Shown: positions 1 to 22,930 of the stretch, one piece after another
Layout: the number at the start of each line of letters is the position of its first letter
How positions within the stretch are numbered: position 1 is the stretch's first letter
Origin: a virus
IMG/VR virus record: IMGVR_UViG_3300048904_000056
Coordinates: 1-22,930 of that record
DNA: 22,930 bases
Strand: one strand, 5' to 3'
The notes under the pieces: model-generated
Seen by the model: the letters and a program-made list of their open reading frames with translations, nothing else
The model's database searches: none
Told to the model about the DNA's origin: nothing
Made by a program: the position numbers and the translations under genes

Positions 1-151
1 GCTTTGTAAGCTTTGATTGGATATATCCGATTGCCACACTAAGACCGGCACCAACAAGAACGCTTCCGATTACACCCAAGCTGGTGACAAACGTACCTAC
101 CGCAGCGGCACCCGCTGCAACCGCACCAATGACCGGAATAATGAAGGGCAT
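1..151 (-). CDS. Tail-tip / host-specificity protein, N-terminal fragment
   Basis: Only the first 50 residues lie in the window; the gene runs off the left edge. The ATG is 3 bases after the stop of the DUF6950-like gene, in the same late operon. The visible part is almost entirely small and hydrophobic residues (Ala, Gly, Val, Ile) and looks like two glycine-rich membrane-active helices ending near IGYIQSK. In alphaproteobacterial phages and gene transfer agents, the gene after the NlpC/P60 or DUF6950 protein is normally the large baseplate/tail-tip (J-like) protein, and a hydrophobic N-terminus of this kind is common there. The assignment rests on position and composition, not on a recognised domain. 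Confidence 0.6.
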   Translation of the reverse strand, partial: MPFIIPVIGAVAAGAAAVGTFVTSLGVIGSVLVGAGLSVAIGYIQSKLTK

Positions 152-154
152 GTT

Positions 155-568
155 TTAGCGTCCGACTTTGAAGGCTGATTTGACGCGCGAAACTGGAAGG
201 AAGATAATTTTAACATCATCACGCGACATGAAACCCAATGCGGTAAATACACCACCGCAAACTTGCCCCTGATCATTAAGCATCACACCAATGTCACCGC
301 GATGTGCAAGTGAAGGTGATATCTTTTCGAACATGGACGCGAACGCATCTTCAACGTTGACGAAGTTCTTTGACTTCAGAAGTTTCGCAGCGCCTATTTC
401 GCTGGTGTAGCTGCGACAATCGGGAAACATTTGTTCACCAATCAGTGCTTCAACAGCATCGTCTGCAATGAGATAACAATCCGATGTGCCATACACGGAC
501 GGCAACGCCATGTGTTTTTCAATCACATTTTTCAGCCGTTTTTCCCAATCCTTTGTTCGTTTGATCAT
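155..568 (-). CDS. DUF6950-like tail protein (NlpC/P60-type cysteine peptidase position)
   Basis: A 137-residue tail-tip protein. The pattern fits DUF6950: a basic amphipathic N-terminus with W..RL, then YGTSDCYLIADDAVEALIG with the conserved Asp-Cys pair, and later a HRGDIGV segment typical of the second half of the fold. It sits where gene transfer agents carry their NlpC/P60-like peptidase, between the DUF2163 protein and the tail-tip protein, so a role in peptidoglycan contact or in plugging the tail tip is likely (inference). I chose the ATG at 568 because it overlaps the previous stop as ATGA; an in-frame ATG at 586 would add six residues inside the upstream gene. Confidence 0.75.
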   Translation of the reverse strand: MIKRTKDWEKRLKNVIEKHMALPSVYGTSDCYLIADDAVEALIGEQMFPDCRSYTSEIGAAKLLKSKNFVNVEDAFASMFEKISPSLAHRGDIGVMLNDQGQVCGGVFTALGFMSRDDVKIIFLPVSRVKSAFKVGR

Positions 569-1143
569 GGCTTCAATTGGCCCCAATAGATCGTTTCACG
601 ACCACGCATCGCAGCGTTTTGAAAGAACATGTCGCCGGGGTTACGTCGCGCCTGATCAGCATTCGACCGCTTACGCCCGTTCATGCGCGTGTAGTCAAGC
701 GCACGGGTTTCACACGATGCTTGAATGGTATAACCATCAGTCGCACTATCAACATGATCGATGGTATCGACATAACCGCGCGCCATTGCTTGAACATAAA
801 GAAGCGCGTTTGTGTCAGGGTGAAAATGTGCATCATAAATTGTTACAGGTCTATCGCGATAATCTTCAGCCTCAATTGTTTGCAACACTTCCGGTGTAAG
901 ACCATCATCCGGTGAAGCTGAAAGAGTAATCGTGAATTGCTGTGCCGTTAAACCGGTAACAGAACCAAGATCAGAAACACTGATAATTCCGCCCGGCAAA
1001 TACGTTAGACCGTTGTATTCGAATGGCTGCACACCTTTGATAAAACCATACGTTCCAGTTCCGAAATCAAATCGCATTAAACCGCGAATATTAACGCGAC
1101 CTTCATCCAGCAAATCAAGTACGGTATCGGGAAGAACGATCAT
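565..1143 (-). CDS. DUF2163 / BR0599-type tail baseplate hub protein
   Basis: A 192-residue distal tail protein. It has a beta-rich N-terminal half (FDFGTGTYGF, GLTYLPGGII, LTAQQFTITLS) and a C-terminal segment with the hallmarks of the DUF2163 family: a small beta domain ending in TRMNGRKRSNADQ, followed by PGDMFF. In gene transfer agents the equivalent protein is a hub component beneath the tail tube. It overlaps its upstream neighbour (ATGA at 1140-1143) and its downstream neighbour (565-568) by four bases, so the three genes are probably translationally coupled. Family assignment is from motif memory, not a search. Confidence 0.8.
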   Translation of the reverse strand: MIVLPDTVLDLLDEGRVNIRGLMRFDFGTGTYGFIKGVQPFEYNGLTYLPGGIISVSDLGSVTGLTAQQFTITLSASPDDGLTPEVLQTIEAEDYRDRPVTIYDAHFHPDTNALLYVQAMARGYVDTIDHVDSATDGYTIQASCETRALDYTRMNGRKRSNADQARRNPGDMFFQNAAMRGRETIYWGQLKP

Positions 1144-1781
1144 AGGCGTTGATATCCCTTAAAGGTGACTGGTGCAGGTTCAACAGTGCCGCTTTCAACC
1201 CAAGTTGTTGGATCAATTTGAAACTGACAACGTGGTTGCCAAAGTTGTGCGACCGCAGCAGTTGAAAAAATACCAGTGAAAAGGAAAGGCGTTACTGTGA
1301 CAGTTGCAATACCTGCACCGTTACCAAGAATATCTTCGACAACCTCATGATATCCATAATTGGCATTTTCAGTCATGCCAATGCGATCACCGGCTTTGAA
1401 CTGATAGTTGGCGGGAAGACCGGATAGACCAAGCGCACCAGACAAACCCAACGACGTGATCACTGCGCTACCATCCCAACCGGCTTTGATATCCGCTGGC
1501 GTTTTAGCAGTCGGATAAGCAATGGGAGTGCGGCGGCGTACATCATACGCCAGAAAGGTTTTAAGCCCCGCCCGTAAGCTTTTGCGCCATGCCGACCAGA
1601 TCGCCAGATCGCCGGGATACAGCAATCCCGTGGCAAATGTGCCTTGCCAAACGGGATCGTTCACTTGTGAAAGGTTGATCTTTGTACCTTTGCCGGACGG
1701 CGACGATGTGACGTTATCGACAATATCGAACCAGCATTCCGACACATGATATGACGGTAGTTCGCGCGGAAATGTGATCAT
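1140..1781 (-). CDS. Distal tail protein-like
   Basis: A 213-residue protein in the slot between tape measure and DUF2163, where gene transfer agents carry the DUF2460/distal tail protein. The N-terminus (MITFPRELP) is followed by PVWQGTFATGLL and WSAWRKSLRAGLKTFLAYD, a pattern seen in phage distal tail proteins that join the tail tube to the hub. The middle contains a Gly/Leu-rich loop around residues 112-125. It begins immediately after the tape-measure stop (TAA then ATG, no gap) and ends in an ATGA overlap. I do not recognise a named Pfam family, so the functional name rests mainly on gene order. Confidence 0.6.
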   Translation of the reverse strand: MITFPRELPSYHVSECWFDIVDNVTSSPSGKGTKINLSQVNDPVWQGTFATGLLYPGDLAIWSAWRKSLRAGLKTFLAYDVRRRTPIAYPTAKTPADIKAGWDGSAVITSLGLSGALGLSGLPANYQFKAGDRIGMTENANYGYHEVVEDILGNGAGIATVTVTPFLFTGIFSTAAVAQLWQPRCQFQIDPTTWVESGTVEPAPVTFKGYQRL

Positions 1782-4106
1782 TTAGCCCGTCCCCGCGCGT
1801 CGTGTTTTGAAGTTACGACGTGCCAATTCATTCTGTGAATTTGCAACATTTTTGGTGAAGTTCTTGCGATCTTCCGCCTGCGATTGTTTCAGGCTGTCAA
1901 TGTCATCCTGTGTGACCGTTCCGCCGATGTTATAAACATTCTGCGGTGCATATGTGATTTGCGTACCGTTTGAACCGGTGTTCCCGCCATACATTTGGAC
2001 GCCAAGCGAGCCGTTCGGTCCACGTTTCAGCGGCATGATTGCTTCCGGCCCGGCCTCGCCCATTTCTCCCATTGCACCGCCGTTTGCATATTTGAATAGC
2101 GTTGGGCTGCTTACAACTTGGTTGGTGAACGCACCGCCTTTTGCAAAGCGTTGAATGTTGTCATTGGCAAACACATTTCCTTTCGCACTGGCACTTACAC
2201 CGAACGAAAATGGAAACCCGCCACCAAGACCGGCAAACCCACCGCTGAAGGCTTTCATCAATGGCCCGATGATCAGAAGCTTGATAATCACTTGTTGCAA
2301 TGCCTGAAGAATGACATTGCCCATGTTCTTGAAACCCTGCCCGACCGATACAGTGCGGGAGAACATATCACCAAGCGCACTTGAAAGATTGTTCACCGCG
2401 CCAACAGCGGCAGTGTCAAGCGTCTTGCTGAAATTATTACTGTCAAGTTCAAGTTGTTTCAACTGCGGCAATGTCGATGCTGCAACCTGTGCCGCGTCTG
2501 ACGTGTCACGAATTGATTTTGCCAATACAGCTTGTGCCGCTGCCATCTGTTGTGCGTTTGTCGGATCAAGCAATTTCTTATCGATCCAACTTTGCAGCGT
2601 ATCGGCTGCGGCTTTGTTTGCCGTGTTCAAGTTGAATACGCCGATTGCCGCTTGCTGTTGAACAAGGGTATTTTCGGCTTGTGCCTTTGTAAGATTAAGA
2701 ACCGCAGTTTGTTGTTGTTTACTGATGCCAACACCGGTCAAACCAGCGGCGTTCAATTGCAATTGTTTCAATTGAACCTGATCGCTAACCGTGGCAAGTT
2801 CGCCCAACAAACCGATGCGCTGTTGTGCTTGCTGATTTTCGTTCTGAAGCTGTTGCAGTGTTTTCGGTTCGGGAGTGTCTTTAGGCTTAGGTTCAGTTGT
2901 GCCACCAGTAATAATAACGCGCGTTGGTGGTCGCTCGCCCGATGCTTGTGAAGCCCCCATAAGTGCGGCTTTTGCTGCCAAGGCTGCGGCCACAAGCCCA
3001 ACAAGACCTGTTAACACCAGTGAGAAAGGCGCTAATGCGCCTGCAATTAATGCTGCAATACCGGCAAGCACAAAAGTTGTTTTCTGCCCTAACTGATCGA
3101 TGTAACTGATTGCATCAAGAACACTGCTTTTGAAATAATTTGAAAACTGTGTTGTTGCCTTGTTCCATGCATCATCGAACGCTTGCGCTTTCTTCACAAG
3201 GTTTTCTTCAGCGGATGAATTGAATGTACCTGTCGCGGCAATTGCGGCTTTAATTCCCGCCGATCCTTGCGACATGAATTTCACCCACTGTTGGGTGACA
3301 GGCAAACCCGCTTCCTGAAGGATTTGCATCTTCTTAAAGCCGTCGCTTGTACTCGCGACAAGATCGGCAACATTCCCTAAATACCCCATGAACGTTTTCG
3401 CGTTCATATTGTTGGCGATCATAAGGCCATTCAGTGTGCCCATGTTTTCTTTGGCTTCACCGACATTTTGCCCGAACTGCAACATTCCTTTTTGGAAATC
3501 GTCGAAGTTAATTCCCTTAAAGGAAGCGGCCAACTGTAGTTGTTTCACTTGTTGCAACGTAAGATTTAATGCATCACCTAAATCTTTTGTTGCCATCACA
3601 CTTGAAATCGCACTTTTGGCATACAATGCCAATGCAACGGCTACAGCAGCAATCCCAAGTGCGGCAAGTGTTGCGGTGCTTACAAGACTTGTCAAAGATT
3701 TAACTGCATCACCGAAAGCTTGCGTTAATCCTCCCGGCCCTGTTGCTGCATAACTTAAGTGATTAAGCTGTGTCGAAAACACCTGTGTTACAGGAACGCC
3801 CATAGCCAATTGTTCGACCATGCTGCGGATCGAATGTTGTGCGGCCATTGCTTGTGTTGACAAACCTTTATGCGAACTTGCGTTCTTATCGACTTTATCG
3901 CTTGCGTCATCGTTCTTGTCGCCAAGGTCTTTCATGCCTTGTGCGGCTTTTCCAACTGCGCTGTTCGTTGTGGTGATCGCACGTTGAAGCGACGTTGCCG
4001 CTTTTTCAACGTTGTTAACGGCTGGTGGAAGACGATTAAGCTGATTTTCTGCGGCGGCAAGATCGGACGTGTCTGCGGCAAAGCCAATTTCAGCAATATC
4101 AGCCAA
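1782..4106 (-). CDS. Tail tape measure protein
   Basis: A 774-residue tape measure, the longest gene of the window, directly after the tail assembly chaperone as in most siphophages. The N-terminus (DIAEIGFAADTSDL) is the usual self-assembly segment, followed by Gln/Ala/Asn-rich coiled coil, hydrophobic stretches near residues 145-165 and 345-380, and a Gly-rich C-terminus with MGEMGEAGPEAIMPLKRGP, the signature of lambda-H-like tape measures. By the usual rule of about 0.15 nm per residue, the tail would be near 115 nm. The start codon is TTG with a strong GGGGG ribosome site five bases upstream; no better ATG lies nearby. A weak start may limit copy number, since only a few copies are needed per virion. 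Confidence 0.9.
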   Translation of the reverse strand: MADIAEIGFAADTSDLAAAENQLNRLPPAVNNVEKAATSLQRAITTTNSAVGKAAQGMKDLGDKNDDASDKVDKNASSHKGLSTQAMAAQHSIRSMVEQLAMGVPVTQVFSTQLNHLSYAATGPGGLTQAFGDAVKSLTSLVSTATLAALGIAAVAVALALYAKSAISSVMATKDLGDALNLTLQQVKQLQLAASFKGINFDDFQKGMLQFGQNVGEAKENMGTLNGLMIANNMNAKTFMGYLGNVADLVASTSDGFKKMQILQEAGLPVTQQWVKFMSQGSAGIKAAIAATGTFNSSAEENLVKKAQAFDDAWNKATTQFSNYFKSSVLDAISYIDQLGQKTTFVLAGIAALIAGALAPFSLVLTGLVGLVAAALAAKAALMGASQASGERPPTRVIITGGTTEPKPKDTPEPKTLQQLQNENQQAQQRIGLLGELATVSDQVQLKQLQLNAAGLTGVGISKQQQTAVLNLTKAQAENTLVQQQAAIGVFNLNTANKAAADTLQSWIDKKLLDPTNAQQMAAAQAVLAKSIRDTSDAAQVAASTLPQLKQLELDSNNFSKTLDTAAVGAVNNLSSALGDMFSRTVSVGQGFKNMGNVILQALQQVIIKLLIIGPLMKAFSGGFAGLGGGFPFSFGVSASAKGNVFANDNIQRFAKGGAFTNQVVSSPTLFKYANGGAMGEMGEAGPEAIMPLKRGPNGSLGVQMYGGNTGSNGTQITYAPQNVYNIGGTVTQDDIDSLKQSQAEDRKNFTKNVANSQNELARRNFKTRRAGTG

Positions 4107-4117
4107 GATCGCCCCCG

Positions 4118-4917
4118 TCAGTTGTCAGTGATTTGCCCCGGTGCTGGATTTGTAATGCGTTCGTGAAACGCCTGCAATTCTTTATTCGTTTCGTCGCAAA
4201 AAGCTTCGTCCATATCAACTAGAATTTGGATTTCAAACGAATAAACGATGTGACCGCGCAATGTAATCCAAGCGAGTATTTCCGACCATGGTATCGGATA
4301 ACACACGCCATCATGGATACGACCAACAGCGCCGGAAAGTTCTTTGTACCAATTCCAAAGGTGTTGACCGTTGCTAGGAATATCTAGCAACGGCGCGGGT
4401 ACATTGTGATGTTCGTTGCGATCACGTCTTAATTCGCCCTTTTCATCAGGCGTATCATAACGAACTTCAACCCTAATCGCTTCGCAAAGATCAAGCGTTA
4501 GGGTTGAAAAAAACTTTTGGTATCGGAAACTTTTTCATCGACCTGATCGCGAAGCCAAGGCAAAGCGTTGAAGACAGCATAGACGCTTGGCTTATTGAAA
4601 GGCGGCACAGAACCACGGAAGGTTGCAGGCGTTGCGTCGGGAATTTCAACACCTTTTTCATCGGTCGGAATTCCCCAAGTCCAACCGGTCATTGCAGTGA
4701 ACAACAGTTCGTTTCCGTTGTCTTCGATTTCTTCGCTTTTGAACGTCTTGCCTTTCTTCTGAAGGTTCAACGCACGATCATGAATTTGCCGCTTGACCTT
4801 TTTCATACGTTCATCATCAAGCGAAAGAAGCGTAATGGTGATACCAAGCCTTTCACCCGTCGAAGGGTGAACAATATCAAGAATGCTTTCCGTTGGTTTC
4901 AGTTCTGCGATATCCAT
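4118..4917 (-). CDS. Tail assembly chaperone, -1 frameshift product (gpGT-like)
   Basis: Inferred 266-residue fusion protein. Translation starts at 4917, follows the 139-residue frame through Phe137, slips back one base on the seven-T run at 4507-4513, and continues open for 129 more codons to the TGA at 4118-4120. I translated the joining region by hand: after the slip the frame reads STLTLDLCEAIRVEV with no stop, and runs into the segment with WNWY and PIPWSEILAWITLRG. That segment resembles the T part of G/GT chaperones in other phages. The only in-frame start for the downstream piece alone is a TTG at 4390 with no clear ribosome site, so frameshifting explains it better than an independent gene. 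The fusion would bind the tape measure during tail assembly. Confidence 0.8.
4466..4513 (-). promoter_or_regulatory. Programmed -1 ribosomal frameshift signal (U7 slip site plus hairpin)
   Basis: On the minus strand seven T (4513-4507) are read in frame as T TTT TTT, the X XXY YYZ layout that lets both tRNAs re-pair one base back. The hairpin follows directly: an 11-bp perfect arm (TTCAACCCTAA at 4508-4498 with TTAGGGTTGAA at 4476-4466), one bulged A at 4477, a further 5 bp (CGCTT at 4497-4493 with AAGCG at 4482-4478), and a 10-base loop. The stem overlaps the last two T, so the ribosome would open its lower part before slipping. The zero-frame stop lies within the first arm. Confidence 0.8.
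4498..4917 (-). CDS. Tail assembly chaperone, unshifted form (gpG-like)
   Basis: A 139-residue soluble, charged protein between the major tail protein and the tape measure, the standard position of the tail assembly chaperone. Recognisable features are ILDIVHPSTGERLGI (a short beta hairpin), a basic helix DDERMKKVKRQIHDRAL, and LLFTAMTGWTWG, which is common in gpG-like chaperones. The ATG has AGGGGA seven bases upstream. A minus-strand terminator (4941-4972) lies just before it, so it may be transcribed partly by read-through. The last codons (AGT TTT TTT CAA CCC TAA) contain the slippery run for the longer form. Confidence 0.8.
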   Translation of the reverse strand: MDIAELKPTESILDIVHPSTGERLGITITLLSLDDERMKKVKRQIHDRALNLQKKGKTFKSEEIEDNGNELLFTAMTGWTWGIPTDEKGVEIPDATPATFRGSVPPFNKPSVYAVFNALPWLRDQVDEKVSDTKSFFQP

Positions 4918-4940
4918 TTGATTTCCCCTGTGTCGCCGAA

Positions 4941-4972
4941 AATAAAAAGCGGTGTGAACTAAATCACACCGC
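4941..4972 (-). terminator. Rho-independent terminator after major tail protein gene
   Basis: A perfect 9-bp stem, GCGGTGTGA (4949-4957) with TCACACCGC (4964-4972), and a 6-base loop. Reading the minus strand, the stem is followed by TTTTTATTTT. It lies between the major tail protein gene and the chaperone gene, a place where many phages lower transcription so that tail tube is made in excess over chaperone and tape measure. Confidence 0.85.
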
Positions 4973-4996
4973 CTAGAATTTTACAACCCGGCTAAA

Positions 4997-5812
4997 TTAC
5001 GATGCAGCAGCAACCGCAACAGTCGGGGCGCTGAATGCCTGTGCGCTACCGCTGGCATTCGACGCACTTACGCGCGCCTGAATGATCTTACCAAGCTGTG
5101 CCGATCCAAGGATCAACGTATTGGCAGTAGCACCGGGAATTGCAACACCACCGGCAAACCACTGGTAAGCGTAGCCAATGACAGCATCACCGGTAAACGT
5201 CCCGTTGCTCAAATTGAGCGTTTCGCCAACTTCCGCAGTGCCGGTAATCGCTGGCGCAACGGTATTGGTAGGGGCAACACCACCAGCGCCGGGATCAACA
5301 ACAACTTCCGGCTGATTGAGCGCAAGCGTAAAAACTTCAAGATCGAAATCTTCATTCTTACCCCCGGGACGGGTTGGGCCGGTGACAAGACCGCGATTAT
5401 AAATCACAGTGCCAATACCACCGGAAACAGCAGGATCATTGCGAACAATCTTGAACGCATAATTCAAGTTTGTCTTCGCAATCTGCCGCATGATGATCTG
5501 GCCGGGATCGGTAGGAATGCGAGCAAATTCCAGCGTCGGTGAACCGGCGTCGGTAATGCCTTTGGCCTTCTGTGTAACGATAGTGTCCCAAGTATCGTAA
5601 TTGAGAATGTTGGTCTTCGAACCGGTTTCCCCGAGATTGCCAAGGGATTTGACTTCAACCCATGTCAAAGCTTCGAAGTCAGCTTGTGCCAGATCGGATT
5701 GCTGCGGCGTCGAACAGACGAAAAGCTTCGAACCGGCATTCGTATTGGCGAACACCACAGGAAGTGCAAAGACGCTGCCCATAAGTGCAGCAACGAAGAT
5801 GGATTTTTTCAT
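4997..5812 (-). CDS. Major tail (tube) protein with signal-like leader and C-terminal Ig-like domain
   Basis: A 271-residue tail tube subunit. The tube domain covers roughly residues 23-170 (NTNAGSKLFVCST, then LEVFTLAL at its end). Residues 180-268 form an Ig-like domain (ITGTAEVGETLNL, YAYQWFAGGVAIPGAT, GKIIQARVSASNASGSA), as often found decorating phage tails. Residues 1-22 look like a bacterial signal peptide: MKKS, a hydrophobic core, then VVFA before NTNAG, which is where homologues would start with Met-Ala-Asn. I chose the ATG at 5812 because AAGGGG lies seven bases upstream; an ATG at 5839 has no such site. No other in-frame ATG near the tube domain has a ribosome site, so the leader should be translated. 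A terminator follows the gene. Confidence 0.85.
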   Translation of the reverse strand: MKKSIFVAALMGSVFALPVVFANTNAGSKLFVCSTPQQSDLAQADFEALTWVEVKSLGNLGETGSKTNILNYDTWDTIVTQKAKGITDAGSPTLEFARIPTDPGQIIMRQIAKTNLNYAFKIVRNDPAVSGGIGTVIYNRGLVTGPTRPGGKNEDFDLEVFTLALNQPEVVVDPGAGGVAPTNTVAPAITGTAEVGETLNLSNGTFTGDAVIGYAYQWFAGGVAIPGATANTLILGSAQLGKIIQARVSASNASGSAQAFSAPTVAVAAAS

Positions 5813-5853
5813 GATAGCCCCTTTTGAGTTTTGAACCACGATTGACCGAACAC

Positions 5854-6282
5854 TTACGGGCGAAAGTCTCTATAACGCAAACTAAGTGGGTAAATCAATT
5901 CCGCGTTGCTGGTTATGATGCCACCAAGATCAGGTTCGCCATAGATTTGCACATCAGCTTCACCCGAGCGAAACCGCGTTTCTTTAGTGAAGTAATTCGC
6001 AACTGTATCCAACAAATGAAGCGGTGGATATGCGCCCTGATCGTCGATTGTCCAATGAAGCAATATGCGAAATATTCCTTGGTAGGTTCGTTCATTGCCC
6101 CAATAATCGCCAATGCGATTGTTTGGAATACTGATGAATTCAAAATAACGTAATGCATCCGGTTTATCCAGAACACGACCGATTGCTTTAATCGGTAATG
6201 GTTGTGCCGGTGCAACAACTGTGGTGTTGATCGCTGCAATCCCACCTTTTTGCAAGGCTGTCAAAATGTCAGTTTCGATCAT
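5854..6282 (-). CDS. Tail terminator / completion protein-like
   Basis: A 142-residue protein upstream of the major tail protein and overlapping the HK97-gp10-like gene by four bases (ATGA). The arrangement neck protein, gp10-like, terminator, tube is standard for siphophages. The sequence fits the alpha/beta fold of tail terminators (gpU-like): an N-terminal helix (ETDILTALQKGG), then an exposed strand-rich region ending with TYQGIFRILLHWTIDDQGAYPPLHLLDTVANYF and a final strand YPLSLRYRDF. These proteins form a hexamer that caps the tail tube and docks to the head. The call is from position and general pattern. Confidence 0.65.
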   Translation of the reverse strand: MIETDILTALQKGGIAAINTTVVAPAQPLPIKAIGRVLDKPDALRYFEFISIPNNRIGDYWGNERTYQGIFRILLHWTIDDQGAYPPLHLLDTVANYFTKETRFRSGEADVQIYGEPDLGGIITSNAELIYPLSLRYRDFRP

Positions 6283-6740
6283 GATTGGTCTGTTGCCCCC
6301 GGTGAACGTCGTTGAATTTCTGCGGTGTTCTTAGACACGATTGTTTGCCAGTTCTGCACGGCGGTCGCGAGAAAGCCGTCAAACGCTTCCCGATACTTTG
6401 CATATTTTGCAGTCCAACCAAAATAAATCGTTTGCCCGAGATTGAAGCCTGATATTTGCGTGATCATTGCTTCGACAGGCTGTGTTTCATAAAGCGGTGT
6501 ATCGTCCGGTTCGTCTGCCGTTCGCTTTCGACCAAGACCGGGGCCGCTTGGCATTCCTGTTAAAGAAGCTTGACCAGATGCGCGTAAAAATCCTGTATCA
6601 ACCCGCATCTTTCCGTCTTTGGCGACTGGCGTTTGTGCTTGGTCGATTAAATCTTGTGTTGATTGCAACACCAATGCGCGCATTCGCTTAACTGTAGCCA
6701 ATACGAATGCGCTTGTTTGTGCTGTTGCCGTTTGTACCAT
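6279..6740 (-). CDS. HK97-gp10-like neck / head-tail joining protein
   Basis: A 153-residue protein with a long N-terminal helix (AFVLATVKRMRALVLQSTQDLI), then PVAKDGKMRVDTGFLRASG, which matches the conserved middle of HK97-gp10-like proteins (helix, then a D-T-G-x-L-R-x-S turn). The later YFGWTAKYAKYREAFDGFLATAVQNWQ corresponds to the usual Y-x-x-x-x-E-x-G end of the family, here with Ala-Phe-Asp. It joins head completion to the tail terminator. It starts with its own ribosome site (GGAAAG) right at the boundary with the plus-strand group, and a GATAAT box lies about 20-30 bases upstream on the minus strand, so a local promoter is possible but unproven. Confidence 0.75.
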   Translation of the reverse strand: MVQTATAQTSAFVLATVKRMRALVLQSTQDLIDQAQTPVAKDGKMRVDTGFLRASGQASLTGMPSGPGLGRKRTADEPDDTPLYETQPVEAMITQISGFNLGQTIYFGWTAKYAKYREAFDGFLATAVQNWQTIVSKNTAEIQRRSPGATDQS

Positions 6741-6770
6741 TCCAAACTTTCCAATCGGTCAAATTATCGA

Positions 6771-6799
6771 TTGATCTTGGTTCACGCATCAGCTACACA
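6771..6799 (+). promoter_or_regulatory. Possible weak promoter for the AAA+ gene
   Basis: TTGATC (6771-6776), a 17-base spacer and TACACA (6794-6799) lie 22 bases before the ATG at 6822. The -35 box fits 4 of 6 and the -10 box 3 of 6 positions. It is the best candidate I see in the 81-base gap between the two divergent genes, but it is weak evidence. Confidence 0.25.
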
Positions 6800-6821
6800 A
6801 AAACAAACATTGTGGGATGTC

Positions 6822-7919
6822 ATGAAAACATACACCGTTGATCAACTGAAGACCATACTTGGTCCACCTGATACATTCGTTCCTAGCAGCAACAATCATC
6901 GCTACTTGAGATTATGGGCACTCGCCATCGGTTTGCCCGATGTCAAAGTGTACGCAATGACGAACGTTGAACTAACAAACCTATACCATGAGCGCGGCGA
7001 CCAGTTCAACAACGGCGATCAAATTCAACGTATTGCATCTGAAATATTTGTTAAAATCGTTGAAACAGTCCAAAGTGTGCAATTCGATCAGCAAACATTG
7101 GCGGAAATTATTCGCGCTGAAATTTCACACATCTTACCGAAACGTTTGGAAGTCATTTCATCACAAGGATCAATAACAATCGAAGGCCCGCTTCATTATC
7201 AAACCGAAAAAGTGATAAAGATTGCAAGCCTGTCACACCCCATTATGCTTGTTGGCCCGGCAGGATGTGGAAAAACAACAATCGGTCAACATACAGCACA
7301 AGCATTGCAACTTCCCTTTTATATCACCAGCACCATCAACGACACACACGAACTGACAGGCTTTGTTGACGGCACCGGAAGATATCACAGAACACCATTC
7401 CGCGATGCTTACGAAAACGGCGGCGTTTGGGTTGCTGATGAAATCGACGCATGGGACGCCAGCGCATTGCTTGCCGCCAATAGCGCTTTGGCAAATGGCT
7501 ATAGTGTATTTCCAGACAACCCATTGCCCGTAACACGTCACCCAAGCTTCCGCATGATCGCGACAGCAAACACATTCGGTCACGGTGCGGATCGTGTATA
7601 TGTCGGGCGAAACGAATTAGACGCTGCAAGCCTTGATCGTTTTGCTACTATCAATGTTGATTACGATTTGAACCTTGAACAATTGTTTGCCAAAGGGAAT
7701 ATGCAGTGGCTTGAACATGTTTGGGCCGTTCGTAAAGAAGTGACGGAAAAGAAAATTCGACACGTCGTTTCATCGCGCGCAATCATCATGGGATCATCAG
7801 CACTCGCAATCGGTTTGAAATGGGATGACGTTGAAGAAACTTATCTGTTCAAAGGAATGAGTACGAAGGATCGGGAAAAGATCGAAATTGACGATCCAGA
7901 CGATAACGTTCCATTTTAG
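6822..7919 (+). CDS. CobS-like / MoxR-type AAA+ ATPase
   Basis: A 365-residue AAA+ ATPase. Walker A is GPAGCGKT (145-152), Walker B is VWVADEID (202-209), sensor 1 is the Asn at 250 in IATANTFG, and the arginine finger region is SLDRF (R273). The insert around AYENGGVW and the RVYVGRNELD segment are typical of CobS/MoxR ATPases. Residues 1-60 form an extra helical domain. CobS is a cobaltochelatase subunit working with CobT and CobN, but no CobN is visible here and phage CobS-like proteins need not act in cobalamin synthesis. A VWA/CobT-like partner lies three genes downstream, as MoxR-VWA pairs usually do. Residues before the ATG at 6822 are Cys-rich and overlap the divergent gene, so I exclude them. 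The ribosome site is poor. Confidence 0.85.
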   Translation: MKTYTVDQLKTILGPPDTFVPSSNNHRYLRLWALAIGLPDVKVYAMTNVELTNLYHERGDQFNNGDQIQRIASEIFVKIVETVQSVQFDQQTLAEIIRAEISHILPKRLEVISSQGSITIEGPLHYQTEKVIKIASLSHPIMLVGPAGCGKTTIGQHTAQALQLPFYITSTINDTHELTGFVDGTGRYHRTPFRDAYENGGVWVADEIDAWDASALLAANSALANGYSVFPDNPLPVTRHPSFRMIATANTFGHGADRVYVGRNELDAASLDRFATINVDYDLNLEQLFAKGNMQWLEHVWAVRKEVTEKKIRHVVSSRAIIMGSSALAIGLKWDDVEETYLFKGMSTKDREKIEIDDPDDNVPF

Positions 7920-7934
7920 GAATATGTTCACAAT

Positions 7935-7963
7935 TTGACAATCGCTATGATCATCGCTATAAT
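7935..7963 (+). promoter_or_regulatory. Consensus sigma-70 promoter inside the plus-strand group
   Basis: TTGACA (7935-7940) and TATAAT (7958-7963) are both perfect and 17 bases apart. Transcription would begin near 7970, followed by GGAG (7980-7983) and the ATG at 7992. It would drive the four genes 7992-10253 separately from the AAA+ gene and suggests use of unmodified host RNA polymerase, as for early genes. Confidence 0.85.
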
Positions 7964-7991
7964 GATCGCGTCATCAATTGGAGCATCGAAA

Positions 7992-8309
7992 ATGGGAAAA
8001 CGAGTAGGTTACGAATGGTGCGTTGAAGTTTACGAAAACAGCAACACCGATACCGCTGACATTATCGACCATACATTTGACGATTGTCTATCAAATCTTC
8101 CTTGGATTTTGCAAGCGAATGAACTTCACGTTTTAATTCGCACGACTGAAGACGGACATCGTTGTTGGGCATATGTTGACGAAAGTAAGATGCTACCAAA
8201 ATATTTTTCCATACCGGAAGCGGACGGCAAGCATCATGAAACTGCAATTCTGGTGCCCCAACGTTTTCATCGGGAAATCGCGCGCGTAGCTTGTGGATTT
8301 CAATCATGA
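7992..8309 (+). CDS. Conserved-looking phage protein of unknown function
   Basis: A 105-residue acidic protein; I do not recognise a family. It begins GYEWCVEVYEN followed by a TADIIDHTFDD segment, has ELHVLIRTTEDG and WAYVDESKMLPKYF, and ends VPQRFHREIARV. The Y-E-W-x-V-E start and the closing VP-x-R-x-H-x-E-hydrophobic element recur, from memory, in small phage proteins of unknown role. I chose ATG 7992 because GGAG sits eight bases upstream and the consensus promoter ends 28 bases before it. Upstream in-frame starts at 7935 (TTG) and 7947-7963 lie within the promoter itself. Its stop overlaps the next start (ATGA). Confidence 0.65.
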   Translation: MGKRVGYEWCVEVYENSNTDTADIIDHTFDDCLSNLPWILQANELHVLIRTTEDGHRCWAYVDESKMLPKYFSIPEADGKHHETAILVPQRFHREIARVACGFQS

Positions 8310-8734
8310 TTGAATGGACATACAGTGACGGCGGGCGCGAACGCGCGGGCTTCAAAGGTGAAACTGGCGATTGCGTAACACGCGCAATCGCTATCGCAAC
8401 ACGTAAGTCATATCGTGAAATTTATGACGACTTAAACCAACTTGCCAAACGCGAACGAACCGGCACAAAGAAAAGCGGTGTTTCGTCCGCACGCACCGGT
8501 GTTTATCGAACCACCTATCAGAAATATCTTTTGTCACTTGGATGGAAATGGAAACCAACAATGATGATCGGAAGCGGATGCAAGGTTCACTTGCGAACCG
8601 ACGAACTTCCGAAAGGTCGCATCATAGTTTCGTTGTCACGTCATTTAGCTTGCGTGATTGACGGTGTTCTATACGATACACATGATTGCAGCCGCGACGG
8701 CACCCGTTGCGTTTACGGGTACTATTACAAGTGA
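8306..8734 (+). CDS. Papain-like (C39-like) fold protein of unknown role
   Basis: A 142-residue protein. ETGDCVTRAIAIAT (Cys23 at the N-terminus of a helix), SLSRHLACVIDG (His113, Asp119) and YDTHDCSR (Asp124) give the Cys-His-Asp order of papain-like and C39-like peptidases. The pattern DGG-R...AG-F-KG-TGDC and the C-terminus RDGTRCVYGYY recur in small phage proteins, from memory, without known function. It overlaps both neighbours by four bases (ATGA at 8306, GTGA at 8731), so it is coupled to the unknown gene before it and the VWA gene after it. It could be an active peptidase or transferase or an inactive fold; nothing here shows its substrate. Confidence 0.65.
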   Translation: MIEWTYSDGGRERAGFKGETGDCVTRAIAIATRKSYREIYDDLNQLAKRERTGTKKSGVSSARTGVYRTTYQKYLLSLGWKWKPTMMIGSGCKVHLRTDELPKGRIIVSLSRHLACVIDGVLYDTHDCSRDGTRCVYGYYYK

Positions 8735-9906
8735 TCATTATTAGCGGCAGAACGTTTGACCACCGCGAACGCCTGAAGAAATTAGGCGCGCGGTGGGATG
8801 CCGACGACAAGACTTGGATGTTGGATTACGCGAACGATGCAGATATGCGCGAATTGCGTTTGATGCCCGGCGTTCAAATCAAAGAAAACAAACCGTCACC
8901 GCCAAAACCAAAACGGCTAGGAACACAAGTACCTGAAGAATTCATAGATCGCTTCTTTGGAAGCGATGAAAGAATAATTCACGGAACTGCAAAGCCTGAT
9001 ATTCACGGCGACGACAAGACTTATCTGAATTATTTTGCACCACAAAACCCAATCGCATATTTTGGTTTTTCCAGTCTGCCGCAACTTGTTCGATATGTTG
9101 AAAACATTCCTGACAAGATCGCACAAGAATGTGCAGATGGAAGAAACGGCGGTTGGGAAATCGGCACCTATGAAACAAGTTGGTCTGGAACAGAAAACAT
9201 GCATCGCGCGATTGATATTGCGCGCAACGGGTGGCCCAAGGGTGTTGATCTGGCATCTGACATCACTGCACACCTACTTGGACGCCACGCTAAACAACGT
9301 CGCCGGAAATATTCGTTGACCGGTGGTGCTGTGTCAGTCGGTCGGCTACTCGCTAACAATCCTGTTCACATGATATCACGACCGAAACAGCCACGATCAA
9401 AAGCAATCACATTGTTTGTTGATGCTGGAATGTCGTCTTCCATCAAGGCCGATCACGCAATTATCCGCACAGCAATGGTTGCTTCAGTGGTGGATATTTT
9501 GGAAATGAACGGCTATAGCTGCGAAGTCATTGCAACGTTTATTAGTGGATCGGCAACCGGCAAGCCGATCATGCAGATGGTAACAACGCTTAAATCAGCC
9601 GGTGAACCTCTTAATTTGAATGATCTGGTATTTGCACTTGGTCATCCATCATATCTTAGACGAATGTTGTTTGCTGTAGCTGCCACTAATGCACGACTTC
9701 GTTCATATTGGCGAACCATGGGAACACCGCAAGCCGTATTCACGAACGATCACCCGACAAAAACAAACGAACTATTCGTTGACAAAATCCATCATGAACT
9801 TAGACAACTTGTCGTTGGTGATACCGATATTGAAAAAGCTTTTTCAATATGGAAACTGACAGTTCGCGACAAACTGCCGATTACTCTAAACGAGGAACAA
9901 CCATGA
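8731..9906 (+). CDS. CobT/VWA-like protein with N-terminal DUF5710-type domain (DUF7192-like)
   Basis: A 391-residue protein. Residues 4-35 (SGRTFDHRERLKKLGARWDADDKTW) match the short DUF5710-type module with K-x-LGARWD...K-x-W. Residues 150-215 (ENMHRAIDIARNGWPKG, then GGAVSVGRLLANNPVHMI) and the core from residue 225 (AITLFVDAGMSSS, then SVVDILEMNGYSCEVIA) resemble a von Willebrand A fold. The metal site is degenerate: DxSxS becomes Asp231-Ala-Gly-Met-Ser235. From memory this fits the phage family DUF7192. It is the likely partner of the AAA+ ATPase. I chose GTG 8731 because it overlaps the previous stop as GTGA; the open frame upstream reads through the neighbouring gene. Confidence 0.7.
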   Translation: MIIISGRTFDHRERLKKLGARWDADDKTWMLDYANDADMRELRLMPGVQIKENKPSPPKPKRLGTQVPEEFIDRFFGSDERIIHGTAKPDIHGDDKTYLNYFAPQNPIAYFGFSSLPQLVRYVENIPDKIAQECADGRNGGWEIGTYETSWSGTENMHRAIDIARNGWPKGVDLASDITAHLLGRHAKQRRRKYSLTGGAVSVGRLLANNPVHMISRPKQPRSKAITLFVDAGMSSSIKADHAIIRTAMVASVVDILEMNGYSCEVIATFISGSATGKPIMQMVTTLKSAGEPLNLNDLVFALGHPSYLRRMLFAVAATNARLRSYWRTMGTPQAVFTNDHPTKTNELFVDKIHHELRQLVVGDTDIEKAFSIWKLTVRDKLPITLNEEQP

Positions 9907-10253
9907 AACTGCTAAGACGAATTATGGACGCGATTTCGGGCGAACCTGATTTGTACGCTCAAACCGATCTTACCAATCACCGTTTAGATATGGATTGGTG
10001 GATAGCTGCCCTTGGTGAAAACAAAAAAATGCCTCGCGTTGGTGATGTTATTATTAAAGTAACATCCTGTGGAATGGGAATGACTGTATTCCGCGATGAA
10101 CGTTTTCGCGTAATCGGGCTGGCGGACCGTCCGGGCGAAGTCCGAGCTATTTGGCGAACACCGGATAATGTGTGTGCCAGAACCGAAACACTTCACATCT
10201 TCAATATGCGACCGCATACTGAATTATATCGCACTTGGTTCTTGATTGATTAG
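9903..10253 (+). CDS. Unknown protein, last gene of the AAA+/VWA group
   Basis: A 116-residue protein with no family I recognise. Its ATG at 9903 overlaps the VWA stop (ATGA) and has GAGG six bases upstream. Visible elements are a basic N-terminal helix (KLLRRIMDAI), an aromatic stretch MDWWIAALGENKKMPRVGDVIIKV, then beta-rich segments TVFRDERFRVIGLADRPGEVRAIWRT, and an end rich in His/Met/Trp. The segment from about residue 45 to 95 reads like a small SH3-like beta barrel (R-V-G-D-x-I followed by strands), but this is only a guess. It ends tail to tail with the MuF-like gene, the stop codons overlapping. Confidence 0.6.
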   Translation: MKLLRRIMDAISGEPDLYAQTDLTNHRLDMDWWIAALGENKKMPRVGDVIIKVTSCGMGMTVFRDERFRVIGLADRPGEVRAIWRTPDNVCARTETLHIFNMRPHTELYRTWFLID

Positions 10254-11275
10254 TCAATATCCGCAAGCCAATCGACTTTGAAACGGGATTTGCAGCGGCA
10301 GTTGATTACTTCACCTGCCGCCGCTCCTAACGATACATCGCCCGGAAACATCAAACGTGATCCATCGGGGGCAATAAACGGTTCATCGATGTTGACGGTT
10401 TGACCTTCCATATCAGCATGATCATCGCGAACGCGATCATCCCCGGCTGTATCCCAAACCTTGCCGACATTCTTACTTGCTGTCGCTCCCATGTCGATTG
10501 CCTGTTTATAGGCTTCATATTCTGATCGATTGAGTGATTGAATTGTTTCCGTTCGCGCGACGGTTTCACCGCGAAGCTTCAAGAGATTGTCTTTATACCG
10601 ATTGATCAGCTTTGTGATTGTGCTTTGATCCAAATTTGTATTGGTATCAATTGCACGTTGAACGATACTGTCAAAGCGACGATCACGACGAACGCGATTG
10701 AAGTAGCGAGGATCAAGGTTCTGCAAGTCAAAAGTTGCGTTTCTTACCCACAATTCTTGCGGTTGGTTCAACCCGATAATCCCGCCCGTCCGATTGCCGG
10801 TTGCCGGATCAATATAACCAACGATGCTTAAGGCCGTATCGCGCGGATTATTTCCTGTTTGTAGCCCGATGGTCATCAGGTTGCGAACATTCACGCGAAT
10901 ATCTTCACCGATGTTTGTAATCAGTGTGCCTGATTGTTGTTTGATCCAATTTTCTGCGCGAACGTTCCGAACATCGAAACGAAAGATCGTTCGACCATCA
11001 GGCGTATTTAGTACCTTGGGAAACGTCGAACCTGTAGCGTCACCGCCTTGTTCAAAGATGTTTTCAATTGCCCGTGTGATCGGGCGCATTGCTGCATCTG
11101 AAAAACCAAGAGTGCGAAACGCGCGTTCGTAATCTTGTTGTTCGATAGCTTTGATCAAATCCTTCAGGATTACATTGTTGGTGATACCTTGAACAGCGAC
11201 AAAAAATGCATCGCGCAAGACCGGCTGAAGCTTTTCAATCAGCGCATCTAAAATCTGTCGCGATGACTTCGCCAT
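10250..11275 (-). CDS. MuF / SPP1 gp7-like minor head protein
   Basis: A 341-residue head morphogenesis protein. The C-terminal Mu F-like region is clear: GETVARTETIQSLNRSEYEA, then VWDTAGDDRVRDDHADMEGQTV, and INCRCKSRF at the end, the usual Cys-containing terminus of this family. The N-terminal 200 residues are helical. Such proteins bind the portal inside the head and may be ejected with DNA. Unusually, the gene lies about 5 kb from the portal gene, on the neck side. It overlaps its upstream neighbour by one base (TAATG) with AGGGG five bases before the ATG, and its stop overlaps that of the plus-strand gene at 9903-10253. Confidence 0.85.
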   Translation of the reverse strand: MAKSSRQILDALIEKLQPVLRDAFFVAVQGITNNVILKDLIKAIEQQDYERAFRTLGFSDAAMRPITRAIENIFEQGGDATGSTFPKVLNTPDGRTIFRFDVRNVRAENWIKQQSGTLITNIGEDIRVNVRNLMTIGLQTGNNPRDTALSIVGYIDPATGNRTGGIIGLNQPQELWVRNATFDLQNLDPRYFNRVRRDRRFDSIVQRAIDTNTNLDQSTITKLINRYKDNLLKLRGETVARTETIQSLNRSEYEAYKQAIDMGATASKNVGKVWDTAGDDRVRDDHADMEGQTVNIDEPFIAPDGSRLMFPGDVSLGAAAGEVINCRCKSRFKVDWLADID

Positions 11276-11640
11276 TACTGCCCCTTGTGAACAACATAAA
11301 TAAACGCGGACGGCGTACCGGCTTCAGGAACTTGGAATATCCCCAAAATCTTATACTGATTGCCATCAATGATCATATGACCGTTCATGTCAGGGATAAA
11401 GCGAGGATCAACCGCCGCTGTGACCTGTTTATCAGATACAACAGCAAGGCCGCTATCCACAAACTTTTTTGATACGCCTTTGGCGACAGCGCCAACCAAC
11501 GTATAAACCGTTAATGTCGGTGCCCCCGGATCATCGACCGGCCCATTTCCGGGGATGCTTTTAACATAGGAAATAATTCCCTGATTGAATTCTGTTAACA
11601 GACCGGTGGCGATCTGCTGCATTTCGTCATAGAAGCCCAT
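11275..11640 (-). CDS. Neck / head-closure-like protein
   Basis: A 121-residue protein upstream of the MuF-like gene and downstream of the adaptor, the place of head-closure or stopper proteins. The N-terminus MGFYDEMQQIATGLLTEFNQ is an amphipathic helix seen in small head-tail joining proteins. The rest is strand-rich (TLTVYTLVGAVAKGV, HMIIDGNQYKILGIFQVPEAG, AFIYVVHKG), which fits the small beta barrel of stoppers such as SPP1 gp16 or HK97 gp7-like proteins. The ATG has GGGGTG seven bases upstream. The call is by position and predicted fold only. Confidence 0.6.
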   Translation of the reverse strand: MGFYDEMQQIATGLLTEFNQGIISYVKSIPGNGPVDDPGAPTLTVYTLVGAVAKGVSKKFVDSGLAVVSDKQVTAAVDPRFIPDMNGHMIIDGNQYKILGIFQVPEAGTPSAFIYVVHKGQ

Positions 11641-11668
11641 ATTTTTGCACCCCGGATGAATTTTTTAC

Positions 11669-11697
11669 TTGACGACCATCAGGAACAAACTTAAACC
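11669..11697 (+). promoter_or_regulatory. Possible promoter for the isolated plus-strand gene
   Basis: TTGACG (11669-11674) fits 5 of 6 bases of the -35 box; 17 bases on lies TAAACC (11692-11697), a poor -10 box. A promoter is expected here because the gene at 11750 is alone on its strand and has its own terminator, but the exact site is uncertain. Confidence 0.35.
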
Positions 11698-11703
11698 ATC
11701 ACC

Positions 11704-11724
11704 GTTCAATTATCCACAGTGAAC
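11704..11724 (+). promoter_or_regulatory. Perfect DnaA box within a small inverted repeat
   Basis: TTATCCACA (11710-11718) is an exact match to the DnaA box consensus. It is flanked by GTTCA (11704-11708) and TGAAC (11720-11724), so the box sits between the arms of an inverted repeat. It lies in the 5' leader of the gene at 11750, between the candidate promoter and the ribosome site, so bound DnaA could block or time its transcription. Confidence 0.55.
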
Positions 11725-11749
11725 GTCAACAACCAAGAGAGGTAATACC

Positions 11750-12148
11750 ATGGCAACCCCTGCCGCCACCACCAAAGCCAAGAACGCCCCGCGTGTTGCG
11801 CCTGTCATCACCCCGATCAGCGCCGCACTTACCATGCCGGAACGTGCGAGCAATCGCGGATCGAAGACCATCTATCCTTTCGAACAGCTTCAGGTCGGAC
11901 AGTCGTTTGGCGTGAAGAACAAGAAAGCCGAAAACATGACTTCGATTATCAGCAACCAGAACCGGAAGACGTATCCGGTGAAGGATGCGAGCGGCGCAAT
12001 CGTGATGAAGCCGATCAAAGACGCCGCTGGTGCCGTCATCGGGCAGTCTGCCGATCCTGAAACGTTTTCGAAGCGTTTCTTCGCGGTCGATGTGGACGCC
12101 AAGAAAGACCCTGACGGCGCGACCGTTCGTGTTTGGCGGGAACAGTAA
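11750..12148 (+). CDS. Isolated plus-strand gene of unknown function
   Basis: A 132-residue protein in a single-gene unit with its own leader, a strong ribosome site (GAGAGG) and a strong terminator. The first 40 residues are Ala/Pro/Thr-rich with several Lys and probably disordered. The folded part begins at YPFEQLQVGQSFGVKNKKAENM, continues with SIISNQNRKTYPV and closes with SKRFFAVDVDAKKDPDGATVRVWREQ. The pattern Y-P-F-x-x-hydrophobic-x-V-G-x-S-F, ending with a Phe-containing strand and V-W-R, recurs from memory in small phage proteins without known role. Codon choice is GC-rich like the coat gene, suggesting high expression. It is not clearly structural, because it lies antisense to the late block. 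Confidence 0.7.
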   Translation: MATPAATTKAKNAPRVAPVITPISAALTMPERASNRGSKTIYPFEQLQVGQSFGVKNKKAENMTSIISNQNRKTYPVKDASGAIVMKPIKDAAGAVIGQSADPETFSKRFFAVDVDAKKDPDGATVRVWREQ

Positions 12149-12186
12149 GTCACTCACTGGAACGCCCTCCGATTGGGTGACTTGCG

Positions 12187-12216
12187 AAAGGCCGGGAGAA
12201 ATCCCGGCCTTTTTAT
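12187..12216 (+). terminator. Strong rho-independent terminator
   Basis: GGCCGGGA (12190-12197), loop GAAA, TCCCGGCC (12202-12209), then TTTTTATT; three A-T pairs extend the stem. It ends the single-gene unit 11750-12148 and touches the stop codon of the oppositely oriented adaptor gene at 12216. Confidence 0.95.
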
Positions 12217-12710
12217 TATCGACACACTGCACCAGACAATGACGCCACATTCATGGCCCGGCTTAAGATCGGCGCAAGAGCCGCATCAATCGCCGGGAAT
12301 TGCGTCTGAAAATCATACGCCGAACCATCGTTGTACGTGACAGACACAGCGCCGGAAACAGCGGCTTGTTTGTACTTCGACGGTGTATAGTCCTTGAAGA
12401 ATACACCCGGCGTTTGTAACTGACGATATGCGGCTTCATACGCGGCGTTGATCAATTCACGCGGCGGAACGTCGGAAGGAATTGCATAGCCATAAACGTC
12501 TTGCACACCAACGCGCGGCCATTCACGTACCTGATCACGATTGCCAGTCTTCCAACCGCCGAAACGTTTCAAGTAAGCACCATCCAGCCACACCGCAGCA
12601 ACTAACAATGCTGCATCAACTGCATTTGTATCAAAGACACTGACATCAACACCACGTTGCTGCCAATACGCCGCAAAGCCTTCTGCATCGCCGTACACCG
12701 GATCAGGCAT
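12216..12710 (-). CDS. Head-tail adaptor (DnaT-like / HK97 gp6-type connector)
   Basis: A 164-residue protein of the family often mislabelled DnaT-like ssDNA-binding protein. Recognisable elements are YWQQRGVDV near the start, the helix AALLVAAVWLDGAYLKRFGGWKT, WPRVGVQDVYGYAIPSDVPPRELINAAYEAAYRQL, and a Tyr/Lys-rich tail. The W-x-D-G-x-Y-x-x-R-F-x-G and P-R-x-G-x-x-D elements identify the group. These proteins form a ring under the portal and start the neck. The ATG has AGGGGA six bases upstream. A terminator-like hairpin separates it from the gene before it. Confidence 0.8.
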   Translation of the reverse strand: MPDPVYGDAEGFAAYWQQRGVDVSVFDTNAVDAALLVAAVWLDGAYLKRFGGWKTGNRDQVREWPRVGVQDVYGYAIPSDVPPRELINAAYEAAYRQLQTPGVFFKDYTPSKYKQAAVSGAVSVTYNDGSAYDFQTQFPAIDAALAPILSRAMNVASLSGAVCR

Positions 12711-12726
12711 GTTCTATCCCCTTATG

Positions 12727-12760
12727 TGAAAACCCGCCACAGCAAGGCCGTAGCGGGTTT
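12727..12760 (-). terminator. Probable minus-strand terminator
   Basis: AAACCCGCCAC (12730-12740) and GTAGCGGGTTT (12750-12760) form an 11-bp stem with a 9-base loop. The one non-Watson-Crick position is a G-U pair only in the minus-strand RNA, which supports that direction. It is followed on the minus strand by a run of four T (counting the stem end). Confidence 0.65.
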
Positions 12761-12783
12761 GATAGCATGTTCGTTGCCAACAG

Positions 12784-13119
12784 TTAAGCGGAAGGCGGCG
12801 TATTCAACGCAACAATTGCTTCCCATGCATCTTTGTTCGAAGCGTAGCCGGATGCTTCGATGTTCGGATGCACGACAGCTTCGCCATTGGTGCTATTGAC
12901 CACAAAGAACTTGTTTTTCTTTTCCAGCACACCGTAAACCGGTGCCGGTGAATGTTCGATGGTCGGGGTGGTCACCGTTGCTGCAACGGGTGCTGGTGCC
13001 GGGGTAGGTACAGCATCAGCAATGACAGCGCCGTGAATTTCCGGGTTGTGATCTTCAACGTTAATGCGGACGGGGCCATTTGGTGTGTTGATGGTGACTG
13101 TCTTACATGCATCGCTCAT
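12784..13119 (-). CDS. Small head-region protein of unknown function
   Basis: A 111-residue protein in three parts: residues 1-30 with TINTPNGPVRINVEDHNPEIH, a Pro/Ala/Thr/Val-rich linker of about 25 residues, and a C-terminal domain (about 58-105) with KNKFFVVNSTNGEAVVHPNIEASGYASNKDAWEAI. Similar N-terminal N-x-x-G-P-V-R-I-N elements occur, from memory, in small proteins encoded beside phage capsid genes. The linker between two short modules would suit a decoration or anchoring protein, but I do not recognise a family. AGGAGA lies upstream of the ATG, and the gene begins 11 bases after the membrane-coiled-coil gene. Confidence 0.6.
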   Translation of the reverse strand: MSDACKTVTINTPNGPVRINVEDHNPEIHGAVIADAVPTPAPAPVAATVTTPTIEHSPAPVYGVLEKKNKFFVVNSTNGEAVVHPNIEASGYASNKDAWEAIVALNTPPSA

Positions 13120-13130
13120 TGTGTTTTCTC

Positions 13131-13610
13131 CTAGTTGGCTGGTGATGGTCTTTGCGCGTTGTGCTGTCGCGCGGCTTCTATGGCTTGCGCCATTTCGTCA
13201 AGCGTCTTTTCGACACGCTCAAATCCCTCGCGCATGTCGTTTTTGATTTCTTGGTTCGCGTCTTTCACGTCGCGTTTCAAGTCATCAGTTGCGCGGTAAA
13301 AACTATCCTGAAGCATGTACTTGCCAAGTTCTTTCGCCATTTCTAGGCGGAATTCAAGAACTGCTGTCTGTATAAGATGGATGTTCGATTTGATCGCATC
13401 CAATCCTAATCGTTGTGTTTCTTCGATGCTGGAAATCTTTGCAGCAAATTCCATTCGCAGTGTTGCAATATCGGCAAGTTGTTTTTGTTCGATTGCTGAA
13501 AAACGCGATGAATATTTCATCCCGCCGCCGAACACCTTATCGATCACAAAATTGGCCGCAAGAAAACACACGCTAACAACTGCGATTGTGGTTGCGTCCA
13601 CTTGAAACAT
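13131..13610 (-). CDS. Membrane-anchored coiled-coil protein
   Basis: A 159-residue protein with one N-terminal transmembrane segment (TTIAVVSVCFLAANFVI, residues 7-23), a short Gly-rich turn, and then about 120 residues of charged, heptad-like helix (for example LRMEFAAKISSIEETQRLGLDAI and LKRDVKDANQEIKNDMREGFERVEKTLDEM). No family is recognised. Proteins with this layout beside capsid genes include small membrane tethers and spanin- or holin-like proteins, but the length and absence of a second membrane segment argue against a classical holin. It follows a terminator after the coat gene, so it should be less abundant than coat. The ribosome site is weak. Confidence 0.6.
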   Translation of the reverse strand: MFQVDATTIAVVSVCFLAANFVIDKVFGGGMKYSSRFSAIEQKQLADIATLRMEFAAKISSIEETQRLGLDAIKSNIHLIQTAVLEFRLEMAKELGKYMLQDSFYRATDDLKRDVKDANQEIKNDMREGFERVEKTLDEMAQAIEAARQHNAQRPSPAN

Positions 13611-13639
13611 GATGTTGTTCGCCCGGTTGTTTGGCTAAG

Positions 13640-13677
13640 AAAAAGGGGCGGGACTGTAATATAACAATCCCGCCCCT
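13640..13677 (-). terminator. Terminator after the coat gene
   Basis: AGGGGCGGGA (13644-13653) and TCCCGCCCCT (13668-13677) form a perfect 10-bp stem with a 14-base loop, followed on the minus strand by TTTTTC. It lies 36 bases after the coat stop. The T/A bases on the other side make it partly bidirectional. Confidence 0.9.
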
Positions 13678-13712
13678 ATTTTGTTCGACCAGTCAGGGAG
13701 GTTTAAGACCGA

Positions 13713-14939
13713 TTAGCCAAACAAACCTGCGATATGTTCCTGCTTCACAGCCTTGACGCCCCAAGCCTGTGTGACTTCCGCGCGGATTTTGCGATATCCG
13801 GCGTAAATCGCAACTTCGAACACCATTCCCGAGCGAGGATCAGTGATCAACATGCGGTCAATCGCTGCATCGCCTTCCTGCGGCAGTGCGGGCGCGCGCG
13901 CAACCAGATGCAAAGCATTCTGACTGAATGCGATGTTCGCAGTGCCCTTACCAACAACGGTGATCGCCGTTGCCGCCGCTGGAATTGCAACGCGCAATCC
14001 CGGTGCAGCGATGGTGATAGCACCACCGTTCGACACATCAGCGTCACCACTAACAACAAGATATTTGTTGGTATCACCAGCAAAGGTGATGACCGAACCG
14101 GCTGGAATGGTGCCGGTGCCTGCTGCTGCAAGCGTAATGGCGGTTGCACCCTTGGCATAACCAACGTTGTTGGTGGTCGAAGCCGCGCCCGTTCCTGCAA
14201 CGGTCTGCTGCACCTGTGCGCTTTCCTTGATGGAAATGCCCGACAGATTAAGCAGTTCGCCGTCGCGAAGCGTCATGGCCGTGCCAGCTTCCGAAACGCG
14301 CGTAAGGTTCTGCAAGGTGCGAAGCGATGCACCGGCAGACGTATCGACGATCAGCGAACGACCGCTTGCCGGTGCGCCGTTATCGTCAAGGATTTTGCGA
14401 ACCTGTGCGGCTTCGCCAACGTTGGTCGCAAACGGCGTCGTGCCCGGCGTACCATAGAAACGCGATGCGTTTGCAGCGGCTTCAACGGCAAGATCGAATT
14501 CGATTGCGTTGGTCAACGTGCGAAGTGCCTGTGCGAAGTTATCCGCCTGCACCGACAGATAGCCGGGGCCGGTGTTCAAACCGCGCTGTTCTTCACCGGT
14601 CCATCCAAATTCCACACCCTTTGACTTGGTGATGGTGATGGTCCCGTTGCCAACCGACGTATCGGAAGGTTCGGGAATTTGCATGGCCGGGGTAACGTCG
14701 AACAAGCCTTTCTGTGCGGTGATCGGATAAACGACCGACTGCCCGACTGCGGCACGTTCCGCGTTGGCGTTGCGGAAAACGGAAGGAATGAAGCCGACCA
14801 GTTCGCGCGAAACAACGTCCAAGCCTGCATACAGATCAGGGATCAGGCGAGTGAGCGAGTTTGCATAAACGTCCATGTGAACGACTGCGGGGGCCGCGAT
14901 GATCGCGGACGCCATCAGCAAGCGGGAATTAGCGCGCAT
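13713..14939 (-). CDS. Major capsid protein, P22 coat family, with signal-like leader
   Basis: A 408-residue coat protein of the P22 gene 5 family: SLTRLIPDLYAGLDVVSRELVGFIPSV, ITITKSKGVEFGWTGEEQRGL, RKILDDNGAPASGRSLIVDTS, and a middle insert rich in Ala/Gly/Thr (about residues 270-345). Family members normally begin Met-Ala-Asn-Ser-Leu-Thr; here the corresponding Ala-Asn-Ser is preceded by a 25-residue leader with a basic start (MRANSR), a hydrophobic core (LLMASAIIAAPAVV) and V-Y-A before Asn27. I chose ATG 14939 for its ribosome site AAAGGTG seven bases upstream; the ATG at codon 22 lacks one. No prohead protease gene is present, as expected for P22-type heads. The 5' leader holds three GGAT hairpins. 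Confidence 0.92.
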   Translation of the reverse strand: MRANSRLLMASAIIAAPAVVHMDVYANSLTRLIPDLYAGLDVVSRELVGFIPSVFRNANAERAAVGQSVVYPITAQKGLFDVTPAMQIPEPSDTSVGNGTITITKSKGVEFGWTGEEQRGLNTGPGYLSVQADNFAQALRTLTNAIEFDLAVEAAANASRFYGTPGTTPFATNVGEAAQVRKILDDNGAPASGRSLIVDTSAGASLRTLQNLTRVSEAGTAMTLRDGELLNLSGISIKESAQVQQTVAGTGAASTTNNVGYAKGATAITLAAAGTGTIPAGSVITFAGDTNKYLVVSGDADVSNGGAITIAAPGLRVAIPAAATAITVVGKGTANIAFSQNALHLVARAPALPQEGDAAIDRMLITDPRSGMVFEVAIYAGYRKIRAEVTQAWGVKAVKQEHIAGLFG

Positions 14940-14982
14940 GTTGCACCTTTCAATGAAAATGGGATTTCGGGGTTTGATCGCG

Positions 14983-15044
14983 CGGTCATCCAACCGTCTG
15001 CGATGAATTGGGCCATCCAGCCCGCGCGCCGTTCGTCATCCGAC
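14983..15044 (-). promoter_or_regulatory. Three GGAT(G)-loop hairpins in the coat gene leader
   Basis: On the minus strand: GTC-GGAT-GAC (15044-15035), GGGC-TGGATG-GCCC (15023-15010) and CGGT-TGGATG-ACCG (14996-14983), all upstream of the ribosome site. The first two repeat, in the same order and nearly the same spacing, the pair before the scaffold gene. GGA in a short hairpin loop is the known binding feature of CsrA/RsmA proteins. Confidence 0.55.
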
Positions 15045-15130
15045 TTGCGGCGATGTATTACGGCTTAAACGTGTAAGTTGATTTGCAATGGTCCGCAACA
15101 ATTTTTTTGAACTATAAACGTAAAACGTAA

Positions 15131-15167
15131 ACGGGTGGATGTGCCACAGCCCCGCACATCCACCCGT
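15131..15167 (-). terminator. Long hairpin between scaffold and coat genes, terminator-like
   Basis: ACGGGTGGATGTGC (15131-15144) and GCACATCCACCCGT (15154-15167) form a perfect 14-bp stem with a 9-base loop. On the minus strand it is followed by a T-rich but interrupted stretch (TTTACGTTTTACG), so it could be a leaky terminator or an RNA-stabilising 3' end for the scaffold message. Confidence 0.6.
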
Positions 15168-15202
15168 CCGATCAAACCGTTCCCGCGACAAAAGAACGGT
15201 GA

Positions 15203-16024
15203 TTAGTCAACCAAGTTAACTTCACCCTTCCGTGCCTGTGCGGAAATGTTTGACTGTTCATGCGGGGGAAGCTTGTCGAATTCCGCCCGACGAACAACGC
15301 GACCACCGCCGCGACCGCCGCCACCGCCGCCATTGCCCGAGCCGCTGTGATCGGGTGCCTTCAAGATCGTATCCTTATGCGGATATGCATCGACAATAAT
15401 TTCAAGTGCTTCGTCCAAGTTGGCAATTTCACCAACGCGCGTCTTGGAATACACCTTATTGCCATCAGCATGATAACCGACAAGCTTACCGTCTTCGATC
15501 TTGAAATTCTTGCCAAACGTCGCTTCAAACATTTCCGGTGGGACGGCAACGCGCGACTGAATAAATTTCGACGTTGCGAAAGCATGGGAACGTGTCATTC
15601 CCTGTACCTGTGTCGTCAGATCGCCAATCGCCTTGTCCTTTTCGGCAATCTGCCCCTGATATGTGCGGCCAATTTCGTCTTTGACCCTATCGACTTCGCC
15701 AGCGTCGATAAGTTTCTTTGCGTCAAGTTTGCCGACAGTATCGATTGCCTTGCGGGCTGCGGCTGGATCAATACCTTCGAAAGCCTTCAACGCGGTCTGT
15801 GCGGCTTCCTTTTCCACACGATGTTGACGTGCTTCACCATTCAAACGTGAAATGGTGCCACCTTCGACAGTCATTTCAGCGCCGTTCGCATCAACATAAA
15901 TCGGGTTGCCGTCCTTCAGTTCAATCTTGCCGTCTTTGTCCAACTTCCAACCGGCTTTGCCGGGATCGAAGGAAATTGGCAATGTGAAGATTGCGGCTGA
16001 AGCCATCAAAAGATTACGTTTCAT
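15203..16024 (-). CDS. Scaffolding protein, DUF6651-like, with signal-like leader
   Basis: A 273-residue scaffold next to the coat gene. The pattern fits DUF6651: KLDKDGKIELKDGNPIYVDANGAEM near the start, then ISRLNGEARQHRVEKEAAQTALKAFEG, a long charged helix, FGKNFKIEDGKLVGYHADGNKVYS, and NLDEALEIIVDAYPHKDTIL. A Gly-rich stretch (about 234-246) precedes a basic tail that probably binds coat. Before Trp26, where homologues would start with Met, lies a 25-residue leader with MKRN, the core LLMASAAIF and then SFDPG. I chose ATG 16024 for its ribosome site AAAGGA; no other usable start is near. The upstream frame to 16153 crosses the regulatory region and is excluded. Confidence 0.85.
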   Translation of the reverse strand: MKRNLLMASAAIFTLPISFDPGKAGWKLDKDGKIELKDGNPIYVDANGAEMTVEGGTISRLNGEARQHRVEKEAAQTALKAFEGIDPAAARKAIDTVGKLDAKKLIDAGEVDRVKDEIGRTYQGQIAEKDKAIGDLTTQVQGMTRSHAFATSKFIQSRVAVPPEMFEATFGKNFKIEDGKLVGYHADGNKVYSKTRVGEIANLDEALEIIVDAYPHKDTILKAPDHSGSGNGGGGGGRGGGRVVRRAEFDKLPPHEQSNISAQARKGEVNLVD

Positions 16025-16040
16025 TGTCGCTAGTCCTTTC

Positions 16041-16075
16041 GGGCCATCCTGCCCATTCTTTGCGTCATCCGACGC
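16041..16075 (-). promoter_or_regulatory. Two GGAT(G)-loop hairpins in the scaffold gene leader
   Basis: On the minus strand GCGTC-GGAT-GACGC (16075-16062), eight bases including an extra C-less gap later GGGC-AGGATG-GCCC (16054-16041), immediately followed by the ribosome site GAAAGGA. With a start of transcription near 16081, they would fill most of the 57-base leader. Confidence 0.55.
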
Positions 16076-16080
16076 GATCA

Positions 16081-16105
16081 CTTGACAATTATAACCCCGG
16101 TCAAG
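16081..16105 (-). promoter_or_regulatory. Perfect -10 box within an inverted repeat, before the scaffold gene
   Basis: TATAAT on the minus strand (16093-16088) lies between CTTGAC (16081-16086) and GTCAAG (16100-16105), a 6-bp inverted repeat spaced by 13 bases. No -35 box is found 17 bases upstream, so the repeat may bind a regulator: an activator, or a repressor covering the -10 region. It overlaps the stop of the 50-residue gene. Confidence 0.5.
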
Positions 16106-16253
16106 CGACGGGTTTTCGTGTGATATCTTCGAATACTTTAAGCACACGCTCATTCATAACGCGGTTCGCACCTTCAAGCTTAACAATACGTTCTTTCTGG
16201 TCGGAAAGATCACGGCGCATTTCTTCAAACTGCCGTCGTTCTTCACTGGTCAT
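16101..16253 (-). CDS. Small coiled-coil protein between portal and scaffold
   Basis: A 50-residue charged protein too short for most gene lists. It is almost wholly helical: EERRQFEEMRRDLSDQKERIVKLEGANRVMNERVLKVFEDITRK, with heptad-spaced hydrophobic residues. The ATG at 16253 begins four bases after the portal stop; longer frames to 16343 run inside the portal gene. No family is recognised. Its place between portal and scaffold suggests an assembly accessory. The ribosome site is only moderate (AGAAAAGAAA), so translation may rely on coupling to the portal gene. Confidence 0.6.
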   Translation of the reverse strand: MTSEERRQFEEMRRDLSDQKERIVKLEGANRVMNERVLKVFEDITRKPVA

Positions 16254-16257
16254 CGCG

Positions 16258-17961
16258 TTATTTCTTTTCTGGTTGTGCGGGTTGCGGTTTGGGTGCTGGT
16301 GTACCCGGTGTTTTCGGTTGAACACCACCAGCGCCGTCATCATCGGCAGTATCGCTATCGTCTGGTGTTTCTTTCAACAGTTCTTTTACATCGGCTTCAA
16401 TATCGAATTCCGGCATCAGAATATTGCGCCGCTTCAATTCTTTCAGGAATGCAACACGCGAAATATCGCGATTGGTTCGTGCTGAAACAAGCGTCTGTTG
16501 ATCAACACCCTGATCAGCGAAATCATCGTATTCGTCATAGATATCTAGCTGTGCTTTGAAGTCGGCAATGTTCAACCACTTCGCTGTAATCTCAAGTGCA
16601 ATTTCCAACGTCTTTTTCAAACGTTGCCCCCAAGCACCGACAGCCGTTTTCGATTTGCCCGTAGCAAATGCAGTGGTAATGACAGTGAGATTTCCCGACT
16701 GTGCGGTAAGAGGGACGCGCCCTAATTCCCGCAATTCCTCTATCGTCGCTTTTACATCGGCGGCAAGGAACGTCATCAATGCAGCATCAGGCGATACATA
16801 CGCCCAATGACCAACCTTTCCATCGCCGCTTGGTTCGCAATACAAAACGCGGTTTGGTCCCACACGTAATTTCAACGGTTTTCCATCCGGCCCCTTTTCC
16901 GGTTTGATACCGTTGGCGGCAAGCATCGGATATGCGGCCATGATCTTGGTAAAGTTCAATCCGCTTTCCTGCTTATAAAGCTGAATTTGCAGGTCTGCCG
17001 CATCGCGCATCGGCGGATACAGCTTGAATGTGCGGCCATCCCGGCGACCGGTAACAAATGGCACCAATGGAATAACGCCGATGGTAATCAATCCGCTATC
17101 GATCAGGATGTAGGTTTTTGAGCGACCATCAGCCGATATCTTTTCTTCGAACAATGCCCAATTGACAAGCCCGGTCTTCACATCCTTTTCAAACATGCGG
17201 ATGTAGTTCGGTTTTCCCGGTTCAAGAATACGTACCTTGATCAATTCTTCATTGCCGTTAACAACAGCGGTTGTTGCTTCAAGCACATTGCGTCCAAGAA
17301 CATGCGTCCAAAATGGTTTGATACCCGCGTTCGTAAGATCGGCTTGCGTTTTGATGACGCTGTTATCAACAATAGGATAATCGATAAATATCCAATCGAT
17401 TGCAGATGCAATGCCGTTGAAAAACGTTGTTGCGGCATATGTCGTCAGATTGTTGCCAGCACCATCAACATTTTCAACAAAGTCTTTGATTTGCTGCGGG
17501 ACTTGCGTATTTGCATCGGTGCCTGTCGTTTCGACAAACTTAATTTCTTCTTCGAACGGCTTTGATGCTAGAACTTCAACGATATCCCGAAAGATATTGG
17601 TAAATTCGCCGCATTCCAAACGATATTGATATTCGTCTGTTGTTTCATCTGGAAATTTCGGAAGATATTTTGTGCCACCAGCTTTGATCGCATCATAACC
17701 GGCAACAATATCATCGCTTGTATCCCAATAAGGGATATTGGCGTTCATGTCTGATGCGCGCGCGCCAAGATCAATATCGGTTGATGCCGATTGACCGGCT
17801 ACGGCTTGTGCAGCGTTCAACAATGATTGAATAAGACCAACGTTGACTGTTCCCGGCAATGCCGGTGGAAACGAGTTTGGCGCAATCGGCCCTGTGTCGA
17901 ATGACACAAATGGACGCACTGAAATTGCTGTTGTCGCCAACAATCTGCTATGAATATTCAT
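16258..17961 (-). CDS. Portal protein, DUF4055-like, with signal-like leader
   Basis: A 567-residue portal. The characteristic DUF4055 element is IPLVPFVTGRRDGRTFKLYPPMRDAADLQIQLYKQESGLN from residue 297, and near residue 90 lies AIKAGGTKYLPKFPDETTDEYQYRL, the typical start of the family domain. The C-terminus is a Pro/Gln/Lys-rich tail. The first 24 residues (MNIHSRLLATTAIS, then SFDTG) resemble the leaders of scaffold and coat, followed by a Pro-rich and polar stretch before the family domain. The ATG overlaps the terminase stop (ATGA) with GGGGG ten bases upstream, which supports the start. Confidence 0.88.
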   Translation of the reverse strand: MNIHSRLLATTAISVRPFVSFDTGPIAPNSFPPALPGTVNVGLIQSLLNAAQAVAGQSASTDIDLGARASDMNANIPYWDTSDDIVAGYDAIKAGGTKYLPKFPDETTDEYQYRLECGEFTNIFRDIVEVLASKPFEEEIKFVETTGTDANTQVPQQIKDFVENVDGAGNNLTTYAATTFFNGIASAIDWIFIDYPIVDNSVIKTQADLTNAGIKPFWTHVLGRNVLEATTAVVNGNEELIKVRILEPGKPNYIRMFEKDVKTGLVNWALFEEKISADGRSKTYILIDSGLITIGVIPLVPFVTGRRDGRTFKLYPPMRDAADLQIQLYKQESGLNFTKIMAAYPMLAANGIKPEKGPDGKPLKLRVGPNRVLYCEPSGDGKVGHWAYVSPDAALMTFLAADVKATIEELRELGRVPLTAQSGNLTVITTAFATGKSKTAVGAWGQRLKKTLEIALEITAKWLNIADFKAQLDIYDEYDDFADQGVDQQTLVSARTNRDISRVAFLKELKRRNILMPEFDIEADVKELLKETPDDSDTADDDGAGGVQPKTPGTPAPKPQPAQPEKK

Positions 17962-19730
17962 AGAGAATAGCCCCCAACCATTGCAGTGCCTTTGCTTTCG
18001 TCAATCGGGAAATACGCTTGCACTGTCGCATCGCCTAAGTTCGGGCTTTTCATACCATCCGGCGTTTTATCGACCAGTGTACGCAAGTTGGTACTTGTGA
18101 TGCGCGTTGGCTGTGCCAATTCTTTCTTCAACTGATGTAACAACGTTATGCGACTGTCAAGACTGATCATTTCATCGGCTGGATAAAAGATGCCTTCAGT
18201 GATGTTTTTGAACACCTTATAAAATCTAGCGCGCAATGACCACCACGCTTGCGCTTTCATGTTGTAAAAGAAATCCTTGTTCATCGGACTTTCATCATCA
18301 TCAGGAATGATGCGATCAAAAGGATTGGTGACAGCGGCACCAGCATTCCAAGGAACGAAGCGAAGTTCTTGTGGTTCGATTAGCTTTTCATCGACAAGAC
18401 GATTGTATTCAGACTTAACCGACGAACCAACGCCGATGCAGTCATATTGAACTGCAATGCGTTTGAACGGTCGAACGATGTCCACCGCTCGCCGTGTTGT
18501 CATGCCCGGATCACGTTCACCCCATTCTTGTGCTTCACGCAAAATGATCCACTGACGCAAAACCAATCCGTTGCGATCAATGCCACCATCAGCAACGTCC
18601 AATCCTGCAATCCAATTATTTGCAATCGTCGCTTCGTCAAAGCCGATCTTGACGTTACCGAATGCATCGCGCCAACGAATTTTCTTGTGTGCGTCAACTG
18701 CCGCTTCAATCCATTCATATGGAATTATCGTGTTAGCAATTGCGGCGCTATAATTTCGATCCACTTCCTGTGCGAAGACATGCAGCATGCCTTCACGATC
18801 ATATTTCGCTTTGCGCTGATCATACCAAGCTTGTGTTTTGGCGGGATGATCACGCCAATCAATAATAAACACGCGAGTAAAGCCGGGCCGCAAGTTCGTT
18901 GCGTTTGGCGACCACAACACGCCAGCTTCACGGCGACGATGAAACACATTGCCCAAACCATTGACGGACGAAATGTCAATTTGAACGTTGGTGTTATCAC
19001 CTAATGCAGCTTCGATCTTTTCCGGTCGCTCATAATGCGCGCTTTCATCCTTAAAATACATGCGCGTTCGACCACCACGACCGATGTTGTCACCTGTTTC
19101 ACCGGTCACAACCGAACCGTTTTCAGGATTGATCAACTTCATAAACGTCATATGATCGCGTTCTTTAAGCCCTTTCGGACGCCAGATATCAGGCAACCGC
19201 CGAACGATTAGCCGCAGCTTTTCGAAGATGCTTGAAGCATCACCGATTTTGTCAACAAGCTCTTGTTTGCGACTGCCCCAACCAATCGCATCATTCCTTA
19301 AGAACAGCCATGAATGAATTGTATAGCCGCAAGCAAGCCACGTTGCGCCAGCATCACGACACTTTTCAGTTAAGCCATTTTCACCATCGCGCGAACAACC
19401 GACAAGGAATGTGATAAATTCTTCCTGTCGTTTGAAGAATACAAACGGTATCCACTTTTCACCTTCACGGCGCGGATCGTATGTATCCATCCAATGCATT
19501 ATGAATTCTGCCGGGCGCGTTCGATAATACGCTTTGGCAGACGCAAGCAAACGTGGATCACCACGCAACAACGCCAGTTGTTTCAAACGCCACGCATAAA
19601 CAGCCCTATAATTTGGGGGCCATTGTTCATGCGGCAATGCTTCAGGCTTCCAAGCTTTGACCTTGGGATTATTATCCTGTTTTCGCCAATCTAAAACATC
19701 GGCATTGTTTGCAAAATAGCTCTTGACCAT
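17958..19730 (-). CDS. terL: Terminase large subunit
   Basis: A 590-residue packaging motor. The ATPase half has a deviant Walker A (EKCRDAGATW, residues 122-131), Walker B RMYFKDES with catalytic D228-E229, and the coupling motif IDISSVNG (251-258). The nuclease half has the acidic strand NNWIAGLDVADGG.D and AVQYDCIGVGSSV, which fit the RNase H-like metal site. It forms the motor docked on the portal encoded next. It overlaps the portal start by four bases. The start ATG at 19730 has no strong ribosome site, and the gene is cut off from terS by three plus-strand genes, so its own promoter or read-through must supply transcription. Confidence 0.95.
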   Translation of the reverse strand: MVKSYFANNADVLDWRKQDNNPKVKAWKPEALPHEQWPPNYRAVYAWRLKQLALLRGDPRLLASAKAYYRTRPAEFIMHWMDTYDPRREGEKWIPFVFFKRQEEFITFLVGCSRDGENGLTEKCRDAGATWLACGYTIHSWLFLRNDAIGWGSRKQELVDKIGDASSIFEKLRLIVRRLPDIWRPKGLKERDHMTFMKLINPENGSVVTGETGDNIGRGGRTRMYFKDESAHYERPEKIEAALGDNTNVQIDISSVNGLGNVFHRRREAGVLWSPNATNLRPGFTRVFIIDWRDHPAKTQAWYDQRKAKYDREGMLHVFAQEVDRNYSAAIANTIIPYEWIEAAVDAHKKIRWRDAFGNVKIGFDEATIANNWIAGLDVADGGIDRNGLVLRQWIILREAQEWGERDPGMTTRRAVDIVRPFKRIAVQYDCIGVGSSVKSEYNRLVDEKLIEPQELRFVPWNAGAAVTNPFDRIIPDDDESPMNKDFFYNMKAQAWWSLRARFYKVFKNITEGIFYPADEMISLDSRITLLHQLKKELAQPTRITSTNLRTLVDKTPDGMKSPNLGDATVQAYFPIDESKGTAMVGGYSL

Positions 19731-19751
19731 TTATATGACCATCGCTAGATT
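19723..19751 (+). promoter_or_regulatory. Probable promoter for the small genes between terL and terS
   Basis: TTGACC (19723-19728, 5 of 6), a 17-base spacer and TAGATT (19746-19751, 4 of 6). Transcription would start near 19758, followed by GAGGA (19770-19774) and the ATG at 19782. The -35 box lies over the first codons of terL. Confidence 0.55.
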
Positions 19752-19781
19752 GTCAGGATTATCAACGCGAGGAACAAAACA

Positions 19782-19952
19782 ATGGATCAGGATGACTTTC
19801 ATTACACGCTGACAAGTCCCCATGGCACATTCGAAATTGTCATGCAAAGCGGCGAACTTACGATCAACGGTGCAGGATACGAATTCAACGAAGATGATCC
19901 AACATACGCAATGGCATTGGAAATCGCTTTGCTTCGTCAGTTGGTGAAATAA
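19782..19952 (+). CDS. Unknown 56-residue protein
   Basis: A small acidic protein, first of three plus-strand genes between terS and terL. The hand translation begins MDQDDFHYTLTSPHGTFEI and ends ALEIALLRQLVK. The first half reads as a small beta hairpin sheet (HYTLTSPHGTFEIVMQSGELTING), the second as a helix. The ATG has GAGGA eight bases upstream and a fitting promoter. The next gene begins one base after its stop. No family is recognised. Confidence 0.65.
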   Translation: MDQDDFHYTLTSPHGTFEIVMQSGELTINGAGYEFNEDDPTYAMALEIALLRQLVK

Positions 19953-19953
19953 C

Positions 19954-20139
19954 ATGTCAGTCACAAAGAAAACACTGATCGGTGAAATCGATCTAACACC
20001 AACATGGGCGCAGCAAGCGGCGAACTGCATCATCATCTTGAAAAACAGCAAAGACCCTGAAGCAATTGAAGTTGCCGAAAAGGAATTGCTTCGCATTGGT
20101 GGTTTGCTTGATCTTTGCGTTGCGCGCGGCAGATCATAA
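19954..20139 (+). CDS. Unknown 61-residue helical protein
   Basis: Second gene of the small plus-strand group. It has a short polar start (SVTKKTLIGEIDLTPTWAQ), then two likely helices (AANCIIILKNSKDP and AIEVAEKELLRIGGLLDLCVA) and a short basic end. One base separates it from the previous stop, and its stop overlaps the next start by one base (TAATG), so the three genes are read as one unit. No family is recognised and no clear ribosome site other than weak GGTG is present. Confidence 0.6.
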   Translation: MSVTKKTLIGEIDLTPTWAQQAANCIIILKNSKDPEAIEVAEKELLRIGGLLDLCVARGRS

Positions 20140-20354
20140 TGAGCAAACGCACAAGCAAGTTTCACGGGCTTGATTACATCGTCGAATGTATGATGCCTGC
20201 GACACCGTTTTGGGAAACCATCGCAGCATTTAATGGCGTAATGGCTGCTGTTGCATATGCGACTTATTGCGAAAAAAGCAATGGAATACGCGGCTATAAA
20301 TACCGCGTTCAACATCGCAAGCCTGACAACCAATGGGAAATTATCACCCATTAA
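20139..20354 (+). CDS. Unknown 71-residue protein
   Basis: Third gene of the group, starting in a TAATG overlap. It has a basic N-terminus (SKRTSKFHGL), a central hydrophobic helix (TPFWETIAAFNGVMAAVAYATYCEKS) and a strand-like end (YKYRVQHRKPDNQWEII). The central helix is amphipathic rather than a clear membrane span. The end overlaps the 3' end of the convergent terminase small-subunit gene by 11 bases. No family is recognised. Confidence 0.6.
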   Translation: MSKRTSKFHGLDYIVECMMPATPFWETIAAFNGVMAAVAYATYCEKSNGIRGYKYRVQHRKPDNQWEIITH

Positions 20355-21009
20355 TCACACGGGAATAGGCTTCCGCCGCTGTTTCTTCAGAGACATCGGC
20401 GGGTAGCTGATCAACAGGTTTTTCAGCTTCCAATGACTTTTGGAAATGATCGGTATGGGCACCAAGTAAACCTTGGTATTCCATCAGCGTCTTGATCGAA
20501 CCAAGCTTATCATGCAGCTTGAACTTGATCTTCCGCGTGAACGTTCGAACGTTGTCTTCAATCTCGATTGACTGCACAGCGGCCAATTGTTCGCGTGTGC
20601 ATTTCGACATATCCAATGACGGCTTTCCGTCTTCACCAATCACCATATAATCGCCAATGTTCGAATAGGCTAAGGATTTTAGTTCCTTGACCGTCCGATA
20701 ATTGGAAACTTCCATGATTTCCGATAGTTCGCGAATGCGATCAACGATAGCCGCGCGGACGATTGGCCGGGCCAACATGGCGCGTGTGCGCTGATCCAAA
20801 TCGACCGGTTTTGGCGAATTCAGAACCGCCAACAAGCGTTGACCGGTCTGTTCTGCGGTGTGTTCGATATCGGCAACAAAGTTGTCAACGAACACCCGTT
20901 CCATCGGCTGCAATTGCCGATAGGCCGGTTCGAACGTCAAGGCAAAATCGCCCATGGGTGACAACGCATTCATAATACCAATATGCCGGATTAAATCCCT
21001 AGCTGTCAA
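20344..21009 (-). CDS. terS: Terminase small subunit-like protein
   Basis: A protein of up to 221 residues at the head of the packaging genes. The middle and C-terminus fit small terminases: RPIVRAAIVDRIRELSEIMEVSNYRTVKELKSLAYSNIGDYMVI, then a Ser/Asp/Lys segment with CTREQLAAVQSIEIED, RKIKFKLHDKLGSIKTLMEYQGLLG. The early FEPAYRQLQPMERVFVDNFV is the DNA-binding helix region. The start is uncertain: TTG at 21009 overlaps the upstream stop as TTGA, but TTGACA there could instead be a -35 box followed after 18 bases by CATATT, which would place transcription start at the ATG 20973 (209 residues, leaderless). Confidence 0.75.
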   Translation of the reverse strand: MTARDLIRHIGIMNALSPMGDFALTFEPAYRQLQPMERVFVDNFVADIEHTAEQTGQRLLAVLNSPKPVDLDQRTRAMLARPIVRAAIVDRIRELSEIMEVSNYRTVKELKSLAYSNIGDYMVIGEDGKPSLDMSKCTREQLAAVQSIEIEDNVRTFTRKIKFKLHDKLGSIKTLMEYQGLLGAHTDHFQKSLEAEKPVDQLPADVSEETAAEAYSRVING

Positions 21010-21221
21010 CGGTCGGATTGTAACATTTCGTGATCAGTAATAGCTTGACCATCAGGAATTTCATCGATAATTTCACCACATCGATCACAAGGAATAACAC
21101 CGATGAAGCTCTTTATGGGATCAACGAAGACACTTTCTTTTAGTGTCAACTTCGATGCAACACGCAACACGATGAACTTTTCATTGGTGTTTGGATTGCG
21201 CGGAACGTTTGGGCCATTCAT
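21006..21221 (-). CDS. Small protein with one Cys pair, upstream of terS
   Basis: A 71-residue protein overlapping the terS-like start by four bases (TTGA). It has a polar N-terminus rich in Asn/Pro (NGPNVPRNPNTNEKF), a beta-like middle (IVLRVASKLTLKESVFV) and a CDRCGEIID element that could bind one metal with a partner or just be a knuckle remnant, then an acidic end. No family is recognised. I chose the ATG at 21221 rather than GTG at 21230. The gene is plausible from coupling but small, and plus-strand frames overlap it. Confidence 0.5.
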   Translation of the reverse strand: MNGPNVPRNPNTNEKFIVLRVASKLTLKESVFVDPIKSFIGVIPCDRCGEIIDEIPDGQAITDHEMLQSDR

Positions 21222-21341
21222 TTGCTGCACCGTCTGGAACGAAGACGTAAGTTATGCGCGCGTCGAATGCTTATCCATTTTGCGGAATGGGAAGACCGGC
21301 AGTCGTTATTTAAACGTCATCACCAGCAAGGAAAAACCCTG

Positions 21342-21605
21342 ATGACCAACGAAGCAACAGAAACGGTGATGACACGCGATGAAGCTTTGAAGTTCATCCG
21401 TAAAACAAAGCAAACTATTTATTTGCGCGGGGCAAGCGATTTGCCAACGAAAGACGGTCGGGCATTTGTCGATATCACAGCATTTATTCCGGCATCAAGG
21501 AAAATTGCTGCAAAGTATGTTGTCGACTTACTTTGCGATAGTTTTGTCAATCGCGGCGCAAAGATCAGAGTGAAGATTTATCCGCACTCTGTATTCATCG
21601 GTTAA
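21342..21605 (+). CDS. Unknown 87-residue protein
   Basis: First gene of the right-hand plus-strand group. The start ATG 21342 has AAGGA nine bases upstream. Visible parts are an acidic N-terminus (TNEATETVMTRDEALKFIRKTK), a segment TIYLRGASDLPTKDGRAFVDITAFIPASRKIAAKYVVDLLC and a strand-rich end AKIRVKIYPHSVFIG. The layout beta-alpha-beta suggests a small compact fold, but no family is recognised. It is followed by three similar-sized genes and the terminator at 22707, so the group probably forms one transcript. Confidence 0.65.
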   Translation: MTNEATETVMTRDEALKFIRKTKQTIYLRGASDLPTKDGRAFVDITAFIPASRKIAAKYVVDLLCDSFVNRGAKIRVKIYPHSVFIG

Positions 21606-21623
21606 TCGAAAGGAACAACATCA

Positions 21624-22115
21624 ATGCCTAAATTCAACATCACCAACGTTCATGTCAACTATGGTTCAACACACAACATCGCCGTTGGTTGGGAGGAAGG
21701 CGGCGCACGTTATCACGTTTGGCTTGATCGTAATAACACCACTCTTTACAAAAACCCGACTTTACGCGCGGACGGCAAGCATAAACGTTCAGGTGATGAA
21801 GGATATTTTCCGACACGTCACCTGAATTCTAACAATACAATCAACAGTGCGATGATCAAGGAAGTGATGAACATCGTTGAAGAACGGAAATTGCTTGAAG
21901 TCGCAGAAGCCGAACATTTAGCGGCATTGGAAGCTGAAGAACATCGAATGAATGTTCGTATTGAAGGCCGCAAACGCACAAAACGTTTGTTGTTGGAAAT
22001 GCGAGACGCTGCGGAATGTTCGACAGGCTATGAACTGAATGTTCAACAGATCAATGATCTGTTGCAGTATGGTGGCTGTGAAGAACTGATCAACAACGAA
22101 TTTGTTGAAGTGTGA
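21624..22115 (+). CDS. Unknown 163-residue protein with acidic-basic helix
   Basis: Second gene of the group, with GAAAGGA as ribosome site. The N-terminal 60 residues are strand-rich (ITNVHVNYGSTHNIAVGW, RYHVWLDRNNTTLY). Residues 75-130 form a long charged helix (EEVMNIVEERKLLEVAEAE.. and RIEGRKRTKRLLLEMRD, read in outline). The end contains YELNVQQINDLLQYGGCEELI. The first part resembles small single-domain phage proteins of unknown role. No recognised family; a DNA- or protein-binding accessory is possible. Confidence 0.65.
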   Translation: MPKFNITNVHVNYGSTHNIAVGWEEGGARYHVWLDRNNTTLYKNPTLRADGKHKRSGDEGYFPTRHLNSNNTINSAMIKEVMNIVEERKLLEVAEAEHLAALEAEEHRMNVRIEGRKRTKRLLLEMRDAAECSTGYELNVQQINDLLQYGGCEELINNEFVEV

Positions 22116-22118
22116 TCC

Positions 22119-22328
22119 ATGGCAATCATCGAAACAACAAGGCTTCGTCATCGTCGCCAACGCAATTTCCGCACACGGGCGACGGTGGCGGATCGGCTTC
22201 AACGATCAATCGATGAAGCTTGCACCATTGCACGTCGGCATGTGAAAGAACGTGACACGACTGCATACGAAGCCGCGCAATGCTTCATAAGGGCATTGCG
22301 CGCTTTACAGAAGCCCGAAACCGACTAG
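22119..22328 (+). CDS. Unknown 69-residue basic protein
   Basis: Third gene of the group, three bases after the previous stop. It is strongly basic and helical: TTRLRHRRQRNFRTRATVADRLQRSIDEAC, then TIARRHVKERDTTAYEAAQCFIRALRALQ. The Arg-rich first 25 residues suggest nucleic acid contact, though this is only composition. The ribosome site is weak, so translation is probably coupled. No family is recognised. Confidence 0.6.
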   Translation: MAIIETTRLRHRRQRNFRTRATVADRLQRSIDEACTIARRHVKERDTTAYEAAQCFIRALRALQKPETD

Positions 22329-22369
22329 ACTAACCACCGGCCAATTCCGGCCAACAATGGGGAAAGAAA

Positions 22370-22681
22370 GTGCCTGATCCTGTTTATCGCGATGAAGTGT
22401 ATATGACGCCGCTTGAAGTCTTGGCGAGCGTTCGCTACGGCAATAAGCTGGCAAATGACATTGCCAAGAAACGTGCGAGCAACGGCTTTCGCTATGAGGC
22501 GACAATCCGACATGAACGTCACGTCAACGGTCGCGCCGCTGCAATCAATTTGTCAATGCGATTGCACCCGGAAAACATCAACCGCGCGGATCACAGCAAG
22601 CATGTTGATAAGCTTGCTGTGACAAAGCCGACTGTTACCCTGTATGCAGACGGCGACCAGCGTAAGCGGTTCGACCGCTGA
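22370..22681 (+). CDS. Unknown 103-residue protein, last gene before terminator
   Basis: The start is GTG at 22370, with GGGGAAAG six bases upstream; an ATG at 22403 is possible. Outline: PDPVYRDEVYMTPLEVLASVRYGNKLANDIAKKR (helical), RYEATIRHERHVNGRAAAINLSMRLHPENI (strand-rich), then a polar stretch with TVTLYADGDQRKRF. No family is recognised. The gene ends 25 bases before a strong terminator, which closes the plus-strand group. A 41-base gap before it contains a short direct repeat (GGCCAATTCC then GGCCAA). Confidence 0.65.
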   Translation: MPDPVYRDEVYMTPLEVLASVRYGNKLANDIAKKRASNGFRYEATIRHERHVNGRAAAINLSMRLHPENINRADHSKHVDKLAVTKPTVTLYADGDQRKRFDR

Positions 22682-22706
22682 TCATCACACCATCTATTGC
22701 AGCAGT

Positions 22707-22739
22707 AGCCCGGCGATCAAACGCCGGGCTTTTTCTTTT
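22707..22739 (+). terminator. Strong rho-independent terminator
   Basis: AGCCCGGCG (22707-22715), a 6-base loop, CGCCGGGCT (22722-22730), then TTTTCTTTT. It ends the plus-strand group 21342-22681. Confidence 0.95.
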
Positions 22740-22740
22740 G

Positions 22741-22930
22741 GCAGATCGGACGCGGTTGAAGCCCAAATCGATAATATTAAAACTTTTACTATGTATTAGC
22801 ATTATTTTCTTTTTCTGCGGAAAAGATTTACGTAAAACACTTAATGACTTGCTGATTGATATGTTTACATAAATATTTTCTGTAGCTAATTGGTTTTCGA
22901 ACAATCCAAAGTATTATTGTCCAACAACTA
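22741..22930. other. AT-rich non-coding end of the window
   Basis: No gene I can support lies here. By hand count 41 of the 160 bases from 22771 are G or C (about 26%), far below the genes to the left. The stretch holds poly-T/A runs and TTTACATAAATATTTT but no clear repeat array or promoter pair. It may be a regulatory or origin region, a module boundary, or the start of transferred DNA. Confidence 0.6.

Follow-up and report, generated by a model that had tools for sequence, protein, structure and literature searches.

A candidate propeptide common to head and tail building blocks in siphophages related to Rhizobium phage P106B

The leaders of double-glycine bacteriocins and of other peptides are read at their end by a papain-like C39 peptidase. 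An analogous arrangement, in which a papain-like peptidase would read the end of a leader, is proposed here for a group of siphophages; it differs from the C39 system in that there is no Gly-Gly, the substrates are virion proteins and no transporter is involved. The leaders of these phages also appear to share several features with Sec signal peptides, namely a positively charged N-terminus, a hydrophobic middle and a small residue, which here precedes a conserved aromatic. The third precedent is the prohead proteolysis of SPN3US, phiKZ and T4, where one phage protease acts on several assembly proteins that carry a common motif; gp245 of SPN3US, for example, cuts after AXE in many head proteins, the coat and portal among them (PMC10052503). 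The system described below resembles prohead proteolysis in this respect, but the tail tube is tagged as well, a short leader at the N-terminus with an aromatic residue at its end serves as the tag, and the phages are siphophages of ∼55 kb with a P22-like coat and no recognised prohead protease, for which we infer cleavage.

Leaders in the window and in related phages

The stretch of DNA analysed (the window) is a virus record of 22,930 bases. The nearest named relatives of this phage are the Rhizobium phages vB_RglS_P106B and RHph_X2_24 (Rigallicvirus), from which it differs at the species level, the tail proteins being ∼65% identical. The major tail (tube) protein of the window (4997..5812, minus strand) matches phrog_158 (E = 2e-24) and consists of a lambda gpV-like tube fold followed by a C-terminal Ig-like domain; the best Foldseek match of its model is the lambda tube (7t4f, E = 5e-8). 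The Ig-like domain (residues ∼181–260) is found in some relatives and is absent from others (L009, L020 and L138).

The first 22 residues of the tail protein, MKKSIFVAALMGSVFALPVVFA (5747..5812, minus strand), form a leader that is followed by Asn-Thr-Asn (NTNAGSK), and its conserved aromatic residue, F21, is encoded at 5750–5752 on the same strand. The start codon, an ATG at 5812, has a good ribosome site, AAAAGGGG, five bases upstream, and no Shine-Dalgarno sequence precedes the in-frame ATG at codon 11. The leader described in the initial annotation, where no strand was given, is thereby confirmed as real, together with its remark that the internal ATG has no ribosome site. In the model of the tube protein, residues 1–23 have pLDDT < 50; the leader is unstructured and lies outside the predicted tube fold rather than buried within it. 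Homologues of the tail protein either are leaderless or begin with a leader of this kind, and do not have long N-termini of unrelated sequence.

That the coat carries the same type of leader, as also stated initially, holds for the window: the coat protein (13713..14939, minus strand, ATG at 14939) belongs to phrog_283 (P22-like) and begins with MRANSRLLMASAIIAAPAVVHMDVY (14865..14939, minus strand) ahead of ANSLT. A sequence search found no solved relative of this protein. Leaders beyond those of the earlier description were found on the portal and scaffold. The scaffold-like protein (15203..16024, minus strand, ATG at 16024; phrog_784/DUF6651, also matching the scaffold family phrog_206) has the leader MKRNLLMASAAIFTLPISF (15968..16024, minus strand) before DPGKAGWK. 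The portal protein (16258..17961, minus strand; phrog_145/DUF4055) has MNIHSRLLATTAISVRPFVSF (17899..17961, minus strand) before DTG, and its ATG at 17961 has a weak ribosome site. With the same kind of tag on head and tail parts, capsid targeting alone is insufficient as an explanation, in agreement with the earlier argument. A homologue of P106B gp17, a small protein encoded on the opposite strand (11750..12148, plus strand), is leaderless in the window but has a leader in P106B, X2_24 and several relatives. A fold search with the gp17-like protein gave no usable match, and the leader has low confidence in the model.

P106B and X2_24 carry leaders on the portal, scaffold, coat, tail protein and gp17-like protein, which their annotation tables do not mention. 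A literature search, with subscription papers and preprints outside its scope, found no account of such leaders and no virion proteomics of the P106B/X2_24 genus. A leader pattern matched 62 times across 403 kb from leader-bearing relatives and 5 times across 437 kb from leaderless relatives at a greater distance, counts that describe the extent of the leaders and are not a test, the pattern having been drawn from leaders already seen. In the leader phages, the matches are confined to five families, bar a few stray ones. A clade of 74 rows around P106B and X2_24 was surveyed by a TerL scan combined with ribosome-site-scored starts, which were picked by script and in a few cases corrected by hand. 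Leaders are found throughout this clade on the coat, scaffold and tail protein and on many portals, and some of the phages have an additional leader on the small opposite-strand protein. Leaders tend to be all-or-none across the building blocks of a phage; mixed phages also occur (L050 with a leader on the scaffold only, L024 on the coat only). No leader was observed on TerL, the connectors or the tape measure.

In another lineage (L037, L042, L063, L071 and L074, also L057), the coat has a longer leader of signal-peptide-like character, for example MKTLLSKTRFIALALVASVAALLPMATFA... The coat genes of this group have GAAAG upstream, and the scaffold and portal of these phages are leaderless.

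Leader anatomy and comparison with signal peptides

The leaders share one build: a basic residue or His near the start, a hydrophobic stretch, a small residue, then Phe, Tyr or His, and the body of the protein. The resulting junction motif, [AVSG][FYH], is common to several assembly proteins. Lys, Arg or His is found within the first eight residues of 120/122 leaders, and 109/122 have no acid ahead of the junction aromatic. A hydrophobic core of at least eight residues with high hydropathy is present in 71/122, and 25 of the 122 reach the aromatic in fewer than 14 residues. The residue following the aromatic is Asp, Glu or Asn in the scaffolds (35/35) and mostly Ala in the coat and tail protein. 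Leaderless sister phages start exactly at the junction (coat MANTLT, tail protein MANTN, scaffold MSWKLD). A cut after the conserved Phe/Tyr/His would therefore restore the N-termini of the leaderless sisters, as in MANTLT and MANTN.

The main rival to such a cut by a phage enzyme is Sec-type targeting, which accounts for the character of the long leaders. The leader would direct the subunits to the inner membrane during their synthesis, through SRP or SecA, host signal peptidase I would cut most of them, and assembly would take place at the membrane. The early basic residues, the lack of acids and the small residue preceding the aromatic are all as expected for Sec substrates, and AXA-type sites occur in the tail protein (13/18), coat (26/36) and gp17-like protein (9/9). 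The tail-protein leader of the window indeed resembles a textbook signal peptide, and was initially read as ending in a signal-peptidase-like site. Across the families, small residues at −3 and −1 are found in only 11/24 portals and in 0/35 scaffolds (21/35 one step earlier), where a disallowed Asp, Glu or Asn occupies −1 in every case. About a fifth of the leaders, the 25 mentioned above, are very short for a signal peptide, and many coat leaders keep a Pro/His motif of their own, AP.I.H..AYAN (AP..H), which is missing from the other families. These observations do not support the signal peptidase I assignment, and the leaders are probably not classical signal peptides cut by that enzyme, to which they are a poor fit.

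The leaderless proteins also argue against the Sec route. TerL, the connectors and the tape measure are untagged assembly partners that act in the cytoplasm and must meet the tagged proteins; export of the latter is therefore unlikely, and export of whole subunits was rejected on the ground that the untagged partners are needed. Cleaved cargo would end outside the cytoplasm, where packaging is impossible. Nor does Sec targeting predict the tight co-occurrence of the leaders with phrog_5845 described below. Taking both sides together, we regard it as unlikely.

Selection and covariation at the junction

The leaders are kept as peptides by purifying selection, with a pN/pS of 0.19 compared with 0.23 for the protein bodies (close pairs, some of the comparisons overlapping). 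Similarity between the leaders of different proteins within a genome was scored over seven residues ending in the aromatic and compared with shuffled genomes. The observed value of 8.98 stands against 4.89 (SD 0.49) after shuffling, and was reached in 0/5000 shuffles. For portal and scaffold the similarity is 19.3 versus 7.4 in shuffled genomes; the coat–tail and tail–gp17 pairs, taken alone, are not significant. The covariation holds for phages with TerL identity below 68% (z = 7.4). Position by position, excess similarity is observed from 0 to −6, and no single position from −7 to −17 is significant, although residues −7 to −13, taken as one block, are weakly in excess (z about 2.2). Covariation is absent at the residue that follows the aromatic. 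Individual genomes illustrate the pattern: in L150, Gly precedes the aromatic on four proteins, L108 has Phe-Ala-Phe on three, and L089 has FPQAF on two.

Where residues match, the codons behind them are not shared (0.38 versus 0.43 expected), which excludes gene conversion as the source of the match. A translated repeat DNA or RNA element (a translation enhancer, an operator or the product of gene conversion) would account for the location of the leaders at gene starts directly after ribosome sites, but is contradicted both by the low pN/pS of the leaders and by the codon comparison. Gene conversion or an RNA element was ruled out on these two results, and an explanation of this general type is exceedingly improbable. 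Covariation over seven residues without shared codons indicates that one common factor probably reads the junction site; a short site with a single reader would leave such a pattern. The pattern suggests, rather than proves, a cut after the aromatic.

Two other explanations bear on the same data. One is that the leaders are plain structural arms at the N-terminus whose likeness owes nothing to a common factor, a view that the family-specific AP..H motif of the coat leaders favours. Such arms are disfavoured by the shuffle tests, in which the within-genome covariation extends over five unrelated proteins, by the concerted absence of leaders in two lineages and by the low model confidence of the leader in the tube and gp17-like models; we judge them very improbable. 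Alternatively, the leader could be retained as a docking tag through which a hub (a membrane patch, a chaperone or leader–leader contacts) gathers the building blocks. The covariation would fit any common binding partner, and the tendency toward all-or-none leaders on the building blocks agrees with a hub. On the other hand, the covariation adjoins the junction and is not spread along the leader, the junction coincides with the leaderless N-terminus, which is better explained by a cut, and the mixed phages L050 and L024 exist. A retained docking tag is thus doubtful, and we hold it to be quite unlikely.

The reading we favour, for which we see the balance as about even, is that the leader is a propeptide common to head and tail building blocks and removed by one peptidase. 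The set would comprise the building blocks that self-assemble, namely the portal, scaffold, coat and tail tube, and in some phages of the group the small accessory protein as well. Approximately seven residues, those that lead up to the junction, would be recognised by one common factor, and its likeliest action would be to cut right after the conserved Phe/Tyr/His and expose the N-terminus seen in leaderless sisters. In the tail protein of the window, the proposed cut is F21|A22, with A22|N23 as the next best. The uncut leader may hold polymerising subunits inactive and so block early assembly, or it may tether the subunits at the membrane or to a chaperone until it is cut. More tentatively, it is possible that one phage peptidase licenses the assembly of both head and tail, and that the leaders evolve together with this enzyme, the two being gained and lost as one module. 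The head and tail of siphophages are usually taken as separate assembly pathways, and a common, co-evolving tag would amount to one switch for both.

A candidate peptidase and the loss of leaders

The enzyme that would cut the leaders may be phrog_5845, among the gene clusters the one that is present in most leader records and in no leaderless one. Its slot is located between the genes for a 214-residue protein and a helicase. Scored by six-frame search, the slot is filled in 15/15 leader records that cover it and in 0/3 leaderless records (Fisher 0.0012, a value that ignores kinship). The neighbours of the slot in these three leaderless records are either adjacent or separated by an unrelated small ORF. 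Two apparent exceptions, G002 and G011, are contigs that break within the slot. Six further clade contigs that cover it, whose leader state is not known, also carry phrog_5845, and the window record does not cover the slot. The absence of phrog_5845 may reflect a single ancestral loss, since in the subclade that lost it the slot is covered in none of the leader-bearing phages.

An alignment of 10 members of phrog_5845 shows invariant Asp20-Cys21, His100 and Pro113, with a (His/Asp)-(Asp/Asn)-Pro pattern, an arrangement that we take to resemble that of papain-like C39 enzymes. From these invariant residues phrog_5845 is read as a putative papain-like peptidase. Profile searches against Pfam, NCBIfam and PDB did not recognise it as a peptidase, and comparison with the C39 profiles of Pfam and NCBIfam gave no match up to E = 10. 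Distant homologues occur in Sansa and Lumi, two phages in which the structural proteins are without such leaders. Should phrog_5845 be the enzyme, a role and a set of natural substrates would fall to a family of unknown function.

Two other loci of the window were considered and rejected. Within the structural region, on the opposite strand, lie genes for a MoxR-like AAA+ protein (phrog_249, CobS-like) and a DUF7192-like protein (6663–9906, plus strand), a pair that occurs in 8/15 leader records and 0/3 leaderless ones; as a reader of the leaders it was discarded, being missing in the leader phages L009, L011, L014 and L020. A small papain-like ORF with a Cys/His pattern (8312–8734, plus strand; phrog_3754) was discarded as a candidate enzyme, with no homologue in the other 18 related records.

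The TerL tree places leaderless phages inside the leader clade at two points, as L111/L122/L129/L164/L165 and as L109/L110/L135; several forks near these groups are weakly supported. The leaders were apparently lost jointly on two occasions. Both leaderless groups fall in a subclade with short leaders and leaderless portals. The occurrence of all-leader and no-leader phages within one clade provides a natural experiment. The contigs of two members of the leaderless groups, L164 and L165, are binned as rumen Alphaproteobacteria MAGs.

Follow-up and report, generated by a model that had tools for sequence, protein, structure and literature searches.

The cassette of five plus-strand genes (positions 6822 to 10253) that lies antisense within the minus-strand late operon of a Rigallicvirus-like phage has as its conserved unit a two-gene AAA+/VWA-like module with passengers. 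The two conserved genes, which encode an ATPase of the MoxR/CobS/Midasin group and a protein of the DUF7192 family, are not chance neighbours. We think it probable that they specify a remodelling pair, with the AAA+ ATPase as the ring and the DUF7192 protein as its adaptor, that has promoters of its own; it occupies a fixed antisense site with a slot for passengers.

Organization of the Cassette

The window, that is, the whole stretch of phage DNA that was analysed, is 22,930 nt long; the features of the cassette and its flanks are summarized in Table 1.

Table 1. Features of the antisense cassette and its immediate neighbours
Feature	Position	Strand	Description
Tail-completion/Neck1 protein (flank)	6279-6740	-	Late operon; phrog_169 2.1e-16
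ATPase	6822-7919	+	365 aa; AAA+ of the MoxR/CobS/Midasin (AAA_5) group
Candidate sigma-70 consensus promoter	7935-7963	+	TTGACA-17-TATAAT, perfect; 16 bases past the ATPase stop
Gene 2	7992-8309	+	105 aa; passenger without assigned function
Papain-like gene	8306-8734	+	142 aa; papain-fold cysteine peptidase-like; passenger
DUF7192 gene	8731-9906	+	391 aa; GTG start; putative ATPase adaptor
Gene 5	9903-10253	+	116 aa; passenger without assigned function
MuF-type head morphogenesis protein (flank)	10250-11275	-	Late operon; PF04233 4.5e-12; phrog_3517 2.8e-105

An earlier note on this DNA had described five plus-strand genes embedded in reverse between gp10-like and MuF-like late genes, four of them chained by 4-base overlaps, and both statements are confirmed, with family matches beyond chance. 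The chain runs from gene 2 through the papain-like and DUF7192 genes to gene 5 (three overlaps), and gene 5 shares 4 bases, at its stop, with the end of the convergent MuF gene. The ATPase gene stands apart, 72 bases upstream of gene 2; positions 7916 to 8309, if read in the frame needed for an overlap with its stop codon, are packed with stops. The same antisense arrangement, enclosed by the same pair of flanking genes, recurs in 26 other loci (27 with the window), a set defined by the presence of both flanks, with eight single-flank loci left out. Among these 27 loci, which were retrieved via the ATPase, the ATPase and DUF7192 genes are constant at the site and the passengers alone vary.

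The promoter sequence is the only match of at least 11/12 in the window on either strand, compared with 0.005 perfect matches expected per stretch (200 Markov sequences), and a second promoter search also found it. It recurs, perfect and at the same place, in two relatives (L034 and L139), and is present in only three of the 27 loci. Plus-strand genes inside a minus-strand operon, together with a 12/12 match to the promoter consensus, give the cassette a moron-type arrangement with a candidate promoter; Rfam had no match in the whole stretch. Host-type promoters of its own would drive transcription of the pair independently of the late operon, so that its expression would be early or constitutive. 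A search of three papers on Kayvirus transcription (PMC7698491, PMC9241854, PMC8952766) for the ATPase by name gave no relevant passage.

The ATPase and DUF7192 Families

The ATPase is a member of AAA_5 (PF07728, 2.2e-11, 44.4 bits against a cut-off of 22) and matches phrog_249 (5e-63); its best PDB sequence match is Midasin (8e-18), followed by CobS and NorQ, in support of the CobS/MoxR-type label given to it earlier. We take the Walker A motif to be residues 145 to 152, Walker B to lie in the motif from 203, R273 to be the arginine finger, and R319 the sensor-2 residue. Walker A, Walker B, sensor-1, arginine finger, and sensor-2 are all intact in this protein. The Walker A lysine, Walker B glutamate, sensor-1 asparagine, arginine finger, and sensor-2 arginine are the same in all 85 aligned sequences, and the Walker B aspartate is kept in 81 of the 85.

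Its partner belongs to DUF7192 (PF23822, 8.2e-41, 140.6 bits against a cut-off of 27) and also matches phrog_1909. The nine top rows of a VIA search with its predicted model (pLDDT 81.3), at Z 6.8 to 4.4, are all NorD VWA or Rea1/MDN1-MIDAS domains, and a fold search returned viral CobT/VWFA proteins, at E 5e-5 to 1e-2, after DUF7192 itself; the fold scores of the model are middling (best VIA Z 6.8; Foldseek E 2e-3). Here the metal-binding MIDAS reads D231, G233, S235 and is degenerate, and DxSxS is absent in 76 of 78 DUF7192 sequences, all three positions being canonical in the other two. The DUF5710-VWA-like description in the earlier note stands in part: the VWA label would hold by a putative fold only, as judged from the predicted model, with the MIDAS lost, and the DUF5710-like region (residues 1 to 53) scores 21.9 bits, under the Pfam cut-off of 26.5. 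DUF7192 would be a MIDAS-less relative of phage CobT-type partners; no mention of it by name was found in a literature search.

Pairing across Viruses

Of 81 distinct viral contigs (among them the P106B genome itself), 78 have a DUF7192 gene after the ATPase gene, and the other three end 186 to 316 bases past the ATPase; the two genes are adjacent in every contig long enough to show the pair (78/78). That each DUF7192 locus has an ATPase is partly by construction, because the loci were retrieved by ATPase similarity. When the search was made from the DUF7192 side, PF23822 was found in two of 385 cellular genomes of one class, both times beside the ATPase, and in none of 10 genomes reached through papain loci. 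A scan of genome contigs with ATPase patterns, which could match only near relatives of this lineage, gave no confirmed cellular relative. Nine of 11 named phage records carry the pair (P106B, X2_24, Tunturi_4, S25-4, AG20, Archie, R2096, LP-114, and Octobien14), and it occurs in Staphylococcus, Listeria, and Acinetobacter phages and in phages of differing virion types. The earlier proposal of a MoxR/CobS-like ATPase with a VWA-like partner is borne out by this adjacency and by the PDB matches that rank highest for the partner, the VWA proteins that act with NorQ and Rea1. The observation that the note had named as refuting its reading, relatives with the ATPase and VWA genes apart from the papain-like and unknown genes, was made as regards the papain-like and unknown genes; the ATPase and DUF7192 genes themselves are not chance neighbours.

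Gene distances for the ATPase and DUF7192 are correlated (r 0.86 over 71 pairs). In the 23 loci with structural genes, r is 0.71 for this pair vs 0.735 for the ATPase and the tail terminator, and the partial correlations are 0.34 vs 0.43. The pair is no more strongly correlated than the ATPase and the tail terminator, and a special link is not supported; co-inheritance is shown, co-evolution is not.

Proposed Function

Most likely the two proteins act together in ATP-driven remodelling and are expressed separately from the late operon. If they behave like NorQ-NorD, the ATPase would assemble into a hexameric ring on which the VWA-like domain would dock; ATP hydrolysis would then twist or pull a client held by the adaptor, which would have to grip it without the usual metal site, perhaps via the N-terminal DUF5710-like domain or other parts of its surface. 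The antisense position of the pair within the late operon is fixed, and the DNA that separates and follows its two genes forms a slot for exchangeable passengers, which makes the site a place to seek small phage effectors. The MIDAS-less DUF7192 pairing and the spread over very different hosts argue for a protein-remodelling pair in this subtype.

Several known systems resemble this one. NorQ-NorD and Rea1/Midasin share with it the ATPase group and, putatively, the fold of the VWA partner. The MIDAS of NorD is reported to be needed for client maturation and not for NorQ binding (PMC9976466); unlike NorD, the phage adaptor has no MIDAS and forms a separate family. The CobS-CobT (MoxR-vWA) pairs of cyanophages and haloviruses likewise place a AAA+ ATPase beside a VWA protein, and cyanophage CobS matches the HMM of the present ATPase at 62 to 70 bits. 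The cyanophage partner differs: in two records, from whose sequences the motif was read directly, it is 701 to 740 aa long, carries a MIDAS-like DWSGS, lies upstream of cobS, and has no DUF7192 sequence match. According to PMC7824862, CobT-type phage partners are fusions with a metallopeptidase; PMC9964418 deals with a cyanophage MoxR, and PMC7911831 belongs to the phage MoxR/VWA literature.

As to the client, we lean tentatively, at somewhat less than even chances, towards an intracellular one, such as a host or replication complex, and favour this over virion assembly. A role as an assembly chaperone that helps build the tail or head is possible but rather unlikely. Such a role has been proposed for a phage MoxR-vWA pair (PMC7824862), and it has a parallel in p618-p892 of Acidianus two-tailed virus, where the MoxR ATPase p618, a constituent of the virion with a link to tail growth, binds the VWA protein p892 and is stimulated by it (PMC4124505); this likeness is one of description, and that virus is of another kind. 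Assembly would also be compatible with the location of the pair, which in 27 loci has a fixed position within the structural operon, flanked by the tail-completion and MuF genes. However, the pair is on the strand opposite to the structural genes on both sides, it occurs across different virion types, and elsewhere it keeps other company, being near a nucleotide kinase and MazG in S25-4 and, in Tunturi_4, within a block that leads up to the DNA polymerase processivity factor.

It is doubtful that the cassette is instead a moron-like counter-defence block in which the passengers are the active part and the pair travels with them. The candidate promoter of its own, the opposite strand, and the variable content (with an integrase and endonuclease VII at L139) would suit such a block, but the ATPase and DUF7192 genes are constant at the site and are therefore not the passengers. 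PADLOC gave only weak matches, at the level of the P-loop, to IetA, mad8, and VakA, and a reading as a defence system was rejected. A bolder extension of the remodelling pair would make it a virus-specific, MIDAS-less remodelling class, to which a cysteine peptidase was recruited here in place of the fused metallopeptidase of the CobT type, so that motor, adaptor, and protease would have been assembled twice in different ways; we regard this as a long shot.

We give very little credence to a viral CobST in which the pair would join a host CobN as a cobalt chelatase and raise the cobalamin supply. PMC8651126 proposes a chelatase role for viral cobST pairs as a group, this ATPase family is annotated 'porphyrin biosynthesis', and a P100-like Listeria phage is reported to raise the host cobalamin cluster (PMC12282133), which is a fact on the host cluster and not on the pair. 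The likeness to the cobaltochelatase CobNST goes no further than that label and a distant CobS similarity: the ATPase scores 19.2 bits with the CobS model TIGR01650 against a cut-off of 558.55, DxSxS is missing from nearly all DUF7192 sequences, and the carriers include Staphylococcus, Listeria, and Acinetobacter phages. CobN was not found in P106B and was absent from 198 of 198 genomes in the class of 'uncultured Bacillales bacterium', a search that S. aureus lay outside. Cobalt chelation by the pair is unlikely, in agreement with the caution in the earlier note against taking the CobS label to mean vitamin B12 synthesis. Members of this ATPase family, often labelled 'porphyrin biosynthesis' or CobS in phages, are easily miscounted as vitamin B12 genes.

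Passenger Genes

Gene 2, the papain-like gene, and gene 5 appear to be exchangeable passengers and not components of a single machine. Neither gene 2 nor gene 5 has a family match in Pfam, PHROGs, NCBIfam, or PADLOC. Across 277 loci nothing is clearly related to gene 2 (best match elsewhere 0.038), which has weak tblastn matches in two phages (best 7e-5); gene 5 has no relative in the same loci (best other match 0.7) and no phage match. Of 71 passenger ORFs, 49 are without a relative among the other passengers, and two loci (L019 and L032) carry the pair without any passenger.

The papain-like protein is an ordinary member of phrog_3754 (2.8e-16), with no difference from that family found, and a putative peptidase by its sequence and predicted model (pLDDT 92.2). 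The VIA matches listed for the model are papain-fold proteins (C39, Josephin, staphopain, and cathepsins; Z up to 7.3), with alignments that cover 102 to 125 of the 142 residues; the Foldseek match is weak (E 0.09). C23, H113, and D124 are invariant in the alignment (41 of 41 sequences), so that the Cys-His-Asp papain-like protein recognized earlier holds good. The family is widespread in phages and is also present in bacterial genomes such as those of Pelagibacter and Polynucleobacter. The pair was found at none of 167 other papain loci, and no papain gene was found on any of the 81 contigs of the ATPase-DUF7192 set; a set of 84 viral papain loci lies on 81 contigs, three contigs having been retrieved twice. 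The suggestion that the papain-like protein is the effector of the machine is not supported.

Least credible is a five-gene machine of motor, adaptor, and protease, the self-contained complex once envisaged for this cassette: the papain-like and DUF7192 genes do overlap by 4 bases, phrog_15863 weakly matches both of their products, and at one of the 167 other papain loci (L084) a free-standing DUF5710-like gene comes 3 bases after the papain gene, a lead and no more, but in all relatives retrieved the ATPase and DUF7192 genes occur without the papain-like and unknown genes. Of the five families, only the ATPase and DUF7192 are kept together across phages, and the five genes were rejected as a conserved system. 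A second DUF5710-like match among the papain loci, at L102, is distant and weak.

The ATPase and Its DUF7192 Partner

The virus record has the same length as the window (22,930 bases), and its late genes, from terminase, portal, and capsid through to tail, lie on the minus strand. The plus-strand cassette that interrupts them is chained by three 4-base overlaps joining gene 2, the papain-like gene, the DUF7192 gene, and gene 5, the stop of which overlaps the end of the MuF head protein gene by a further 4 bases. Among named phages, P106B and RHph_X2_24, both Rhizobium phages of the genus Rigallicvirus, come nearest: their ATPases share 57% and 56% identity, and their DUF7192 proteins 41% and 39% identity, with those of the window. 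The late operon holds a second antisense gene (DUF7303, PF23978, 9.4e-9), and P106B and X2_24 have plus-strand genes at the matching place, a correspondence by position. At its C-terminus, the major tail protein is extended by a segment matching the Hoc-like and virion decoration families.

Features of the window and of related loci
Source	Feature	Positions	Strand	Remark
Window	Major tail protein	4997-5839	-	C-terminal extension
Window	CAATCG...CGATTG inverted repeat	6752-6773		Divergent Neck1/ATPase gap
Window	Five-gene cassette	6822-10253	+	Break into - strand late genes
Window	ATPase	6822-7919	+	MoxR/CobS-like
Window	TTGACA-17-TATAAT	7935-7963		16 bases past ATPase stop, before gene 2
Window	Gene 2	7992-8309	+
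Window	Papain-like	8306-8734	+
Window	DUF7192	8731-9906	+	Putative VWA-like adaptor
Window	Gene 5	9903-10253	+
Window	DUF7303	11750-12148	+	Second antisense gene
P106B and X2_24 (L002, L003)	Gene at DUF7303 position	12725-13216; 12747-13253	+
L034	Perfect promoter	6169-6197
L084	Papain-like and DUF5710-like genes	888-1556
L139	Integrase and endonuclease VII	9303-11127		Passenger slot

Two scans of viral contigs yielded 81 distinct contigs with the ATPase; a DUF7192 gene follows it on the same strand in 78, at a gap of 20 bases or less in 43 of these, and the remaining three contigs end 186-316 bases past the ATPase. The same order was found in nine of 11 named phage records inspected: P106B, X2_24, Tunturi_4, S25-4, Listeria AG20 and LP-114, Mycobacterium Archie, Gordonia Octobien14, and Acinetobacter R2096 (HMM matches for the last five, E 4e-45 to 6e-16). 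In the other two, cyanophages S-TIM4 and S-RIM2, a DWSGS-bearing "peptidase" that does not match DUF7192 lies upstream of cobS, so that two or more types of partner exist for this ATPase family. The "porphyrin biosynthesis" label of phrog_249 spans at least two ATPase types differing in partner, and B12 or porphyrin annotation of the DUF7192-type members in phage records is doubtful.

Passenger Genes

None of the 81 ATPase contigs contains the papain-like gene, gene 2, or gene 5. The cassette lies antisense between Neck1 and MuF in 27 Rigallicvirus-like loci, the window included, and the intervals on either side of DUF7192, toward the ATPase and toward MuF, vary from nothing (L019, L032) to more than 4 kb (L139). 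Among the passenger ORFs, 49 of 71 are without a relative in the rest of the set, and one family, absent from the window, turns up in eight loci. The slot of L139, whose ATPase is among the closest (64%), includes an integrase and endonuclease VII, and the lineage may thus include temperate phages.

The earlier note had recognized a papain-like protein, rightly: the fold and catalytic triad are well supported, cleavage activity being putative. It belongs to a large family, with a relative encoded on 405 stretches of viral DNA and on 109 from bacterial and archaeal genomes; close relatives are found within a tRNA array or surrounded by large-phage genes of unknown function. ATPase or DUF7192 accompanies it in only two of 169 loci, the window and its own copy. 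What ties it to the pair is an overlap of 4 bases, seen in one phage, together with a weak link through a DUF5710-like domain; phrog_15863 weakly matches both the papain-like and DUF7192 proteins of the window, and the gene could have arrived by recombination at that domain. In L084, 3 bases separate a papain-like gene from a downstream gene that encodes, as a free-standing 60-amino-acid protein, the DUF5710-like domain with which the window's DUF7192 protein begins.

Fold and Function of the Pair

The residues assigned as Walker A lysine, Walker B glutamate, sensor-1 asparagine, the arginine finger, and sensor-2 arginine are invariant in all 85 aligned ATPases. The best PDB matches are Midasin, CobS, and NorQ. 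For a DUF7192 structure model (23 sequences, mean pLDDT 81.3), NorD VWA and Rea1/MDN1-MIDAS domains take the top nine VIA-align rows (Z from 6.8 to 4.4), and other VWA folds, among them Ku, Rpn10, and TFIIH subunits, come lower down; in a viral structure library, phage CobT and VWFA proteins make up most of the rows below DUF7192 itself. These predicted-fold scores are middling; taken with the independent ATPase matches, they indicate a couple of one and the same kind.

The metal site is not conserved: the DxSxS positions in the window read D231, G233, and S235, and all three canonical residues occur in only two of 78 distinct DUF7192 sequences. One study gives the NorD metal site as required for the client and not for ATPase binding (PMC9976466); another describes NorQD structures in which a VWA-domain finger inserts into the ring pore and ATP hydrolysis rotates the VWA domain (PMC13036017). 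If the NorD rule applies, the pair could form, and by this analogy DUF7192 would hold its client by other means.

The pair could serve virion assembly, a role backed by experiment in Acidianus two-tailed virus (PMC4124505) and proposed for jumbo phages (PMC7824862). Cobalt chelation, proposed for viral cobST in general (PMC8651126), is unlikely here, given an ATPase far below the CobS cut-off, a partner without the metal site, hosts that include, for example, Staphylococcus, and CobN in none of 198 genomes of the (unnamed) class of a "Bacillales" genome, a search with S. aureus itself outside it. Viral AAA+/VWA pairs are already known (PMC7911831, PMC4124505, and PMC7824862); the library searched contained no published account of the DUF7192 subtype lacking MIDAS.

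Transcription of the Cassette

The promoter past the ATPase stop is the sole window site matching at least 11 of 12 consensus positions (perfect sites expected per window, 0.005). Perfect promoters also lie past the ATPase stop in L034 (18 bases) and L139 (21 bases), and are absent there from the other 24 of the 27 loci; the L139 stretch can be aligned with that of the window (61 identical positions), with no gene 2 relative downstream of it. In S25-4, a perfect promoter precedes the annotated start of the ATPase gene by 62 bases. From sequence, we read the promoter as probably allowing the host enzyme to transcribe the cassette separately from the late programme. Late minus-strand transcription from MuF to Neck1 would cross the cassette antisense, unless a promoter lies within 6741-6821. 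The spacer of the L034 promoter contains the inverted repeat GGGGC...GCCCC, of the sort a repressor might bind, and the inverted repeat between Neck1 and the ATPase in the window could be an operator or chance.

Follow-up and report, generated by a model that had tools for sequence, protein, structure and literature searches.

A viral DNA of 22,930 nucleotides (IMG/VR record IMGVR_UViG_3300048904_000056; the whole stretch is hereafter called the window) encodes a coat, a scaffold, a portal and a major tail protein that each start with a similar short N-terminal leader. Four unrelated protein families have this leader type and its junction in common among 28 curated phages, confirming that the sharing of leaders is real and that it extends beyond what was initially annotated. 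The leader is probably a modular, translated pro-sequence that is recognized by one trans-acting factor, presumably cut beside an aromatic residue, and used to control assembly.

All three minus-strand ATG starts and N-terminal leaders described in the initial annotation, i.e. those of coat (14939), scaffold (16024) and portal (17961), are present, with leaders of 25, 19 and 21 residues, respectively. The coat leader MRANSRLLMASAIIAAPAVVHMDVY (14865..14939, minus strand, 25 codons) has the SD AAAGG upstream, ends at the Met position of leaderless homologues and is followed by a P22-type major head protein starting with ANSLT (13713..14864, minus strand; phrog_283, E 1.3e-89, residues 26-408). 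The scaffold leader MKRNLLMASAAIFTLPISF (15968..16024, minus strand, 19 codons) precedes a scaffold-type body that begins with DPGKAGWK (15203..15967, minus strand; DUF6651, phrog_784/phrog_206), and the portal leader MNIHSRLLATTAISVRPFVSF (17899..17961, minus strand, 21 codons) a body that begins with DTGPIAPN (16258..17898, minus strand; DUF4055, phrog_145). A fourth carrier, overlooked initially, is the major tail protein (ATG 5812), in which the leader MKKSIFVAALMGSVFALPVVF (5750..5812, minus strand, 21 codons) is joined to a body starting with ANTNAGSK that has a C-terminal Ig-like part (4997..5749, minus strand; phrog_158, E 2.2e-24). The DUF7303 protein of the window (11750..12148, plus strand) and the MuF-type head morphogenesis protein used as control (10250..11275, minus strand) are leaderless. 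The stretch LLMASA, reported as common to coat and scaffold, is shared above chance (P ~5e-5 against shuffles of both leaders) and is not kept in relatives. Scaffold and portal have a short SFD run in common, which taken by itself is not significant (P 0.19).

The alignment of relatives that had been suggested as a check was run and showed the leaders to be conserved as a block which, with the purifying selection described below, supports the proposed common tag on capsid parts. The same leader was found in the Rhizobium phages P106B and RHph_X2_24 and in about 25 more uncultivated phages. Independent annotators of P106B and RHph_X2_24 had placed all four gene starts at the leader ATG. These two phages (Rigallicvirus) share with the window the structural genes and the leaders of all four proteins, but their scaffold, portal and tail leaders are shorter and devoid of Pro, and DUF7303 is tagged too. 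The tag is not limited to capsid parts, as had been assumed: it is present on the major tail protein of 26 curated phages and, as a fifth family, on DUF7303 of several relatives besides P106B and RHph_X2_24, and a single phage has a single-strand-binding-type (Gp2.5-like) protein whose leader comes with its own SD. Head-tail connectors, terminase, tape measure and the MuF-type protein (leader absent in 19/19 phages) are without leader, as are the distant tail homologues of Rhizobium phages RHph_X3_2 and RHph_N28_2. Portal and DUF7303 are leaderless in some phages, and the leader is thus not essential for every copy. In the leaderless phage G013, the only well-placed leaderless lineage inside the leader clade, the coat, scaffold and tail leaders were lost together.

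Across phages the leaders comprise 10-32 residues (coat leaders 13-32), with a basic start (K/R within residues 2-8 in 92/93 leaders), a composition rich in Ala, Leu, Ser and Thr and almost no Asp or Glu (0.3% of leader residues). Besides the leader type, the end A-[FYH] is conserved, followed by [A/D/E/N/F]-[N/S/T/P]. Coats of this class were said to begin usually with Met-Ala-Asn, and leaderless homologues indeed start with MANTLT or MANTIT; the major tail protein of a leaderless relative starts with MANTNAAS. The aromatic residue sits exactly at this Met (MANTLT/AYANTLT, MANTNAAS/AFANTNAAS). When a fixed leader rule was applied as a test, 94/102 curated leaders passed, compared with 1/227 proteins of control families and 20/1000 further ORFs predicted in these phages.

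Residues -7 to -2 agree between unrelated proteins of one phage far above chance, while no agreement above chance between proteins of one phage was obtained for residues +1 to +4. Using permutation within families, residue -2 was found to be identical across two families of one phage in 115/140 pairs (null 83.6 +- 3.7) and residue -4 in 38 pairs (null 15.6), with permutation P values that are optimistic because the phages are not independent samples and the junctions were curated by hand. Positions -2 and -4 stay significant in each of two sub-clades, and +1 and +2 were at null level in the same test. A Gly precedes the aromatic residue in 5/6 leaders of phage G007 and in 4/4 of G010. From the restriction of this covariation to the leader side we infer one trans-acting factor per phage.

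Ribosome sites had been reported at the leader starts of the window, and the curated set agrees with this: 75/93 leader starts have an SD match of at least 4, and no in-frame start near any of the 93 junctions reaches this value. The pooled dN/dS of the leaders is about 0.19. As judged from these genome data, the leader is translated and purifying selection acts on its amino-acid sequence, and annotators should be aware that the N-terminal extensions of these phages are real. If the starts were mis-annotated and the true starts lay downstream, the leaders would be untranslated. The window coat has an in-frame ATG, four codons ahead of its junction, that is compatible with such an arrangement, but the distribution of SD matches and the purifying selection leave it scarcely any probability, and mis-called starts were rejected on these grounds. 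Synonymous codon sharing amounts to 0.39 within phages vs 0.34 between phages; because synonymous codons are barely shared above background, the similarity lies in the protein and not in copied DNA, and DNA copying or an mRNA element was likewise discarded as its cause. It is also very unlikely that the leader is an expression device, in which selection on the initial codons ensures strong translation of abundant proteins and the peptide itself does not matter. Among late products the tagged proteins are likely the most abundant, and their starts bear SD sequences; however, it is the amino acids that are selected while codons are free to vary, other late structural genes are leaderless, and the junction motif, the scarcity of acidic residues and the within-phage covariation would be left unexplained.

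We propose that the leader is an N-terminal pro-sequence of modular kind with which these phages equip self-assembling building proteins, namely the coat, the scaffold and the major tail protein, in many cases also the portal and in some DUF7303. In each phage one trans-acting factor would recognize it on all tagged proteins, most likely a peptidase that cuts next to the conserved aromatic residue. The product would then have the N-terminus of leaderless homologues after Met removal, and the leader may hold or route subunits until processing allows assembly. Removal by a peptidase is plausible. In the literature searched, neither proteomics of P106B nor mass-spectrometry or virion N-terminal data were found, nor a description of a shared leader spanning head and tail.

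Two other functions of the leader peptide were considered. Sec-type signals could take the subunits of head and tail to the inner membrane, where assembly would be nucleated, whether or not the host signal peptidase makes a cut. The basic start, the lack of acidic residues, the hydrophobic core seen in the majority of scaffold and tail leaders (median 8-residue hydropathy 2.2) and tail leaders such as ...LPVVFA|N, which look like signal-peptidase sites, are in line with this. The core is, however, missing in most portal and several coat leaders (Kyte-Doolittle <1.2 in 8/13 and 6/28, respectively). For a site after +1, the (-3,-1) rule of small residues is satisfied by 18/26 tail and 21/28 coat leaders but by 0/27 scaffold and 5/13 portal leaders, being broken in 27/27 and 8/13; for a site before the aromatic residue, small residues are found in 16/28 coat, 15/27 scaffold, 8/13 portal and 14/26 tail leaders. 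Moreover, exported coat, scaffold and portal would be parted from the DNA and from the leaderless terminase. The low portal hydropathy and the failure of the scaffold site weaken the initial proposal of assembly at the membrane, as far as a Sec-type signal is concerned, and we consider both this scheme and classical Sec export unlikely. An uncleaved sorting tag could instead direct the virion proteins, and the one single-strand-binding-type protein, to a single replication/assembly site or to a shared chaperone. The leader is found on proteins of different fates (head, tail, DUF7303, once Gp2.5-like) and the within-phage covariation would be compatible with any common receptor, but the leader stops sharply at the aromatic residue that takes the place of Met and covariation is absent from +1 onwards, which is the pattern of a cleavage boundary, and we know of no such intracellular compartment in phages of this size. 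We therefore give this reading only a small chance and prefer a cleaved pro-sequence.

As to the enzyme that would process such a pro-sequence, the papain-like GDC...H cysteine protein encoded at 8306..8734 (plus strand; phrog_3754) had been suggested; it gave no match in the 19 related records searched and is therefore not the common processing enzyme. No phage gene matching leader presence perfectly was found. The closest are phrog_5845 and DUF7303, in 11/13 leader genomes. Phrog_5845 is present in the 11 leader-bearing genomes in which the replication locus is covered, its two misses being contigs that also lack the neighboring replication genes, and it is missing at the same replication locus of the leaderless G013. 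Leaders are present in all four further records that were found via phrog_5845 and include coat or tail genes. The idea that phrog_5845 marks leaders specifically in every phage was rejected, because a relative of it occurs in Sansa, Lumi and ctUtU524, where the structural proteins are leaderless. In phrog_5845, C20 and H99, which would be the catalytic pair of a papain-fold peptidase, are invariant in 22 sequences and are followed by a conserved [DN]-P. A first structure model, built without alignment, was poor and the fold search from it uninformative, and searching the sequence against solved structures gave nothing useful. A later model reached pLDDT 95 and gave weak PDB fold matches, several of them to papain-fold peptidases, with staphopain, Josephin, AvrRpt2, PCAT1 and AvrPphB among the proteins matched (best E 0.011, none <0.001). 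Phrog_5845 is a better candidate than the 8306 protein and the leading one in our speculation, with a host peptidase as alternative.

Phage heads and tails are built from unrelated proteins in separate assembly pathways, and a leader that is common to both and co-evolves within each phage points to a common control step outside textbook assembly models. Tentatively, and with considerable doubt, this might be extended to a phage-wide processing or sorting code, in which one dedicated enzyme or receptor, perhaps phrog_5845, would recognize a single removable leader, carried by proteins of head and tail and by some outside the virion, and subunits would stay inactive until jointly unmasked. If true, the timing of virion assembly would be separate from prohead proteases. 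A cleaved leader would suggest a virion processing enzyme of a new class and a targeting leader an unknown assembly site, which is testable in two cultured phages, Rhizobium phage P106B and Sinorhizobium phage RHph_X2_24.

Several known systems resemble this arrangement in part. The delta domain of HK97-type phages is a scaffold-like region of about 100 residues fused to the coat, which differs from the short coat leaders and the separate scaffold gene found here. In bacteriocin export, C39 papain-fold peptidases remove leader peptides from different cargo. A leader family on varied cargo and a possible papain-fold reader would be common to both, and PCAT1, a protein with a C39 domain, belongs to the weak matches of phrog_5845, a likeness in fold only that is not significant; a double-glycine site and a known ABC transporter are missing here. 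Substrates of Sec and signal peptidase I share the basic start, a core rich in Ala and Leu, small residues close to the end and the lack of acidic residues, but the cargo of the present leaders must meet DNA in the cytoplasm. In SPN3US and phiKZ-like phages, several head proteins including the portal have N-terminal propeptides of 20-254 residues with one motif, which are removed by one phage protease (PMC10052503). These propeptides are reported for head proteins, whereas here the tail is tagged as well, and cleavage motif and protease differ. In T4, several proteins that are otherwise unrelated carry short N-terminal propeptides that resemble one another; a single phage protease (gp21) removes them, and the first 10 residues of IPIII are enough for targeting (PMC9026906). 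The T4 sequences belong to core and internal proteins and act within the prohead, whereas coat, scaffold, portal and tail tube are tagged here, with an A-[FYH] junction, leaders nearly without Asp/Glu and neither an S78 nor an S49 prohead protease in 16 records. What is shared with T4 is the presence of short, similar N-terminal sequences on several unrelated proteins of one phage, here on four to six families.

The coat, scaffold and portal genes lie on the minus strand and start where the initial annotation had placed them. Family matches identify their products as a major head protein of P22 type (phrog_283), a scaffold-type protein (DUF6651) and a portal (DUF4055). The initial 25, 19 and 21 codons, respectively, fall outside these families and form the leaders; in the best matches, family similarity sets in at residues 26, 27 and 68. 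The six residues LLMASA, identical in coat and scaffold, exceed chance for two leaders of such composition (P about 5e-5); the short stretch common to scaffold and portal is not significant (P 0.19). A leader of the same kind was found on the major tail protein (4997-5812, phrog_158), with the N-terminus MKKSIFVAALMGSVFALPVVF followed by ANTNAGS. The three proposed bearers were correctly named and this fourth had been overlooked. Since the tail tube is built separately from the head and is tagged nevertheless, the leader is not solely a head device.

Alignments of coat, tail and scaffold served to scan IMG/VR, and the coat to scan GTDB genomes. These scans yielded more than 100 loci; 102 leaders of 28 phages were curated. 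The N-termini read from the scanned loci bore out the expected conservation, as leaders are present throughout one phage clade. The nearest named phages are Rhizobium phages vB_RglS_P106B and RHph_X2_24 (genus Rigallicvirus), in both of which the same four proteins are tagged and the annotators chose the same ATG. More distant homologues are leaderless (coats start MANTLT, tail proteins MAEAQTN or MADTN).

Leader length ranges from 10 to 32 residues. Among the 93 leaders of the first 25 phages, 92 had Lys or Arg within residues 2-8, and Asp and Glu made up 0.3% of leader residues. Leaders end in A-[FYH], with G, V or S sometimes preceding the aromatic residue instead; the next residue is A, D, E, N or F, and the one after it mostly N. 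In the leaderless relative G013, coat and tail protein start MANTLT and MANTNAAS where leader-bearing phages read AYANTLT and AFANTNAAS, so that the aromatic residue occupies the exact place of Met. A Shine-Dalgarno match of at least 4 was found at 75 of 93 leader starts, and at none of the in-frame starts around the 93 junctions. Pooled dN/dS of close pairs, which are few and overlapping, was 0.19 in the leader versus 0.28 in the adjoining body. Codons for the same amino acid agreed scarcely more often between proteins of one phage (0.39) than between phages (0.34); recent copying of DNA therefore does not account for the leaders. Taken together, the leader is translated, under selection and common to several proteins, with a fixed end.

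Directly before the scaffold ATG, a short palindrome whose loop reads GGAT is frequent (CAGTTGGATGACTG, CTATTGGATGATAG, ATCGGATGAT); it lies on the minus strand just after 16849 in P106B (record L002) and also occurs in G004, G016, L014, L055 and L074. It might be a translational control hairpin.

A fixed leader rule was satisfied by 94 of the 102 curated leaders, versus 1 of 227 structural, packaging and replication control proteins and 20 of 1000 other predicted ORFs. Nine further structural or packaging families of leader phages lack the leader, as do the portals of G002, G013, G014, G015, G016, L015 and L096. DUF7303 is tagged in P106B, RHph_X2_24, G004 and others, and untagged in the window (11750-12148, plus strand); the presence of its leader varies among phages, and its strand is opposite to that of the structural genes. 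A Gp2.5-like single-strand-binding protein with its own ribosome site is tagged in G007 only (L145:241-1206, MRNLLTTTMLTAY followed by AAGG); it is a likely non-virion protein. In G011, portal (L157:6274-8412, MLNISKLPRVFENH) and large tail protein (L158:1361-2872, MLRLSKTSKLPRVFEPVT) have an N-terminal SKLPRVFE in common.

Leaders were then shuffled among phages inside each family, a permutation whose P values are inflated by the shared ancestry of the phages. Counting from the aromatic residue (-1), residues of two families in the same phage were identical far more often than after permutation at positions -7 to -2, as in 115 of 140 pairs at -2 (null 83.6 +- 3.7) and 38 of 140 at -4 (null 15.6), both significant in each of the two sub-clades. 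The excess was weak at the aromatic residue and absent at +1 to +4. Cross-family identity was 0.303 within versus 0.205 between phages at -8 to -1, and 0.246 versus 0.249 at +1 to +4. In G007, Gly precedes the aromatic residue in coat, scaffold, portal, tail protein and DUF7303; G010 has Gly there in all four proteins, and in G027 and G028 the leaders of coat, scaffold and tail protein end in A-Y. Such parallel change of one residue in several genes of a lineage is the signal itself. In the coat-body tree, G013 is nested in the leader clade (group support 98/91, window in the same group) and misses the leader from coat, scaffold and tail together; the related contigs L051-L054 are consistent with this loss.

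The leaders thus co-evolve within phages, which is the pattern expected of one co-evolving recognition factor and sets the boundary at the aromatic residue. From this we infer that one factor recognises the leaders of each phage. The leader is likely cut off beside the aromatic residue, which would yield an N-terminus as in leaderless homologues; speculatively, its purpose may be to delay self-assembly. The initial annotation had listed membrane-located assembly among the possible roles. Sec export is less likely, because all 27 of 27 scaffold leaders violate the signal-peptidase rule and most portal leaders are non-hydrophobic.

As to an enzyme for the likely cleavage, S78 and S49 proteases were not found in 16 records, and the papain-like protein at 8306, proposed initially, was dropped as it is unmatched in 19 relatives. 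A plus-strand block (6822-7919 and 8731-9906) with AAA ATPase phrog_249 and a DUF7192 protein breaks up the minus-strand structural genes and is kept in several relatives. No gene perfectly tracked leader presence in the gene-content comparison. Phrog_5845, a Cys-His protein of 136 residues whose predicted fold may be papain-like (L009:22372-22782; IMG/VR loci L184-L207), is present in 11 leader-bearing genomes and absent from between the same neighbours in G013. Scanning with it retrieved further leader-clade records, with leaders in 4 of 4 new ones having coat or tail genes. Its Cys and His are invariant, and its AlphaFold model (pLDDT 95) matched gyrase-type ATPases in the PDB as well as the papain-fold peptidases staphopain, Josephin, AvrRpt2, PCAT1 and AvrPphB, none of these peptidases below E 0.001. 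It also occurs in leaderless phages (Caulobacter phage Sansa and others). Speculatively, phrog_5845 is a candidate for the enzyme that would process the leader. The gene adjoins a helicase in most leader phages, and unrelated phages of Caulobacter, Mycobacterium and Ralstonia have structural relatives of its product.

The literature searched, which covered few subscription journals, yielded no description of the present leader. A processed form of the major capsid protein was seen in phage phiCbK (PMC3556154). Closest in idea are the capsid targeting sequences of T4 (PMC9026906) and the propeptides of SPN3US (PMC10052503), whose described substrates do not include tail proteins; both systems, however, operate in the prohead, with serine proteases dedicated to them.
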